DNA of 64,000 bases from Microcoleus sp. CAWBG506 (GTDB lineage Bacteria > Cyanobacteriota > Cyanobacteriia > Cyanobacteriales > Microcoleaceae): contig JAHREW010000026.1 in the NCBI GenBank assembly GCA_020883125.1, positions 22,011 to 86,010 of the forward strand, read 5' to 3'. Both the position numbers and the translations under genes were made by a program. Every line of letters starts with the position of its first letter. Position 1 is the first letter of the stretch. The notes below the pieces were generated by a model. The model was not told the DNA's origin. It made no database searches and worked only from the letters and a program-made list of their open reading frames with translations. Positions 1-64,000 of this stretch are shown piece by piece.

Positions 1-126
1 ATCCATTATTGGCTGATATTTTTGGTGAAACCCGCCCCTACAATTATGGGATTTATCGTTGGGTGGGGCGGGTTTATTTAAATTATCCATTATTGGCTGA
101 TATTTTTGGTGAAACCCGCCCCTACA
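1..126. repeat. Direct repeat of a GGTGAAACCCGCCCC-containing unit
   Basis: A segment of about 43 bp beginning ATCCATTATTGGCTGATA occurs at 1-43 and again at about 84-126. Between the copies lies an inverted partner (GGGGCGGGTTTATTTAA), so the unit can fold on itself. A related inverted pair (GGGCGGGTTT / AACCCGCCC) occurs at about 3122-3178, at the other end of the TerD cluster. It reads as a dispersed non-coding repeat family, not a gene. Confidence 0.7.
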
Positions 127-150
127 AGCCTAAATTTAACAGATTTGATT

Positions 151-750
151 TCACCGCATAAATGAACCGACAACACCGTTCATATCCTCAGCCAAAGGAT
201 TTCCTATAGCCTTAAACTTCCACTCGCTACCTTCTCGATAAACTTCTCCCATTAACATATTTAATTTCCCGTCATAGGAAGGGTCATTTGACAAACGATA
301 GCGAGCAATTTCTTTCCCAGTCGCATCCAAGGCTCTCACAAAAGCATTTTCTATCATGCCAAAATGCTGTTTTCTATCCTTAGCATCATAAATATTCACT
401 CCCAAAACTATTTTGTGATATTCTTGGGGTAAAGCATTCAATTTGACAACTATTTGTTCGTCGTCCCCATCTCCGACCCCGGTGAGATTGTCGCCGGAGT
501 GAACAACTGTTTTATCCTTTGATTCCAAATGACCGTAATAGATTACATCCTCTTTGTAGTTTTTTAATTTACCGTTCTCTCCTAATAAAAGAGCGTAGGA
601 ATCTAAGTCGAAATTTGCCCCGCTGCTTCTACCGAAAAGACCTTTGCTAGCTTTCGACACATCCCATCCCAAAGCCATTGTCAGCCTGGATAAGTCGTAT
701 TCGCTTTTGCTGAGAATGATTGATTGTCCTTTGGTTAAGTTGATAGCCAT
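151..750 (-). CDS. TerD-family stress-response protein
   Basis: The 199-residue protein consists of one TerD domain, the beta-sandwich calcium-binding fold of tellurium-resistance and general stress (Ter) systems. The start MAINLTKGQ is the usual TerD N-terminus. Acidic metal-site motifs are visible at FDLDS (about residues 47-51) and GDNLTGVGDGDDE (87-98), followed by a VLGVNIYDA core strand and an AFVRALD strand. There is no signal peptide, so it is probably cytosolic. It is the last of three co-directional TerD genes (next one 73 bp upstream), suggesting joint expression. It is the most divergent of the three: it lacks the FVFYNN strand and the C-terminal GQGYNxGLxSFVDKY tail the others share. 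Exact role unknown; the family assignment is secure. Confidence 0.9.
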   Translation of the reverse strand: MAINLTKGQSIILSKSEYDLSRLTMALGWDVSKASKGLFGRSSGANFDLDSYALLLGENGKLKNYKEDVIYYGHLESKDKTVVHSGDNLTGVGDGDDEQIVVKLNALPQEYHKIVLGVNIYDAKDRKQHFGMIENAFVRALDATGKEIARYRLSNDPSYDGKLNMLMGEVYREGSEWKFKAIGNPLAEDMNGVVGSFMR

Positions 751-823
751 AGTTTTGTGATTTTGTTAAGGTAACAGTCAAGTTTCAAGATTGCCAAGAA
801 CAAGATTTGATTAGCTTTTGAGG

Positions 824-2368
824 CTAACTATAGGGTAAGAGATTTCTGAGTCGTGCTGATTTTACCCAGTTGGGATATTCTGTGGTCAGCAAATCGTATA
901 ATTCCTCGTCGGCAATACTTTCGGGGTCTTCTACACTGAAGAAATCGGCGTTGTCTAGGTGGCGATCGCCCATTTCATCAAGTTGCTCTAAAAAGCTAAA
1001 ATCGCTGGCTGTAGCCCTAGCAAACCAGCCGCCAACTCCCTTCCGTTTGACATCTTTTTGCGATTGGCCGATCGCCATAAACTGCCAAAATAGAGCCTCA
1101 TAAGATGACCATTGTAGCTGTTGTTTGGTTGCCGACTCGTCCGTAGTAGCTCCATCAGTGACAAACATCACATACACAGGTTTATCGGCGCTAATAGGTG
1201 CGTAGCGACTACCATCGCGAGAGTCGGGAAAATAGAAATTTCTGATTTCCTGCATCACTCTACCATAATAAGTACCTCCTTCTAAAGGGTATCGCTTCAG
1301 TATATGATGGATGAAGTTGGGAAAATTTTCGATCGTCATATCCCCCGCATAGTAAGAGTTGATCCCAAACAAAAATATATCGATCGCTGCGTTGTCATCA
1401 AACCGACATCCCAAAGCCAAAATTTTCTCAGCCAAACGCTGAATTTTTCCCGAACTGTACAGCGCAGACATAGATACAGAAATATCCAAGCACAGCGCTA
1501 CCTTAGCATCATGATTTGTGAGATTTGCTTTCTGGAGGGAGATATCGGCTTTCTTAACTAGATTGAAAATGTGCGGCGCTTTTTCCTCCAGTTTTTTTTC
1601 TAAGGCTATAGCTTTCTGACGTTTGTTACTAACTTTGGGAGTTGCTAATTCTGTTATTGCTAATTCTGGCATTTTAAATTCAGGAATCACTACTTCGGGA
1701 ATTTTTAATTGAGTAGCTGCTAATTCTGTTATTGCTAATTCTGGAGAAGCAAAATCTGAATTGTTTAGGTTAGTTTCTGGTTGATTATCTTCCTGTTTAA
1801 TCTCGACATAATATTTATCTACAAAACTTTTCAAGCCAGCATTGTATCCTTGTCCGACAGCCTGAAACCTCCACTTTCCGTCTTTTTTGTATAACCTGCC
1901 AAACTCGACTGCTGTCTCTCGTGAAAAATTCTCTTGGAGATTGTAGCAAGCAAGTTCGCTATGGGTTTCGGAATTGTAAAGTCTAATAAAACCATTGTGG
2001 ATTTGGCTAAAATTTTGATTTTTTGCCTGTGCTTCATGAATGGTGACGACAAAAATAATTTCCTGGATAGCTGGACTTATTTTATGGAAATCTACATCTA
2101 TCGTCTCGTTGTCTCCTTGATTTTTCCCAGTTTTGTGATTTTCTAAGTGGTGTACAGAGTCATCGAGGGAGCGCAGATTATTGTAAAATACAAAATATCT
2201 TTCATGGGGAATTTTGCCATCTGCGCCCAACATGAATACAGAAACATCTATATCATAGTTGTCTCTGGTTTGATTCATTTGCCATCCGATGGCAAATGAC
2301 ACTTTTTGTAAATTAGGATTGGCTGGAAAAAGATTAAATCTTTCGCCCTTACTTAATTGAACTCCCAT
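824..2368 (-). CDS. TerD domain fused to a von Willebrand A domain
   Basis: This 514-residue protein has an N-terminal TerD domain (about 1-190: MGVQLSKGERFNLF, DIDVSVFMLG, GDNETIDVDF, ending in GYNAGLKSFVDKYYVE). A low-complexity linker (about 200-260) repeats PELAITELA, and a C-terminal VWA domain (about 293-480) follows. The MIDAS metal site is intact: DISVSM, the threonine of GGTYYG, and the aspartate of FVTDGATTD. TerD and VWA (TerY-like) proteins normally act together in Ter stress systems; here they are one polypeptide. The ATG at 2368 is preferred over an upstream start at 2404 because it follows AGGA by about 9 nt and matches the TerD N-terminus. A 26-bp exact DNA repeat (1644-1669 and 1719-1744) encodes the duplicated linker. 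Partner and substrate unknown. Confidence 0.9.
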   Translation of the reverse strand: MGVQLSKGERFNLFPANPNLQKVSFAIGWQMNQTRDNYDIDVSVFMLGADGKIPHERYFVFYNNLRSLDDSVHHLENHKTGKNQGDNETIDVDFHKISPAIQEIIFVVTIHEAQAKNQNFSQIHNGFIRLYNSETHSELACYNLQENFSRETAVEFGRLYKKDGKWRFQAVGQGYNAGLKSFVDKYYVEIKQEDNQPETNLNNSDFASPELAITELAATQLKIPEVVIPEFKMPELAITELATPKVSNKRQKAIALEKKLEEKAPHIFNLVKKADISLQKANLTNHDAKVALCLDISVSMSALYSSGKIQRLAEKILALGCRFDDNAAIDIFLFGINSYYAGDMTIENFPNFIHHILKRYPLEGGTYYGRVMQEIRNFYFPDSRDGSRYAPISADKPVYVMFVTDGATTDESATKQQLQWSSYEALFWQFMAIGQSQKDVKRKGVGGWFARATASDFSFLEQLDEMGDRHLDNADFFSVEDPESIADEELYDLLTTEYPNWVKSARLRNLLPYS

Positions 2369-2467
2369 TAGCTTTATCCTGTAATTAGTAGCATCTAGAA
2401 CCAAGGGAAATATTCATGATTTTTCCGGATTTTCCCTTGATTTATTTAGCTGGATGCGATCGCCCTT

Positions 2468-3040
2468 TTATCCGGCATACTTGTCTACAAAGCTCTGCAA
2501 ACCAGAATTGTAGCCTTGTCCGACAGCTTGGAACCTCCACTCGCCATCTTTCTTGTAAAGTCTGCCAAATTCCACCGCAGTCTCCCTAGAAAAATCCTCA
2601 TCTAAATCGTACTTAGTGACTTCTGTGTTAGTAGTAGTGTCGTAAATTCTGATAAAAGCATTCCGCACTTGGCCGAAGTTTTGCCGCCTCGATTCCGCTT
2701 CGTGGATGGTGACAACAAACACAATTTCTAGCACCGCCGGATCGACTTTAGTTAAATCGACTGTCACTGTTTCATCATCGCCAAATCCTTCTCCGGTTCT
2801 GCTATCTCCCAGATGAACTACAGAAGTGTCTGGGGACTCTTTGTTATTGTAAAAAACAAAGTATTTTTCGCTGGGAATTTTAGCATTGGCACCTAACATA
2901 AACACGGAAGCATCTAAATCAAATGCTGTGCCGGTGTCTGTAGCATTTGTATCCCATCCCAAACCGATACCGGCACTTTTGAGTCCCGGTGCTTCTTTAG
3001 ATAGATTGATTCTGCCGCCTTTTTCCAAGTTGATAGACAT
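2468..3040 (-). CDS. TerD-family stress-response protein
   Basis: The 190-residue protein is a single, canonical TerD domain: MSINLEKGGRINLSK, GLGWDTN, FDLDASVFMLG (about 40-50), KYFVFYNN, GDSRTGEGFGDDE (78-90), FVVTIHEAE, and the tail VGQGYNSGLQSFVDKYAG. The acidic clusters are the calcium-binding residues of the family. The ATG at 3040 follows AGGAGA at ideal spacing; a longer reading to 3082 has no such site. It is the first gene of the three-gene minus-strand TerD group and very similar to the TerD part of the VWA fusion downstream, so one probably arose from the other. A promoter should lie in 3041-3230. Cytosolic, stress-related role inferred from family. Confidence 0.92.
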   Translation of the reverse strand: MSINLEKGGRINLSKEAPGLKSAGIGLGWDTNATDTGTAFDLDASVFMLGANAKIPSEKYFVFYNNKESPDTSVVHLGDSRTGEGFGDDETVTVDLTKVDPAVLEIVFVVTIHEAESRRQNFGQVRNAFIRIYDTTTNTEVTKYDLDEDFSRETAVEFGRLYKKDGEWRFQAVGQGYNSGLQSFVDKYAG

Positions 3041-3232
3041 TTGCTCTCCTATTGACAATATCACTGCGGTTACTACTGACATCTTGCACCAATATCAATC
3101 AGGGGCTTTTTTGTGGGTGCGGGCGGGTTTATTTAACCTGTCTGCACCATGAGAAAACTTTTGGTGAACCCGCCCCTACAAGCTTTTGATTTGCGGGTGC
3201 AAGATCTCAGTTACTACCAATTATATCAAGTG

Positions 3233-3766
3233 TTATAGTAAGTTTACAAATTGCTTTTGGTACTCATCCTCGCTCATCATTTCTGTGGTGCTTTCGACTC
3301 TATCTAAAAACACGATGCCATCTAAATGGTCGTGTTCGTGCTGAAAAATTCGAGCTACAAAATCTGTCAATTCTTGTTGATGGAGTTTGCCATCTCTACT
3401 GGTATATTCAATTTGAATCGATCGACTTCTCGGCACTAATCCCCGTATCCCCGGAATGCTCAAACAGCCTTCCCAGTCTTTGACTGTCTCTGTTGAACTC
3501 GCAATAATTCGAGGGTTAATCATGGCTGTGGGTTCCATGGTTGGTGCTTGGGGATACCGCAGATTGGGACGGGAGGCGACGACGAACAGCCGATCGCCCC
3601 TAGCGACTTGAGGGGCTGCAATCCCCACCCCGTGGGCGTGTTTTACTGTAGAGATTAAGTTGTCAATCAGTTGTTGAATGCGATCGTCCTGAATATTCTC
3701 CACAAATTGCGATCGGTGGCGCAATACAGGATTTCCTAATTGTGAAATTGGTAATATTTCTGTCAT
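3233..3766 (-). CDS. def: Peptide deformylase
   Basis: Peptide deformylase removes the N-formyl group from nascent proteins and is an Fe/Zn metallohydrolase. All three family motifs are present: HGVGIAAPQVA (motif I, GxGxAAxQ), EGCLSIPG (motif II, metal-ligand Cys) and QHEHDHLDG (motif III, HExxH). The length of 177 residues is normal. I chose the ATG at 3766 (MTEILPISQLGNPVLR); a reading from a TTG at 3811 would only add 15 unlikely residues. It lies 48 bp downstream of the HtrA gene on the same strand, so the two protein-maturation/quality-control genes may be co-transcribed. The C-terminal DEYQKQFVNLL is typical of the bacterial type 1B group. Confidence 0.95.
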   Translation of the reverse strand: MTEILPISQLGNPVLRHRSQFVENIQDDRIQQLIDNLISTVKHAHGVGIAAPQVARGDRLFVVASRPNLRYPQAPTMEPTAMINPRIIASSTETVKDWEGCLSIPGIRGLVPRSRSIQIEYTSRDGKLHQQELTDFVARIFQHEHDHLDGIVFLDRVESTTEMMSEDEYQKQFVNLL

Positions 3767-3813
3767 TGTTATTAGTTGTTGGTTATTATTCCTACTGTCA
3801 ACTGTGAACAAAA

Positions 3814-5052
3814 TTATCGAACTTTTTGTACGGGGAGACTGCCTGGTTTCACAGTCAATTTGAGGATTTGGCCATTGCGATTAATCTCCATTTGCAAAAT
3901 CCCACCAACCCTAGCATTTTGTACGAATTCCTGAACAGCTTCCGACTGAATAATCGGCTGATTGTTAATCTTTTGAATCACATCCCCAGCCCGCAAACCA
4001 GATGCAGCGGCGGGAGAAGCAGGCACCACACTAATAATAGCCACACCCCGATCGACTGTAACTCGAAGGCTGCTGTTACCGTTTTTATTAATTTGCTCCT
4101 TCACTTCAGGAGTTAGCGTCGCCATTTCAATGCCCAAATAAGCGTGTTCGACTTTGCCCGTCGCAATCAATTCCTTCGCAACTTCTTGAGCCGCCTTAAT
4201 GGGAATTGCAAACCCCAATCCTTGAGCACCTTGAATAATTGCTGTATTCATTCCGATCACTTCCCCGGCAGAATTCAGCAGTGGGCCACCGGAATTCCCT
4301 GGATTAATCGCAGCGTCTGTTTGAATAAAACCGATCCGCTTGTCAGGTACGCCCACCTCGGTACTCGATCGCCCCGTAGCGCTAATAATCCCCGCTGTCA
4401 CTGAATTGTCCAAACCCAAAGGATTACCGATCGCGATCGCCCATTCCCCAGACAGCAGTTTATCAGAATCGCCGATCGTCACCACAGGCACCTGATTCGC
4501 CTCAATCTTCACCACCGCCACATCCGTCACCCCATCCGCCCCCAACACGCGCCCCTGAAAACTGCGGCCGTCCCTGAGAGTTACACTTACTGTATCAGCG
4601 CCGTCTACAACGTGAGCGTTAGTGAGAATCACGCCATCAGAGCCGATGACAAAACCCGAACCAGTACCCCGTTCCACCCCGCCACGGCCGCCTGAATTCG
4701 GATCTAAGCCAAAAAAATCCTGCGGTGAGATCCCTCGATTTCCCGCTTTCACCTTGCGGGAAGCATCAATCCGCACCACTGTCGGGCCAACTTTTTGCAC
4801 CGCAGCGACAATAAAATTGACATTAGCGGGATTCCCCGACAGGGAATTCGGCGGCAAGACTTTGCCCGCTTGAGGCTTAGTATTGAGAGGGAGTTGTAAT
4901 TTCGGTTCCAGCGTCCTTTGTGGTGTGCCAGAATTTGCTCTTAATCGGGAAGCCGTCAGACGATCGCCCAACATGGCGGCCCCAGCTCCCGTCACCAGCA
5001 GTAATATGTAGATTGCCGGTTGCTTCCAAAATTTGCCAGTAGAACTCTTCAT
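3814..5052 (-). CDS. HtrA/Deg-family serine protease with one PDZ domain
   Basis: An envelope protease of the HtrA family (HhoA/HhoB/HtrA of cyanobacteria) that degrades or refolds damaged proteins. From the ATG at 5052 it is 412 residues: an N-terminal membrane anchor or uncleaved signal ([15 protein letters not shown], about 13-27), a trypsin-like domain with the complete triad H147 (TNAHVVDGA), D177 ([10 protein letters not shown]) and S254 ([10 protein letters not shown]), and a single C-terminal PDZ (about 300-400, [16 protein letters not shown]). The start is uncertain: a GTG at 5133 would add 27 residues before the anchor, and neither start has a clearly placed ribosome site. Which of the three cyanobacterial paralogues it is cannot be told by eye. 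Confidence 0.92.
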
Positions 5053-5233
5053 CGCGACGTTTTTAGGGTTTTTTGCCAAATCAAAATATTTGCAGAGCTG
5101 ATTCCCGATTTCTGTGAGCCTCCTGGTGGCCACAGAATTTTACAGAATTTTGGGGCGATCGACAGACTCCATTAACTATACCGCCGGGAAGTCCCGTTCT
5201 ATAATTGTACTCAATTTAGCGGTGGCATGAGAG

Positions 5234-5401
5234 ATGCAAGCAAGCAACCCTACTACCCCAGAAGGTAAGATTTATCATGTCGATGTATTATTCAAGCATT
5301 TTGCAATCCTCCGGCCACAGACAATGTTGATCGATCGATCAACCTCCCAAATCGCTAATTCGATTAAACTGAGTTTTCCAGAACAAAAATTCAATCTCTA
5401 A
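5234..5401 (+). CDS. Possible 55-residue ORF upstream of dnaA
   Basis: An open frame ATG 5234 to TAA 5399-5401 encodes 55 residues (MQASNPTTPEGKIYHVDV...). It is preceded by GAGAG and ends 23 bp before the dnaA GTG, so it could be translated from the dnaA leader. I recognise no domain, and such a short ORF could occur by chance. Either a dnaA leader peptide or non-coding leader DNA is possible. Confidence 0.2.
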   Translation: MQASNPTTPEGKIYHVDVLFKHFAILRPQTMLIDRSTSQIANSIKLSFPEQKFNL

Positions 5402-5424
5402 ATGCCTAGCAGCAAAGGTGAGCA

Positions 5425-6798
5425 GTGGAAATTCCCCTCGAAAGTCTGTGGCATCAGATACTTGAACGTCTCCAGGTACAACTGAGCAGACCTAGTTTTG
5501 AGACGTGGATCAAAACAGCCAAAGCCGAACAACTCGAAAATAACTGTTTGATCGTCAGCACTCCCAACCCCTTTGCTCGCAATTGGTTGCAGAAATATTA
5601 CGTCAAAATCATCGCCGATGCAGTCTACGACATTCTCGGCTACAAAGTAGACATTTACTTGACAATTGCTGGGGGCACTGAAACCGAAGGCCACGGCGGA
5701 CAAGGACTGATTTGGCCATCTCCGATCGCCCCCGATGTCCCCGAAAGCCACTCCCTCCATCCCCCAAAACCCGCCAATCTCAACCCCAAATACCTATTTT
5801 CCCGTTTTGTGGTCGGTTCCAACAACCGCATGGCTCACGCAGCATCCCTAGCGGTAGCCGAGTCTCCGGGCCGAGAATTCAATCCCCTATTTTTGTGTGG
5901 CGGTGTCGGTTTGGGCAAAACTCATCTCATGCAGGCGATCGGTCATTATCGCTTAGAAATTGACCCTAACGCCAAGATTTTCTACGTTTCTACTGAAAAA
6001 TTTACCAACGATTTAATTGCAGCCATTCGCAAAGATAGTATGCAAACTTTCCGCGATCATTATCGAGCAGCCGATGTTTTATTAGTAGATGATATTCAAT
6101 TTATTGAAGGCAAAGAATACACTCAAGAAGAATTTTTTCACACTTTTAATACTTTGCATGAAGCTGGAAATCAAGTAGTTTTAGCTTCCGATCGCCCACC
6201 GCAACAAATACCCCGTTTGCAAGAGCGTTTATGTTCGCGATTTTCCATGGGGTTAATTGCCGATATTCAGTTGCCAGACTTGGAAACACGTATGGCCATT
6301 TTGCAGAAAAAAGCAGAATATGAAAATATGCGGTTGCCGCGAGATGTGATCGAATATATTGCTTCTAGCTATACTTCCAATGTGCGCGAATTAGAAGGAG
6401 CTTTGATTCGGGCCGTAGCCTATCTTTCAATTACCGATTTACCGATGACTGTGGAAAATATAGCCCCGGTTTTGAATCCCCAAACTGAAAGTGTAGAAGC
6501 AAAGCCCGATGCAGTAGTCGCAGTAGTTGCCGATTTTTTTGACATTTCTGTTGAAGATTTGAAAGGCAATTCTAGGAAGCGAGAAATTAGCTTTGCTCGT
6601 CAAATAGGTATGTATTTAATCCGGCAACACACAGGTTTGAGTTTGCCGAAAGTTGGTGAATTTTTCGGGGGGAAAGACCATACCACTGTGCTTTATAGTT
6701 GTGATAAAATTGCTCAGTTGCGGAACACTGACCCGAATTTGTCTCAAACCTTGCGTCAATTGAGCGATCGTATTAACGCGATCAGCCGTAAAATTTGA
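5425..6798 (+). CDS. dnaA: Chromosomal replication initiator DnaA
   Basis: DnaA is the AAA+ ATPase that binds DnaA boxes and opens the origin. The 457-residue chain has domain I (1-75, helicase/partner contact), a short linker, AAA+ domain III with Walker A GGVGLGKT (159-166) and Walker B VLLVDD (218-223), and domain IV with the box-binding signature [16 protein letters not shown] near the C-terminus. The start is a GTG at 5425, forced by an in-frame TGA at 5419-5421 and supported by AAGGTGA upstream. The gene is followed at 7245 by dnaN, and the gap between them holds clustered DnaA-box-like sites, an arrangement classical for bacteria. Confidence 0.98.
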
Positions 6799-6889
6799 GC
6801 AGAAGTTATTGGTTGTTGGTGATTTTTTAGATCCTGGTTGACCGGTTCAGGGTCTCCTGTCCCTTCCCCTAACAACGTTCTTCCTTCTA

Positions 6890-7080
6890 ATTAGCTGTGG
6901 AAAAACCTGTGGACAAAGAACCCTGAATTTGTGGAAAACATTAGTGTGTCCTTGTATAAAAATTCTAATAAAAGCAAGGGCGATCGCCTATTTAGCAACT
7001 TTTCCACAAGTTTTCCACAGGGTATAATCAATAAAAAAGTAGATCCAGTAATCCTTTCGCATTTTTTTCCACAGTTTACA
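6890..7080. other. Candidate oriC: six DnaA-box-like sites between dnaA and dnaN
   Basis: Six 9-mers match TTTTCCACA exactly or with one change: minus orientation at 6896-6904, 6908-6916 (TTGTCCACA) and 6930-6938; plus orientation at 7000-7008, 7011-7019 and 7065-7073. The consensus DnaA box is TTATNCACA. AT-rich stretches (about 6950-6980, 7021-7060, 7085-7125) lie within and next to them and could serve as the unwinding element. A HIP1-type site lies at about 6980-6988. The three-versus-three opposed orientation and dnaA-dnaN flanks support an origin; alternatively the boxes only autoregulate dnaA. Confidence 0.6.
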
Positions 7081-7244
7081 CCGTGCGATCGACCAAAAAA
7101 TTAACCAAAAAAATTAAAACCATTATCCCCACCTCCAGAAAAGCCAGCCCCAGCCCCAAGCTAAAAATCCTGGGGATTCCCCCCACCGACTTTCTGTGAT
7201 AGGATTTGTTTCTATCTCAAATCCGGTTAATTAACCTTCATCTC

Positions 7245-8384
7245 ATGAAATTGGTTTGCACCCAAAGTGACCTCAACGCCAACCTCTCGTTGGTAAGCCG
7301 GGCCGTTCCCTCTCGCCCGACACATCCCATACTAGCCAACGTGCTCTTAGTAGCGGATGAGGAAAATCAACGGGTTAGCTTGACAGCTTTCGATCTCAGT
7401 TTAGGCATCCGTACCAGCTTTCCAGCAGCAGTCAGAGGTGGCGGAAGTTTCACCATACCCGCTAAATTACTCAACGACATTGTTTCCCGACTCCCAGATG
7501 GAGAGATTACTTTAGAAGACGAAGCAGGAGACACCGTAGCATATCTCAGTTGCAGTTCTGGCAGCTACCAAGTTAGAGGGATGGGCCCAGAAGAATTCCC
7601 AGAATTGCCCGCCATTGAAGGAGGCACAATCCTCCATTTGCCCCCAGAAGCCTTAATTGAAGGACTCAAAGGAACTTTGTTTGCTACTAGCCCCGACGAA
7701 GCAAAACAGGTACTAGCAGGGGTGCATTTAAAGGTACTAAAAGATTGTCTAGAATTTGCAGCTACAGACGGCCACAGATTAGCAGTAGTTCAAACTGCCA
7801 ATGAAAAATCGGAAGGGGAAGAAACAGAAAAAGAATTTGAGGTGACAGTTCCAGCTAAGGCCTTGCGGGAAGTAGAAAGAATGCTAGTCATGCGACAGTG
7901 GACTGAACCTGTCACCCTGCATTTTGAACACGGTCAAGTTGTGTTTGAATGGGCAGACCAACGGTTGACAACTCGCACCTTGGAAGGGCAGTATCCAGCC
8001 TATCGCCAGTTAATTCCGCCTTCCTTTGAGAGGCAAATTACAATGGATAGGCGAGCTTTTTTATCCGCAGTAGAAAGAATAGCTGTCTTTGCAGACCAAA
8101 AAAATAATATTCTCAAATGCAGTATCGACTCCGTGAATCAGGAAATCACTTTGTCGGTAGATGCTAAAGATGTCGGTAGTGGCAAAGAGTCAATGCCCGC
8201 GCAAATTTCGGGAGACAGCATAGATATCGCCTTCAATGTCAAGTATTTAATTGACATTTTGAAAACGGCTCAATCCCCAGAAATTCAACTGCAATTAAAT
8301 GGGGCTTTGGCCCCCGTAATTTTCCAACCTTTGGGCGGAGTCAATGCTACTTTCTTGGTAATGCCTGTTCAGCTAAGAGCTTAA
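7245..8384 (+). CDS. dnaN: DNA polymerase III beta sliding clamp
   Basis: DnaN forms the ring clamp that tethers the replicative polymerase to DNA. The 379-residue product has the usual three repeated clamp domains of about 120 residues each; visible landmarks are MKLVCTQSDLNANLSLVSRAV at the start, FAATDGHRLAVV in the middle, and the hydrophobic C-terminus FLVMPVQLRA. The ATG at 7245 is the conventional start; an upstream TTG at 7206 would add 13 residues of non-conserved sequence. It is co-directional with dnaA and separated by the candidate origin. Length and ends are normal for the family, with no sign of damage. Confidence 0.98.
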   Translation: MKLVCTQSDLNANLSLVSRAVPSRPTHPILANVLLVADEENQRVSLTAFDLSLGIRTSFPAAVRGGGSFTIPAKLLNDIVSRLPDGEITLEDEAGDTVAYLSCSSGSYQVRGMGPEEFPELPAIEGGTILHLPPEALIEGLKGTLFATSPDEAKQVLAGVHLKVLKDCLEFAATDGHRLAVVQTANEKSEGEETEKEFEVTVPAKALREVERMLVMRQWTEPVTLHFEHGQVVFEWADQRLTTRTLEGQYPAYRQLIPPSFERQITMDRRAFLSAVERIAVFADQKNNILKCSIDSVNQEITLSVDAKDVGSGKESMPAQISGDSIDIAFNVKYLIDILKTAQSPEIQLQLNGALAPVIFQPLGGVNATFLVMPVQLRA

Positions 8385-8396
8385 AAAGAGTCATTA

Positions 8397-8488
8397 GACA
8401 TCTCCCATAATTCCTGTGAAACAGGCATCCCTTCGACTTCGCTCAGGACACCGCCTGCCTGTTGTTGACTATCTTTTTAGGAGATGTC
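8397..8488. mobile_element. Small TA-flanked inverted-repeat element (MITE-like)
   Basis: A 92-bp element begins GACATCTCC and ends with its perfect inverse GGAGATGTC, flanked on both sides by TA (8395-8396, 8489-8490). A second copy with related ends lies at 47483-47549. TA duplication is typical of IS630/Tc1-mariner transposition, so it is plausibly a non-autonomous remnant. The interior has no coding capacity. Confidence 0.6.
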
Positions 8489-8513
8489 TATTAGTAGTCC
8501 TGGACGCAAAAAA

Positions 8514-8576
8514 CCCGGTTTCTTCCAAAAAACGTCGATTTTTTCGACAAATATTCACGCAGAAACCGGGTTTTTG
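8514..8576. repeat. Inverted-repeat element with AAACCCGGTTTCT arms
   Basis: The left arm AAAAACCCGGTTTCT (from about 8515) and the right arm AGAAACCGGGTTTTT (to about 8575) form a 15-bp inverted repeat around a spacer of about 32 bp. The spacer contains a second small palindrome (GTCGATTTTTTCGAC). The same arms in the opposite order occur at 33529-33594. This is a dispersed palindromic repeat; it could also act as a transcription terminator between dnaN and the convergent kinase gene. A further dispersed motif (CACAGAGAACACAGAGGACACAG type) follows at about 8647-8675 and has relatives at 28389 and 53714. Confidence 0.65.
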
Positions 8577-8764
8577 ACCCCCCATGCGTAAGTCCTCATT
8601 AGTCAGCAGTCCTATCGTTTCTGGTTGCATCGTCAGGTGATTTAACCACAGAGAACACAGAGGACACAGAGGGAGAAAATAGAGATTTTAATAATTCAGA
8701 TGCTGCCGGATTTGATATCATTAGTCGTTAGTAATTTGCCACCAATAACCACTGACTTTTTGCT

Positions 8765-10249
8765 TCAAATAATTGGCAACAAAATCTCAAACTCTGTACC
8801 AGTACCGGGAGTAGAATGCAAATTCAACTTACCTTGGTGCTTCTCCGTTACAATTTGGTGAGTAATTGCCAATCCCAAGCCCGTACCTTTTCCGGCTGGT
8901 TTTGTAGTAAAAAATGTATCAAAAATTCGCTGCTGAATTTCTGGCGGAATACCAGGCCCGTTATCTGCAATTCTGATCGCTATCCAACCAGCATTTTGAT
9001 TTTTTTCCACTGCTTCTAAGTTCGGTTGACCGTTGAGACTTACTAAAGATAGGTGTGGGGAATTTTCCCGATCGCTTTTCACATAATTTTGAATTAATTC
9101 CGCACTCATGTAGTTGGTCTCAGAACTTTTTATGAACTCAGTTTGAATAGTAATAGTAGGTACAAAACCTGTTTTTCCTTTGAGTTCTTCCAAAGCATCC
9201 GTCGCGTTGCTGATGATATTCATAAATACCTGGCTCAACTGACCAGAATAGCACCTGACTAAAGGCAATTCTCCATAGTTTTTAACTACTTTAATCCCGT
9301 ACTTGAGACGGTTTTTCATAATTAGTAGTGTGCTGTCAATACATTCATGGAGATTAGCTTCTTTGCGGTGGGTTTCATCCATATGAGAGAAGGTGTGGAG
9401 ACTGGTGACAAGTTCGGTCAATCTCTGTGCGGAAACTTTCATACTTTTGATAATTTCCGCCCAATCTTCTTCTAAAAAATCAAATTCTATGCGTTCTTTG
9501 ATATCGTCGATTTCTTCGTTGGTGCCGACAATTTTTTCATAAGCCGACAGCAAGTCCATCAGATCTTGGGAGTATTTTGACAAAAATTCGAGATTTCCCG
9601 TGATGCAAGTGACAGGATTTCTAATTTCGTGGGCGACTCCAGCCACCATTTGTCCTAAACTGGCTAGTTTTTCAGTTTGAATTAATTGCGCTTGTGTTTG
9701 TTGTCGCAGCAATTTTGTTGCTAGTTCGTGAATGTTGGATTGGGCTACTAGCAATTCGTGGACGTCCAATAAACAATAAGTTCGATCCGATGTTTGAACG
9801 ACGATGGGCTCATAAAGGAGTTCTTGCGATCGCTGTAAGGACTTTCTCGCTGCATCTACTATTAAAGTATCGCTAGAAAAAATTAAAGTTTCTGTTTCGG
9901 CAAATCGGTACAAGGCCCTGACAGGTCGCTTTAAAAATAATTCTCGCCCAAAGGGACGGCTGATAAATTCCAAAAATCTCCGGCGGGAAATCATGCCGGC
10001 AAATAGACCCATATCGGTTAAAATCACTCCTGGAAGCAGGGGATAAGCCTCCAACATCTGAGCAATTTTACTTCCCAAATCTGTAGCTTCTACCTGAAAA
10101 TCATAAAGTGACAATTCTTGAAGAGTTGATTCCAAACGGAACTCTGCTCTAGAATTATCTTGCATGAGTGGGGCTGGTATTTCGATGCAGGACGTATTCA
10201 ACATAAATTCATCAGCACGAAGATAGAGGTTATATTTACAAGTAGACAT
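8765..10249 (-). CDS. Orphan sensor histidine kinase with CBS-like N-terminal region
   Basis: The 494-residue cytosolic kinase has an N-terminal region (about 40-170) resembling paired, degenerate CBS modules (YPLLPGVILTDMGLFAGMISRRRF; DPIV-type strands), then a short coiled linker. A HisKA dimer domain follows with the phospho-acceptor H207 in GVAHEIRNPV, then an intact HATPase: N-box NIISNATDALEE, G1 DNGPGIPPE, F-box FDTFFTTKP, G2 GKGTGLGL. No membrane segment is visible, so the signal is probably intracellular. No response regulator is adjacent. Two paralogues with the same layout lie at 17072-18442 and 18691-20067. The ATG at 10249 is used; a later ATG at 10204 is possible. The dnaN gene is convergent with it. 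Confidence 0.9.
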   Translation of the reverse strand: MSTCKYNLYLRADEFMLNTSCIEIPAPLMQDNSRAEFRLESTLQELSLYDFQVEATDLGSKIAQMLEAYPLLPGVILTDMGLFAGMISRRRFLEFISRPFGRELFLKRPVRALYRFAETETLIFSSDTLIVDAARKSLQRSQELLYEPIVVQTSDRTYCLLDVHELLVAQSNIHELATKLLRQQTQAQLIQTEKLASLGQMVAGVAHEIRNPVTCITGNLEFLSKYSQDLMDLLSAYEKIVGTNEEIDDIKERIEFDFLEEDWAEIIKSMKVSAQRLTELVTSLHTFSHMDETHRKEANLHECIDSTLLIMKNRLKYGIKVVKNYGELPLVRCYSGQLSQVFMNIISNATDALEELKGKTGFVPTITIQTEFIKSSETNYMSAELIQNYVKSDRENSPHLSLVSLNGQPNLEAVEKNQNAGWIAIRIADNGPGIPPEIQQRIFDTFFTTKPAGKGTGLGLAITHQIVTEKHQGKLNLHSTPGTGTEFEILLPII

Positions 10250-10731
10250 TTAGCTGCTCGCGCATAGCAAACCGCTTTTAAAATTATCCAAAAAAACAGC
10301 AGAGCAGTATCAGCAATATATAGTATAAGCAATATAGAGGCATCCCGGCAGTTATGCTATATTTTATTTTATATTGAGTTTTGGCGGATTAACGATTAGT
10401 TCGCAAATTTAGGAACTTTTTAACCAGAATTTAAACTTTTAACCGATGGTTAAGACTAATTCAAATTCCTATCCATACTCTCTGGTTTAGAGAAGTCCTG
10501 AATACCAGCGATCGCATTGCATAGCCAGAGATTTTTAATGGAATCTTAACTTGGCTCTGCGATCGGCTATGATTAATACCACATCCGGGTTATTCACCCC
10601 ATTGTTTGTCCCTCCCCCCCTCTCCCTGTCCCCCTCTCTCCCCCTCTCCATGTCGATAAATAGGGGTTTTTAACCAGTCTTTAGTATGACAGGGGGTAGG
10701 CCCCAAATCGCAGTTTACAAGTAGGTGATGG
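10250..10731. other. Intergenic region between divergent kinase and permease genes
   Basis: This 480-bp region must hold the promoters of both flanking genes. It contains AT-rich sequence with TATAGTATAA-like elements (about 10318-10330) and a strongly pyrimidine-biased tract at about 10603-10650 (repeats of CCCTCTCCC type). No ORF or RNA gene is recognisable in it. Confidence 0.5.
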
Positions 10732-11811
10732 ATGCAACCCGCCCTGACAAATCAGTTAAATAATGCTTTCACCCTGTTTCTCAGCTTGTTAGTAGAGGCT
10801 ATACCTTTTCTGCTGCTGGGAGTTTTATTTTCCGGTGTGCTGCTGGGGTTTGTAGATGAACGCAAACTTATAGCCCGCATCCCCCGAAATCCACTGCTGG
10901 GGGCTTTAGCCGGTAGTTTAGTCGGGTTTTTGTTTCCCGTGTGCGAGTGCGGTAACGTGCCGGTGGCCCGCAGGTTGTTGATGCAAGGAGTACCCGCACC
11001 GGTGGCGATCGGCTTTTTACTCGCCGCACCGACAATCAATCCGATCGTGATTTGGGCGACTTGGACTGCTTTTCGGGATCAGCCAGAAATTGTGGTTTTA
11101 CGGGTGGTATTTTCCCTAATCACTGCAACTATCATCGGCTGGGTGTTTAGTACCCAGAAAGACTTGCGGCCTCTGCTACAACCCGCGATCGCCCGCGCCC
11201 TTCCCCTACCAAAACCCGATTCCTCCGAAACACAGCTACTAACAGCCGAAACTCCTTCCCTGTTACAGTCGGGGACATTTATCCTAGGTATGCCAGGGGG
11301 GGCAGTGCCGATCGAATCTTTGCTACAAGACAACTGGAAGCCCTTAGAAACAGGCAAAACTGAAAAAACCTCGAAACCTTCCTCCCTGTTCCACCGCTTT
11401 TCTAAAGAGCGTCTGCGCCTGCTGTTAGATAGTATGGTACAGGAGTTGCGCGAATTGGGAGGTGTGTTAGTCGTTGGTAGTGCGATCGCGGCGATCGTTC
11501 AAGTTGGCACCCCCCGCGAACTAATTCTCAACCTCGGCCAAAGCCCCGTTTCTTCGATTCTCGCCATGCTGTTATTAGCCGCAGTGGTATCGATTTGTTC
11601 TACGGTAGATGCCTTTTTTGCCTTGTCTTTCGCAGCCACATTTACCAGCGGTTCCCTATTAGCTTTTCTAGTTTTTGGTCCGATGATTGACATCAAAGGC
11701 ATCGGTTTAATGCTATCAATTTTTCGAGGTAGAGCCGTAATTTACTTAATGGTACTGGCGGCTCAGTTAACTTTTTTAATGACCCTCGCCGTCAATTTAT
11801 ATCTAGGTTAG
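10732..11811 (+). CDS. Permease of the ArsP/YraQ/YcgR (DUF318) family
   Basis: This 359-residue integral membrane protein has about eight hydrophobic segments in two bundles. The family signature FPVCECGNVPVARRL (about residues 64-78) and LLAAPTINPIV (about 99-109) in the first bundle identify the ArsP_1/DUF318 permeases; the second bundle carries the related STVDAFFALSF and FGPMIDIKG motifs. A cytosolic loop (about 145-225) separates the halves. Known family members export organoarsenicals or act as unassigned two-gene permeases; here the following gene encodes the DUF1980/YcgQ partner, so the YcgR-YcgQ pairing fits better than arsenic export. The ATG at 10732 is chosen, with GTAGGTGA just upstream. 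Substrate unknown. Confidence 0.88.
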   Translation: MQPALTNQLNNAFTLFLSLLVEAIPFLLLGVLFSGVLLGFVDERKLIARIPRNPLLGALAGSLVGFLFPVCECGNVPVARRLLMQGVPAPVAIGFLLAAPTINPIVIWATWTAFRDQPEIVVLRVVFSLITATIIGWVFSTQKDLRPLLQPAIARALPLPKPDSSETQLLTAETPSLLQSGTFILGMPGGAVPIESLLQDNWKPLETGKTEKTSKPSSLFHRFSKERLRLLLDSMVQELRELGGVLVVGSAIAAIVQVGTPRELILNLGQSPVSSILAMLLLAAVVSICSTVDAFFALSFAATFTSGSLLAFLVFGPMIDIKGIGLMLSIFRGRAVIYLMVLAAQLTFLMTLAVNLYLG

Positions 11812-11909
11812 CATCAGCAACATTTTTGTTAAGTGTAAATTAATTAAAGAGCGATCGGGAGCAATGCTCAAATCTCAACTCTTCAATTTCCCATCTCAAA
11901 TCAGACGTG

Positions 11910-12698
11910 ATGATTCTTAAAAAATTGGGTCCTTGGCTAGACACCGTAGCTATCTTATCCTGGGGAATATTGCTCCTCAAATATTGGATCACTGGCAAAT
12001 TAAGCATTTTGATTCACCCCAATTACTTTGGCTTGACTGTAGCCGGAGGCATTGGCTTAATCATCATTGGCGGTTATAAAATGTGGGAACTCATCAAGCT
12101 GACTCGCAGCAACCACAAATCTCCAGCATCACCCACCATCAACTCTCCCAGAATCCCAAAAGTTGAACATATTACTTTATTTCCCCCCAGTTTTGGCAGT
12201 ACCTTAATGTTGAGTGTCGCCTTAATCGGTTTAGTTACCACACCCCGTACCTTTACCAGTCAGACAGCATTAGAACGAGGCCTGACTGAATCCCTCCCCA
12301 TCACCAGACTGCAACCCCAAGAATTTCGCAATACCACCAAACCAGAAAAGCGATCGCTCATCGAGTGGGTGCGCCTGTTAAATTTCAATCCAGAGCCTGA
12401 CACATATATAGGTCAAAAAGTCAAGGTTCAAGGATTTGTAATTCACCCGCCCAACGTATCAGAGCAATATATTTGGATCGGTCGTTTTATCATTACCTGC
12501 TGTGCCGCAGATGCCTATCCAGTGGGTTTGCCGGTAAAATTACCGATCGGTCAAAGTCGCACCGCATTTCCCCCAGACAGTTGGTTAGAAATAGAAGGAG
12601 AAGCGAGCTCAGAAGAACTGCAAGGGAAACGCAAATTAACTATTCAGGCCGATTCCCTCAAATCAATTCCCGAACCAAAAAACCCTTATGATTATTAG
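11910..12698 (+). CDS. YcgQ-like DUF1980/TIGR03943 membrane partner protein
   Basis: The protein of 262 residues (263 if the adjacent GTG at 11907 is used) has N-terminal membrane segments (about 10-27, 39-57 and 98-112) and a soluble C-terminal domain. The signature is IITCCAADAYPVGLPV (about 193-208), typical of TIGR03943/DUF1980 proteins; the paired cysteines suggest a metal or redox site. The domain around it (GQKVKVQGFVIHPP, WLEIEGEA) looks OB-like. Members of this family are habitually encoded beside DUF318 permeases, exactly as here (98-bp gap), and probably form one transport complex. The final TAG stop sits in the sequence TTATTAGACATCTC, which resembles one end of the TA-flanked repeat elements found elsewhere in the window. 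Confidence 0.85.
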   Translation: MILKKLGPWLDTVAILSWGILLLKYWITGKLSILIHPNYFGLTVAGGIGLIIIGGYKMWELIKLTRSNHKSPASPTINSPRIPKVEHITLFPPSFGSTLMLSVALIGLVTTPRTFTSQTALERGLTESLPITRLQPQEFRNTTKPEKRSLIEWVRLLNFNPEPDTYIGQKVKVQGFVIHPPNVSEQYIWIGRFIITCCAADAYPVGLPVKLPIGQSRTAFPPDSWLEIEGEASSEELQGKRKLTIQADSLKSIPEPKNPYDY

Positions 12699-12805
12699 AC
12701 ATCTCGCAAAAAGCCCGTGAAGAATATTAGCCTCTGTATCCTTACGGAGTTGCCAATAGCAAATGCAACAACTAGACTCATGATGAGAAGATAAGTTTAA
12801 AGTTT

Positions 12806-14176
12806 ATGTCATCCGAAAAAAAACTAGCTATCAAAGGCGCAATCTGGACCATCATCAGCTATGGAGGCAGTCAAATTCTCCGATTTGGCAGTAACCTCAT
12901 CCTGACACGGCTGCTTTTGCCAGAACTATTTGGTCTTGTCGGTCTTGCTTATGTTTTCATCGTAGGTGTTCACCTATTTTCAGATATCGGTCTGGGGCCA
13001 AGTATCATCCAGAACAAGCGTGGAGACGATCCAGAATTTATCAACACCGCTTGGACAATGCAAATTATTCGCAGCTTTTTTGTGTGGTTGTGTGTAATGT
13101 TAGTTACTTGGCCTGTGGCTACTTTTTACCAAAAACCAGATCTGCTGTGGTTGATTCCAGTGATCGGTATCAACACCCTGATCGGAGGCTTCAACTCCAC
13201 TTCCATATTCAGCCTCAACCGCAAAATGGCAGTCAAGGAAGTAGTAATTTTTGAATTTGGCACCCAGATAATTTCTACTACAGTGATGATTATCTGGGCT
13301 TTCTTAAATCCCAGCATCTGGGCGATTCTGGCTGGTGGTTTTAGTAGTACCTTAGTAGAGTTAATCTGGAGTCATTTGTTAATTCGCGATCGGCCTCACC
13401 GCTTCACTTGGGATCGAGAAGCAGTTAAAGAAATATTTTCTTATGGCAAATGGATATTTTTGTCTACACTTTTATTTTTTCTATGTTCTCAAGCCGATCG
13501 GCTAGTTCTCGGAAAAATCTTTTCTTTGACGATGTTGGGCATTTATGGCATTGCTTTCACCCTCGGTGATATGCCACGTCAAGTGATTATCGCCATTGGT
13601 GGCAAGGTAATTTTTCCCTCTATTTCCATGCTAGCAGACTTGCCTCGCGAAGAATTGCGCGCCAAGATTCTTAAGAATCGCAACCTGATTCTGATCCCTC
13701 TAGCAATAGGTTTAGCCTTTTTTGTCAGTTTTGGAGATCAAATAATTTTAATCCTGTACAGAAAAGAGTATATAGCAGCATCTTGGATGCTGCCTATTTT
13801 GGCTTTAGGAATTTGGCACACCACCCTCCACAATCTGATGAGTTCTTGTCTGTTAGCTATAGGCAAATCTCAGTACGGAGCTATTGGCAATTTTGCAACT
13901 TTCTTGAGTATCACTATTGGCATACCAGTCGGATATCATTTCCTAGGTTATTTAGGTGCTGTGATTGCTGTAGCCGTCGGGGATATTCCTACTTATTTAG
14001 TAATTACCTACGGTCTTTGGAAAGAAAAATTATTCTGTTTTTGGGAAGATTTTAAATTGACCGCATTTTTTTTAGGGATACTAGCAACTATACTGTTTTG
14101 TAGATATCATTTTGGTGGTGGTTTACCGATAGACCACCTGTTACCTACGGATCTATCACCAGGTAAACTATTTTAG
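12806..14176 (+). CDS. Oligosaccharide flippase (Wzx-like, MOP superfamily)
   Basis: A 456-residue polytopic protein with about 12 hydrophobic helices, of the polysaccharide-exporter/flippase family that moves lipid-linked sugar units across the plasma membrane. The N-terminal signature is KKLAIKGAIWTIISYGGSQILRF, followed by NLILTRLLLPELFGLVGLAYVF and FSDIGLGPSIIQ, characteristic of the Wzx/RfbX group. The length is normal. No glycosyltransferase or polymerase gene is adjacent, so it seems to work with enzymes encoded elsewhere. The start at 12806 gives the conserved N-terminus. The substrate glycan cannot be predicted. Confidence 0.88.
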   Translation: MSSEKKLAIKGAIWTIISYGGSQILRFGSNLILTRLLLPELFGLVGLAYVFIVGVHLFSDIGLGPSIIQNKRGDDPEFINTAWTMQIIRSFFVWLCVMLVTWPVATFYQKPDLLWLIPVIGINTLIGGFNSTSIFSLNRKMAVKEVVIFEFGTQIISTTVMIIWAFLNPSIWAILAGGFSSTLVELIWSHLLIRDRPHRFTWDREAVKEIFSYGKWIFLSTLLFFLCSQADRLVLGKIFSLTMLGIYGIAFTLGDMPRQVIIAIGGKVIFPSISMLADLPREELRAKILKNRNLILIPLAIGLAFFVSFGDQIILILYRKEYIAASWMLPILALGIWHTTLHNLMSSCLLAIGKSQYGAIGNFATFLSITIGIPVGYHFLGYLGAVIAVAVGDIPTYLVITYGLWKEKLFCFWEDFKLTAFFLGILATILFCRYHFGGGLPIDHLLPTDLSPGKLF

Positions 14177-14254
14177 TAAAGAAACCGGAGAGAGTGTTAA
14201 TTAAGTTTTCAAGTTTGGGCATAAATTTAGATAGGCAAGAGGAGAGAAAGATTA

Positions 14255-15820
14255 ATGAGTATTTTCAATAAAAAAAATAATTTTTCCTCGTTGAATGTAG
14301 GGCTATTTAAACAGCCGATCGACCGCACGGCAATCATCTTGATGCTAGGACTGAGCCTGTTAATTGGACTGTTGCTACTGTCGGGCGATCGCACAGCACC
14401 GCGAGTCCGAGAATTTAGCTGGCAAAACCAACAAATCGGGGCGGCAGATACGGGATTTATCCTCACATTCTTTCGCCCCATGAATCACTCCAGCGTCCAA
14501 GAAAACTTAAAAATAGAACCACCTCTCCCCGGCAAATTTAGCTGGGCTGGAAGCCGCATGGCTTACACCCTCAAAAACCCCGCACCCTACGGCGTTACCT
14601 ACACATTAAAACTCGCAGGAGCCACGGACAAATACGGAGGAGAAAACAACCAAAATCAAGGAAGGCAAATTCAACCATTTAGCGCTTCCTTTCGCAGTCG
14701 CGATCGAGCTTTTGCTTACATCGGTGTCAAAGGCGAAGCAGAAAGCAGATTAATGTTAGTCAATCTCTCCAGTACCGACCCGAAACCCATCCCCCTAACT
14801 CCCAAAGATTTAGTCGTCACCGATTTTAAACCCTATCCTAACAGCGATCGCATCTTATTCTTAGCAACAGATCGATCGCAAGTCAAATCAGGCTCCACCC
14901 TAAGCCAAGAACTATTCACTGTTACCACCGGGCTCAATCCCCAATCGGGAGGGGAAGTGTCGCCACCGCAGCCAGCAGGTAGAATCGACAAACTATTAGA
15001 TGCCAAAGATTATCAGAACCTCAAATTCGACCTCTCAGCCGACGGCAAAACCATAGTTATTGCGCGCGTCAACCGCCGTAAGCCCGCAGATTTTAGTCCT
15101 TGGATTTTAGAAGAAAAAATGCCACCTCGACCCTTGGAAAATCAACAAGGTGGTGATTTTATGATTCGGCCAGACAACAAATCGATGGTAATATCTCAAA
15201 AACAAGGATTAGCCATCATCCCCCTCAAACCCCAAGCAGAACCCGTAGAATTCTTGCCCAAATACGAACAAGTATTAGGCATGGCCCGCGACAACTCCGC
15301 CGCAGCCTATGTTAAATACAACACCGACTTTACCCGATCGCTTTTCATCTTAGACAACCAAGGCGTAGAACAAGAAATATTGCGAATTCCCGGCAGCATT
15401 ATCACCATCCATTTCGACCCCCGCAAAGACAAAGACAATCAATTCCAGCGCCTATACTGCCTTTTATCCCAACGTCTGAAAACAGAAGACTACAAAGAAC
15501 AGCCTTTCATTGCCGCCATCGACCTCAAAAAAGAGGGAACTCGTCTGATAGGAACCATCAAACCCCTGCTGATTTTACCCAACCAATTAGATACCCAAAT
15601 CAGCTTATCTCCCGACGGACTGGCATTACTTTTTGACCAATCAGTCACATCAGCACAACCCTTAACACCAACCAGTCCTCGCAATGATAGCGGACAGTCG
15701 ATCGCCAGCAGTCGCCTTTGGCTGCTACCCTTAATAGAAATACCTCCCGACGTTTCTCAACCCAAAGTGCAGCCCGAAGAACTGCCTTTTGCGGGCTATC
15801 ACCCCCGTTGGCTACCCTAA
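14255..15820 (+). CDS. Membrane-anchored protein with Ig-like and beta-propeller-like regions
   Basis: The 521-residue protein has a short cytosolic N-terminus, one transmembrane anchor (about 26-42, IILMLGLSLLIGLLLLSG) and a large outside domain. Residues 55-150 (ISWQN.., GFILTFFRPMNHSSVQENLKIEPPLPG, GVTYTLKL) resemble the SbsA-type Big_5 Ig-like domain. Residues 160-520 contain repeated strand motifs such as LSADGKTIVIARV, IRPDNKSMVIS and LSPDGLALLFDQS, typical of TolB/WD40-like propellers. It probably sits in the periplasm or at the cell surface as a binding scaffold. It lies between a flippase and a small conserved gene without obvious operon logic. Function unknown. Confidence 0.75.
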   Translation: MSIFNKKNNFSSLNVGLFKQPIDRTAIILMLGLSLLIGLLLLSGDRTAPRVREFSWQNQQIGAADTGFILTFFRPMNHSSVQENLKIEPPLPGKFSWAGSRMAYTLKNPAPYGVTYTLKLAGATDKYGGENNQNQGRQIQPFSASFRSRDRAFAYIGVKGEAESRLMLVNLSSTDPKPIPLTPKDLVVTDFKPYPNSDRILFLATDRSQVKSGSTLSQELFTVTTGLNPQSGGEVSPPQPAGRIDKLLDAKDYQNLKFDLSADGKTIVIARVNRRKPADFSPWILEEKMPPRPLENQQGGDFMIRPDNKSMVISQKQGLAIIPLKPQAEPVEFLPKYEQVLGMARDNSAAAYVKYNTDFTRSLFILDNQGVEQEILRIPGSIITIHFDPRKDKDNQFQRLYCLLSQRLKTEDYKEQPFIAAIDLKKEGTRLIGTIKPLLILPNQLDTQISLSPDGLALLFDQSVTSAQPLTPTSPRNDSGQSIASSRLWLLPLIEIPPDVSQPKVQPEELPFAGYHPRWLP

Positions 15821-15887
15821 ACTAATTTGAAATTTGAACCCACCCTGGGAACTCATCTAAAATCTCAAATTGAAAATCTAAAATCCT

Positions 15888-16454
15888 ATGACTCCCGCAG
15901 AAATTACCCATACCCTCAAAGATTTATTTGGTGAAAGCGTCGAAATGGCCGCAGCCACTTCTTGGCAAGTAGAAACGCCCAAGTTTCGCCTGTTAGTGCT
16001 GCTTTCAGAAGACAGCAGTTGGCTGCGGATTTTGATCCCCATCGCCGATGCCACATCCACTCAAAAATTTTTCGATAAACTGCTAGAAGCTAACTTTGAC
16101 AACACCCTCGAAACTCGTTACGCCGTACATCAAAATATGTTATGGGGAGTATTTCAGCACAACTTGACTACTCTGGCCACTGCCGATTTTTCCGCCGCCG
16201 TAGCCAGACTGTTGGCTTTACAACAGCGCGGTTTGTCAGACTTTTTCGACGACTTGATCGAAACCCGTATCCGTCAAATCATCAAAGCTGCCAAGATCCA
16301 GGGACAGTCTGTGGAAACTACCCTTCAGACTTTAGACCGTTTTTACGCAGAAGGCTTGATGGGAGAAATGGAACTCGGACGAGAGTCTCGCCAACAGACT
16401 CTGGCAGCTTGGCGGTATCAATTAGAACGTCTATGGCCAGAAGTAGAACCGTGA
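15888..16454 (+). CDS. Conserved hypothetical protein, CesT/YbjN-like N-terminal part
   Basis: The 188-residue soluble protein has no signal or membrane segment. The first 130 residues alternate strands and helices (LKDLFGESVEMAAATSWQV, FRLLVLLSEDSSWLRILIPIA, KFFDKLLEANFDNTLETRYAVHQNMLWGVF) in a pattern reminiscent of the CesT/YbjN chaperone-like fold; the rest is helical and charged. The gene starts 67 bp after the propeller-like gene on the same strand and may be co-transcribed. I do not recognise a named family, and the fold suggestion is weak. ATG at 15888. Confidence 0.75.
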   Translation: MTPAEITHTLKDLFGESVEMAAATSWQVETPKFRLLVLLSEDSSWLRILIPIADATSTQKFFDKLLEANFDNTLETRYAVHQNMLWGVFQHNLTTLATADFSAAVARLLALQQRGLSDFFDDLIETRIRQIIKAAKIQGQSVETTLQTLDRFYAEGLMGEMELGRESRQQTLAAWRYQLERLWPEVEP

Positions 16455-17071
16455 TCCTGAAGCAATTTCCTCTCTTGCCTCGAATTCTCCCTAGAGAAAT
16501 CTCACAGTTACCCATAATTTTTAATCAGCCCCCAGAGGCATCTGTGGGGAAAAAGCCCGCGTCCCAAATTCCCAATTGAAATACTCGACCAGCACGCTGA
16601 AGATTGTATAAAAAATAACAATAGGCTGTTTATAAAATTTTAAAATTTTAGCAAAATACGCGCTCTTACGGTATTTTATGGTAAAAAGTTTATATTAAAC
16701 ATCTGTAAGTTCCACAACAGCTTTTATCCCTTAACATTGATTTAGAAACAATATTTTTAGCAGACAATGCTGACCCGATCGGTCTTTCCGATGGGGTGCT
16801 GTTGCAAATTACTTGATGGGAATGGAGAATGGAGAAGAGGAGAATCGGTAACAAAAAAGTTTTGAGGTGGCCGCTGTCCTTGGCGAACAACGCTCTGGAA
16901 GTGCGTAATGTTTAAGTTAAAGAGTTGCAAATTCACGCCCTCGATACTTAAAAATCAAAACTACTGACTTGCTTACCAATGACTCATCACCAATTAACTA
17001 TGACCGATTAAGTATGAATGACCAGCAACTTTAGTTATCTATCAATAAAATATTTAACAGAGGTTTCATCA
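16455..17071. other. Intergenic region without recognisable gene
   Basis: This 617-bp region carries a GC-rich hairpin at about 16530-16551 (CCCCCAGA / TCTGTGGGG) that may help terminate the preceding gene. It has an AT-rich stretch (16600-16700) and a run of ATGACY-like heptamers at about 16977-17018 (ATGACTCATCACC...) of the STRR kind. The promoter of the following kinase gene should lie here. I see no coding or RNA gene. Confidence 0.5.
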
Positions 17072-18442
17072 ATGTTTGCTTTGCATGAGTTTAACTCGGA
17101 GTTATCAGTGTTGCATATACCTGAAATTTGTACTTGGAACCTCTCTTTAGAATCAACCCTCCTAGACCTGCCACTGTACAACTGCCAAATTGAATTAACT
17201 CAACAGGCAAAAGAAGTGGCTCAGGCTTTTGACAAAAAACCATTACTTCCAGGCGTTATTTTGACGGATAGGGGGAAATTTGTCGGCATCATTTCCCGAA
17301 GACTATTTTTTGAAAGAGTCAACCGACGCTACGGTATAGAAATGTTTTTTAAACGACCAATAGAGGTTTTATATCGTTTTTCTAGAAAAGATATGCTAAT
17401 ACTATCAGGCACTAAATTAATAGTAGAAGCAGCCGAGGAATCGCTCTACAGACCAGCCGAATTAGTTTACGATCCCATAGTAGTCGAAGTAGCCCCAGAG
17501 ACCTACTGGCTGTTAGACGTACAACAGTTAATGGTAGCTCAATCAAAGATTCACCAATTAACCAATAAATTGCTCCAAAAGCAAACAGAAGCCAAATTGA
17601 TTCAAACAGAAAAGATGGCCAGTTTGGGAAATATTATCGCAGGGGTAGCTCACGAAATTAGGAATCCCCTCAACTGTATTTGGGGGAATTTAAATTTTCT
17701 GCTGTCTTATTTTGAAGATTTGCTCGAACTAATGTCAGCTTATGAAGAAGAATTTTCCGAGCCATCTCCTGTAATTGCAGCTATCAAAGAAAGGATCGAA
17801 TTTGATTTTTTACGAGAAGATTTACCAGCTACCCTAGAAGGTATGAAATTTGGGGCTGAACAATTGCTCAAAATTGTTAACAGTCTGCACAACTTCTCTC
17901 ACATGGACGAAAGTAAGCCCTTTAGTACAGACATCCATGAGTGCATAGAAAATACACTTTTAATCCTAAAAAATAGATTGAAACAAAGCACCGAAGTGGT
18001 AAAAAATTACGGAGATCTGCCACTAATAAAATGCTATTCTGGTCAGTTAAGTCAGGTATTTTTAAATTTGTTAATCAACGCTCTAGATGCCTTGGCAGAG
18101 CGGGCAGGCGATCGCGAAATGAACGCGCATTACCCGCAAAATTGGTATCCCCGCATCGAAATTACCACCAAAGTAGTAGAAGTCGATGACAGGAAATGGG
18201 CAGCAATTATCATTACCGATAACGGCCCAGGCATTCCCCCAGAAATTCAGGAGCAAATATTTGAGACCTTTTTTACCACCAAACCAGTAGGTAAAGGAAC
18301 CGGGATGGGGCTGGCTATCTGCCATCAAATCATCACAGAAAAGCACGCGGGTAAACTAAATTTGCGATCGCAACCAGCACCCAACACCGAATTCGAGATC
18401 CTGCTACCTATAGTTCCGACCTGCGATCAAAAGGCACTATAA
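17072..18442 (+). CDS. Orphan sensor histidine kinase, second paralogue
   Basis: Same architecture as the kinase at 8765-10249: a CBS-like N-terminal region (about 35-155, KPLLPGVILTDRGKFVGIISRRLFF), a short coil, HisKA with H194 in GVAHEIRNPL, then a complete HATPase (NLLINALDALAE, DNGPGIPPE, FETFFTTKP, GKGTGMGL). All catalytic boxes are intact, so it should be active. No transmembrane segment is present. The ATG at 17072 (MFALHEF) is chosen because AGAGG lies 8 nt upstream; an ATG at 17018 would add 18 residues. It is followed 248 bp later by a third, degenerate paralogue on the same strand; there is no response regulator nearby. Confidence 0.9.
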   Translation: MFALHEFNSELSVLHIPEICTWNLSLESTLLDLPLYNCQIELTQQAKEVAQAFDKKPLLPGVILTDRGKFVGIISRRLFFERVNRRYGIEMFFKRPIEVLYRFSRKDMLILSGTKLIVEAAEESLYRPAELVYDPIVVEVAPETYWLLDVQQLMVAQSKIHQLTNKLLQKQTEAKLIQTEKMASLGNIIAGVAHEIRNPLNCIWGNLNFLLSYFEDLLELMSAYEEEFSEPSPVIAAIKERIEFDFLREDLPATLEGMKFGAEQLLKIVNSLHNFSHMDESKPFSTDIHECIENTLLILKNRLKQSTEVVKNYGDLPLIKCYSGQLSQVFLNLLINALDALAERAGDREMNAHYPQNWYPRIEITTKVVEVDDRKWAAIIITDNGPGIPPEIQEQIFETFFTTKPVGKGTGMGLAICHQIITEKHAGKLNLRSQPAPNTEFEILLPIVPTCDQKAL

Positions 18443-18690
18443 AAGACTTTTGTGGACATCTTGACATCGCAGACAGTCTGGCTACCATCAAAAGTCTTGT
18501 CAAACCAAGGCAAGCAGTTAGCACCAGAAACTAGCCAGATGCTCACCAGACGGTAACATCGAAACCATGAGAACAACCAGACCTACTCAAAAAAAATTCC
18601 CCAATTTTGCTGCTTAGGTGAAATGATAGACTATGTTAGTAGCACCCGATCGTTTTCACAGTCAGGGTATTCCGGTAACTCAAAGCGAGC

Positions 18691-20067
18691 GTGGCAAATA
18701 CATTCAGATCTAAAATACTTGGTCCTTTGCTCTCCGAAGGCAGCCATCAAGACCTTTCGCTAGAGTCTACTCTCCGGGACTTGCCCCTGTATCAATTTCA
18801 GGTAAAGTCTAGCTGCTTGGGCGCTACTGTGGCCGAAATCTTTGAAAAACACCCCCTATTACCGGGAGTCGTTTTGGTAGAAGCAGGAGAATTTGTGGGC
18901 ATGATATCGCGCAGGCTGCTGCTGGAATACCTGCTCAAACCCCAAGGTACGGAGCTATTTTTGCGCCTACCACTAAAAACTCTCTACAGTTATGCTCGCG
19001 TCGAGATGTCTGCGATCAAGGAGAGTACAACCATCTTAACCGCAGCCCCGCAAGCTCTGCGTCGATCGCCAGAATTGCAATCAGATCCCATCGTCGTGCA
19101 AATCGACTCCCAATCCTATAGGCTGCTAGACTCCCAAACACTCAACATCGCCTACTGGCAAATACGTGGCATAGAAACTCAAGTGCGCTACGAAAGAGCC
19201 CAAGCGCAAATGATTCAAAGCGAAAAAATGGCTAGTTTGGGGCGTTTAGTCAACGGAGTAGCCCACGAAATTTTAGATCCAGTAGGCTTTATTTGGGGCA
19301 ATTTAACATACATAAGCGATTACAGCAAAAACTTGATCGAGTTGCTATCAGTTTATGATGCCCACTGTACGGAGCCTCCGCCAGAAATCGCCAGACTAAA
19401 AGAAGAGATAGACTATGACTTTTTGCAAAACGATTTCCTCAGCACAGTTGGCAGCATCAAAGCCGGAGCCGAACGTTTGAGCAAATTAGCCACCAGCTTG
19501 CAAAACTTCTGCCACATAGACGACGTGTATCCCAAACCCGCAGACTTGCACTCAAATATTGACAGCATTCTGTTGCTGCTAAAAAGCCGCTTAAGCAGCG
19601 AAATTCAAGTAATAAAAACCTACGGATACCTACCCCCCGTACCTTGTTATGTAGGAGAACTAAACCAAGTATTTATGAATATCTTGACTAACGCCATCAA
19701 GAGTTTAATTAACGAAGCTGTAGGTCAAGAATTAGCAAAAGAATTCAGAGGAAAGGCCTTGAAAAATTTAGAGCGCAAACCTCAAATTGAAATCATCACT
19801 CAAGTTTGCAGCCCCGAACCGCCCATCGACCAGGCTCGACCCCACCTTCGCTGGGTTTTAATCCGCATCAAAGATAACGGACCGGGAATGTCTGCGATGA
19901 AATACAAAAAAATCTTACATTCATTTTCAGCCGAAAAACGAGTCCTCAAAGAAACAAGTTTGGCAGTTAGCTATCAAATCATCACAGGCAAACATGGTGG
20001 CATCTTCAGAATGCAATCGGAGTTAGGAATAGGCACTGAATTTGAAATTTGGTTGCCATTGACATAA
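18691..20067 (+). CDS. Degenerate histidine-kinase paralogue (third copy)
   Basis: This 458-residue protein aligns along its length with the two other kinases: CBS-like region (HPLLPGVVLVEAGEFVGMISRRLLL), coil and HisKA. The acceptor H192 remains, but its motif is HEILDP instead of HEIRNP. In the HATPase the DNGPG box survives, while the F-box and the G2 glycine box are gone (ILHSFSAEKRVLKETSLAVSY where the active copies have FFTTKPxGKGTGxGL). ATP binding is therefore probably lost or weak. It could act as a regulator or phospho-acceptor partner of the neighbouring active kinase. The start is a GTG at 18691, since an in-frame TAA lies 15 bp upstream. Confidence 0.85.
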   Translation: MANTFRSKILGPLLSEGSHQDLSLESTLRDLPLYQFQVKSSCLGATVAEIFEKHPLLPGVVLVEAGEFVGMISRRLLLEYLLKPQGTELFLRLPLKTLYSYARVEMSAIKESTTILTAAPQALRRSPELQSDPIVVQIDSQSYRLLDSQTLNIAYWQIRGIETQVRYERAQAQMIQSEKMASLGRLVNGVAHEILDPVGFIWGNLTYISDYSKNLIELLSVYDAHCTEPPPEIARLKEEIDYDFLQNDFLSTVGSIKAGAERLSKLATSLQNFCHIDDVYPKPADLHSNIDSILLLLKSRLSSEIQVIKTYGYLPPVPCYVGELNQVFMNILTNAIKSLINEAVGQELAKEFRGKALKNLERKPQIEIITQVCSPEPPIDQARPHLRWVLIRIKDNGPGMSAMKYKKILHSFSAEKRVLKETSLAVSYQIITGKHGGIFRMQSELGIGTEFEIWLPLT

Positions 20068-20093
20068 ACAAGTCCGTTGTCCATTGTCCATTT

Positions 20094-20909
20094 TCAAAAA
20101 TGCCCGATGCCCTTGGGGGGGGTAGCCCGATCCCCCATGTCTAAATGAGTGCCACACATTTTGCAGAATCTAGCATTAGCATCATGTACCGACCAACCGC
20201 AACCTTGACAAACAGTATCTACTTGATTAGTAGTTTTAACTAATTGTTTAATCAAATCCCCCAACTGCCAAGGAATCAGGGCAATGCCCGTAACTATCAT
20301 CAAAATAGTCAAAAAGCGCCCCGCTTCCGAAATCGGAATCACATCACCAAATCCCACCGTTGTCATCGTCACCACGGAAAAATAAACCGCATCCAAAAAA
20401 GTGTCAAAACCTTCAGGATTTACCGGATGTTCGACTTGATAAATTAAACCCGAATAAACTAAAATTATTGCGGCCAAAGTAAAAATTATCCGGGAAAAAA
20501 TCGCACTATCTTCGCTAGTAATCCGAACCACGGAATTTCTCAATTCCAGAAAGCGGATGAGTCTAAGAATTCTAAACCAACGGAAAATACGGATAAAACT
20601 GACATTGACAAATCCCAATAAAAATGGTAGGATTGCGAGTAAATCGACGATGGAAAAAAAACTCCAAATAAATTTTAATTTATGGTCAGCGCACCACAGC
20701 CGTACTAAATACTCAACTACAAAAATAACTAACAATACTAGATCGAGAGTTTGCAATTTAAATCTCACAGGTTCCGCCAGGGGGTAAGTTTCGGCGATGA
20801 AGCTGGCGGAAGATAGGAGAATAAGTCCGGTAAGAGTTAAATTGACGGTTTTGCCAATTGGGGTTTCGATATCTTCGAGATAAAAGCCTATTTGCTTTCG
20901 AGTTAACAT
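20094..20909 (-). CDS. Voltage-gated-type potassium channel with C-terminal zinc ribbon
   Basis: A Kv-like six-helix ion channel. From the ATG at 20909 it is 271 residues: S1-S3 hydrophobic segments, an arginine-rich S4 (FIRIFRWFRILRLIRFLELR), a pore loop with the K+ filter TTVGFGD, and S6 (FLTILMIVTGIALIPWQLGDLI). The C-terminus carries CQGCGWSVHDANARFCKMCGTH, a CxxC...CxxC zinc-ribbon not usual in simple channels. The last dozen residues (GDRATPPKGIGHF) are encoded by a dispersed CCTTGGGGGGGGTAGCCC repeat. An ATG at 20930 is an alternative start; longer readings would overlap the divergent TerD-pentapeptide gene at 20956. Inner-membrane K+ conductance inferred. Confidence 0.9.
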   Translation of the reverse strand: MLTRKQIGFYLEDIETPIGKTVNLTLTGLILLSSASFIAETYPLAEPVRFKLQTLDLVLLVIFVVEYLVRLWCADHKLKFIWSFFSIVDLLAILPFLLGFVNVSFIRIFRWFRILRLIRFLELRNSVVRITSEDSAIFSRIIFTLAAIILVYSGLIYQVEHPVNPEGFDTFLDAVYFSVVTMTTVGFGDVIPISEAGRFLTILMIVTGIALIPWQLGDLIKQLVKTTNQVDTVCQGCGWSVHDANARFCKMCGTHLDMGDRATPPKGIGHF

Positions 20910-20955
20910 AGATGGAATAATTAATACCATTTGTGAGCTAAGGGAACGATCGCAT

Positions 20956-22980
20956 ATGAGCATCGAATTAACTAAGGGTGAAAGGTTCAATCTTTCTCAG
21001 GAAGTTCCTAATTTCAATAAATTGGCGATCGCCCTAGGTTGGCAAGTCAGCCAGACAGCACAAAACTGCGACATTGACGCATCAGTTTTTATGTTAGCAG
21101 CAGATGGTCGAATTCCCGATGAAAAGTATTTTGTATTTTACAACAATCTGACATCGCCGGACGGTGCGGTGCGACATTCAGGAGACAGCGCAACTGGACA
21201 AATTGAGGGAGATGATGAGACTGTTTATGTGGATTTGAGTAAAATCAATTCTGCGATTCAAGAAATTGTGTTTGTGGTGACGATTCACGAGGGACAGGAA
21301 AAGCATCAAAGTTTTAGTCAAGTTACAAATGCTTTTATCCGGCTTTACAATTCCGAGACTGGAAATGAATTGGTTCGGTATAATTTGAATCAGATATTTT
21401 CGGAAGAAACGGCTTTGGAATTTGGACGTTTGTATAGGAAGAATGACGAATGGAGGTTTCAGGCGGTGGGACAGGGATATAATGCTGGGCTGCAAAGTTT
21501 TGTGGATAAGTATTATGTTGAGAATGCGGTTACTCAGGGCGCGAATGCTGGTGGGAAGGTTGATGATGCTGAGGTTTTGAGGCAATTTAGCGATCGGGTG
21601 GATCGGTTATTGCGCGAAGAGGCGATCGAGGAGACACCGATTCCAGTATCTAGCGAAGCGGTAGAACCGCCGGCTGCTACTCCTGTAAATGCGGATACTG
21701 TGCCATCTGAGGAGGAAAAAATAGATAATTCTGCACTAGAAAATCTGGAACCAGCTATCAGTGCTGAGGAATTTTTGAAACGGTATAATCAGGGAGAACG
21801 AGATTTTACGGGAGTTAATCTAGCAGGAGTAAATCTGAGCGGAAAATCCCTGGGTGGTGTTAACCTCAGTAGCGCTAATCTCAGCGGTGCAGAACTCTCT
21901 AAAGCATACTTATTGGGCGCTAACCTGAGTGAGGCAAATTTATCTCATGCAAACCTTCACAAAGCCAATCTAGAATCATCAAACTTAGATAAAGCACAAT
22001 TACTCAATGCAAATTTAAGTGAAGTAAATCTATTGTATGCAAACCTAAGTGAAGCTAATTTAAGTGGACTAAATCTCAGCGATGTTAATTTGTCGCGGGG
22101 GATGAATCTCAGTAGGGCAAACCTCAGTAATGCAAACTTAACTGGGTTGAATTTGAGGCAATCACAATTGATGAATGCTGATTTGAGTAATGCAAACCTA
22201 AGTAATACTAACCTATTCGAGGCTAAGCTTGAAGGGGCAAACCTTGAAGGAGCAAAATTTGAACAAGCGCTGTGCAACGCACAGACTATTTTGCCCATAG
22301 GATTTGATCCTGTTAAAGCAGGTGCTTACTTAATCGTTGCTGATGCTTCACTTTCCAACGTAAACCTAGCTGGTGTTGACTTAAATTGTTTCAACCTGAG
22401 TGAAGCTAACTTGAGCGGTGCAAACTTAACCAAAGCCAATTTGGCGGCCGCAAAACTACTTCAGGCGAATCTGAGTGCAGCAAATTTGAGTGAAGCAAAT
22501 CTGAATGGTGCTGACCTAACTACAGCAAACCTAAGTGAAGCTAACTTGAGTAAAGCAAATCTGAATGGTGCGAAACTAGCTGTGGCAAACTTGAGTGGAG
22601 CCAACCTGAAACAGGCAAATTTAGAGTACGCTAACCTAGTTGCGGCAGACCTGAGCCACGCTAATTTGAAAGATACAAAATTAGGCCGTGCCAACTTCAG
22701 CGATGCTAATCTGACTGGCGTAAATCTGGTGGGAGTAGCGCTTGAATCAGTAGATTTGAGTAGGGCAAACTTGACTGAGGTTAATCTCTGCGGCTCAAGT
22801 TTAGTGTACGCAAATTTGAGTGGAGCAACACTTAGCTCGGCCGATTTGCGCGGTGTAGATTTGAATAATACAAACCTAGAAAAAGCCAATCTAAAGGGAG
22901 CTAACCTCAGTGGGGCGGCTAATCTGGAAACGGCAAAACTTGCAGGCGCAATTATGCCAGACGGGACAATTCACGAATGA
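20956..22980 (+). CDS. TerD domain fused to a long pentapeptide-repeat domain
   Basis: A 674-residue protein. Residues 1-190 are a canonical TerD domain (MSIELTKGERFNLSQ, CDIDASVFMLA, GDDETVYVDLSK, VGQGYNAGLQSFVDKYYVE). Residues 190-270 are an acidic, proline-containing linker. Residues about 275-665 hold some 70 tandem A(N/D)Lxx pentapeptides (NLSEANLSHANLHKANL...), which form a right-handed square beta-helix. A non-repeat insert (FEQALCNAQTILPIGFDPVKAGAYLIV) divides the helix into two blocks. TerD supplies calcium binding; pentapeptide helices usually mediate protein contacts or DNA mimicry. It is divergent from the K+ channel (46-bp gap), so their promoters overlap. ATG at 20956. Function unknown. 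Confidence 0.9.
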   Translation: MSIELTKGERFNLSQEVPNFNKLAIALGWQVSQTAQNCDIDASVFMLAADGRIPDEKYFVFYNNLTSPDGAVRHSGDSATGQIEGDDETVYVDLSKINSAIQEIVFVVTIHEGQEKHQSFSQVTNAFIRLYNSETGNELVRYNLNQIFSEETALEFGRLYRKNDEWRFQAVGQGYNAGLQSFVDKYYVENAVTQGANAGGKVDDAEVLRQFSDRVDRLLREEAIEETPIPVSSEAVEPPAATPVNADTVPSEEEKIDNSALENLEPAISAEEFLKRYNQGERDFTGVNLAGVNLSGKSLGGVNLSSANLSGAELSKAYLLGANLSEANLSHANLHKANLESSNLDKAQLLNANLSEVNLLYANLSEANLSGLNLSDVNLSRGMNLSRANLSNANLTGLNLRQSQLMNADLSNANLSNTNLFEAKLEGANLEGAKFEQALCNAQTILPIGFDPVKAGAYLIVADASLSNVNLAGVDLNCFNLSEANLSGANLTKANLAAAKLLQANLSAANLSEANLNGADLTTANLSEANLSKANLNGAKLAVANLSGANLKQANLEYANLVAADLSHANLKDTKLGRANFSDANLTGVNLVGVALESVDLSRANLTEVNLCGSSLVYANLSGATLSSADLRGVDLNNTNLEKANLKGANLSGAANLETAKLAGAIMPDGTIHE

Positions 22981-23126
22981 ATTCGATCGCCAATATTAAA
23001 GAGCAAGATGAACAATTTATTTGTGTCAATTTAACCGAAAGTCCGCCAGGGAATGAATTCCCTGGCGGACTCAGGGAAAAAGCGTTAAATTGGCACGAAG
23101 GGTGGGGTTTGCCCGCCCAAAAATAG
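22977..23126 (+). CDS. Possible 49-residue ORF overlapping the TerD-pentapeptide stop
   Basis: An ATG at 22977 overlaps the preceding TGA stop as ATGA, a layout seen in translationally coupled genes. It runs 49 codons to TAG 23124-23126 (MNSIANIKEQDEQFICVNL...). The middle is formed by the 30-bp palindrome at 23041-23070, which argues that the frame is open by chance. No domain is recognised. Confidence 0.2.
   Translation: MNSIANIKEQDEQFICVNLTESPPGNEFPGGLREKALNWHEGWGLPAQK
23041..23070. repeat. Near-perfect 30-bp palindrome
   Basis: The arms GTCCGCCAGGGAAT and ATTCCCTGGCGGAC (14 bp each) are separated by 2 bp. As RNA this is a very stable hairpin downstream of the TerD-pentapeptide gene. There is no U-run after it on the plus strand, so it may be a processing or stabilising hairpin, or a dispersed palindrome, rather than a classical terminator. 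Confidence 0.75.
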
Positions 23127-23165
23127 AGTAGGATTAGTCTTAACTATCTAATACATAGATTTTCG

Positions 23166-23687
23166 ATGAATGAATCTGACACGGAAATTATAGAATCTAC
23201 CCTGAGATGGATGACGGAGTTTGTCGAGTTACCCCATTCTGTTTTAGGCGATTTACCTGTTTGTCCCTTTACTAAAACAGCACGGTTGGCAAATCAAATT
23301 TTATTCAAAATAAAACCGTTTTCAGCTCTGACTGAGTTCGATCGCGATTCTGACATCATGCAATCAATTCATGAATTTTGTAATTCTGAATTTGAAATAA
23401 TGTTAGTAATTAATCCCGAAAAAACAGCAATTACTGCGCCAGAAATTCAAGAATTAATAAAAAAACTCAATTATCATATTTCAGAGCTGGGTTTGCTGGC
23501 TTTTCACACTCATCCCGAAGAAGATTTTAATATTTACGGGCTTCATACTAGGAGGATGCCCTATCCGGGATTCACTGTTCAAGTGAATTCTCAGCTTAAG
23601 CCAGCTTCTGATGCTTTGCTCAAAACTGAATATTATAAACATTGGACTGCTCAACAACTAACAGATTTCGGGATTCCGAGAACTTGA
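23166..23687 (+). CDS. Conserved hypothetical protein, distantly DUF1415-like
   Basis: The 173-residue soluble protein has no signal peptide. Motifs are WMTEFVELPHSVLGDLPVCPFTKTARLANQ (about 16-45), and late in the chain LLAFHTHPEEDFNIYGLHTRRMPYPGFTVQ. The order of a W-x-VCPF segment followed by a histidine-containing xxFHPxxxF and an RxPYP segment recalls DUF1415 proteins (LCPFA ... FHPxYxF ... RSPYP), but the match is by eye and only suggestive. It lies between the TerD-pentapeptide gene and ndhM, all on the plus strand, with gaps too large to assume an operon. Function unknown. Confidence 0.75.
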   Translation: MNESDTEIIESTLRWMTEFVELPHSVLGDLPVCPFTKTARLANQILFKIKPFSALTEFDRDSDIMQSIHEFCNSEFEIMLVINPEKTAITAPEIQELIKKLNYHISELGLLAFHTHPEEDFNIYGLHTRRMPYPGFTVQVNSQLKPASDALLKTEYYKHWTAQQLTDFGIPRT

Positions 23688-23812
23688 GGATGGAAAATCA
23701 GGACGGTGGCAATTCTTCCATCTAAAGTCTCACATCTGAAATCTAAAATCGATCGCGCCTCTGGCAGCCATTACAATAAGTTCAGCAAAAAATCTTTACA
23801 GATTCAGAACTT

Positions 23813-24157
23813 ATGCAGCTTAAGTCCACAACCCGCCATATTCGCATATATACCGCCATCCTGGAAGATAACGAACTTGTACCCAGCAACGATCTGTTGA
23901 CACTGGACATTGACCCAGACAACGAACTGAACTGGAATGATGAGTCGGTTAAACAGGTGTATGCCAAATTCGATCAACTTGTAGATTCCTATGAAGGCGA
24001 GGATTTGACGGAATACAACCTCCGTCGCATCGGCTCGGAATTGGAGCATTTGGTGCGATCGCTCTTACAGAAAGGCCAAATCAGCTATAACCTCAACAGC
24101 CGTGCTGTCAACTACAGCATGGGACTTCCCCGAGTGGATGCGAAAATTCACCTGTAA
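23813..24157 (+). CDS. ndhM: NAD(P)H-quinone oxidoreductase subunit M
   Basis: NdhM is a peripheral subunit of the cyanobacterial/chloroplast NDH-1 complex, needed for cyclic electron flow, respiration and CO2 uptake at the thylakoid membrane. The 114-residue product carries the conserved blocks LKSTTRHIRIYTA, LVPSNDLLTLDIDPDNELNW, GEDLTEYNLRRIGSELEH and the C-terminal SYNLNSRAVNYSMGLPRV. The length matches the cyanobacterial family. ATG at 23813. It stands alone, as is usual for ndhM. It is specific to oxygenic phototrophs, so it supports the cyanobacterial origin of the window. Confidence 0.95.
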   Translation: MQLKSTTRHIRIYTAILEDNELVPSNDLLTLDIDPDNELNWNDESVKQVYAKFDQLVDSYEGEDLTEYNLRRIGSELEHLVRSLLQKGQISYNLNSRAVNYSMGLPRVDAKIHL

Positions 24158-24243
24158 GGCTATCTAGACGGAGATCGCCACTAGATGGGGAGATGGGGAG
24201 ATGGGGAAAATGGGGAGATGGGGAGAAGGGGGAAAATCTGCTT

Positions 24244-24558
24244 TTATTCTTCTGGATCCTGGCTTCTGGCTTCTGGCTTCTCCTCGATCTCCTCAGCTTC
24301 AACTGAACCATTTAGCTGGCCCTTGCGCTGCAAAAACTGTTTCACCGCCACCTGGCGGTTGGCCATGAAGTTACCCCAAGCACCGGGAAATACGCGATCG
24401 AGGGTTTCCACCAGCGCCCAAACCTCAAGATTCATCACTTTGTAGTAATGACCGTGGGAATGCTTAATCCGAGTTAGCATTTCGTCAACTTCGACCGCGG
24501 CAGGAAGTTTTGGGTCGGGAAAATTTTCAGGAACAGGGCTCGATTCCTCTAGGGGCAT
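24244..24558 (-). CDS. Conserved cyanobacterial hypothetical protein
   Basis: The 104-residue soluble protein has a variable, proline/acidic N-terminus and a well-ordered core: VEVDEMLTRIKHSHGHYYKVMNLEVWALVETLDRVFPGAWGNFMANRQVAVKQFLQRK. The C-terminal tail (EAEEIEEKPEARSQDPEE) is low complexity. The core looks like a helical cyanobacterium-specific family, but I cannot name it or its function. It is convergent with ndhM; the space between them has a purine tract of GGGGAGAT units (about 24185-24232). ATG at 24558. Confidence 0.75.
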   Translation of the reverse strand: MPLEESSPVPENFPDPKLPAAVEVDEMLTRIKHSHGHYYKVMNLEVWALVETLDRVFPGAWGNFMANRQVAVKQFLQRKGQLNGSVEAEEIEEKPEARSQDPEE

Positions 24559-24738
24559 GGATAGGTACTCAACTGCTTGGAGAGGCTTGTAAAATTAAAC
24601 TTTAGTTGATTAATGACTCCATGTTATCAACAATCGCCAGAAAACCCGATCGACTAAAGTCCAAGTTTCAAACGTAGTTGCTGGATTTATTCAGCCTGGA
24701 TTTACCGATGGTGCCAAATGATGTTAACACAGTGTTTT

Positions 24739-24945
24739 GGCGTGGTAAAATACCACTTGTCAGTACAAGACATTAAAACCTACCCTCCGACTGAGGGAAA
24801 GTTAGGACCGAGGAGCCCAGTTGCAAGACTAGGAGAGCAAACCGCGATTTTTGGTAACAGGATTGCGCCCTGAAACCCTAGCAATAGGGATATTAAGGCA
24901 ACAAAGTCTTAAAATCCCCGCGTATGCGAGACCGGGGAGTGTAAA
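24739..24945 (+). ncRNA. Structured leader or small RNA upstream of the PP2C gene
   Basis: Several helices can be drawn by hand in this stretch. Stem A is CCTA+CCCTC (24779-24787) with GAGGG+TAGG (24793-24806). A three-way junction is closed by AAGACT (24825-24830) with AGTCTT (24905-24910); it contains CGCGAT/ATTGCG (24843-24848 with 24862-24867) and CCCTA-GCAA-TAGGG (24876-24889). A last hairpin is CCCCG (24916-24920) with CGGGG (24933-24937). It ends about 90 bp before the PP2C start. It could be a riboswitch-like leader or an independent RNA. I do not recognise an Rfam family; RNase P, tmRNA and tRNA do not fit. Confidence 0.4.
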
Positions 24946-25030
24946 ATAATCGCCACGTATTAACCCGTCGAGGTTCAAGCGCTAAAATAGTTCAGATCAG
25001 CACTGGGCCCAAAGGCGTCTAGGAACCCTT

Positions 25031-27331
25031 ATGCAAAACTCTGTGCCAAACAAATACTTATGGGCTTTAGGTGAAGGGATAAAAGCTTGTAAACCGGGCG
25101 ACCTAATTGCCGGTCGCTACAGGCTTAAGCGCGAGCGACTTCTGGTAGATACTCAACCCGAACAGTTACCGGAACTTCCCGAAGACATTCCCAACTTTAT
25201 AACTCCTTATCTGAGACTGTTTGCCCATCAACTGCACGTACCCCAAGTATATGGGATGGTATCGTCCAAGGCCAGCAAGCTTTCGGGGGAGATCTGGCTG
25301 CTGGAAAACGCGCCAATTCAGAAGGTCAGCGAATCCTTGATGCCGGAATTGACGGACTTGTGGAGAGGGGCCTCGGCCATGCGTCAGCTTAATTGGCTGT
25401 GGCAAATTGCCCAACTTTGGCAACCCTGTATTACTCAGGGCGTGGCGGCGACGCTGTTAACTCCCGAATTGCTACGGGTGGAAGGGCCTGTGGTGCGGTT
25501 TCTGGAGTTACAGCCCGATCGCAAACCACCTAATTTGTCGGAGTTGGGAAAGTTGTGGCAGCAGTGGCTGGATGAGGCTCACCCGGCTATCCTCAATTTT
25601 TTGGGGGAACTTTGCCGACAAATGGTCGCCCGTCAGATTCGCAACGGCGAACAACTCGTGGCTCAGTTGGATAAGGCTCTGCTAATTTGTGGCAAATGGT
25701 ACGATCGCACCGTGGAGATTGCCACCGGCACTGATGTGGGGCGATCTCGTGCCCACAACGAAGATGCTTGTCACCCCCCCAGCGGTACCGTACTGTTGGC
25801 GATGCCGGGATCGGAAGCTTGCGCCATCGTCTGCGATGGTATTGGCGGACAAGATGGCGGGGAAGTTGCTTCGGAATTGGCAATTTCTGTACTCTGCAAA
25901 AAGTTGCAGCAAGTTGTCCTCCACAAGGATATTTACGAGCCACTGACTCTGATTTCCAAGCTGGAACGAGCTGCTTGTGCTGCTAATGACGAAATAGCCA
26001 ATCGTAACGACAGCGAACACCGACAGGGCCGCCAGCGCATGGGAACTACCCTAGTGATGGGTTTAGCCCACGTCCACGAACTTTATGTCGCCCACGTAGG
26101 AGACAGTCGGGCTTATTTGATTACTCGCACTGGGTGCTATCAAGTTACTCTCGATGACGATGTGGCTTGTCGCGAGGTGCGTTTGGGCTACGCGCTGTAC
26201 CGGGACGCTTTGGAACAGGTGGCCGCAGGTGCTCTGATTCAAGCTTTGGGGATTACTTCTTCTAACAATCTCCACCCAAGCGTGCAGCGTTTGGTGGTGG
26301 ATGAGGACTGTGTTTTGCTATTGTGTTCCGATGGTTTGAGCGATAAAGACCGGGTTGAGGAATGCTGGGAAACGGAGATTTTGCCGATTCTTGACGGTAG
26401 CATTAGTGTGGCTTCGGCGCGCGATCGATTGATCGATATTGCTAATACTCGCAATGGTCATGATAACGTCACCATTGGCTTAATTCACTGTCAGGCACAT
26501 TTGAAAGACAATACTTTTACAGAATTGTCCATTGCAGTTTTAGAACCGTCGCGGGAACCCATTCCTGACACCGAAGATGTGCCCACGGATTTGAACGATC
26601 GCACCAATACGGGTGAGGGTAATTCTCAATTAAAAACAGAGTTTCTACAGCTACCACAAAAAAGCAAAAGTCTATTCTCGCTGTTGCTGAAAATAGTATT
26701 TTTATTAGGTTTGGGAGGAGTATTTGCTTATTTTTTCATTCCTCCGGTAGGTCGGGCGATCGATGCTGCCGGGGAATCAATGTTTGGGAAACGTGGTGTA
26801 ATTAATACTAAAAGCAGTCCATCACCAACGGCAACACCCCTCCCCGATCCGATTCAAGCTTTAGAACAAGGCTCCTTTGTAGAAGTTAAAAATTCTGCCG
26901 TTTCGGGAACCGAGGGCGATCGCTTGTATTTGCTAAAAAAAATCGGTGATGATCTAAAAGGAAAAGTCCCTGCCGGTAGCGTTTTGCAGGTAACAAACAA
27001 ACAGGTTGCACCGGCAGGTAATTGGCTGGAATTGAAAGTTTGCTCGATTCCTGAAGTAGTGGCATCTAATTCTCCCAAACCAAAGTCAAATAAAGATTTT
27101 TCCCGAGTTTTTAAACCAGAAACTAATCCTTCACCTGCTGTTTCTACTCCATCGCCTTCCCCCACGGTTAAACCAACTGTTGCAGTCCAAATCCCTAAGC
27201 TGCAACCGGGGGAAGTAGGATGGATTCAAGAAGAAGATGCCGTGTCTCAGGTAGTCTCTAACCCAGCCTTAAACTCCAATCAACAGGGAAAATGTCTTGA
27301 TGCTGATGCAACCAATCCCAATGGTAATTAA
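25031..27331 (+). CDS. Membrane-anchored PP2C-type Ser/Thr phosphatase
   Basis: The 766-residue protein has an N-terminal region (1-230) starting PGDLIAGRYRLKRERLL that resembles the first strands of a protein-kinase fold without catalytic motifs. A PP2C (PPM) phosphatase domain follows (about 232-487) with metal-binding motifs DVGRSRAHNEDA, CDGIGGQDGGE, MGTTLVMG, HVGDSRAYLI, LLCSDGLSDK and DNVTIGLI. A transmembrane helix lies at about 545-566 (LLKIVFLLGLGGVFAYFFI), and a Pro/Ser-rich extracytoplasmic C-terminus contains an SH3-like segment (LKKIGDDLKGKVPAGSVLQV). It should dephosphorylate phospho-Ser/Thr proteins, counteracting kinases such as the one at 55 kb. ATG at 25031, preceded by AGGAACCC. 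Confidence 0.9.
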   Translation: MQNSVPNKYLWALGEGIKACKPGDLIAGRYRLKRERLLVDTQPEQLPELPEDIPNFITPYLRLFAHQLHVPQVYGMVSSKASKLSGEIWLLENAPIQKVSESLMPELTDLWRGASAMRQLNWLWQIAQLWQPCITQGVAATLLTPELLRVEGPVVRFLELQPDRKPPNLSELGKLWQQWLDEAHPAILNFLGELCRQMVARQIRNGEQLVAQLDKALLICGKWYDRTVEIATGTDVGRSRAHNEDACHPPSGTVLLAMPGSEACAIVCDGIGGQDGGEVASELAISVLCKKLQQVVLHKDIYEPLTLISKLERAACAANDEIANRNDSEHRQGRQRMGTTLVMGLAHVHELYVAHVGDSRAYLITRTGCYQVTLDDDVACREVRLGYALYRDALEQVAAGALIQALGITSSNNLHPSVQRLVVDEDCVLLLCSDGLSDKDRVEECWETEILPILDGSISVASARDRLIDIANTRNGHDNVTIGLIHCQAHLKDNTFTELSIAVLEPSREPIPDTEDVPTDLNDRTNTGEGNSQLKTEFLQLPQKSKSLFSLLLKIVFLLGLGGVFAYFFIPPVGRAIDAAGESMFGKRGVINTKSSPSPTATPLPDPIQALEQGSFVEVKNSAVSGTEGDRLYLLKKIGDDLKGKVPAGSVLQVTNKQVAPAGNWLELKVCSIPEVVASNSPKPKSNKDFSRVFKPETNPSPAVSTPSPSPTVKPTVAVQIPKLQPGEVGWIQEEDAVSQVVSNPALNSNQQGKCLDADATNPNGN

Positions 27332-27493
27332 AGTATCAATACTAGATGCTGTCTCCGGAATTAGAGTAAGTTTTGTAAATAGGAAGATCCAGTTTGCTAA
27401 AGATAGAGTAATTTAAGGCAGACACAGACCTCAAATAAAATTTGGGGACCCTCAACCCGAAGATTCAACAGTCTCTTGATTTGATCTCAAACT

Positions 27494-28219
27494 ATGACGA
27501 AAATCACAGATTATTTCCAGGGAGTTTATGCGGTAAATCTCCCTGAGAGGACAGATAGACGCAAACTCATAGTCAAGGAATTAGAGGGTGCAGGAATGCC
27601 CCTGAAGCCCCATCAGGTTGAAATATTTCCTGCAATTCGCCCCGACGATGCAGGAGGTTTCCCCAGTATTGGGGCGAGGGGATGCTTTTCTAGTCATGTG
27701 GCTATCCTCAAGCGGGCAAAACAGGAGGGTTTGAGCAGTATTCTGATTGTTGAAGACGACTTAGAAATATCACCAGATTTCAGCACAGAGCAAGCGGCTA
27801 TCATCGAACAACTGCGTCAGCAAGACTGGGATTTCGTATACTTCGGACACGTCGCAAAGGTTGGAGAAAAGTCTCCTGTCCCCCTGATACCCTTTTCTGA
27901 GGCGATGATGACTACTCATTTTTACGGTGTAAACGGCAGGATTTTCGATCGCCTCTTGGGTTTTCTCGAACAAGTGCAACAGCGACCTCCTGGACATCCC
28001 GACGGTGGTCCGATGCACCTCGATGGAGCTTATTCTACTTTCCGGGCTCAAAATCCCGATGTTGTGACTTTGATTGCTTCTCCCAACCTGGGGTGGCAAA
28101 AGAGTTCCCGTAGTGACATCTATCCTAATCCGTGGTTTGACCGTGTACCGGGGATCAGGGAATTGGTAGCAGCAGCAAGAACAGGGAAAACATGGCTGAA
28201 GCGTCGCCTTTCTCCTTAG
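27494..28219 (+). CDS. Glycosyltransferase family 25 protein
   Basis: A 241-residue glycosyltransferase of the GT25 (LPS galactosyltransferase-like) family. Family motifs are visible in order: VYAVNLPERTDRR (about 11-23, nucleotide-sugar binding), GARGCFSSHVAILKRA (about 59-74) and ILIVEDDLEISPDF (about 81-94, acidic metal site). The later THFYGVNGRIFDRLL and DGGPMHLDGAY segments also fit. There is no signal peptide, as expected for a cytosolic enzyme acting on lipid-linked glycans. It stands alone between the PP2C gene and a terminator. Acceptor and donor are unknown. ATG at 27494. Confidence 0.88.
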   Translation: MTKITDYFQGVYAVNLPERTDRRKLIVKELEGAGMPLKPHQVEIFPAIRPDDAGGFPSIGARGCFSSHVAILKRAKQEGLSSILIVEDDLEISPDFSTEQAAIIEQLRQQDWDFVYFGHVAKVGEKSPVPLIPFSEAMMTTHFYGVNGRIFDRLLGFLEQVQQRPPGHPDGGPMHLDGAYSTFRAQNPDVVTLIASPNLGWQKSSRSDIYPNPWFDRVPGIRELVAAARTGKTWLKRRLSP

Positions 28220-28497
28220 TAGAATTCGACTTGAAAATAGTTCGATTCTCTCCAATCTTTGCACACAATAGGCATCTACAATAATTGTGGAACAGGCATC
28301 TTGCCTGTTCAAAGCTTGCTTTTATGAGAGTTTTAATAGCCCGAAAAACAATTAAGTAATATCAATTCCGGTTGTATCGGAATGATTTAACCGCGAAGGC
28401 GCGAAGTACGCGAAGTTCGAGAAGAGAGAGTTTAATACAGGACGATGAAGAGAGGATTTTATATAAGTCACACTCAAATGCTATAAAAAGCTAGCTG
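28220..28497. repeat. Intergenic dispersed repeats
   Basis: The region holds a short palindrome GAACAGGCATCTTGCCTGTTC at about 28290-28311, one of a family also seen near 29903 and in altered form near 46138. It also contains a repeat of the AACCGCGAAGGCGCGAAGTACGCG type (28389-28425) related to those at 8647 and 53714. No gene is visible. Confidence 0.55.
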
Positions 28498-28528
28498 TTA
28501 AAACCCCGACTTGTTTAGCTAAGTCGGG
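28498..28528 (-). terminator. Intrinsic terminator of the CsgG-like gene
   Basis: The arms CCCCGACT (28503-28510) and AGTCGGGG (28521-28528) make an 8-bp GC-rich stem with a 10-nt loop. On the minus strand the stem is followed by TTTTAA. It lies 12 bp beyond the stop of the minus-strand gene ending at 28540. Confidence 0.75.
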
Positions 28529-28539
28529 GTCAAAGAGGC

Positions 28540-29239
28540 CTAACCTAATTTCTTAGATACTTCTGCAAGTTTTGTCACCATTTGTGATACTGCTTTATCC
28601 ACAGCGGCGCTCAAAAGTGAATCCTCATTACTGCTGCTGGAATTGCCTCCGATACCCCTGATCGAGATACTAGAATCGCTTTGATCTGCCTCTCCTACTG
28701 CTTTGGCGGTGGCCAGAATATCTCCCGAAGCGGTACCAATTAACCGTGCGTCAATTTGAACTATGGCTTTGGTTTTGGAAGAACCACCGCCGATTCCCAT
28801 AAAACTGCCGCCGCCGGATTGTTTGTCAACATTAAACTTGGTAATAGTGCCGATGAGCACGGCATCAACTCCTAATTGTTTGCCAATTTCTGCTCCGGTG
28901 CCGGCATCCATTGTACCGCTGCGATTTTGCTGTTTGAGCGCTTGTTCTAGTTTGCTGCGATCGACTACTGTATAAGTGCCATTGTTGACCAGTTCGTTAA
29001 TTAGCAATTCGCTGATGCCTTTGGCTGCACCGACTCCCCTGTAGGAGCTATAGTAATTGTTGGTAGTGCCGTAGTCAAAGTCCATCACCACAAGGCGTTT
29101 TTTCGCAGTAGCTTGGGCTGTTTGGAGAGTTTTGGATTTGAGTAGTGGCTGGTGTGGCGATCGCACTTACACAAACGCCTGTTAGCATTAGTCCAGCGAG
29201 GGAAATACTGGTCAAGCGAGATATCTGGGTTGTGTTCAT
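28540..29239 (-). CDS. CsgG-family protein, signal peptide split off by a frameshift
   Basis: The main reading frame (28540-29166) encodes a CsgG/curli-assembly-like domain: KKRLVVMDFDYGTTNN, GISELLINELVNNGTYTVVDRSKLEQALKQQ, GKQLGVDAVLIGTITKFN, IVQIDARLIGTASGDILATAKA. It has no plausible start and no export signal. In another frame, an ATG at 29239 begins a textbook Sec signal peptide (SLAGLMLTGVCVSAIATPA). Removing one base from the TTTT at 29130-29133 (AAAA on the coding strand) would join them as TTQIQTLQTAQATAKKRL. The gene is therefore either an assembly error, a recent pseudogene or a phase-variable/slippage site. Intact, it would be a secreted envelope protein of about 230 residues. 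A terminator follows. Confidence 0.8.
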
Positions 29240-29270
29240 GAATTTTTTTCACAGTTGTTTTGTTCCGACT

Positions 29271-29657
29271 CTAGAATAGTTTAAAGAACAGGCCGATGTC
29301 AGCCTCCATAAAACCCATCAACCAATTAGCCATCGTCGCCCTCCGAGTCTGTCTCGGTCCGAATTCCCCAATTTTATAGCCTTGAAAGCCCAATTTTTCC
29401 TTCAATAACTGCTTGTTTTCTGGAAGGATCGATCGAGTCAATTTCACCGTTGCGGGTCTAGAATCGATGAAATCCGGCGGTTCAGGATACTCTTTGCGCC
29501 ACTCGTCAGCAACATTTATGCTGTTCCATTTGCCAGTCTCTGCATCACAGTGATAGCCCAGATATTGCCAAACTAACCGATTGACAGCAGCATCGTCCAT
29601 CTCTTCGTTGAGGATAGCCCAAATAGTTTCGTTATTGAGAGTTGGCAATTCAGACAT
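29271..29657 (-). CDS. DUF1823-family conserved cyanobacterial protein
   Basis: The 128-residue soluble protein starts [44 protein letters not shown], then [21 protein letters not shown] and [26 protein letters not shown]. This matches my recollection of the cyanobacterial/plastid DUF1823 family. I chose the ATG at 29657; a longer reading to 29756 would translate the intergenic heptamer repeat into PNSQFPI units and is not credible. Function unknown. It precedes the CsgG-like gene on the same strand by only 31 bp and may be co-transcribed with it. Confidence 0.85.
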
Positions 29658-29667
29658 ATCTAAAGAA

Positions 29668-29720
29668 GGAATTGGGAATTGGGAATTGGGAATTGGGAAT
29701 TGGGAATTGGGAATTGGGAA
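29668..29720. repeat. STRR: heptamer GGGAATT in about seven tandem copies
   Basis: The sequence GAATTGG is repeated in exact 7-bp period from about 29668 to 29720, immediately upstream of the DUF1823 start. Related runs occur at about 33700-33775 and 40786-40820. Short tandemly repeated heptamers of this kind are typical of filamentous cyanobacterial genomes. Confidence 0.85.
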
Positions 29721-29757
29721 ATAAGGAAGATGCAATAATATCAATGATTTTAGCAAT

Positions 29758-29994
29758 TAAAAATGCTTTAATTACCTAGTGTTTGGTAGGGTGCGTCGCT
29801 GCGAGATATTGGATAAAACTTGCAGATTATAGATGGCGACGCACCTTACTTGCATCGCAATATTGTGTGTACCACATATACATGGAATATGCTGTAATTG
29901 TCAGGAACGGGCATCTTGCCCGTTCCACAAAAATTACATAAATTTGCTTGTGGGGTGGGCTTCTAGCCCGCCCAAAATGCTACCCCACAAAAAA
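29758..29994. repeat. Cluster of three palindromes downstream of gap1
   Basis: There are three inverted repeats: GGTGCGTCGC (29790-29799) with GCGACGCACC (29836-29845); GAACGGGCATCTTGCCCGTTC at about 29903-29925; and GGGTGGGCTTCTAGCCCGCCC at about 29951-29972. The second and third have the same stem-NNTCT-stem design as the palindrome at 28290. They may terminate gap1 transcription on the minus strand. No gene is present. Confidence 0.6.
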
Positions 29995-31029
<1,035 letters not shown>

Positions 31030-31195
31030 TTAAACTCCTATTGAAAATATCTCAATGTCGATCGCGCGTTAACGAAGCCCTCGAAGAGGATCGCAACTTA
31101 TCGGTTAGAATTTACCACAGCAAATCATTTGTGCAACTTAATCTTTTTTATATCTTAAGAATTATGAATTTTTCTGCGCCCATGGAAAGGGGAAT

Positions 31196-31290
31196 TGCTG
31201 ACTGTTAACTGTTGACTGTTGACTGTTGACTGACTACTAACAACTGCCAACTGCCAACTGCCAACTGACTAATGACTAATGACTAATAAC
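31196..31290. repeat. Mixed STRR array (GTTGACT, CAACTGC, TGACTAA heptamers)
   Basis: Three heptamer families follow each other: GTTGACT/GTTAACT about four times (31200-31233), CAACTGC three to four times (31240-31266) and TGACTAA about four times (31266-31287). The array ends at the last codons of sbtB. It is non-coding and typical of filamentous cyanobacteria. Confidence 0.8.
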
Positions 31291-31601
31291 TATCCAACAC
31301 ACCTAGTAATTAGCAATTCCACCGCATCCGAAATAAAACACGACCCACCAAACTTATTCAGAACTGGTCTAATGTTTTCTGCAACTGCTGATACTTGATC
31401 CGGAGAACAAAAAGCCAGCACATAAATGTTATCCAGCGTCGTCATTGATGAATCGCGGGAAACATGATCCCTGGTGCTTTTTCCAGCAACATCACGAATC
31501 ACCGAATAACCAGGCACTCCTGCCTTATCTAAGCCATCTAAAATCTTTCCCAGCTCAACTGAATGAGCTATGATTTCTATTCTTTTAACTGAATCCATCA
31601 T
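31290..31601 (-). CDS. sbtB: SbtB-like PII signalling protein
   Basis: The 103-residue PII-like protein is encoded directly after SbtA; SbtB proteins bind adenyl nucleotides (AMP/cAMP/ATP) and inhibit or stabilise the bicarbonate transporter. The ferredoxin-like fold is visible as KRIEIIAHSVELGKILDGLDKAGVPGYSVIRDVAGKS, a T-loop-like segment, then NIYVLAFCSPDQVSAVAENIRPVLNKFGGSCFISDAVELL. The C-terminus ends TRCVG and lacks the CGPEGC-type redox loop of Synechocystis SbtB, so it belongs to the loop-less type. The start has an excellent GGAGGTGAG immediately before tandem ATGs (31601/31598), and this site overlaps the sbtA stop, indicating tight coupling. Confidence 0.88.
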   Translation of the reverse strand: MMDSVKRIEIIAHSVELGKILDGLDKAGVPGYSVIRDVAGKSTRDHVSRDSSMTTLDNIYVLAFCSPDQVSAVAENIRPVLNKFGGSCFISDAVELLITRCVG

Positions 31602-31602
31602 C

Positions 31603-32574
31603 TCACCTCCAAAATATATTGATTACATATAGATACATGGGAATACCTACAATGATGTTAAACGGAAACGTCACTGCTAAAGCCGTTGAAATGTAAAGAC
31701 TTGGGTTAGCTTCGGGAACAGTTAGCCGCATGGCTGCTGGAACTGCTATATAAGAAGCACTGGCGCACAATACCGAAAAGAGCAAAGCATCTCCTTGTGG
31801 CATTCCAATTAATTTCGCTATTAGCAAACCAATTACTGCATTTACTATAGGAATTAGGATGGCAAAACCGATCAGAAAAATTCCTGCTTCTTGCAAATCT
31901 TTAATTCTGCTGGCTGCAACCAGTCCCATGTCCAACAAGAAAAAAGTCAGAACGCCGTAAAACAAATCTTGGGTAAAAGGACTCAGCACTTGCCAACCAT
32001 GTTCTCCTGTCAGTATACCCATAATTAGGCTACCAATGAGCAGAAATACAGAGCTATTCAGGAAGGCTTCTTGCAGCACTTCTGGCCAAACTATTTCGCG
32101 TTTTCCTTCTTCGCCACCGAAGACGCTAACGAGAATTAGCCCGACTATAATTGCTGGGGATTCCATTAATGCTAGGGCTGCTACCATGTAGCCGTTAAAA
32201 TCAATTCCCAGTTCTTTGAGGAAAGAAGTGGCGGTGATAAATGTTACCGCACTGATGGAACCATAGGTAGCTGCTATCGCAGCAGCATTGTAGGAATCTA
32301 GTTTGATCTTCAGTATAAAGAAAGTATAGACTGGTACAAGTGCTGACATCAACATCGCTGCCAGAATTGTCAGTGCGACTTGCTGATTGAAGCCGCTTTT
32401 TGCCAGTTCCACGCCGCCTTTAAATCCGATCGCAAATAACAGGTACAGTGAAAACAGTTTGGGGATTGGCGCTGGAATTTCTAAATCAGATTTCAGAAAA
32501 ACTGCCAGCAGTCCCATAAAAAAAGCTAATACGGGTGGATTTAAGATATTTGACGCTACGAGACTCAAATCCAC
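31603..32574 (-). CDS. sbtA: Sodium-dependent bicarbonate transporter SbtA
   Basis: SbtA imports HCO3- with Na+ across the plasma membrane as part of the CO2-concentrating mechanism. The 323-residue protein has about ten hydrophobic helices in two halves, with family sequences NPPVLAFFMGLLA, KLFSLYLLFAIGFKGG, IAATYGSISAVTFITA, LALMESPAIIVGLILV, LLIGSLIMG, FLLDMGLVAA, LLFSVLCASASYIAVPAAMRL and ALAVTFPFNIIVGIPMY. It is shorter than the 374-residue Synechocystis protein because the central cytosolic loop (around GGEEGKREIVWPEVL) is short. The start is a GTG at 32574. The sbtB gene follows without a gap, so transporter and regulator are co-expressed. Confidence 0.93.
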   Translation of the reverse strand: MDLSLVASNILNPPVLAFFMGLLAVFLKSDLEIPAPIPKLFSLYLLFAIGFKGGVELAKSGFNQQVALTILAAMLMSALVPVYTFFILKIKLDSYNAAAIAATYGSISAVTFITATSFLKELGIDFNGYMVAALALMESPAIIVGLILVSVFGGEEGKREIVWPEVLQEAFLNSSVFLLIGSLIMGILTGEHGWQVLSPFTQDLFYGVLTFFLLDMGLVAASRIKDLQEAGIFLIGFAILIPIVNAVIGLLIAKLIGMPQGDALLFSVLCASASYIAVPAAMRLTVPEANPSLYISTALAVTFPFNIIVGIPMYLYVINIFWR

Positions 32575-32693
32575 GATCGGTTACTCCCATGTCTGATTTT
32601 TTATCTTACTTCACAAGTAATTGTGACACGAGAATGGATCGATCGCGCGATCGAACTTTTGACCGAGAACCTTAATTGCGCCAAATACGACAA

Positions 32694-32711
32694 AGGTGCG
32701 CACTGCGCACC
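32694..32711. terminator. GC-rich hairpin downstream of the peroxiredoxin gene
   Basis: The perfect inverted repeat GGTGCGC-ACT-GCGCACC lies between the stop of the minus-strand peroxiredoxin hybrid (32742) and the start region of sbtA. It is a plausible terminator or RNA-stabilising hairpin; the U-run is weak. Confidence 0.5.
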
Positions 32712-32741
32712 CTACAACTTTTACAAGCTATTTGTCCCTAA

Positions 32742-33476
32742 CTAAACAACAGCCAAATAAGATTCTAGGGCTTCGGAGCCACCAATCAATTTGCCATCGA
32801 TAAATACTTGTGGCACTGTGGTTGCCCCAGTTACTGCACGGAGCGATCGAGTTGTGATATCTTGACCCAAGACGATTTCTTCATAATCCAAGCCCTTTTC
32901 AGTCAGTATTGCCTTTGCCTTAGCGCAGAAGGGACAGCCGACTTTGGTAAACAAAGATACAACTTTGGGCTTTGCTGCTGACGAGTTGATGTAGTTAAGC
33001 ATCGTATCAGCATCAGACACCTTGAAAGGATCGCCCGGTTCTTCCGGCTCAATAAACATTTTGTCAACCAAGCCATCTTTCACTACCATAGAATAGCGCC
33101 AAGACCGCTTGCCAAAACCTATATCAGTCTTGTCAACCAGCATTCCCATGCCTTCAGAAAATTCGCCGTTACCGTCGGGAATTAAGGTAACGTTGTTCGC
33201 TTCTTGGTCTTTTGCCCATTCGTTCATCACAAACGTGTCATTGACGGAAATACAAACGATTTCATCTACGCCATTTGCTTTGAAGGTTTTGGCTAATTCG
33301 TTGTAGCCAGGGAGGTGTGTTGACGAACAAGTGGGAGTAAATGCTCCAGGTAGCGAAAATACTACTACAGTTTTGCCTGCAAACAAATCATCGGTGGTGA
33401 CATCAACCCACTCGTTATCTTTGCGGGTGCGAAAGGTGACATTGGGTACTCTTTGACCTTCTTTGTTCGGCAGCAT
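32742..33476 (-). CDS. Peroxiredoxin-glutaredoxin hybrid protein
   Basis: A 244-residue peroxidase that uses glutathione directly because it carries its own glutaredoxin. Residues 1-160 form a Prx5-type peroxiredoxin with the peroxidatic Cys50 in [16 protein letters not shown]. Residues 170-244 are a glutaredoxin with the CPFC active site (181-184), the [14 protein letters not shown] glutathione-binding block and a GSE helix. The ATG at 33476 ([12 protein letters not shown]) has AAGGAT upstream. A reading to 33647 would translate an inverted-repeat element and is rejected. Hydrogen-peroxide and organic-peroxide detoxification is inferred from the family; the cytosol is the likely site. Confidence 0.93.
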
Positions 33477-33528
33477 GATTTTGAATCCTTCGGTATTTGG
33501 GTTAAATAGGACTGACTCCTGGGGCCGA

Positions 33529-33594
33529 GAAACCGGGTTTTTGACGAAAATACTTAGTTCCAGCCCGCTGATTGGGAAAAAACCCGGTTTCTTT
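33529..33594. repeat. Inverted-repeat element with GAAACCGGGTTTTT arms
   Basis: The left arm GAAACCGGGTTTTT (about 33529-33543) and the right arm AAAAAACCCGGTTTC (about 33578-33592) form an inverted repeat in the 5' region of the peroxiredoxin hybrid. The same arms, in inverted order, occur at 8514-8576. Located between promoter and gene, it may influence the leader RNA. Confidence 0.65.
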
Positions 33595-33666
33595 AGTCGG
33601 AGTGTATCAGTCCTGTTAAATTCACTTGCAGCTTTAATCGTACTCATAACGAGTATGAGTTGTCAA

Positions 33667-33775
33667 GGGGGAGAGGAAGAGATGGGGAGTTGCCCAATGC
33701 CCAATTCCCAATTCCCTCCTCCATTCCCCCCTAGGGGGGGTAGCCCAATTCCCAATTCCCAATTCCCTATGCCCA
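33667..33775. repeat. Low-complexity intergenic repeats (CCCAATTC heptamers, CCCCCTAGGGGGGG)
   Basis: Heptamer runs of the CCCAATT type occur at 33693-33716 and 33746-33775, separated by the palindromic CCCCCCTAGGGGGGGTAGCCC motif at about 33726-33748. Close relatives of the latter are at 20108 and 48687. The repeats reach into the stop region of the sulfotransferase gene. Confidence 0.7.
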
Positions 33776-35560
33776 ATCAAATCTTCTGCCTAAATAATCC
33801 TCTAGTTCCTGATTGTAAGGTCGAAAATAATCGCTCAACCAGTCGCGCACCGAATCGCTTATAGGCTGATAAGAACCAGGATTAGCATTTGGATATTCAG
33901 GTAATTGATATTCAGGCAAATCTAAAAAATCTAAAACTTGCAAAACAGTCGTCGCTGCACTGGCATAAAAATCTTCGCTTCTCAAAATCAACAACTGTGA
34001 TTTCGGAAAACAATCCAGCCAGTTTTTGATAAATTCTATATACCTACCGCGAGCTAAATAATTACCCGGTTCCTCGCCAATGATGTATGCTGGATTTTGA
34101 GCCAATCGTGCAATTTCATCGCTAATTGCTCGATCGAACGATCGCCCTTCCCAGTTTAACTCAGTCAAGCGGTAGAATTGAGAAATAGCGCGATCGACCG
34201 GATTTCGCAAAAGTACCACTAGCTTCACCTCTGGAAACGCGCTGTAGAGCCGTCCCGGTGCTTCCCGACAGTCAAAATAGCTCGGACTTGCTTCACCAGT
34301 CAAAAATTGCTCCCCGGCTGGTATGGGTGGAAAATGAGCCAAATACCAATCAATCCCTCTGTCAAAGTGCCACGAGAAAAAATCCATCTCCTTTTTAATC
34401 GGAGTCAAAATTTGCGGATGTTGAGCTAAATAAGTGTACAGAGAAGTCGTGCCGCACCGCTGAGAACCAATAATTATAAAATTGGGAGCTTTGACTGATT
34501 TTAAGTTCCAATGCTCTTGTTTTTTAGCGACGAGATATGCGAAAGTTTGTTTGAAACTGACCGTTCGATAACAATCAATCGCATTGGTGATTTTGCCTTG
34601 TCTCGTCAAAACTTCCCCCAAATTCAAATAAGGCCAAAAAGCCTCCGGTTGAGCTGCAACAACTTCGCGGCAAAGATTTTCAACTTGATCTAGCTTATTT
34701 TCTTTAACCAAAACTTCCCACAAATTGTAATAAAACCACCAAGGAATATCTGGGTTTATTTTTATTGCCTTTAAAAACGATGTCGCTGCTTCATTCCACT
34801 TTTTTTGATGGCTTAAAACAGCACCTAGATTGTAATAAGACCAGCAATCATCTGGTTTTTGGGCGACTATTTCGCGAGATGAGGCTAAGGCGCGGTCGCA
34901 CTTTTCTTGCTCCTGCAAAAATTCCCCTAATTGCACCGCCAACATATCACAAATTGGCTGATTTGTCAAGAGTAGTTTACAAAAAATAATTGCGCTTTCT
35001 AGGCGATCGCCCTGTGCTAAACTCCTCCCTACACCCAAATAAAAGTCGCGATTTTCCAGTGTAATCGGCAATTCACCTGGTAAAAACACTGACCTTAAGT
35101 CAGACTCTGCTTGTCGGAGAACATAGCCCAACTTCTCATAAATTCCAGGCAAATATCGGTCAATTAGAATAGCTTTTAAATACGCATAAATCGCTTCATT
35201 CCACTGTTTTAGCTTAGTCAAAGCATCGCCTAAATTTCCAAAAGACCAAGCAAAATCTGACTTAAGTTCAATTTCGCAGCGGTAAGCAGCAGCAGCATTC
35301 TCCCATTGTTCTAGCTTGAGCAAAACATCGCCCAAATTATGATAAGACCACGAAAAATCGGGATTTAACTCAACAGCTTTGTTATAGGCTACGACAGCTT
35401 CCTCCCACCGTTCGAGTTTCACCAAAACATCGCCCAAACCGTGATAAGACCACGAAAAATCGGGATTTAACTCAACAGCTTGTTTGTAAGCAGTAGCAGC
35501 CTCATCAAATTTTCCACTTTCTTGCAGGGAATTACCTAAATTATGGTATTCATTATTCAT
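33767..35560 (-). CDS. TPR-sulfotransferase fusion protein
   Basis: The 597-residue protein has N-terminal tetratricopeptide repeats (about 1-340; units such as NPDFSWSYHGLGDVLVKLERWEEAVVAYNKAVEL) followed by a PAPS-dependent sulfotransferase domain (about 350-595). The 5'-phosphosulfate-binding loop is IIGSQRCGTTSLYTYL and the 3'-phosphate motif is LVVLLRNPVDRAISQFYR; GEASPSYF also fits. It should transfer sulfate to a carbohydrate or protein, with the TPR region recruiting the acceptor. The ATG at 35560 follows GGAG and overlaps the upstream gene by 8 bp, so the two are translationally coupled. It is the last gene of a three-gene TPR operon. Confidence 0.92.
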   Translation of the reverse strand: MNNEYHNLGNSLQESGKFDEAATAYKQAVELNPDFSWSYHGLGDVLVKLERWEEAVVAYNKAVELNPDFSWSYHNLGDVLLKLEQWENAAAAYRCEIELKSDFAWSFGNLGDALTKLKQWNEAIYAYLKAILIDRYLPGIYEKLGYVLRQAESDLRSVFLPGELPITLENRDFYLGVGRSLAQGDRLESAIIFCKLLLTNQPICDMLAVQLGEFLQEQEKCDRALASSREIVAQKPDDCWSYYNLGAVLSHQKKWNEAATSFLKAIKINPDIPWWFYYNLWEVLVKENKLDQVENLCREVVAAQPEAFWPYLNLGEVLTRQGKITNAIDCYRTVSFKQTFAYLVAKKQEHWNLKSVKAPNFIIIGSQRCGTTSLYTYLAQHPQILTPIKKEMDFFSWHFDRGIDWYLAHFPPIPAGEQFLTGEASPSYFDCREAPGRLYSAFPEVKLVVLLRNPVDRAISQFYRLTELNWEGRSFDRAISDEIARLAQNPAYIIGEEPGNYLARGRYIEFIKNWLDCFPKSQLLILRSEDFYASAATTVLQVLDFLDLPEYQLPEYPNANPGSYQPISDSVRDWLSDYFRPYNQELEDYLGRRFDWA

Positions 35561-38500
35561 GCAAAACTCCTGCAATATTCATTAACTTCTCCAGGGATGT
35601 CAAATCCAAGTGCATATTTTTATGTACGGGTTTTTCAATAGTTAAGTCATCCAACAAATCACCAATTAAATAGTAATGTTCCAAACCGCACAAATTGCTA
35701 ATCATCCAATAACAACTGGGAACATAAATCGGAGAAAAAATCTCGATGACTTTAGTTCTCGGAGAGCAGAAAACTAGATTAGTCAATCCAGCTCCGTGAG
35801 GTGCCACAACTACTTTAGCAGCAGCCAAACAAGCTGCTTGTTCAGCTACCGACATCGTTTCCAGTTCGACACTGCGAAACCCCAATTTTTCCAAAAAATT
35901 AATTACTTCTTCATCGTTGACAATTCGCCGATAAGATGCTTTTTGTCTGCTGATATAAATTCGTTCTGAATAATTTATTTTTAGTGGTTGCTGTGTAGTT
36001 AAAAAAGCTTTTTTTAGATAAGCGCATTTCCATTTAGAAACTGCTCCCGCTCCATCATAAGAAATTGACGGAACTATTAATTTATCGGCGGTTATGTGGA
36101 GATTACACCGACTTTCTAAAATTTTATGTTCAGGAATTCCTAAAATATTTAAAGTTTCTTTTTGGTAAGCAGAATCGCAGGCGTTGACAACAAACTTATC
36201 TATACTTTCGATTAAACCGCTCCTTTGCAAAAGGTCAAATCGAGTCATGACATCAAACATCCAATGAAAATAAGCCGCTCCTCCCCAACGTGCTGATAAA
36301 AAAGCCACATTTCCTTCAATGTGTTCAACGGGAGGTAATTTGTCGGAAGTGATGACTAATTCAGCACAACCCATTGAAATATCGCGCACAAGTTTGTTGT
36401 CTGAAGTAATGACGGCTGTAGTCACAACATCAGCCCAAGCTCGTCCCTTTGGTAGTATCGCCACAAAAGCTTTTCTGCTATGAGTTTGGTTGGCCCAAAA
36501 TCTGTTGTTGCTGTCTGTTGTTTTGGAGGTTAATAAATTTATTTCATCGGCTGGATGGATGTCTATGCAGGTGATGTTCGGATTTGACTCGGCGACGATT
36601 GCCAAATCCTCTGTAAATCCACAGTATTTTTGCAGTACACTTAATGGTAAGATTTGATTGCTGCATTTTATGCGATCGCTCTCATCGACTTCCCCTTGTT
36701 GTTCCAGAGCATAACCTATGCTATCATAAACTTCAAACAAATCGGGTTGGATTTGTAGCGCTTGAATTAAATTAGTTACTGCCGGTTCCCACTGCTGTTT
36801 TTCAATTAAAGTTAAACCCAATCCTTCATAAAACCAACAGGATTTGGGTTCCAGATTAATGCCTTGTTCATAAATTGCGATCGCACTTTCCCAATCCCCT
36901 TGTTTTCGCAGTGCATCACCCAACTTTTTGTAAAGCCAAATAGTCTCCGGCGACAAATCAACAGCACGGCGAAAAGCCACTGCTGCTTCCGGCCAATTTT
37001 CTTGCTCTTCCAGCACTTCTCCCAAACTATTATATAGCCAACAAAAGTCAGGATTTAACTCAACAGCTTTGCGATAAGCAACCTCCGCTTCCTCCCAATT
37101 TTTCAATGCAATTAAAGCCTTGCCCAACTTGTCGTAAGCCCAACAAAAATCAGGATTCAATTCAATGACTTTGCGGTAAGAGACAGCAGCTTCATCGAAC
37201 TCAACAAGCTCCATCAAAACATCACCCAGACTGCTGTAACTCCAACAAAAATCAGGATTCAACTCAATTGCTTTGCGGTAAGCAGCCGCAGCATCAACAT
37301 ATTCCTCAATCGCCTCCAAAGTCTCGCCCAAATAGTGGTAAGCCCAACTAAAATTTGGATTCAATTGAATTGCCAGTCTGTAAGCGGTGATAGCTTGGTC
37401 AAACAGTTGTTTTTCTTGTAAACTTTTACCTAACTTATGGTAAAGTGAGTAGGTGTCAGACTTAATTTTAATTGCTGTTTGATAACGGGCGATCGCCTCA
37501 TCGGCATAACCCGTATTTGTCGCAATATCCCCCAGCTTTTCCCAACCTTGAGACAAGAGTGCTTGCTCATTCCCCAAGCTTTGATTACCAGTTTTTTTGA
37601 CAATCAGTTGATAGCCTTTATTAACTATTTCTAACTGACTTCCAAACATCTCCAGAAAAACATCTATCCCGATTTTAGTATCTTGCTCCGGGCTGTCTGG
37701 AAACGTAAATTCGTAATCATCAAAAATCATCAATCCCCCAACTTTCACCAACCTCCAAGATAAAATTGCATCTTGCAGGGCACTGGTGGGTTTGTGACAG
37801 CCGTCAACGTAAGCAATGTCGTAAGATTCCGAAGTTAAATTCACTAATAAGTCTTGAGAATAGCCTTCTAATTCAATGACTCGCTCTGCTAGTCCAGTTT
37901 TCGCAATATTCCCCTTAAAATGTTGTTGGAAGTGTAAATCTATGCAAGTAATTTTGGCGGTGGGGTGAGTTAAAATATTATCCAACAACCAGCAAGCAGA
38001 CATTCCTTGAAAACTGCCGATTTCCACAACTTGAAATTCGGGAATTCCTGCCAAGGGTTGCAAATATCGTTTCCAAATAGGGATATTGTGGGTAAACCAA
38101 TCTTGGGTAAATTGATAATTTTTCGTCGCACATTCAGCCCACCCCCTCAATGCGCTGGCTTTTTGGTGACAGACAATTGCTTCGTCTAATTCGCCTAATT
38201 GTGGTAAAATGTTGCCTAAATCGTTGTAAGCTTTAGAATCATTGGGGGCGATCGCAATTTGGTGACGGTAAGTGGCAATTTGTGCGTATAACTCCCGTTG
38301 TTTCTGCCTAACTTCCGAAAGTTTGGCGACTACTTCCGGCACCTTGGGTTCTATTTGCAGCGCCATGCTATAAAAGACGATCGCACCTTCCAACTGTTTC
38401 TGCTTAGCTAAACTATTTCCTAAATTTAGATAAAATTCCGCTCCATCTAACTCAATCCACAGCAATTTGTGGTAAATTTTGCCGCTAGGAAGCATCTCAA

Positions 38501-39644
38501 TATCTTGACAATAACTAACAATTGTGTTATCTATACCAGACTCGCTGCGTTTCCGCAAAACATATCCCAATCTCTGATTAATTCCCGTCAAATTGGGTTC
38601 AAGCTGAATCGCACGCAGGTAAGCGGCAACCGCTTCATCCCAGGATTTTTCACAGGTTAAGGCAATTCCCAAATTGAGGTAAAACCAAGGTACATTTGCA
38701 TTTAATTCAATAGCTTGGCGGTAGCAAATCACCGCTTCTTCCCACAGTTGCTTGTGAGCCAAAGCTTCCCCTAAGTAATTATGAGCCCAAGCGGAATTGC
38801 TATTAATTTTAATTGCTTGGCGGTAACAGTTAATTGCTGCATCCAACTCACCCTTTTGTACCAAAACATTGCCCAATCCCAGGCAGGCACGAGCATATTT
38901 TGGATTAATTTCAATACTTTTTTGGTAACAGGAGATTGCCCTGTCTAATTCTCCTCTATCCGCCCAAATTTTACCCAAACAGTGGTAAGATTCAAAGGAA
39001 TCCGGATTAATTTTAATGACTTTCCGGTAGTTGGCGATCGCCTCGAACCACCTTTTTTCCCGAAATAGGACCTCTCCCAAATTATGATAAGCTATTAATA
39101 ATTGAGGATCGATTTGAATCGCCCGCGAATAACACTCGATCGCCCGATCGCACTTATCTTGTTCCACTAAATGATTTCCGAGGGTGACGTACTCGTCAGC
39201 CGTTGCCCAATTCGGATCGATATTAAAAGCTTGATACCAATACTCTGTAGCTGTTTCTTGCTTCTGCAACTGCGTCCAAACTATCGCCAACTGTCGGTAA
39301 GCAGCAGCAAATTTCGGTGCGAGGGAAATTGCTTTTTCACAAGCTGCGATCGCCTTTTCCCAATGTTTTAGCTGAGAATACAAAATGCCGAGATTAGCGT
39401 AAACTTCTGGTAAATTGGGATTGCGATCGATCGCCGCTTCATACCACTGTTTAGCTTGCTCAATTTCTCCTCGAAGCTGCATTACTTTTCCCAGTGTCTG
39501 ACAAGCTGTCGCCAAATGTGGCTGAATTTTCAGGGCTGACTCACAAGCAGCCACCGCCTCATTTAACCTACCTTCAGCTAAATAAACTTCTGCTTGCTGA
39601 CTCAAATCAACCGCTGCTTTTTCCATCTTATCAATCGAGGGCAT
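35553..39644 (-). CDS. Giant TPR protein with methyltransferase and GT61 domains
   Basis: A protein of 1363 residues. Order: TPR block (about 1-500), a class I SAM-dependent methyltransferase (about 525-690; FQVVEIGSFQGMSACWLLDN glycine motif, ITCIDLHF, YDIAYVDGCHKPTSALQDAILSWRLVKVGGLMIFDDYEF), a second TPR block (about 700-1030), and a DUF563/GT61 glycosyltransferase (about 1060-1350; WGGAAYFHWMFDVMTRFDLL, YISRQKASYRRIVNDEEV, VVAPHGAGLTNLVFCSPRTKVIEIF). Two enzyme activities on one TPR scaffold suggest coupled sugar transfer and methylation. The ATG at 39644 is preferred to a TTG at 39668; an ATG at 39626 is possible. It starts 24 bp after the upstream GT61 gene and overlaps the downstream sulfotransferase gene. 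Confidence 0.92.
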   Translation of the reverse strand: MPSIDKMEKAAVDLSQQAEVYLAEGRLNEAVAACESALKIQPHLATACQTLGKVMQLRGEIEQAKQWYEAAIDRNPNLPEVYANLGILYSQLKHWEKAIAACEKAISLAPKFAAAYRQLAIVWTQLQKQETATEYWYQAFNIDPNWATADEYVTLGNHLVEQDKCDRAIECYSRAIQIDPQLLIAYHNLGEVLFREKRWFEAIANYRKVIKINPDSFESYHCLGKIWADRGELDRAISCYQKSIEINPKYARACLGLGNVLVQKGELDAAINCYRQAIKINSNSAWAHNYLGEALAHKQLWEEAVICYRQAIELNANVPWFYLNLGIALTCEKSWDEAVAAYLRAIQLEPNLTGINQRLGYVLRKRSESGIDNTIVSYCQDIEMLPSGKIYHKLLWIELDGAEFYLNLGNSLAKQKQLEGAIVFYSMALQIEPKVPEVVAKLSEVRQKQRELYAQIATYRHQIAIAPNDSKAYNDLGNILPQLGELDEAIVCHQKASALRGWAECATKNYQFTQDWFTHNIPIWKRYLQPLAGIPEFQVVEIGSFQGMSACWLLDNILTHPTAKITCIDLHFQQHFKGNIAKTGLAERVIELEGYSQDLLVNLTSESYDIAYVDGCHKPTSALQDAILSWRLVKVGGLMIFDDYEFTFPDSPEQDTKIGIDVFLEMFGSQLEIVNKGYQLIVKKTGNQSLGNEQALLSQGWEKLGDIATNTGYADEAIARYQTAIKIKSDTYSLYHKLGKSLQEKQLFDQAITAYRLAIQLNPNFSWAYHYLGETLEAIEEYVDAAAAYRKAIELNPDFCWSYSSLGDVLMELVEFDEAAVSYRKVIELNPDFCWAYDKLGKALIALKNWEEAEVAYRKAVELNPDFCWLYNSLGEVLEEQENWPEAAVAFRRAVDLSPETIWLYKKLGDALRKQGDWESAIAIYEQGINLEPKSCWFYEGLGLTLIEKQQWEPAVTNLIQALQIQPDLFEVYDSIGYALEQQGEVDESDRIKCSNQILPLSVLQKYCGFTEDLAIVAESNPNITCIDIHPADEINLLTSKTTDSNNRFWANQTHSRKAFVAILPKGRAWADVVTTAVITSDNKLVRDISMGCAELVITSDKLPPVEHIEGNVAFLSARWGGAAYFHWMFDVMTRFDLLQRSGLIESIDKFVVNACDSAYQKETLNILGIPEHKILESRCNLHITADKLIVPSISYDGAGAVSKWKCAYLKKAFLTTQQPLKINYSERIYISRQKASYRRIVNDEEVINFLEKLGFRSVELETMSVAEQAACLAAAKVVVAPHGAGLTNLVFCSPRTKVIEIFSPIYVPSCYWMISNLCGLEHYYLIGDLLDDLTIEKPVHKNMHLDLTSLEKLMNIAGVLHE

Positions 39645-39668
39645 AATTTCCACTACTCTAGACGCCAA

Positions 39669-42485
39669 CTAACCCAAACCAACCACCTCAACCATCCTCT
39701 TGAGCGAACTCAAGTTCACCAATATATCCTCTGTCAGGGAATTTTGATACATCAACTGTCTAATAGGATAACACTCAAAAGCCTCCCCAGTTAAAAAGTA
39801 ATGTTCCAACTCCAAATATTGACTGGTTCCCCAGTAATAATGGCTGATATAATGAGGCGACATCAACTCAATTACTTTGGTTCCACCCTGACAAAAAAGC
39901 GTATTTGTCAACCCACTACCGTGGGCTGCAACTATCACCTCAGCATGATAAAAATAGGCAATTTGCTCCTCCAGAGACATAGATTCAGGTAAAATAGAAA
40001 CAAACCCAAATTCTGCCAATACCTCAACCACATCTGCCTCATTCAATACTCGCCGATATCTAGCTTTGCTACGACTGATATAAATCCGTTTTGGGTAGTT
40101 AGAACTAGGTATAATTTCCTTCAGAAACTCCCCTCTCAAAAAATCTATCGCCCAGGCAGAAGGCCAGCCCAAATATCCAGCAAAAGATGGTACAATTAAC
40201 TCTGTGGCTTGAATGTGAGGCAGGCGATCGCTCTCCAAGACTTTCTCCTCTGGAATCCCCAGAATTCTCAGACTATCCCGTTGAAATTGATGCTGGCAAC
40301 TATTCACCAAAAACCAATCAATCTCCGCCAAATCCCTACCACTTCGCCGCAGCAACTCTATTCTCGGCAAAACATCAACCATCCAGTGAAAATAGACATT
40401 TCCCGATAAACCAGAAAGCACCGCCACCCTACCTTCAATCTGCTTTAAAGGTGGAAATGATTCTAAGTTAAAAACGCTATGTTTTCTGAGATCATGCTTC
40501 TCGCATCCCGGCAAAAATCCCGGATAATCTCTCGACACATCAGCCAACAAATAGTTATCAGGAGTAATAACTGCGATCGCCTTACAGATCAACCAATAAT
40601 TTTCCTGCGGCACAATCCAACTTCGCCCACTAGGAATTGCAGCAACAAAAGTCTTTGGCGACTCCACAGGTAGAGGTTGCGAGTTTGACAAACGGCAAAC
40701 TCCCCAACCCAAATGTATCGGATCGAACCACTTAGAAATTCGATGCAAACACAACCCGCAAGTTAAACCACCACAATCGGAATTAGCTAATTGGGAATTG
40801 GCAATTGGTAATTGGGAATAGGAAGTATTTTCTGCCCTGGTTTCGGCTGCATATTTCCAAACTATCTCAACATAATTACCCGCATCCAACCTAGCATTAA
40901 CCAGCCAATCCCAAGTAGATAAATAAATACCTTGAGGAAGTTCCATCGCCCTTGAATCTACGGCAATAGAATCACCTTGTGGCGATAATTGTGGCTGTGA
41001 ATAGCCGTAGGATTGCAACTCCAAAACTTTTTGATAATAATCGATCGCCCGTTCCCAATGGCCCTGTTTTTGCAGAACTTTTGCCAACTCAAAATAAACT
41101 TGCGGTAGAGCAGGCTGAATAGCCAAAGCCCTGTGGTATAAAAAAATAGCAGCATTTAAGCGCTTTTGCTTTACCAAAGAATTGGCCAGCCGCCAGTAAA
41201 GCTCTGTATTTTGAGGCTGAATTTGTAAACCTTTTTGGTAGTAAGTTGTCGCTGATTCGTGACCGCCGTACTCTGTTAAAGTATTCCCTAAATGTAGGTA
41301 AACTTCTGCTAAATTATCGCAAATTTCACCAATTGGAAATTGGGCATCTGGCATCGGGAATTGGGCATTGGGAATAGTTTCTTCCTTCTTCCTTCTTCCT
41401 TCTTCCTTCTTCCTTCTTCCTTCTTCCTTCTTCCTTCTTCCTTCTTCCTTCCTTCCAATTAATGCTTGCAAAAATCTACCACAAGCTGCGATCGCCTTTG
41501 AGAATTCATCATCATCATCTCTAGCAAATTGCTCCCTCTGTGCCAAATCGCAATAAGCCTCAACAAAATCCGGTTTCACGGCAATTGCTTGGGCAAAATA
41601 CGCCAAAGCTTGCGTAATTTTGCCCAAAGCCATCAGAGAAAACCCGGCATCAGTATAGCCCGAAATATAGTCGGGATTGAGTTCGACTACGCGATCGAAA
41701 CAAGCAACAGCCACCGAATGTTCCCCTTGTATTTGCCACGCCTTCCCCAGATTGTAATGAGCCAAAACCAGATCCGGCTCTAACTCGATCGCTCTTTGAT
41801 AAGCTGCGATCGCCCCATCGGGATTTTTGTCAAGCAATACTTGACCCAAATTATTATAAAGACTCGCCGAATCTGGCTGAATCGCCAGCCCAGTCTGGTA
41901 AATTTCCCTCGCTTCTGGAAAGCGATCCTGCTTTACCAAAGTGCAGCCTAAATTGTTGTAAGCATCGATATAATCAGGCTGGAGAGCAATTACCCGTCGG
42001 TAGCTATCTATGGCTGCTTCTAGCTGATTATTTTCAGCTAAAACCACAGCCAGATTGTAGAAAGCAAGTACATAATTGGGTTTGAGAGCGCTCGCCTGTT
42101 GATAACAGTCGATCGCCCCCAACAAATTCCCCTGTTTATGAACCACATTACCCAAGTTATAATATAGTTCCGGCCAGTCTGGTTTCAAATCCAGAGCTTG
42201 CCGATAGTGAAAAGCCGCCTCATCCAGCCACCAATACTCGCTATATAATTGACCCAAATAAGCATGAGCCACAAAAAATCCTGGCGAAATTTCCAAAGCT
42301 TGCACAAAAGCATCTCTCGCCGCCGTCGGATCTCCCTGAGCTTCTAGGATTTCGCCTAAAGTCGTGTAAGCTGAGGGTGAAAACGGCTGAAGTTCGATCG
42401 CCTTTTTGCAACAATCCATCGCCTCAGTTAACTTTCCCCGGTTCAAATAGACCTGGGCTTGCCCAATATATTCTTCAATACTCAT
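39669..42485 (-). CDS. TPR-GT61 glycosyltransferase
   Basis: A 938-residue protein: about fifteen TPR units (1-510), then a DUF563/GT61 glycosyltransferase (about 630-925) with YFHWMVDVLPRIELLRRSG, YISRSKARYRRVLNEADV and VIVAAHGSGLTNTLFCQGGTKVIELM. The domain is closely similar to that of the next gene, indicating duplication. Within the TPR region a heptanucleotide tract (41379-41456) is translated into KKEEGRR units followed by NAQFPMPDAQFPI, a stretch that interrupts the TPR solenoid. ATG at 42485 (MSIEEYIGQAQVYLNRG). First gene of the minus-strand operon, following a terminator-like hairpin after the RTX gene. Sugar donor and acceptor unknown; O-linked protein glycosylation is possible. 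Confidence 0.92.
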   Translation of the reverse strand: MSIEEYIGQAQVYLNRGKLTEAMDCCKKAIELQPFSPSAYTTLGEILEAQGDPTAARDAFVQALEISPGFFVAHAYLGQLYSEYWWLDEAAFHYRQALDLKPDWPELYYNLGNVVHKQGNLLGAIDCYQQASALKPNYVLAFYNLAVVLAENNQLEAAIDSYRRVIALQPDYIDAYNNLGCTLVKQDRFPEAREIYQTGLAIQPDSASLYNNLGQVLLDKNPDGAIAAYQRAIELEPDLVLAHYNLGKAWQIQGEHSVAVACFDRVVELNPDYISGYTDAGFSLMALGKITQALAYFAQAIAVKPDFVEAYCDLAQREQFARDDDDEFSKAIAACGRFLQALIGRKEEGRRKKEEGRRKKEEGRRKKEETIPNAQFPMPDAQFPIGEICDNLAEVYLHLGNTLTEYGGHESATTYYQKGLQIQPQNTELYWRLANSLVKQKRLNAAIFLYHRALAIQPALPQVYFELAKVLQKQGHWERAIDYYQKVLELQSYGYSQPQLSPQGDSIAVDSRAMELPQGIYLSTWDWLVNARLDAGNYVEIVWKYAAETRAENTSYSQLPIANSQLANSDCGGLTCGLCLHRISKWFDPIHLGWGVCRLSNSQPLPVESPKTFVAAIPSGRSWIVPQENYWLICKAIAVITPDNYLLADVSRDYPGFLPGCEKHDLRKHSVFNLESFPPLKQIEGRVAVLSGLSGNVYFHWMVDVLPRIELLRRSGRDLAEIDWFLVNSCQHQFQRDSLRILGIPEEKVLESDRLPHIQATELIVPSFAGYLGWPSAWAIDFLRGEFLKEIIPSSNYPKRIYISRSKARYRRVLNEADVVEVLAEFGFVSILPESMSLEEQIAYFYHAEVIVAAHGSGLTNTLFCQGGTKVIELMSPHYISHYYWGTSQYLELEHYFLTGEAFECYPIRQLMYQNSLTEDILVNLSSLKRMVEVVGLG
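41379..41456. repeat. In-frame heptanucleotide microsatellite (TCTTCCT)n
   Basis: About eleven tandem copies of the 7-mer TCTTCCT lie inside the TPR-GT61 coding sequence. Three units equal 21 nt or seven residues, so only changes by multiples of three units keep the frame. On the coding strand they give repeating RRKKEEG. This is a potential slippage site. Confidence 0.85.
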
Positions 42486-42627
42486 TACTCGCCAGCAGTT
42501 GCAGTTTCTTCACCCTAAATTTTAATGTTTAAACTTTTTGATATTTTACGATCCCTTTAGGGCTGGGTTGCTGACTCTACATACTACAAAGACATCTACC
42601 AAATCTCACTGATTGTTAGCAAATGTT

Positions 42628-42694
42628 CAAAAAAAAATTTAAAAAAAATTCTACACTTAATCAACCTCACCCCGCCCGTGGCAGAGTGAGGTTG
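42628..42694 (-). terminator. Intrinsic terminator of the RTX gene
   Basis: The arms CAACCTCAC (42662-42670) and GTGAGGTTG (42686-42694) form a 9-bp stem. Read on the minus strand it is followed within 15 bp by long T-runs (42629-42652). It lies 77 bp after the RTX stop and before the TPR-GT61 gene, so it should partly or fully separate the two transcripts. Confidence 0.75.
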
Positions 42695-42770
42695 AAATCA
42701 TCAAAAACTACCAACCTTGCGAGAACAGCCCCGGACACAATCCAGTGCCGCCCCACAACCACCAGTTGTT

Positions 42771-43625
42771 CTAGAACAACTCGAAGTTGCTTGCAGTAAT
42801 CGTCAGACCAGGTGTCAACTGAGCCACAGTCAGCACAGAAGAGCCTTGGTTGAAGTACAACACACCGCTTGTCGGATCGTAGACCAACTTGTTCGCCGTA
42901 GCAGCAGTTGGAGTCCCGGTGAAACCAGAAACCACAACAAACTCGCTAGCATCGAAGGTTGTGCCCAAACCAGCGAAAGCACCGCCCGACTTCAAGCGAA
43001 TCTTATCTTCCACAGGTGTAAAGTCAGTGATCGTGTCTACACCGAAATCTCCACCAGCGGAAGCAAAGTAGAAGGTATCGCTGCCAGCACCGCCTGTCAG
43101 CAAATCGGAGCCTTTGTCGCCAGAGATAAAGTCATTGCCAGCACCGCCATCAACAGTATCGTTGCCTTGACCGCCGTAGACGCTATCGTTGCCGTCACCG
43201 CCACTGACGATATCATTGCCAGTACCACCGTAGACCATATCATTGCCCGCACCGCCAAGTACGGTGTCGTTTCCTTCACCCCCAGAAACGGTGTCATTGC
43301 CAGCACCGCCATCAACGAGGTCATTTCCTTGATTGCCAAAGAGTAAGTCATCGCCATCGCCACCGGAGACCACATCGTTACCTTTACCAGCAGCTACAAT
43401 ATCATTGCCAGGACCGGCACCGATGACATCATTGCCTTTACCTGATAGAACCAGGTCGTTGCCAGCACCAGCGTTGATGATATCGTTGCCATCAAAAGTC
43501 AGGATGATGTCGGCTTGTGGGCTGCCAGTCAACCTGTTGTCGCCTGCGATACCTCTAATATTCGAGCCACCACCGGGCAGTGTGACTGAAATTGCTGGCG
43601 TAGTTGGATTAGTTACCTGTGTCAT
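42771..43625 (-). CDS. RTX calcium-binding protein (secreted, surface-type)
   Basis: The 284-residue acidic protein is built mainly of GGxGND nonapeptide RTX repeats (about residues 25-185; NDLVDGGAGNDTVSGGEGNDTVLGGAGND...), each pair binding Ca2+ in a parallel beta-roll. The C-terminal 100 residues (GGAGSDTFYFASAGGDFGVDTITDFTPVEDKIRL ... ITASNFELF) match the type I secretion-type tail. It has no N-terminal signal peptide, as expected for T1SS substrates. The start at 43625 has a very strong AGGAGGAG site, suggesting abundant expression. Similar RTX proteins (such as oscillin) coat gliding Oscillatoriales; surface location here is inference. The adjacent operon encodes glycan-modifying enzymes that might act on it. 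Confidence 0.92.
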   Translation of the reverse strand: MTQVTNPTTPAISVTLPGGGSNIRGIAGDNRLTGSPQADIILTFDGNDIINAGAGNDLVLSGKGNDVIGAGPGNDIVAAGKGNDVVSGGDGDDLLFGNQGNDLVDGGAGNDTVSGGEGNDTVLGGAGNDMVYGGTGNDIVSGGDGNDSVYGGQGNDTVDGGAGNDFISGDKGSDLLTGGAGSDTFYFASAGGDFGVDTITDFTPVEDKIRLKSGGAFAGLGTTFDASEFVVVSGFTGTPTAATANKLVYDPTSGVLYFNQGSSVLTVAQLTPGLTITASNFELF

Positions 43626-44361
43626 TTACACTCCTCCTAAAAGATGAATCATTTTTCTACAATACACTTTTCCCTCCAAAGGGATTCAATAAATTAAACC
43701 GGACATCGGTTGAGACTCTAATTTACCCATCTGCTATAGGCTGTCATCTGAAGTACCCCAACTAAGCTTCGTTATAGTTGGGGCTTCCAACTAACACAAA
43801 GATAATACAATATGCTGCAAATACACATCAACCATTTTTCATCCGATCGCGAGCTCAATAGGGAGAAATCGCACCGGAGTGGTATTTAGTGTCGATCGCA
43901 ACTGGTTCGATCGCCTTGAATCCGGCTCTCACCCAGTTGGGTTCTGTTAGTATACTCTCCTTGACCAGACTTTTGAGTTCCACTGATAGTTCCCTAAAAA
44001 TCCAAATTTTTGTTTGCGACATCTAAGATTGGCTGTGCACCATGACCATCCAGCACCCTGGCTACAAACCACCACATTCATTCCCACACCCACCCTGACT
44101 CGTCTCCCATCGGCAGCTAATTCTGCCATAGCCAATCCCAAATAGCCAATCCCCAATCGATTAACTGGGGCTTATAGTAGCAACTCTTTCGGAATGATAA
44201 AATCAGCCCTATTACTGTTGACACCCAGACAATAGTGAGCTGCGATACAATTTGCAATAATCCCGCACCAGGAGATCCCACCACCAGATAGAACTCATCA
44301 CCCGAAAGCAGCACTGTATTCAATTACACCATGTGTTCCTAGCTCTTACCTCAAAAATTAA
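43626..44361. other. Long upstream region of the RTX gene, no gene recognised
   Basis: This 736-bp region carries a 9-bp-stem hairpin at 43756-43782 (CCCCAACTA / TAGTTGGGG) about 130 bp upstream of the RTX start, which would lie in a long leader or mark the end of another transcript. The RTX ribosome site is at about 43631-43640. Short frames at 43947-44323 have no coding character. No RNA gene was recognised. Confidence 0.55.
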
Positions 44362-44580
44362 CTAGGATTCTTCCTCTAATTTAGCTGATTCTACAGGGGA
44401 TTTTTTGATGCTTATTTGCAAAAAGGAGAGAGGCAGAACTACAGGCCAAAAAAGAGGGCCGAACACTAAAGCGACCCAAGATATCCAGTCTGTTTTAGAC
44501 GTAGCCGTATCGTTCCAAAAACGTTGAAACCAAACTAAAAAAACCATTGAAGCAATCAATAAATAACCAATAACTATCAT
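44362..44580 (-). CDS. Small two-helix membrane protein
   Basis: The 72-residue protein has two predicted membrane helices: IVIGYLLIASMVFLVWF (2-18) and WISWVALVFGPLFWPVVLPLSFL (about 32-54). They are separated by a short polar loop (QRFWNDTATSKTD) and followed by a charged C-terminus (KSPVESAKLEEES). The composition is that of a genuine membrane protein and it resembles small conserved cyanobacterial proteins I have seen, but I cannot name a family. It stands alone; no clear regulatory signal is visible. ATG at 44580. Confidence 0.65.
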   Translation of the reverse strand: MIVIGYLLIASMVFLVWFQRFWNDTATSKTDWISWVALVFGPLFWPVVLPLSFLQISIKKSPVESAKLEEES

Positions 44581-45149
44581 GTTTCCTTGCCTCTAATTTT
44601 CTGAACTCACACTGTTTGTGATTATTATATATCAGATTGATTTCGGATTTGGGATTTTTGATGCCGGGATTTTAGATGCTCCCCACTCATGAATCACTGG
44701 GGCTTCAGTCACTAGGGCTTCAGTCAGCAGTCCCACAATTTCAGATTTGAGATAGTCGATTCTGCCCCGTTAGTCAGCGCGTTAGATAGAATCCAAGGCT
44801 CGTCCTGCTTGAAAATCCCAAATCCCGGCATCAAATAGGCCCGCCTCACCAGTCAGACTTCATCGGTCAGCCCTCATCAGTCATCCGTAGCAAGACATTA
44901 GGAATTATGAATTTAAGTGTTAAAATATTTTAAGATATAATACCGATTAGATCCTACTCCAAAGCTACAAATTGAGACGGATTTAGTACGGGACTCCTGG
45001 GAGCGATTAAATACAAGCACCAGAGTGAATCACCGATGACACAAATCACTAATTCCCAGCCAATAAATCACATTTACTCGTGTATAGAAATCACATCAAT
45101 CTTAAATAAATAAGTCAATACTATCAAAAGTGAGTTCAATAAAAATCCA
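44581..45149. other. Intergenic region without gene
   Basis: This 569-bp region contains low-complexity repeats: inverted partners around GATTTGGGATTTTTGATGCCGGGAT (44647 onward) and CCCAAATCCCGGCATCAAAT (44818 onward), and several CAGTCAGCAG/CATCAGTCA-type heptamers (44695-44890). It must hold the divergent promoters of the two flanking small genes. No RNA gene is recognised. Confidence 0.5.
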
Positions 45150-45350
45150 ATGATGACCAAAACACTTTTACCTCAATTTACGATTGCAGAGCTAGTCTTT
45201 CAGGTATATCACTCTGGTTTATTAACTCGGACTCACCGACAACAGATCAGGACAGCACTATTAAACGACGGTCTCACCGAAGAAGATCAAACAGCCATCA
45301 ATCGTTTGCTCCACGCTGTCCGCCGTGGGTGGCTGAAAGTAGTAGATTAA
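45150..45350 (+). CDS. Small conserved cyanobacterial protein
   Basis: The 66-residue soluble protein reads MMTKTLLPQFTIAELVFQ... then LLTRTHRQQIRTALLNDGLTEEDQTAINRLLHAVRRGWLKVVD. The helical pattern and even distribution of conserved-looking residues suggest a real gene. Small proteins of this pattern (one to two helices with TxxHRxxL...EExxAIxRLLxAxxxG) are common in cyanobacteria next to circadian or regulatory genes, but I cannot assign a function. Tandem ATGs at 45150/45153. Isolated gene. Confidence 0.7.
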   Translation: MMTKTLLPQFTIAELVFQVYHSGLLTRTHRQQIRTALLNDGLTEEDQTAINRLLHAVRRGWLKVVD

Positions 45351-45528
45351 AATCAGCCCCCATCTGATTGGGGATTTTGAATTTGAGATTGGGAATTTGG
45401 GATTTGGCCAGTCCTCAGTATTGTAAAACATGGGAAGCAATGAATCTGCGGCTTTGCTCCCTGGATAATTTCATGCCATTGTCATCAAAATATTTAATAA
45501 TATCTGTAACATTTCAATCATATTAGGC

Positions 45529-46041
45529 ATGAGCGACCTTTACATTTCTTGGTCAGAGTACCATCAAAAAATTGAGGATTTGGCTGTAAAAATTGATGAA
45601 TCTCAGTGGAAATTCGATCGCATTGTGTGTCTAGCCCGTGGTGGGCTGCGGGCTGGCGATATTTTGTCACGGATTTTCCACAAACCCCTGGCAATTTTAG
45701 CGGCCTCATCCTATGGTGGAGCCGAGGGGAAAGTCCGAAGTTCGATTAAATTTGCCCGCGATTTGACCATGGTGGGGGATGATGTAGGTAAAAAAATTTT
45801 GCTGGTTGACGATTTGGTCGATTCGGGGGTGAGTTTACAGCAAAGTATCCTATGGCTGAAGAGTCGGTACAGCCAGGATATTCAGGAAATTCGGACGGCG
45901 GTGCTTTGGTACAAAGCTGGTTCCGCTGCGAAGCCAGATTATTATGTAGATTATTTGGCTGATAATCCTTGGATTCATCAACCCTTTGAAATGTATGAAA
46001 ATATGAGTGCGGCTGATTTGCGGGCGAAAGTTAGCAAATAG
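45529..46041 (+). CDS. Phosphoribosyltransferase (Gpt-like)
   Basis: The 170-residue type I phosphoribosyltransferase has the PRPP-binding signature ILLVDDLVDSGVSL (about 87-100) and FDRIVCLARGGLRAGDILSRIF at the N-terminal side, where the substrate loop starts. The late segment YYVDYLADNPWIHQPFEMYE resembles the purine-site hood of xanthine-guanine phosphoribosyltransferases (WIxFPWE-type). It probably salvages a purine base with PRPP, though some homologues have regulatory roles. ATG at 45529. It is convergent with dxr; palindromic hairpins fill the gap. Confidence 0.85.
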   Translation: MSDLYISWSEYHQKIEDLAVKIDESQWKFDRIVCLARGGLRAGDILSRIFHKPLAILAASSYGGAEGKVRSSIKFARDLTMVGDDVGKKILLVDDLVDSGVSLQQSILWLKSRYSQDIQEIRTAVLWYKAGSAAKPDYYVDYLADNPWIHQPFEMYENMSAADLRAKVSK

Positions 46042-46084
46042 AAGACTAAACATATATAGTGATCCTAAAGGATTCAGATATATT

Positions 46085-46206
46085 TTTAGGGGTAGCGCTA
46101 AGAATGCCTACCCCTTATCTATCGGAGATTTTTAAGAACAGGCTCTCCGACCTGTTCCACCATCCTACTATGCACTTTTTGTGGCACGGGTCGGAGAACC
46201 CGTGCA
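46085..46206. terminator. Three hairpins between convergent genes
   Basis: Hairpins are GGGGTAG...CTACCCC (46089-46114), AACAGG-CTCTCCGA-CCTGTT (about 46138-46157) and CACGGG-TCGGAGAA-CCCGTG (about 46186-46203). The loops of the last two are complementary (TCTCCGA / TCGGAGA), so they can also pair with each other. Lying between the converging phosphoribosyltransferase and dxr genes they probably act as bidirectional terminators; they also belong to the dispersed palindrome family of the window. Confidence 0.55.
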
Positions 46207-46221
46207 AATTTAGTGACACAA

Positions 46222-47412
46222 TTACCGAACCGAAAGAATGCGCGCACCCAATTCCATACTTTCCGCCAAAACTTCCTGCCGCGCCCACTTATCCGCAGCC
46301 AAAATATCATCTAAACCAGGAGTTACACAGTTATCTTGTTGATGTTTATCGCAGGTTTTTTCAATCAATTTCGGAATATCCAAAAACTGAATCTTTTCCT
46401 CCAAAAATAGTGATACCGCCTGTTCGTTCGCCGCATTCAATACCGCAGGCATGGAACCCCCAGCCCGTCCAGCCGCATAGGCTAACTGCATACAAGGATA
46501 CTTTTTATGGTCTGGTTCTCGGAAAGTCAAATCCCCGGCTTTTACCAAATCAAAGGGTTTCCAATCAGTATAAATTCGTTCCGGCCAAGACAAGGCATAA
46601 AGCAGTGGCAACCGCATATCTGGCCATCCTAATTGCGCTAAAACCGACGTATCTTGCAGTTCTATTAAGGAGTGAATTATGCTCTGGGGATGAATGACAA
46701 TATCAATATCGTCATAATCCATTCCAAACAAATAGTGAGCTTCAATTACTTCTAATCCTTTATTCATCAAAGTCGCAGAATCAATTGTAATTTTTTGTCC
46801 CATGGACCAATTCGGATGTTTCAAAGCATCGGCAACTTTGACTTCCGCTAACTTTTCAATGGGCAAATCTCGAAAAGAACCTCCCGAAGCAGTCAGAATA
46901 ATGCGCCGCAAGCCGCCTGGAAGTACCCCTTGCAGACACTGAAAAATTGCGGAATGTTCAGAGTCTGCTGGTAATATTTTAACTCCGTGTTTTTCGATGA
47001 GGGGGTTGACAACGGGACCGCCTGCGATTAATGTTTCTTTATTGGCTAAGGCGATATCTTTACCTGCTTGGATAGCGGCAATTGTTGGTAACAAACCAGC
47101 ACAGCCCACTATGCCCGTGACGACGGCTTGAGCGTCGCCATATTTGGCAACTTCGACAATGCCTGTCTCCCCAGCCAATAAAATAGGTTGAGGGTCGATA
47201 TCTGCGATCGCCTCTTGTAATTCCTGTAATTTATCTTCGTCCCCAATCGCGACAATGGATGGCCGAAATTGTCTGATTTGTTGCGCCAGCAAGGTCACAT
47301 TTCGTCCAGCGGTTAAGCCGACAATCCGAAATTGTTCGGGGTATTGAGCTACAATATCTAGAGTTTGAGTGCCGATGGAGCCTGTAGAGCCGAGAAGAGT
47401 TATCGCTTTCAC
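46222..47412 (-). CDS. dxr: 1-deoxy-D-xylulose 5-phosphate reductoisomerase
   Basis: Dxr (IspC) converts DXP to 2-C-methyl-D-erythritol 4-phosphate with NADPH, the committed step of the MEP isoprenoid pathway feeding carotenoids, phytol and quinones. The 396-residue protein shows the NADPH loop [15 protein letters not shown] (6-20), the metal and substrate residues in [52 protein letters not shown] and the [12 protein letters not shown] strand. The length is standard. ATG at 47412. Nothing unusual; the C-terminus ends 16 bp from the palindrome cluster. Confidence 0.97.
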
Positions 47413-47482
47413 AATTTTTTAAGGTTTTGTGGATTATTCTAATATTACGATTGCGGGGATGAAATTTGGCGATCGACTAATA

Positions 47483-47549
47483 GACCTCTCCAGTAATTGT
47501 TGTGGAAGAGGGATTCAGCCTGTTCCCACCTTAGTTTTCGGGAGATGTC
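47483..47549. mobile_element. Small TA-flanked inverted-repeat element (MITE-like), second copy
   Basis: A 67-bp element with ends GACCTCTCC and GGAGATGTC (8 of 9 complementary) is flanked by TA at 47481-47482 and 47550-47551. Ends match the 92-bp element at 8397-8488. It sits just upstream of the DUF2079 pair and contains a GGAAGAGGGATTCAGCCTGTTCC-type interior palindrome. Confidence 0.55.
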
Positions 47550-47582
47550 TAATGAATTGGAGGATTTGTCAGGAGTCAGGTA

Positions 47583-49193
47583 GTGGCAGATTTTATGCGG
47601 AATGAGTCTAATTTTGATGATTCCAGTGAGGACAGTGGCGTCTCCATAACCGAAAATATAGAAGAAAGTCGATCGCAGCCACCGTCGAGTTTGCTAATTG
47701 CGATCGCCACTACAGCGACAATTTTATTTTTGTCTAGCAGTTTGCGACACGCCTTGTTTCAATCCACTGCTTTCGATTTAGGCATTTTTGACCAAGCGAT
47801 TTACTTAATCAGCCAAAACCAAACGCCTTTTTCCTCTTTGATGCAGATGCACATTTTAGGCGACCACGCAGCGGTAATATATTATCCGTTGGCTTGGTTG
47901 TACAAAATTCACCCCGATGTGCATTGGCTGTTTTTGGTACAAGCAGTGGCTTTATCCTTGGGGGCTTGGCCTAGCTGGAGTTTAGCACGCTTGGCAAGTT
48001 TGAATCCAGAACAAGCCCGCGCGATCGCATTTATTTACTTACTATATCCCGTAGTATTTAACATCAACTTATTTGATTTCCACCCAGAAGTAATCGCCTT
48101 ACCCGCACTTTTAGCAGCAATTTTGGCAGCCCGTTTAAACAAAATTATGTGGTTTAGTGCCACTATTTTATTAATCTTAAGTTGCAAAGCAGTTTTGTCC
48201 CTAACTGTCGCGGCCATGGGTTTATGGCTATTGTTATGCGAAAAAAAACAACGATGCGGCGCGATCGCACTTGTGTTCGGTGTAGCCTGGTTTGCGATCG
48301 CTTCCCAAAAAATCATTCCCTTCTTTAGTGGTAGCGAAGTCGCTGGAGTAGGGCGCTACAGTTATCTAGGAAAATCTGTTATAGAAATTATTATAAACCT
48401 CATATTAAAGCCACAATTAATTTTAGGTAAGTTGTTGTCATTTGATACTTTTAAATATATATTTCTACTCAGCTTACCACTATTTTGGGGACTCTTGCCA
48501 TTCTCCAGCAAAATAGGAATGCGCTACTTGCTTCCACTGATTCCAGCCCTCCCAACTCTCGCCATCAATATCCTCTCAGACTTGCCATTTCAACGCAGTT
48601 TAGCCTATCAATATTCAGTGCCTATAATTCCATTTTTATTATTAGCGGTTATCTCTAAGTCAACCCCACTCAACCCCGCACAATTACCCCCCCCCGACCC
48701 CCCCCAAGGGGGGAAATTACGAGATAAAATTGTTGAATTGTGGGAAAAAATTAATTCTGTTTTCCCCTTAAAAATATACCCGATTCCTGAACTATGGCGG
48801 GGAATGCAATTGCCAAAAGCGATGATAATTTGGTCATTAATCATCTTCCTGTTTCTCGGCGAGTACAAAGATTTTTTTCTGTATCTAAGTAGACTAGATA
48901 CTTGGCAAGCAACACGGGAAGCGATCGCCCAAATTCAACCCCAAAGCAGTATCTTAACAGACAATAGACTTGCCCCTCACTTTGCCCACCGCCCCATCGT
49001 CAAATTGCTTTCCCAAATTTCACCCCAAACAGATTTAGCTGAATTTAAATACATATTATTAAACCAACGCCATCCCTGGCCAGATACCGAAAAAATTGGT
49101 AATAACTTAGCCACTCAACTGCAAAACACTCCCCAATTTCAATTAACCTATCAAAAAAACCAAGTTCTGCTATTCAAACGCATCGCTGATTAA
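47583..49193 (+). CDS. DUF2079 polytopic membrane protein, copy 1
   Basis: The 536-residue integral membrane protein has about ten or more helices and a charged cytosolic N-terminus (1-38). Family hallmarks are SSLRHALFQSTAFDLGIFDQAIYLISQNQTPFSSL, ILGDHAAVIYYPLAWLYKIHPDVHWLF, ALSLGAWPSWSLARLA and VFNINLFDFHPEVIALPALLAAI, typical of DUF2079, a GT-C-like group of unknown function. The sequence LPPPDPPQGGKLRD (about 364-377) is the translation of a dispersed C-rich palindrome inserted in the gene (48687-48715). Start is GTG 47583 with AGGAG 8 nt upstream. A paralogue follows after 9 bp. Confidence 0.88.
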   Translation: MADFMRNESNFDDSSEDSGVSITENIEESRSQPPSSLLIAIATTATILFLSSSLRHALFQSTAFDLGIFDQAIYLISQNQTPFSSLMQMHILGDHAAVIYYPLAWLYKIHPDVHWLFLVQAVALSLGAWPSWSLARLASLNPEQARAIAFIYLLYPVVFNINLFDFHPEVIALPALLAAILAARLNKIMWFSATILLILSCKAVLSLTVAAMGLWLLLCEKKQRCGAIALVFGVAWFAIASQKIIPFFSGSEVAGVGRYSYLGKSVIEIIINLILKPQLILGKLLSFDTFKYIFLLSLPLFWGLLPFSSKIGMRYLLPLIPALPTLAINILSDLPFQRSLAYQYSVPIIPFLLLAVISKSTPLNPAQLPPPDPPQGGKLRDKIVELWEKINSVFPLKIYPIPELWRGMQLPKAMIIWSLIIFLFLGEYKDFFLYLSRLDTWQATREAIAQIQPQSSILTDNRLAPHFAHRPIVKLLSQISPQTDLAEFKYILLNQRHPWPDTEKIGNNLATQLQNTPQFQLTYQKNQVLLFKRIAD

Positions 49194-49202
49194 ACCAATA
49201 AA

Positions 49203-50645
49203 ATGCTAACCTTAAAATCCCTAAAACCGCATCCAGTATTTTTAATGATTGTCGCCACAACGATAATCTTATTTGCTTGCAGTAGCGTGCGACACGCTTT
49301 GTTTCATTCCACTGCCTACGACTTAGCTATTTTTGACCAAGCCATTTATTTAATCTCTCAAAATCAAACGCCATTTTCTTCTTTAATGGCAGTTAATATT
49401 TTAGGCGATCACGCGGCTTTTATTTTTTATCCCCTCGCTTTACTTTACAAAATATATCCAGACGTTCACTGGCTGTTATTCGTACAAGCAATTTCCTTAG
49501 CTTTGGGTGCTTGGCCTAGTTGGAGTTTAGCACGTCAAGCAGGCTTAGATGAAAAAAAATCAATGGCAGTGGCAGCAGTCTATCTGCTTTATCCCGCAGT
49601 CTTTAATGTCAATCTTTTTGACTTTCATCCAGAAGTAATTGCTTTCCCCGCACTTTTAGCAGCAATCTTGGCGGCGCGGCTAAACAAAATAGTATGGTTT
49701 TGTGCAGCCATTGTCTTAGTTTTGAGTTGCAAAGCCGTGTTATCTTTAACTGTGGCAGCCATGGGTTTGTGGCTGTTATTTTTTGACAAACAGCGGAATT
49801 GCGGACTAATCGCTTTATTTCTAGGTGTGGGTTGGTTTTTGATAGCAACTCAGGCCATTGTACCCTATTTTAATCAAGGGAAAGAACACGCGGGAATTGG
49901 CAGATATCAATATTTAGGTAAGTCGGTTTTAGAAATAGCTGCTAATTTGATATTGAAGCCCCATCTAATTTTAACACGTTTGTTTTCTGGGGAGACTTTT
50001 GGGTATTTAGCATTATTGCTATTTCCGGTAATTTGGTGGATTTCTCCACGGCATCTGACACCTTTGATTAGTGCAGCGCCGATGTTAGCTATGAATATTC
50101 TTTCGGATATTCCGGCTCAACGAGATTTAATTCATCAATATTCTATTCCGATATTCCCGTTTTTATTGGTGGCAGTGATTGCCAATTTGTCTGACTATAA
50201 TCAGCCCGAATTCAAAACACCTAAAATATTCGATCGCCTCAGAATTTCTAGTTTATCTTGGGAGCGTAATATCGTAATTTGGTCATTAATAAGTTTTTTG
50301 TGCTTGGCGAAATACGGCTATTTTTGGAGTATTTATTTAGAAGGCATCGACACTCTGCCGGCAACGAAAGAGGCAATTTCTCTGGTTCAAACTAAAGGCA
50401 ATGTTTTAACGACATCGAATATTGCTCCGCACTTAAGTCACCGTCCTGTGGTAAAATTAACTTTGGCTCACACGCCACCTGCAAATCTGACAGAATTTGA
50501 CTATGTGTTGCTGAATTGGCGCTATCCAGGCTGGATGAGCGATCGAGATTTTGTGCAAAACTTAGTAACTCAACTCACCAACAATCCCAAATTTCAACTG
50601 AAATATCAACGGGATGACATTTATTTATTTACTAAACAGCCCTAA
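49203..50645 (+). CDS. DUF2079 polytopic membrane protein, copy 2
   Basis: A 480-residue paralogue of the preceding gene with the same helices and motifs (SSVRHALFHSTAYDLAIFDQAIYLISQNQTPFSSL, NILGDHAAFIFYPLALLYKIYPDVHWLL, VFNVNLFDFHPEVIAFPALLAAI). It lacks the charged N-terminal extension and the PPPDPPQGG insert of copy 1. The two genes are only 9 bp apart, so they are a tandem duplication expressed as one operon, possibly forming a heterodimer. The conserved DxAIFDQ and DHAA acidic residues face where GT-C enzymes place their catalytic sites, which makes a lipid-linked sugar transferase role conceivable but unproven. ATG at 49203. Confidence 0.88.
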   Translation: MLTLKSLKPHPVFLMIVATTIILFACSSVRHALFHSTAYDLAIFDQAIYLISQNQTPFSSLMAVNILGDHAAFIFYPLALLYKIYPDVHWLLFVQAISLALGAWPSWSLARQAGLDEKKSMAVAAVYLLYPAVFNVNLFDFHPEVIAFPALLAAILAARLNKIVWFCAAIVLVLSCKAVLSLTVAAMGLWLLFFDKQRNCGLIALFLGVGWFLIATQAIVPYFNQGKEHAGIGRYQYLGKSVLEIAANLILKPHLILTRLFSGETFGYLALLLFPVIWWISPRHLTPLISAAPMLAMNILSDIPAQRDLIHQYSIPIFPFLLVAVIANLSDYNQPEFKTPKIFDRLRISSLSWERNIVIWSLISFLCLAKYGYFWSIYLEGIDTLPATKEAISLVQTKGNVLTTSNIAPHLSHRPVVKLTLAHTPPANLTEFDYVLLNWRYPGWMSDRDFVQNLVTQLTNNPKFQLKYQRDDIYLFTKQP

Positions 50646-50858
50646 ATGCGATCGCCCACAATTCCACTTCTTTACCACCACCCAGCAGTGCGTAAACCTA
50701 ACTAGCCCTCGGTGCCCTTAACTCTGACACCACTTCCCCCTAAGTCTGCGTTACCCAGTCAAGTAGATTTTAAATTACATAAATATCAAGTGTTTAAAAT
50801 CACCTTCTGCGGTACAATCATGAAAAGCTCGTGACATCCTCAACTCCGATCCTAAACT

Positions 50859-51233
50859 ATGAATACAACAGAGAACACAACAGAAAAATCCAAACTCTCC
50901 AACGAAAAAACCTTGGAGGCTATGAAGAATTTCTCCGAAACTTACGCCAAGCGCACCGGGACTTACTTTTGTTCCGAGCTTTCTGTCACCGCAGTCGTAA
51001 TTGAAGGACTAGCAAAAAACAAAGACGAACTAGGTGCTCCCCTATGCCCTTGTCGCCACTACGAAGACAAAGAGGCCGAGGTAAAAGCAGCCTACTGGAA
51101 TTGTCCCTGCATTCCCATGCGGGAGCGCAAAGAGTGTCATTGTATGTTGTTTTTGACACCAGACAATGATTTTGCTGGAACGAGTCAGGAAATTGGAATG
51201 GATCAGCTTCAAGCAGTCAGAGAGACTATGTAA
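50859..51233 (+). CDS. ftrC: Ferredoxin-thioredoxin reductase catalytic subunit
   Basis: FtrC (beta subunit) carries the 4Fe-4S cluster and redox-active disulfide that pass electrons from photosynthetic ferredoxin to thioredoxin, coupling light to enzyme regulation. The 124-residue protein has all seven expected cysteines: one in YFCSEL, then CPCRHY, NCPCIPMRERKECHC. The fixed spacing of CPC, CPC and CHC motifs is diagnostic. The N-terminal 20 residues are variable. ATG at 50859. The variable (FtrV) subunit is not adjacent. The protein supports an oxygenic phototroph. Confidence 0.96.
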   Translation: MNTTENTTEKSKLSNEKTLEAMKNFSETYAKRTGTYFCSELSVTAVVIEGLAKNKDELGAPLCPCRHYEDKEAEVKAAYWNCPCIPMRERKECHCMLFLTPDNDFAGTSQEIGMDQLQAVRETM

Positions 51234-51241
51234 TCAGTTAA

Positions 51242-51340
51242 GTAGGCGGGCGTTAACTAGCCGCAGTTTTGAAAACAAGTTTTTCTGTATAGATATTTTT
51301 AAGACTTAGCTATCAAAACTTTTAATCAAATCCGCCTACT
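51242..51340. repeat. Inverted-repeat element, 9-bp arms
   Basis: AGTAGGCGG (51242-51250) and CCGCCTACT (51332-51340) are perfect inverted repeats around 81 bp of AT-rich sequence just downstream of ftrC. They might be the ends of a small element or simply a long-loop hairpin; no clear target duplication is visible. Confidence 0.4.
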
Positions 51341-51456
51341 ACAATAGGTTGCTCCCAAAAAAAACGTCACTGGCGGGAGGACATCGCACAATAATTATTC
51401 AATATTTCTCAAGAATTTCTCGAATCAACAATTTCAAGTCTTAAATTTAAAACCCA

Positions 51457-51852
51457 ATGGAACAGGAAATGCCGACGGAGTTTTGGCAAGGCATCGAAGA
51501 GTTTAACAGTAAACAATTTTATACCTGTCACGATACTTTAGAGGCCTTGTGGATGGAAGCAGGCGAGCCAGAAAAAAGATTTTATCAAGGACTTTTACAA
51601 ATTTCTGTGGGACTTTATCACTTAGGAAATCAAAATTGGCGCGGCGCTGTGATTTTGTTGGGAGAAGGGATAAATCGGCTCAGTTATTATCAGCCTAGTT
51701 ATGCAGGAATTGCTGTGGAAGATTTGCTCCAACAAAGCACTCAACTATTGAATGCTTTGCAACAAGCAGGTTCGGAAAAAGTGGCGGATTTTTTACCATT
51801 ATTAAGTGGTGTGGAAGTTGCGAATTTGCAATTGCCACGCATTAGTTATTAG
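51457..51852 (+). CDS. DUF309 domain protein
   Basis: The 131-residue soluble helical protein has the DUF309 signature: FWQGIEEFNSKQFYTCHDTLEALWMEAGEPEKRFYQGLLQISVGLYHLGNQNWRGAVILLGEGINRL. The E-F-N...CHDTLE-LW segment and the YQGLLQ helix are its conserved core. The biochemical function of the family is unknown; a four-helix fold is expected. ATG at 51457. Isolated, between an inverted-repeat element and a short heptamer repeat. Confidence 0.9.
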   Translation: MEQEMPTEFWQGIEEFNSKQFYTCHDTLEALWMEAGEPEKRFYQGLLQISVGLYHLGNQNWRGAVILLGEGINRLSYYQPSYAGIAVEDLLQQSTQLLNALQQAGSEKVADFLPLLSGVEVANLQLPRISY

Positions 51853-51892
51853 TTATTGGTTATTGGTTATTAGTTATTGCTTATTGGAGGTA
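51841..51892. repeat. STRR of TTATTGG/TTATTAG heptamers
   Basis: About six consecutive 7-mers (TTATTAG, TTATTGG, TTATTGC) overlap the stop of the DUF309 gene; an inverted run (CCAATAACAACTAAC...) follows at about 51930-51958. Non-coding, of the same kind as the other STRRs in this window. Confidence 0.75.
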
Positions 51893-51958
51893 GAGTCTGG
51901 AAGACTCAAAACAAACAAAATAAATAATTAATAACCAATAACAACTAACAATTAATAA

Positions 51959-52495
51959 CTACGATCGCCACTTGACAGAACAGCCGCTCGCCTCTGTACT
52001 CGAAGGATCTACCGATTCGTCCTTCAGTAATTGAGCGATCGCACTTCGTAGATAAGCCACCTGTACCGCTGTGGCATCGTCAGCATTGTCATCAATTAAG
52101 CCTTTGTAACGCAATTTGCCATCTCGATCTAGCAAAAATACCTCCGGTGTTTTAGAAGCCCCAAAACTTTCAGCGACATCTTGAGCCACATCTCGGATGT
52201 AAGGAAAATTGAGTTGATTGTTAGCTGCAAATACTTTCATGTTTTCAAAACTGTCCTCGGGATATTGATTAGCATCATTAGCATTAATCCCGATTAAAGT
52301 AAAAGCCTCGTCTTGAAAATCTGCTTGCATTTCCTTGAGGCGATCGAGATACAACTTTACGTAAGGGCAGTGATTGCACATAAATACTACCCCGATCGCC
52401 TGAAATTTTTCTAAATATCGAGCTAAATGGTGAACTTCTTCATCAACTCCCGGCAGTTCAAAATCTGGAGCGTAGCCATTAATCGGAGTACCCAT
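51959..52495 (-). CDS. Thioredoxin-fold redoxin (AhpC/TSA-like)
   Basis: A 178-residue peroxiredoxin/thioredoxin-like protein. Visible: MGTPINGYAPDFELPGVDEEVHHLARYL (extended N-terminal strand), the active-site segment VVFMCNHCPYVKLYLDRL with a CxxC (CNHC) motif, FPYIRDVAQDVAESFGASKTPEVFLLDRDGKLRYKGLIDD with the cis-proline TPEVF. It should reduce disulfides or peroxides in the cytosol; the CNHCPYV group is widespread but poorly studied. The ATG at 52495 has AAGGGA 8 nt upstream; a reading to 52534 is less likely. The C-terminus contains a lone cysteine (EASGCSVKWRS). Confidence 0.9.
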   Translation of the reverse strand: MGTPINGYAPDFELPGVDEEVHHLARYLEKFQAIGVVFMCNHCPYVKLYLDRLKEMQADFQDEAFTLIGINANDANQYPEDSFENMKVFAANNQLNFPYIRDVAQDVAESFGASKTPEVFLLDRDGKLRYKGLIDDNADDATAVQVAYLRSAIAQLLKDESVDPSSTEASGCSVKWRS

Positions 52496-52696
52496 TGTTT
52501 CCCTTAGTAATTTTTTTTCACAGTCAACAGTCAACAGTCAAGAATCATATAAAGTGCAACCTGAATCCATCTTAACCCTATTTTTCAATCCATATCAATC
52601 ACAACCATCGGGTATTTTCTCAAAAACCCGGTGGTTGTGTCAAGGACTAAATAGCTTGCTGGTGGGACAAATCTTTTCATCCTTTTTGCTGGTGTT

Positions 52697-53626
52697 CTAA
52701 CCTTCGTCTTGCTTTAGCCAACCTTGAGCCACAGCTTGATATCCAATCATTTTGTATGCTAATTTAGCGGCAGTAAATTCTGAGACTACAGAATCTACAA
52801 CAGGTGCTAATTCCATAATGTCACAGCCGATCACTTCGTAGGACTCGAAGACACGGCGCAAAAATCCAGTCAGCGAATACCAATTTAACCCGCCCGGTTC
52901 TGGAGTGCCTACCCCTGGAATTAAAGTCGGATCGATGCCATCTAAGTCTATAGTCAAAAATACCCGCTTAGTTGTGATACTGGCAATTGCCCGATCGGCC
53001 CAATCTGGTTGAGTAGCAATTTCCCTAGCTCTAATCACATTAAGCTGTTTTGCTTTAATCAAATCAGCTTCTTCCTTACAGATAGCACGAATGCCGATTT
53101 GCAGTGTGGGTAAACCCATATCAACCACCCGCCGCATCACACAGGCGTGGTTATGAATCGAACCTTCATACTCGTGTCGCAAGTCGCCGTGGGCATCAAC
53201 TTGTATAACTGTGAAAGGTTCGTCTGGGTATGCTTGGCGATAACCTTCGACAACACCGGCGGTGATGCTGTGTTCGCCTCCGAGGGAGATGACAAATTTA
53301 TTTTCTGTAACTAACTTATATACTGCTTCTTGGGTGACTCGCAGCATTTCTAAAGATGAAACTGGTTGGCTGTTGCGGGTATCTGCGATCGGCTCTTTTG
53401 TATAAATTCCGACATCGTAGCAAACTTCAGAATCGAGTTCTTCGTCGTAACATTCGAGTTGATGAGAGGCTTCTAGAAGTTTCGCGGGCCCGTTTTCGCA
53501 GCCCCGGCGGTAGGTGGTGGTTGCCTCGTAGGGAATTGGTAAAATAACTACTTTGGCTGTGTCGTAGTCGGGTACAATTTCGGAACCGAGAAATGGTACG
53601 ACAACTGTTGAGATGATCGTTGGCAT
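52697..53626 (-). CDS. speB: Agmatinase (arginase family)
   Basis: The 309-residue ureohydrolase hydrolyses agmatine to putrescine and urea in polyamine synthesis. The binuclear Mn site is complete: GGEHS (first His), DAHGD (the DAHxD motif with the loop residues), HNHACVMRR, and DLDGIDP. The N-terminal FLGSEIVPDYDTAKVVILPIPYEATTTYRRGCENGPAKLLEAS is typical of the cyanobacterial agmatinase group. A role as another guanidino-acid ureohydrolase cannot be excluded by eye. ATG at 53626. Monocistronic by spacing; a dispersed purine-rich repeat lies upstream. Confidence 0.9.
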   Translation of the reverse strand: MPTIISTVVVPFLGSEIVPDYDTAKVVILPIPYEATTTYRRGCENGPAKLLEASHQLECYDEELDSEVCYDVGIYTKEPIADTRNSQPVSSLEMLRVTQEAVYKLVTENKFVISLGGEHSITAGVVEGYRQAYPDEPFTVIQVDAHGDLRHEYEGSIHNHACVMRRVVDMGLPTLQIGIRAICKEEADLIKAKQLNVIRAREIATQPDWADRAIASITTKRVFLTIDLDGIDPTLIPGVGTPEPGGLNWYSLTGFLRRVFESYEVIGCDIMELAPVVDSVVSEFTAAKLAYKMIGYQAVAQGWLKQDEG

Positions 53627-53713
53627 AGGGGAAATTTCTATAAGGCAAAAAATTCAGCATCTTTAATGGTGGCATAATAGCGGCTCTAACTGCAAAGGAA
53701 GAAGAAAGAGGAT

Positions 53714-53765
53714 TTAACCGCAGAGAGCGCAGAGGGCGCAGAGGGTGCAGAGGGAGGAGGGAAAG
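53714..53765. repeat. Dispersed GCAGAGGGCGCAGAGG-type repeat
   Basis: AACCGCAGAGAGCGCAGAGG followed by further 9-bp GCAGAGGGY units forms a small tandem purine-rich array. It is related to CCACAGAGAACACAGAGGAC at about 8647 and to AACCGCGAAGGCGCGAAGTA at about 28389. All three are intergenic. Confidence 0.65.
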
Positions 53766-53849
53766 AAGGAAGGTTGCCTCGAATTGCGATACGGTTTGTG
53801 TTAAGGGTTTTGGTCTTTTGTACTGTTGAATTTTGAGTTTTTTACTTCT

Positions 53850-54749
53850 ATGACTTCTTCTACGTTAACTACTGTCGCACCTCAAACTTGGGTGTGGAAA
53901 GGCTTTCCGATTTGTTACCAGACTGCGGGAACCCAGGGGCCGGAGGTGGTGTTTGTCCACGGTTTCGGTGCGTCTTGGGGCCATTGGCGCAAGAATTTGC
54001 CGGCATTGGCTGTTGATTGTCGCTGTTATGCGATCGATCTGATCGGTTTTGGCGCTTCTGCTAAACCTGTGCCGAAATTGGAAATTGACTATTCTTTTGA
54101 GACTTGGGGTCAGCTAATTGCTGATTTTTGTCGGGAAGTTGCGGGGGGGCCTGCTTTTTTGGTGGGAAATTCGATCGGCTGTGTGGCGATTATGCAAGCT
54201 GCTGTGGATTTTCCTGAGATTGCTTCTGGTGTCGTTTTACTTAATTGTTCTTTGCGCTTGTTGCACGATCGCAAACGGGCCCAAATGCCTTGGTATCGCA
54301 GTTTTGGAGCGCCCATAGCACAAAAAGTTTTAAATGTCAAATGGATTAGTCAATTATTTTTCAAACAATTGGCCACGCCGAATACAGTAAAAAAAGTGCT
54401 TTTGCAAGCTTATCGCCGTCCTGAATCTGTTACTGATGAACTGATAGAAATGTTGTTGAAACCAGCACGAGATCCTGGTGCTGTGGAAGTTTTTGTAGCA
54501 TTTATCAGTTATTCTCAAGGGCCTCTACCGGAGGATTTGTTGCCTCGTTTGAGCTGTCCTGCTTTGATTTTGTGGGGTACGGATGACCCTTGGGAGCCGA
54601 TCGCCCTTGGACGAGAATTGGCTAAATACCCGGCGGTTGAACAGTTTATTCCTTTGGAGGGGGTTGGCCATTGTCCCCAGGATGAAGCGCCGGAATTGGT
54701 GAATCCTATTTTACTTGATTGGATTAAAGGGCGATCGGCCTTGGCATAA
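53850..54749 (+). CDS. Alpha/beta-fold hydrolase
   Basis: A 299-residue alpha/beta hydrolase. The oxyanion motif HGFGASWGHWRKNLPAL, the nucleophile elbow GNSIGC, the acid in ILWGTDDPWEP and the histidine in LEGVGHCPQDEAPE form a complete Ser-Asp-His triad. The family resembles cyanobacterial/plastid epoxide-hydrolase-like or pheophytinase-like enzymes (SxKPxPKLEIDYSFETWGQ), but the substrate cannot be named. No signal peptide. The ATG at 53850 (MTSSTLTTVAPQTW) is preferred over a start 24 nt upstream because the extra residues are non-conserved. Isolated gene. Confidence 0.88.
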   Translation: MTSSTLTTVAPQTWVWKGFPICYQTAGTQGPEVVFVHGFGASWGHWRKNLPALAVDCRCYAIDLIGFGASAKPVPKLEIDYSFETWGQLIADFCREVAGGPAFLVGNSIGCVAIMQAAVDFPEIASGVVLLNCSLRLLHDRKRAQMPWYRSFGAPIAQKVLNVKWISQLFFKQLATPNTVKKVLLQAYRRPESVTDELIEMLLKPARDPGAVEVFVAFISYSQGPLPEDLLPRLSCPALILWGTDDPWEPIALGRELAKYPAVEQFIPLEGVGHCPQDEAPELVNPILLDWIKGRSALA

Positions 54750-55206
54750 AATCAGTCTGCGTTAGCTTGGCAATTAGCACCGCCGAAAGCTAACCTGAAG
54801 AAAACTTTTGAGTTTTGAGTTATGAGTTAAACAGTCCCCAATCCACAACTCTGCACTTAAAATTCATAACTCAAAGCTATATTACCAATTACTTGCCCTT
54901 TGATTGATTTTATGTTTGGGGAACCGCCAAGAAAGTTAGGAGATTCTTCAGTTGATTGTTGACAGTTAGCAAGAAGAGATCTCGTCGAGGAGTTGACGCT
55001 TGACGCCAATTCGGGCGACTTCTACCTGGAACCAAGAGGATTGCAGTCATGAATCGTCTGATTGTAAGTCGCTGACAGGCTTTTTGGTTATTTATGAAAC
55101 ATTAGAGGTAAATTGATACTATTTTTTCTGGAAGCTTCATCTGTTACATTTTTTAGCAAATCTGTTGCCGAACATCCTTCTGTTGTGAACAATAACTTTG
55201 GTCGAT
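54750..55206. other. Intergenic region with an inverted repeat
   Basis: Perfect 12-bp arms TTTGAGTTATGA (54814-54825) and TCATAACTCAAA (54864-54875) follow the hydrolase gene and may terminate it. The remainder (54880-55206) is the upstream region of the kinase gene and has no recognised gene. Confidence 0.5.
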
Positions 55207-56412
55207 ATGGACAACTTGAGCATCGACACTAAAACCCGCGCCGTCAAGCTGGGTTCAGAGTGTATAGACTTAAACAAAGAAGAATATATCGTGCTGCTGC
55301 TGTTGAGCAAGCACTACGGCAAATATGTCGCACCGGCAGCGATTTTTAACGTGCTGTACAAGCGTCCTCCAACAGGTGACGAAGAGCAAATTATAGTCGA
55401 TCGCATTTTTGAACTCAGGAGAAAATTAAAAGACAACCGCGACACACCGATGCTAATTCATAGCGAACCAAACGGGAGCGGCAAATACGGCATTCTTGCA
55501 GTCGAAAGCCCCGTGCAAATCAACGGCGAAATTTTGCAGCCGCCGGAACCTAACCCTGAATCTGAACAACTTTTAAACAGTCGCTACCGGGTGATTGAGA
55601 AACTCGGAGAAGGAGGTTTTGGCTTAACATTGCTCGCCGAAGATACGCAAATGCCTTCGCATCGATGTTGCGTCATCAAGCAGCTAAAAACCCAGACTGA
55701 TAATCCTCAGATTGACCAAAGGGTTCGAGAGCGTTTTTCTCAAGAAGCTGCTGTCTTGGAAAAGTTGGGTGAAGGACATTCTCAAATACCCAAACTCTAC
55801 GGACACTTTGAGGAAAATAATTTGTTTTTCTTTGCCTTAGAATGGATAGACGGGGAAACCCTCAACAACCGGATAAAAGTTGCTGGTAAAATGAGCGAGG
55901 AACAAGTTAAAGAAATTATCGCTAGTTTGCTGCGAGTTTTGGATTATATACACGAAAACCAGATTATTCACCGAGATGTCAAACCGCAAAATATTATTTT
56001 GCGAAAGTCGGACGATGAACCAGTATTAATAGATTTTGGCGTGGTTAAGGAAACAATAGATCCTGCGGTAACTACTGGAGGAAATGATGTAACTATCTCT
56101 ATTGGAACGCCGCAATTTATGTCTCCGGAACAAGCCGCAGGCAGACCAGAATTTTCTAGCGATTTGTACAGTTTTGGCTTGACTGCAATTTATTTGCTGA
56201 CCGGAAAGTGGCCGCAGGAGTTGGAAACTGACCCCCAAACTCGGGAGATGCTTTGGCAGAATCACGCATCAAAGGTGAGTATCAGATTTGCCGCAGTTAT
56301 GGATAAATCAATTAGGTTTCACCCGCGAGCTCGGTTCGCTACTGCTAAGGAAATGTTGGCGGCTTTGCAGGAGCCTACATCGGCTACTTTGGCACAAGTT
56401 AATATTCAATAA
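55207..56412 (+). CDS. Winged-helix/Ser-Thr kinase (N-terminal part of a split receptor)
   Basis: 401 residues. Residues 1-100 match an OmpR/PhoB-type winged-helix DNA-binding domain (CIDLNKEEYIVLLLLSKHYGKYVAPAAIFNVLY, VDRIFELRRKLKDNRDTPMLIH). Residues 128-395 are a Hanks-type protein kinase with all essential residues: GEGGFG loop (133-138), K158, HRDVKPQN (255-262), DFG (276-278), GTPQFMSPEQ. The frame ends at TAA 56410-56412, but the same frame continues open for 1.5 kb through a transmembrane helix and a periplasmic-binding domain. Cyanobacterial genomes commonly carry these as one bifunctional kinase/ABC substrate-binding protein, so the stop looks like an interruption. ATG at 55207; a TTG at 55198 is possible. 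Confidence 0.9.
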   Translation: MDNLSIDTKTRAVKLGSECIDLNKEEYIVLLLLSKHYGKYVAPAAIFNVLYKRPPTGDEEQIIVDRIFELRRKLKDNRDTPMLIHSEPNGSGKYGILAVESPVQINGEILQPPEPNPESEQLLNSRYRVIEKLGEGGFGLTLLAEDTQMPSHRCCVIKQLKTQTDNPQIDQRVRERFSQEAAVLEKLGEGHSQIPKLYGHFEENNLFFFALEWIDGETLNNRIKVAGKMSEEQVKEIIASLLRVLDYIHENQIIHRDVKPQNIILRKSDDEPVLIDFGVVKETIDPAVTTGGNDVTISIGTPQFMSPEQAAGRPEFSSDLYSFGLTAIYLLTGKWPQELETDPQTREMLWQNHASKVSIRFAAVMDKSIRFHPRARFATAKEMLAALQEPTSATLAQVNIQ

Positions 56413-56460
56413 AATTCAAAAAAAACTCCTAAAAAAAACTGGATTGTTTATTTAATATTG

Positions 56461-57891
56461 ATGTTTTTAATTGCTTTAGGTACAGGGGCTTTTTTATTCA
56501 AAATAGAATTGATTAATATCTTAAAAAATGCTGTACATTTGGCTGAAAAAAACCTGAATCCTAGCGTTTCTAAAATACCTAATTTACCAGGGGAAAATTC
56601 CCGGACTTCTTCACCTGTAGATGTCAGGAATTACATCAGTGCGGGCGATCGCATTTTGTTTGCTAGCACCGCCACTCCTGACAAGCAAGCAGGAGTTAGC
56701 GCGATCGCCACCAAAGACTTCAAAACGGCGGTAAACAAGCTAGAAGCGGCTTTAAAAGTCGATCGCACAGATCCGGAAACTTTGATTTATCTCAACAATG
56801 CTCGACTCGGTACAGCACAAGCCCTGAAAATTGCCGCAGTAGTTCCGATTGGCGACAATCTCAGCGCGGCGGCGGAAATCTTGCGCGGGATAGCCCAAGC
56901 TCAAGACGAAGCAATTAAGGCGGGAGTGCCTTTAAAGGTGGTAATTGCTGATGATGGTAACGATGAAAATCGGGCTCAGGCTATTGCACAGAGTCTGATT
57001 GCAGATAGCAGTATTTTAGCAGTTGTCGGTCACGGCACCAGCAAAACTTCGATCGCAGTTGCTCCAATTTACAGTCAAAATCAAATGGTGGCGATCGCAC
57101 CTACGAGCACCAGCATTGAATTAGCAACGGTTCCTAGGCGCCCCGACGGCGTGAACTATTTTTTTCGGACGATACCGAGCGACCAATTTACAGGTACGGC
57201 TTTAGCTCGCTATATGTTAAATGGCATGAAAAAAAGCACGGCTGCGGTTTTTTACAATTCCAAAAGTTCTTATAGCAAGTCGCTACAAACAGCTTTTTCT
57301 ACTACTTTGATTTTGGAAGGCGGTCAAGTTGTTAAGGAAGTAGATTTATCGGAACCAAATTCTACGGCGCACTTGGATGGGATTGAAGCAGATGTTTGGG
57401 TTTTGTTCCCGGATTCTGATACTGTAAATTCATCCCTAGAAATTGCTCGCAACAATCAAAAAGGTTTACCAATGATTGGCGGCGATGCTCTCTACAATAC
57501 GGATTTATTAAAACAAGGTGGAGCGGCTTTGAGCGGGACAATAATTTCTGTTCCTTGGCATTTTGCTGATACTAAAAATCAAAATTTTGCACTTTTAGCT
57601 AGAGATTTGTGGGGAATTGATGTTAACTGGCGGACGGCGATGAGTTACGATGCGGTGCAGGTGTTGCGGGTGGGAAGGTCGATCGGGAAAATTGCTCCTT
57701 CTAGCGGTCAAGCAGGGCGAGTTATGTTGGCTAAAGCCTTAGCTGCTGAGGATTTCAAAGTTAGCGGTGCAACGGGGGAAATTAGATTTTTGTCGAGTGG
57801 CGATCGCAACAGCAATGTAGTTCTTGTACAAATTGTACCAAACACTCAATCCGGTGCAGGTTACGATTTTGTGCCAATCAGTCGATTTTAG
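56461..57891 (+). CDS. Substrate-binding (Peripla_BP_6) half of the split receptor
   Basis: The open frame actually starts right after the TAA at 56412 (NSKKTPKKNWIVYLILMFLIALGTGAFLF), giving a KKTPKK stop-transfer motif plus a complete transmembrane helix. The first ATG, at 56461, lies inside that helix and has no ribosome site. The exported part is a branched-chain-amino-acid-type binding protein: AAVVPIGDNLSAAAEILRGIAQAQDEAI, VVIADDGNDENRAQAIAQSLIAD, VVGHGTSKTSIAVAPIYSQNQMVAIAPTSTS, FFRTIPSDQFTGTALARYM. It presumably senses an amino acid or similar ligand. No ABC permease genes are near, consistent with a sensor rather than a transporter. It may be expressed only by readthrough or not at all. 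Confidence 0.85.
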   Translation: MFLIALGTGAFLFKIELINILKNAVHLAEKNLNPSVSKIPNLPGENSRTSSPVDVRNYISAGDRILFASTATPDKQAGVSAIATKDFKTAVNKLEAALKVDRTDPETLIYLNNARLGTAQALKIAAVVPIGDNLSAAAEILRGIAQAQDEAIKAGVPLKVVIADDGNDENRAQAIAQSLIADSSILAVVGHGTSKTSIAVAPIYSQNQMVAIAPTSTSIELATVPRRPDGVNYFFRTIPSDQFTGTALARYMLNGMKKSTAAVFYNSKSSYSKSLQTAFSTTLILEGGQVVKEVDLSEPNSTAHLDGIEADVWVLFPDSDTVNSSLEIARNNQKGLPMIGGDALYNTDLLKQGGAALSGTIISVPWHFADTKNQNFALLARDLWGIDVNWRTAMSYDAVQVLRVGRSIGKIAPSSGQAGRVMLAKALAAEDFKVSGATGEIRFLSSGDRNSNVVLVQIVPNTQSGAGYDFVPISRF

Positions 57892-57924
57892 ATTTTAGAT
57901 TTTAGATTTTAGATTGATTTCATT

Positions 57925-58047
57925 GGGTGCATCTCAATGAAGGCAAATATGTTTGTAGGGGCGAAGCATGACCGCAGTCAATATGGGATTATAACTAATA
58001 ACTTATATGCGGTCATGCTTCGCCCTCTTCAAAAGTGAGATGCACCC
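57925..58047. mobile_element. 123-bp foldback MITE with 9-bp target duplication
   Basis: Terminal inverted repeats GGGTGCATCTCA (57925-57936) and TGAGATGCACCC (58036-58047) are perfect. An internal 18-bp perfect inverted repeat is at 57958-57975 and 58008-58025. The flanks GATTTCATT at 57916-57924 and 58048-58056 are identical 9-bp direct repeats, the mark of a transposition event. It has no coding capacity, so it must have been moved in trans. Confidence 0.85.
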
Positions 58048-58084
58048 GATTTCATTTTGCCTCGAACCATTACTATCAGATTGG

Positions 58085-58262
58085 TTCGTAGGTTCGTAGT
58101 GAGGAATGCGAGTCCTAGGATTGCTAGATTCGTAGTGAGGAGTTTAGTCCTAAGATTATTCGGTTCGTCGTAGTGATAACTTTAGTCCTAGACTTTTTCT
58201 GCGGACTAAAGTCCACACTACAAACCAATTTTACTGTGAGGACTTTAGCGGCTCTAATCTGC
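58085..58262. repeat. Repeat cluster with TTCGTAGTGAGGA...AGTCCTA units
   Basis: A unit of about 30 bp (TTCGTAGTGAGGANTNNNAGTCCTA) occurs at about 58097 and 58129, in degenerate form at 58167, and inverted at 58201-58225 (GGACTAAAGTCCACACTAC) and 58232-58250. A dispersed palindromic repeat; no ORF. Confidence 0.6.
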
Positions 58263-58346
58263 TGAAAAATCTCGTGATACGAACACATACTCCCCTATAA
58301 ATATAGATGATAATATTAAGTATTAAATTAAATTAAAATCACAAAA

Positions 58347-59150
58347 ATGAATAGTTCGATCGCGGCTCGCCACAATGTCAATATCCTGGGTAAAGGCGCT
58401 CAAACCCTGATTTTTGCCCAAGGCTTCGGAACGGATCAAACAGCTTGGCGACATCAGGTAGCCACATTTGCACCAAACTACCGCATCGTACTTTTTGACC
58501 ACGTTGGGGCTGGAAATTCAGATTTTGCTGCCTACAGCCCGCATCGCTACAGCAGTCTTCACAGCTATGCAGAAGATTTGCTAGAGCTTTGCTGCGAGTT
58601 AAAATTGACACATTGTAATTATATCGGTCACTCGGTTAGCGGTATGATAGGCTTGTTAGCAGCCCTAGCCGAGCCAAAACTATTTAACAAGCTCGTATTT
58701 ATTGGTGCATCTCCATGTTATTTAAATGATGCTGGATACGTAGGTGGTTTTGACCAGTCTGACCTCAATAGCTTGTACGGGGCGATGTCATCTAACTTCT
58801 ACGCATGGGCTAGCGGTTTTGCGCCGTTAATGATGAGTCACCCAGAGCAGCCGGAATTGGCTGCCCAGTTTGCCAAGACTCTGACTGCTATCCGCCCGGA
58901 TATTGCGCAAGCTGTGATTAAGGTGATTTTTGAGTCGGATTATCGATCGCAATTACCGCAGCTAAAAGTACCGACACTGATTCTCCAAGCTAAGAGTGAC
59001 CCCGCCGTACCTGTGGATGTAGGTCGATATATGGCTCAAAAAATACCCAAAAGTCAACTGATAGAAATAGATGCGCGGGGTCATTTTCCCCACATCAGCG
59101 CACCAGGGAAAATCACGCAGGCGATCGCATCCTATCTTTCCTCTCCCTAA
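58347..59150 (+). CDS. RsbQ/KAI2-like alpha/beta hydrolase
   Basis: A 267-residue hydrolase of the RsbQ/D14/KAI2 group, which hydrolyse or bind small hydrophobic signals. The start NSSIAARHNVNILGKGAQTLIFAQGFGTDQTAWRHQVATF and the elbow YIGHSVSGMIGLLAA are characteristic of RsbQ. The triad is S96, D218 (LQAKSDPAVP) and H246 (ARGHFPHIS), almost the same positions as in Bacillus RsbQ. In Bacillus, RsbQ acts with the PAS-containing phosphatase RsbP to report energy stress. Here the next gene, 34 bp downstream, encodes a PAS-containing adenylate cyclase, suggesting an analogous hydrolase-to-PAS relay. ATG at 58347; no export signal. Confidence 0.9.
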   Translation: MNSSIAARHNVNILGKGAQTLIFAQGFGTDQTAWRHQVATFAPNYRIVLFDHVGAGNSDFAAYSPHRYSSLHSYAEDLLELCCELKLTHCNYIGHSVSGMIGLLAALAEPKLFNKLVFIGASPCYLNDAGYVGGFDQSDLNSLYGAMSSNFYAWASGFAPLMMSHPEQPELAAQFAKTLTAIRPDIAQAVIKVIFESDYRSQLPQLKVPTLILQAKSDPAVPVDVGRYMAQKIPKSQLIEIDARGHFPHISAPGKITQAIASYLSSP

Positions 59151-59184
59151 AAATCAATCAAAATTGAGAGTTCAACAATTAATA

Positions 59185-61509
59185 ATGGACTTGCTGGAAA
59201 AGTGCTTTAACTATTTCAATAAAATTCCTAAATCAAGTCTAAAACTGTCAAAAAAGAGGTTATTTCTAAGTTTTCAACCTTCAGCGCTAGACCATCCCGA
59301 AACTTTGCCAATGTTCAGGCTGCCTTTGGTATTGCTGTTGGTTTTTTTCATCGCGATCGACAGTTGGCAACACACAGCAATAAGTTACTCGATCGACGAA
59401 ACGATCGTATTTCTGCTGTGCGTGCTGCTGCCGCGCGATCGCGCGTCGCTCGGAATGCTGGGACTTTTGACTGGTTTTACAGTTTGGTTTCCCGCCACCG
59501 ATGACTTGCTGCTCGACTTGTGGATGACACTCGCTATCGCTGTGCCTTTGGGCATTCTGGTGCGGAGGTTTCTGTTACAAGTTGAGTGGCAATTGGCTTC
59601 GCAAAACGTACTCGCGGCCCTCACCCGTAGCGGCGATACAGAAGGTGCTGACAGAGTTATTGCTAACACGTTGATCGTGCTGCAAAAGTATACAGAAGCC
59701 GATGCAGCGATCGCCCTGCGCCAACTCGATGACGTAACTGCCGAGGCGATCGCCTGTGTGCCCGCCACAGCTTTGCCGAGTCGATTCACCAGTCCGAAAA
59801 TCTTTGCCGAGGCCCTAGCCCACAACCGCTGCATCTACTATTGGGACTACCCCGCGACTCCCGGCGCTAACCGTACCTTAGTCGCCAAAGGAGCAAAATC
59901 CATCGCAGTGCTGCCGCTGTCTGCACCTGCGGGCGACGAGGTAGTTCGAGGGCCCAAACCAGGGGCGATCGTCCTGGTGTGGTACCGCAGCTATCGAGTT
60001 TCCGCCTACTTTCAAAACTTCGCCGTATCAGTGCTGGGGGGATTGAGCACCATACTCAGGTTTCACTACACCAACTTCCGCCTAGAAAAGCTGCAAACTC
60101 GCTACAGCGCCATTTTGCAGACGATACCGCAGGGCGTGGTATTTGTGGACGCCAGTGGCGAACAAGGTTGGATCAATAGTGTCGCCGCCCAGCAGCTAAG
60201 TTTGACAGAAGGCGCTCAAGAAGCGACAGCGATTGCTGATGGGATGGCAAAACTGCGATCGAGGGCCGCCAATCCAGAGGAAATCGCAGCCAAAGCAGCA
60301 GATTTTTTTAGCAAACCAGACGCTAAGATTCGCGATTGGGAGTGGGTTTTCTCCGAACCCAACTGCCAAGTCTTGAATCTGTCAAGCACTCCTACTTTGC
60401 TGCGCGACGTACCGGGCCGCCTGTGGCTGCTCAACGATATTACCGATCGATATTTAAACCGTTTAGCATTGGTCGATCGTACCGCACAACTGGAAGCTGC
60501 CAACAACGCTCTGCAACTGACTCAGTTTTCGGTCGATCAAGCCGGCGATGCTATTTTTTGGATCGGATCGGATGCTCAAATATTGTATGTCAACGATGCT
60601 GCTTGTTTTGCCCTCGGTTATTCCCGCAGCGAGTTGTTGTCAATGAATATCAGCAAAATTGATGCCAACTTTACCGTCGAAGTCTGGCCACTGCACTGGG
60701 AAACTATCAGGGAATGCGACTCTATTACCCTGGAATCTCAGCATTGCACCAAACACGGCAAACTTTTCCCCGTCGAGGTAAAAGTCAATTATTTAGAATT
60801 CAACGGCAGCGAGTACCACTGCGCCTTTGTCCGGGATATTAGCGATCGCAAGCAAGTCGAGGCAGCCATCCGAGCGGAGCAGGAAAAATCAGAAAAATTG
60901 CTCTTAAATATTTTACCGCAATCCATTGCTAAACGTTTGAAACAAAGAGAAACAAACATTGCTGAAGGATTTGCCAATGTGACGATTTTGTTTGCCGACA
61001 TCGTTGGCTTTACTCAGCTTTCGTCGAAAATTAGTCCCAAAGAATTGGTGTACTTGCTAAACGAAATCTTCAGCGAGTTCGATCGCATGACAGATTTGTA
61101 CCATTTGGAAAAAATCAAGACAATTGGCGACGCTTATATGGTAGCTGGCGGCATTCCGCTCCCTCGCAGCGATGGCGCGGAAGCTGTGGCCCAAATGGCG
61201 ATCGGTATGCAAAAGGCGATCGGTTTATTTAACATAGCCCGCGGTCACTCTTTAAGCATTCGCATCGGCATCAATACCGGGGCCGTAGTCGCGGGCGTAA
61301 TTGGCACGAAAAAGTTTATTTACGATTTGTGGGGCGACGCGGTGAATACGGCTTCGCGGATGGAATCTCACGGCATTCCGGGCCGTATTCACGTCAGCCA
61401 AGCAACTCGCGAACTGTTGGGCGATAAATATGCTTTTGAGGATAGAGGAGTAATTTTCATCAAAGGTAAGGGGGAAATGAGGACTTATTTGCTAACTGGA
61501 AAGGTTTAA
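59185..61509 (+). CDS. Membrane GAF-PAS-PAS class III adenylate cyclase
   Basis: A 774-residue protein with N-terminal membrane helices (about 40-125: LPLVLLLVFFIAIDSW, FLLCVLL, LGLLTGFTVWFP, LAIAVPLGILV), a GAF-like domain (about 140-300), a first PAS (about 315-430, YSAILQTIPQGVVFVDASGEQGWIN), a second PAS (about 445-570, GDAIFWIGSDAQILYVNDAACFALGY ... VRDISDRKQ), and a class III cyclase (about 595-770). The cyclase has both metal aspartates (FADIVGFT, GDAYM), Lys in EKIKTIGD and Asp in DLWGDAVNTASRM, the ATP-specific pair. It should make cAMP. The ATG at 59185 avoids overlap with the RsbQ-like gene. Likely one operon with it. Confidence 0.92.
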   Translation: MDLLEKCFNYFNKIPKSSLKLSKKRLFLSFQPSALDHPETLPMFRLPLVLLLVFFIAIDSWQHTAISYSIDETIVFLLCVLLPRDRASLGMLGLLTGFTVWFPATDDLLLDLWMTLAIAVPLGILVRRFLLQVEWQLASQNVLAALTRSGDTEGADRVIANTLIVLQKYTEADAAIALRQLDDVTAEAIACVPATALPSRFTSPKIFAEALAHNRCIYYWDYPATPGANRTLVAKGAKSIAVLPLSAPAGDEVVRGPKPGAIVLVWYRSYRVSAYFQNFAVSVLGGLSTILRFHYTNFRLEKLQTRYSAILQTIPQGVVFVDASGEQGWINSVAAQQLSLTEGAQEATAIADGMAKLRSRAANPEEIAAKAADFFSKPDAKIRDWEWVFSEPNCQVLNLSSTPTLLRDVPGRLWLLNDITDRYLNRLALVDRTAQLEAANNALQLTQFSVDQAGDAIFWIGSDAQILYVNDAACFALGYSRSELLSMNISKIDANFTVEVWPLHWETIRECDSITLESQHCTKHGKLFPVEVKVNYLEFNGSEYHCAFVRDISDRKQVEAAIRAEQEKSEKLLLNILPQSIAKRLKQRETNIAEGFANVTILFADIVGFTQLSSKISPKELVYLLNEIFSEFDRMTDLYHLEKIKTIGDAYMVAGGIPLPRSDGAEAVAQMAIGMQKAIGLFNIARGHSLSIRIGINTGAVVAGVIGTKKFIYDLWGDAVNTASRMESHGIPGRIHVSQATRELLGDKYAFEDRGVIFIKGKGEMRTYLLTGKV

Positions 61510-61660
61510 AATTATCACTAATAACGCACATTAAATCTCACTGTTCCGGTTTTTTATCTCCTACGATCGGGCATTAATTTTATTTAAAATAAACATTTTG
61601 TTCAATACCGATCGTGTTAAATTTAAAATCTCTCATCTAAAATATCTCATCTAAAATCCC

Positions 61661-62074
61661 ATGACTTTTTATAGCCTTTTTTTCAAATATAGAATTGCTT
61701 TGCTCATGGGTATAATTGTAATTATCCCTTTAGGTGCTGGGGTCAGGTTTTCTCGCGGGCTGACCCCGGAATGGTTCAACAACTTGTTTGGGAACGTAGC
61801 TTATGAAATGTTTTGGATTTCGCTGGTACTTTTCATCTGGCCTCGATTTTCCCACATGATAGCTGCTGTAGCTGTGTGTATTGCGACGTGCGGAATAGAG
61901 TTTCTCCAACTGTGGAAACCTCCGTTTTTACAAGCAATTCGAGCTACCTTGCCGGGAATGCTGGTATTGGGAAATAACTTTAGTTGGTCGGATTTTCCCT
62001 CTTATTTTGTTGGGAGTTTTTTAGGTTGGTTGTGGGTGCGATGGCTGCATTTCACTTGGTTCTGCTTGGAATGA
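61661..62074 (+). CDS. DUF2809 membrane protein
   Basis: The 137-residue membrane protein has about four helices: IALLMGIIVIIPLGAGV, AYEMFWISLVLFIWPR, MIAAVAVCIATCGIEFLQLW and YFVGSFLGWLWVRWL. The conserved DUF2809 features are FIWPR, GIEFLQLWKPPFLQAIRATLPG and SWSDFPSYFVGSFLGWLW. Function unknown. It is 150 bp downstream of the cyclase gene on the same strand. ATG at 61661. The region after it is occupied by a tandem repeat array. Confidence 0.88.
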   Translation: MTFYSLFFKYRIALLMGIIVIIPLGAGVRFSRGLTPEWFNNLFGNVAYEMFWISLVLFIWPRFSHMIAAVAVCIATCGIEFLQLWKPPFLQAIRATLPGMLVLGNNFSWSDFPSYFVGSFLGWLWVRWLHFTWFCLE

Positions 62075-62147
62075 CGTGGTTGTGGTTATTTTATTTTGTC
62101 ATAGGGTGCGATCGACTTTCAAAGCGATCGCCCTCATCTGAACTCAT

Positions 62148-62604
62148 AAAAAAATAGGACGCAGCAGTGCTGTGTCCCTACACAAATAAAAAAATAGGAC
62201 ACATCACTGCTGTGTCCCTACACATACAAAAAAACAGGACACAGCACTGCTGTATCCCTACACATACAAAAAAATAGGACACAGCACTGCTCATTGGTGT
62301 CAACTTAAGCTGTCAGCCCGCCCATGTCTGTTAGTCGTCCCACGAGTCCTAAGCGGGGTTGAAACCCCTGTCTAATAGCTAAAGTCCTCTCAAAGAGGAC
62401 TCAAGAAATCATCAGTCCTCTTTGAGAGGACTTGCGCTCCATCGGCAGGGGTTTCAACCCTTGCCGGACTGTGAAATGAACCTGGTTGTTGACACCTATG
62501 AGCACTGCTGTATCCCTACACATACAAAAAAATAGGACACAGCACTGCTGTATCCCTACACATACAAAAAAATAGGACACAGCACTGCTGTATCCCTACA
62601 AATA
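62148..62604. repeat. 40-bp tandem repeat array interrupted by a foldback element
   Basis: The unit AAAAAATAGGACACAGCACT + GCTGTATCCCTACACATAC recurs at a strict 40-bp period: the AGGAC core is at 62156, 62196, 62236, 62276, then after the inserted element at 62534 and 62574. Copies differ by one to three bases. There are no unique spacers, so this is not a CRISPR array. Each unit contains CAGCACTGCTG, an internal palindrome. Confidence 0.85.
62292..62500. mobile_element. 209-bp foldback MITE with 9-bp target duplication
   Basis: Terminal inverted repeats CATTGGTGTCAAC and GTTGACACCTATG (12 of 13) bound the element. AGCACTGCT is duplicated at 62283-62291 and 62501-62509. Internal perfect inverted repeats are 62356-62370 with 62446-62460 and 62382-62401 with 62414-62433, so the whole unit folds into one long hairpin. 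Removing the element plus one 9-bp copy restores the 40-bp phase of the host array exactly (258 minus 218). No ORF inside. Confidence 0.9.
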
Positions 62605-62632
62605 CCGCGTTTAAAACCCAGTTTAAACAGAC

Positions 62633-64000
62633 TTAAAGTCCCCGGCCAGACTCAGTTTTTTTACTCAACCAATCCTTACCCAATCTTATGGTCACATCCG
62701 ACTGCAAAGCACCGGTACTCTCAACCAGCACCTCTCCAAAACCCAAAGACTGGCGAATCGCTTCGGCACCTTTAATGTCGCCATCTTGAGCTACAATCGT
62801 CGTTACATCTAGCGGTTCAGACCAAGCTTTAGAAACCTGCACATTCCGATAGCCTGCCCGAGTTAAAGTCCTGACAAAATCTTCAACAGCCGATCGATCG
62901 CCCGTACTGTCTTGAATCGCCACCTTCAGAAAAGTCGAATCAACATTATCAATTTTCCAAGTATTTTGACCGAAGTCAAAATGCTCTGCTGCCAAAGTTT
63001 CGATGCCATTTTGATCTGGCAACCAAAAACTTGCCTTGTAGTCCTTAGGATCGCTAAATTTGCCGGGAACCATCAACATCTGCACGCCAGCGCGATCGGT
63101 TTGAGTAGCAAAACCAGCCAAAGCCACCAATTCTTCTATACTCAAATTTGTATCAAGGTGAGACTGAATCACCGACAAAATCTTTGGCAAGCGAGACAGC
63201 AAACCAACATTAACTTGCTCTTCCACAAAAGCCCGCATCAACAATTGCTGGCGCTGTACCCGCCCGATATCGCCTAAATCATCGTGTCGGTAAAGCAAAT
63301 AGTGAACGATTTGTTCGCCATTGAGACGCTGTTTGCCAGCCTTTAAATCAATATATAAATGCTGGCTCTCATCGGTATACTTCATGTCTTTAGGGACATT
63401 AATCGTAATCCCACCCAGGGCATCTACCAAACTTTTGATGCCTTGAATATTGACTGTGACATAGCGGTCAATTCCCACGCCACCCAGCAGTCCGCTGACT
63501 GACTTTGCTGACGAAGCTGGACCACCGTAGTAATTGGCTTCGTTGATTTTCGCCAGACCTCTACCTTCAACATAGGTGCGAGTGTCTCGCGGGATGGAAA
63601 GCACGCTTATTTTTTTATTTTGAGGGTCAAACCTCACCAACAGCATAGTATCGGTTAACCCTTTAAAAGAGTTTTGCCAGACATCGTATCCCTTGTCTTT
63701 ATCGGGATGGCCTTCGAGGTCTGAACTCAGAACCTTAAGTCCTAGAACTAAAATATTAACTGGGCGAGTCAGCTCCGGCATCTTCATGCTGAGCTTTGCC
63801 ATGTCGCCTTGAGAAAACACCGCCGCTTCTTCAGGGCTCAACTTTTGTTGCTGAAGCGGGGTTGTGGAGAGAGAAACGGCTAGCAGTGCTCCGGCTGTGG
63901 CTGAGAGCATGGCGACTCCAGCTAAACCAAAACCAAATCCCAGCCAACGGCCTCGATGAGGCTGGGCAGATTTTCTGGTTGAGGGATTGGTGGCTGGTTG
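62633..64000 (-). CDS. LytR-CpsA-Psr (LCP) family protein, 5' end beyond window
   Basis: LCP enzymes transfer lipid-linked glycans to cell-wall or other acceptors outside the membrane. The visible chain has a short basic cytosolic stretch, a transmembrane helix (WLGFGFGLAGVAMLSATAGALLAVSL), then the catalytic domain: PVNILVLGLKVL, DTMLLVRFDPQNKKISVLSIPRDTRTYVEGRGLAKINEANYYGG with the Arg/Asp phosphate-binding residues, IDRYVTVNIQGIKSLVDALGGITINVPKDMKY and YRHDDLGDIGRVQRQQLLM. A C-terminal LytR_C-type domain (RTLTRAGYRNVQVSK ... QSDVTIRLGKDW) follows. An internal ATG at 63910 would cut the membrane helix; the frame stays open to base 64000, so the true start is outside. Confidence 0.92.
   Translation of the reverse strand, partial: QPATNPSTRKSAQPHRGRWLGFGFGLAGVAMLSATAGALLAVSLSTTPLQQQKLSPEEAAVFSQGDMAKLSMKMPELTRPVNILVLGLKVLSSDLEGHPDKDKGYDVWQNSFKGLTDTMLLVRFDPQNKKISVLSIPRDTRTYVEGRGLAKINEANYYGGPASSAKSVSGLLGGVGIDRYVTVNIQGIKSLVDALGGITINVPKDMKYTDESQHLYIDLKAGKQRLNGEQIVHYLLYRHDDLGDIGRVQRQQLLMRAFVEEQVNVGLLSRLPKILSVIQSHLDTNLSIEELVALAGFATQTDRAGVQMLMVPGKFSDPKDYKASFWLPDQNGIETLAAEHFDFGQNTWKIDNVDSTFLKVAIQDSTGDRSAVEDFVRTLTRAGYRNVQVSKAWSEPLDVTTIVAQDGDIKGAEAIRQSLGFGEVLVESTGALQSDVTIRLGKDWLSKKTESGRGL

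Follow-up and report, generated by a model that had tools for sequence, protein, structure and literature searches.

Results and Discussion

Domain organisation of the receptor gene

In the window, by which we mean the whole analysed stretch of 64,000 nucleotides, we identified a receptor frame on the forward strand whose first listed start is a TTG at 55198, followed by an ATG at 55207, and which ends at a TAA (56410–56412, codon 402) within the triplets CAA TAA AAT (56407–56415). The same frame stays open beyond this TAA for 492 sense codons (56413–57888) and closes with a TAG (57889–57891, forward strand), which the sequence and the codon alignment identify as the terminal stop of the original full-length frame. 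Both the window sequence and the frame listing bear out an earlier sequence-only reading in which the stop and the open frame behind it had been described; its figure of 493 codons is correct for the frame if the stop codon is included.

The same reading had described the protein as a Ser/Thr kinase and a sensor. Both are present, but a winged-helix domain at the N-terminus (55207–55506, forward strand) had been missed. Judged by sequence and by predicted fold, the approximately 100 residues ahead of the kinase are a winged helix of the OmpR/PhoB type, for which DNA binding is predicted. The Pfam profile Trans_reg_C matches residues 19–86 with 26.5 bits, just over the cut-off of 26.2, and a phmmer comparison with solved response-regulator DNA-binding domains gave a best E of 4.5e-5. 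The AlphaFold2 model (mean pLDDT 87.2) has the RstA DNA-binding domain as its best solved match in Foldseek, with a TM-score of 0.72 by query and 0.82 by target. It is followed by a Hanks-type Ser/Thr kinase domain (55585–56334, forward strand; Pkinase E 5.7e-40, residues 127–376) with its catalytic motifs (GEGGFG, VIK, HRDVKPQN, DFG and SPE). The TAA itself lies on the forward strand in a variable linker between this kinase and a putative membrane helix.

The detached second half (56413–57888, forward strand) consists of a charged linker, a hydrophobic helix, a linker or TPR-like stretch recognised by eye, and a LivK/ANF-type periplasmic binding domain. As described before, it begins with NSKKTPKKNWIVYLILMFLIALGTGAFLF and continues into the helix, a putative membrane span that was located by eye at about 56440–56499 (forward strand), and the binding domain. 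A profile search found Peripla_BP_6 (E 4.8e-22, residues 156–474 of the second half) and ANF_receptor (E 5.2e-15), and the solved relatives of the domain are Leu/Ile/Val-type and other amino-acid binding proteins. The first in-frame ATG past the stop (56461–56463, forward strand) lies 17 codons on, inside the helix, and no Shine-Dalgarno-like stretch is visible by eye ahead of it, in agreement with the earlier statement that the downstream half has no ribosome site of its own. At this position all 12 relatives described below have an Ile or Leu codon, and the polarised change is I419M.

Intact orthologues and distribution

Of the 28 other genomes of the genus that we searched along with this one (29 in all), 12 hold a full-length orthologue, 70–93% identical and in no case with an internal stop. 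In eleven of them the alignment extends to the end and for the twelfth (L015) the contig breaks off at codon 859, so the open frame after the TAA is not due to chance. The upstream hydrolase neighbour is found in 6/6 public loci and in the nearest relative, genome G011 (93% identical), showing that these genes are orthologues; two loci (L038 and L040) reach too little upstream to show more neighbours. The claim that one codon had cut a kinase/binding-domain fusion therefore holds in the alignment with intact fusions that had been proposed as a check: the orthologues encode the fusion as one protein, none is laid out as two separate genes, and the window gene carries a break that its uninterrupted orthologues at this locus lack, as expected of a nonsense-split gene.

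At the stop column the orthologues L006 to L017 read GAA, GAT, GCT, GTT, GAT, GCT, AAG, AAA, AGA, AAA, AAA and GAA, a variation that marks a free and poorly conserved linker position. As G011 has GAA there, the ancestral codon was likely, although not surely, GAA. With sense codons in 12/12 orthologues the stop is peculiar to this genome and represents neither a conserved readthrough signal nor an old arrangement of two genes, both of which we reject. The genus does contain stand-alone helix-plus-LivK-type proteins of about 480 residues that can be aligned to the detached half, the alignment taking in the helix at 14 of 16 loci. These are separate genes and paralogues (36–46% identity), with no kinase ORF within the up to 1.5 kb fetched on either side in all 16 of these short loci. 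The otherwise intact orthologue L009 (genome G020) reads YFG in place of DFG, and its kinase may for this reason be inactive.

Among 195 sampled genomes of the order, 10 that lie outside the genus encode kinase/binding-protein fusions, at 12 places altogether (E up to 1e-110), and all of these are free of stops. Like the intact form they are single open frames of kinase, helix and binding protein (35–42% identical); unlike the receptor described here, all 12 match only from query residue 116–122 onward and in none of them was a winged helix aligned. Using the winged-helix part alone (E up to 1e-8), matches were seen in 2/292 sampled genomes of the phylum, namely this genome and one congener. 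Within these samples the winged-helix addition looks confined to this genus.

Relation to known systems

Fusions of a kinase and an ANF domain were published in 2007 as cyanobacterial STK family II, for example alr0344, Ava_2791 and CwatDRAFT_0902 (PMC2176072), and in the part of that survey available to us the 14 added domains of cyanobacterial STKs include no DNA-binding domain. As in this type, the intact orthologues join a Ser/Thr kinase and an ANF/periplasmic-binding-type domain in one protein. The window gene has the kinase with its motifs and the ANF/Peripla_BP domain too, but in contrast to the accessible description of family II it carries an N-terminal winged helix and is cut by the TAA, so that kinase and ligand domain share one polypeptide only in the 12/12 congeneric orthologues. 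The fusion as such is therefore already known, whereas the winged-helix version was found, by sequence comparison, only in this genus. By title or beginning of the abstract we found no description of a winged-helix/kinase/binding-protein receptor in the open-licence literature, and the accessible parts of PMC7517822 and PMC6213207 do not describe one either; a literature search for stop-codon readthrough in cyanobacteria returned no matching paper.

The DNA-binding domains of ToxR/CadC-type regulators also appear among the Foldseek matches of the winged helix. In these regulators the winged helix is membrane-bound, and the intact receptor would resemble them in having a membrane-tethered winged helix and a periplasmic sensor. 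It differs in the Hanks kinase placed between winged helix and membrane helix and in the LivK type of its sensor.

Selection on the two halves

Compared with G011 the gene shows a dN/dS of 0.30 before and 0.24 after the stop, while six pairs of intact genes gave 0.12–0.20 for the first and 0.21–0.58 for the second half. Polarised non-synonymous to synonymous changes on this branch are 10:5 in the first and 10:11 in the second half, both small counts, against 4:4 and 19:15 on the G011 branch, a difference between the branches that is not significant (Fisher p 0.66 and 0.59). When measured against the long-term ratio, non-synonymous changes are slightly in excess in the first half (p 0.024 in a one-sided binomial test, uncorrected and with small counts), a hint of mildly relaxed constraint in this half; the second half is not raised. 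Short divergence alone can raise ratios of the dN/dS type, and we take the raised first-half ratio as nothing more than a hint.

In the sensor half each of the ten pairs listed from L005 to L011, whether close or distant, has a third-position distance of 6–15% in codons 561–720. In the kinase half (codons 81–400), on the other hand, this genome differs by 19–35% from L007, L008, L009 or L011 and by 4–10% from G011. The alignment thus suggests that the sensor half is a mosaic among L006–L011 and the window gene which has been exchanged between species, with the kinase half keeping the lineage structure, and selection tests in the sensor half are accordingly weak.

Further kinase genes with a lone TAA

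Apart from the window gene, we found a single kinase/binding-protein fusion in this genome. This second receptor (L083 2218–4650, minus strand; G000:C45:105220–107649) is likewise interrupted by one in-frame TAA, which falls within its binding domain at codon 709 of 811, where 8/8 fetched relatives have GAA. In the genus 46 places, some of them partial, match it at E up to 1e-150, and two of these carry an internal stop (taken as listed), so related receptors are at times interrupted elsewhere. Together with the 12 orthologues of the first receptor this makes 2/58 with internal stops compared to 2/2 in this genome; a simple calculation puts the chance at about 0.003 for both receptors and at about 0.05 if the starting case is left out. 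A third kinase has a lone TAA at C12:138512 (L101 18512), right ahead of its kinase domain, and here all six congeneric matches at E up to 1e-120 are intact, with GAA in 5/5 fetched. In the same reading frame, about 200 bases further upstream, is the end of what by eye looks like a pentapeptide-repeat frame. We looked at 31 of the 39 kinase-domain matches of this genome, inspecting the others for long in-frame continuations, and these three are the ones with a stop backed by relatives.

For the three genes GAA to TAA makes up about 10%, 11% and 8% of the single nonsense opportunities (transition weight 2). The product of about 0.0009 is post hoc and includes receptor 1, whose ancestral codon is not certain. 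The pattern has the look of continuing loss among the many members of a large kinase family, for which nonsense mutation is the simplest account, with the repeated GAA-to-TAA change as a small puzzle. That the three exchanges are not accidental, the lineage either switching off or uncoupling its sensor kinases in concert (thereby freeing a soluble winged-helix kinase in the present case) or decoding UAA as sense at a low level in these genes, seems to us very improbable.

As a baseline, references from G011, G003, G028 and smaller loci were compared with 1.5 Mb of this genome, and 113 gene pairs passed the filter of 60% identity, 85% coverage and a dN/dS of at most 0.35. Flagged were 20 pairs: seven with receptor 1, eight with receptor 2 (the references of which had been fetched because receptor 2 had been seen) and five whose stop lies no more than 14 codons from the start or 6 from the end. 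Leaving out the 15 receptor pairs, there is no mid-gene stop or frame change in the other 98, the five with a stop near the start or end of the reference ORF not being counted as mid-gene; in one protein of 97.8% identity, for instance, the TAA at codon 14 sits just before the likely true ATG and was counted as no break. In the reverse direction 3/88 pairs show a stop in the references. The pairs are not all distinct genes, as the 119 pairs before the dN/dS filter correspond to 85 distinct stretches. Five of these stretches had mid-ORF stops before that filter, and since each of them overlaps with a longer ORF, read in a different frame or from the opposite strand, they were taken as spurious ORFs. 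A codon-usage scan for lone stops, which makes no use of relatives, recovered neither of the two receptor cases.

Origin of the internal stop

We consider it probable that a recent nonsense mutation, presumably GAA to TAA, cut a membrane receptor in this genome, most likely as an ordinary loss-of-function mutation and not as a special reading trick. The ancestral gene would have encoded one membrane receptor with a periplasmic LivK-type domain, one membrane helix, a cytoplasmic Hanks kinase and the N-terminal winged helix, and a mutation in the unconserved linker would have split it, the intact form persisting in the relatives. The part before the stop would yield an unanchored winged-helix kinase of about 401 residues, which may still be folded but would not be coupled to the sensor in one chain, and signalling by the receptor would be lost. 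As the first ATG sits inside the helix, past the positively charged anchor, the sensor half is probably not made, or made and mis-inserted; it could restart at ATG 56461 and would then begin without the charged segment before the helix. Beyond the TAA we found no further lesion, and the dN/dS there is within the range of the intact pairs. This leaves three options: a young mutation, a wrong base, or halves that retain some function.

A wrong base, that is a sequencing or consensus error in a genome that in truth has a sense codon and an intact receptor, we hold to be unlikely. It would fit the undamaged 492 codons past the stop as well as a draft assembly of 6.0 Mb in 81 contigs (95.68% complete) that seems to be without a 17-kb stretch present in G011, and, provided that G011 preserves the original codon of receptor 1, all three lone stops would have arisen from GAA by a G-to-T change, a pattern that oxidative DNA damage could give. 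The 98 unbroken gene pairs argue against it because they show that the consensus is not generally poor, and the receptor gene shows no clear excess of derived G>T plus C>A changes (9/37 here against 6/42 in G011, Fisher p 0.39); for G>T alone (6/37 against 2/42, p 0.14) a general bias in this gene was likewise not shown. If instead the halves still do something, the stop might have been kept as the freed winged-helix kinase serves as a soluble regulator, the sensor being discarded or restarted at ATG 56461. Kinase and winged helix are indeed complete including the catalytic motifs, the same genome has a short related kinase (C15, open frame of 361 residues, 59% identical), the stop and the in-frame ATG 17 codons on are both missing from the 12 orthologues, and stand-alone helix-plus-sensor paralogues exist in the genus. 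Since the first half, with its 10 non-synonymous to 5 synonymous derived changes, is if anything relaxed, and a sensor begun at 56461 would be without the charged stretch that stands ahead of the helix in the one stand-alone paralogue read, we regard such a functional truncation as decidedly doubtful.

Programmed or tolerated readthrough of the UAA, yielding some full-length receptor, had been offered in the sequence-only reading as a functional stop, and is not supported by the comparison with the orthologues found, none of which shares the stop, or by the unconserved linker codon. That the frame is kept exactly and that three kinase genes of this genome share this type of lone TAA would suit it, but the three stops have no evident common context by eye and a general reassignment of TAA, which we reject, is incompatible with the absence of mid-gene stops from the other 98 gene pairs, leaving readthrough a next to negligible chance. 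Short templated conversion from another part of the genome was also rejected, as no second site comes as close as 2 mismatches to the 21 bases in question and four differ by 3.

A stand-alone-type sensor frame is seen in all 28 other genomes and none in this one, and the idea that the detached sensor replaces a lost stand-alone sensor was considered and dismissed in favour of a simpler assembly gap. To the 17 kb around the stand-alone sensor of G011 (G011:C39:7000–24000, L080) this genome offers no match longer than 838 bases (66% identity), a second one of 414 bases, and otherwise short matches or repeats. The near-absence of this region is probably an assembly gap, which bears on any claim of absence here. 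By eye the region in G011 also includes an ORF resembling heme A synthase.

With the nonsense mutation as the preferred reading the broken gene itself is ordinary, and its value lies in the natural experiment it offers, with the same membrane regulator intact in relatives and freed from its sensor here. The intact form would combine a membrane-tethered DNA-binding domain, a built-in Ser/Thr kinase and an amino-acid-type sensor, and might thus be a one-protein route from nutrient sensing to phosphorylation and transcription.

Downstream neighbourhood

Past the receptor gene short intergenic repeats (GTTCGTAGTGAGG and similar) were seen by eye at 58061–58240. The downstream gene pair (58.1–61.5 kb) was found only in G011 and L036. 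At 58347–61509 an alpha/beta hydrolase, identified by a profile match, adjoins a large protein that by eye resembles a PAS domain plus a class III nucleotide cyclase, a pairing which we take to be similar to that of RsbQ and RsbP.
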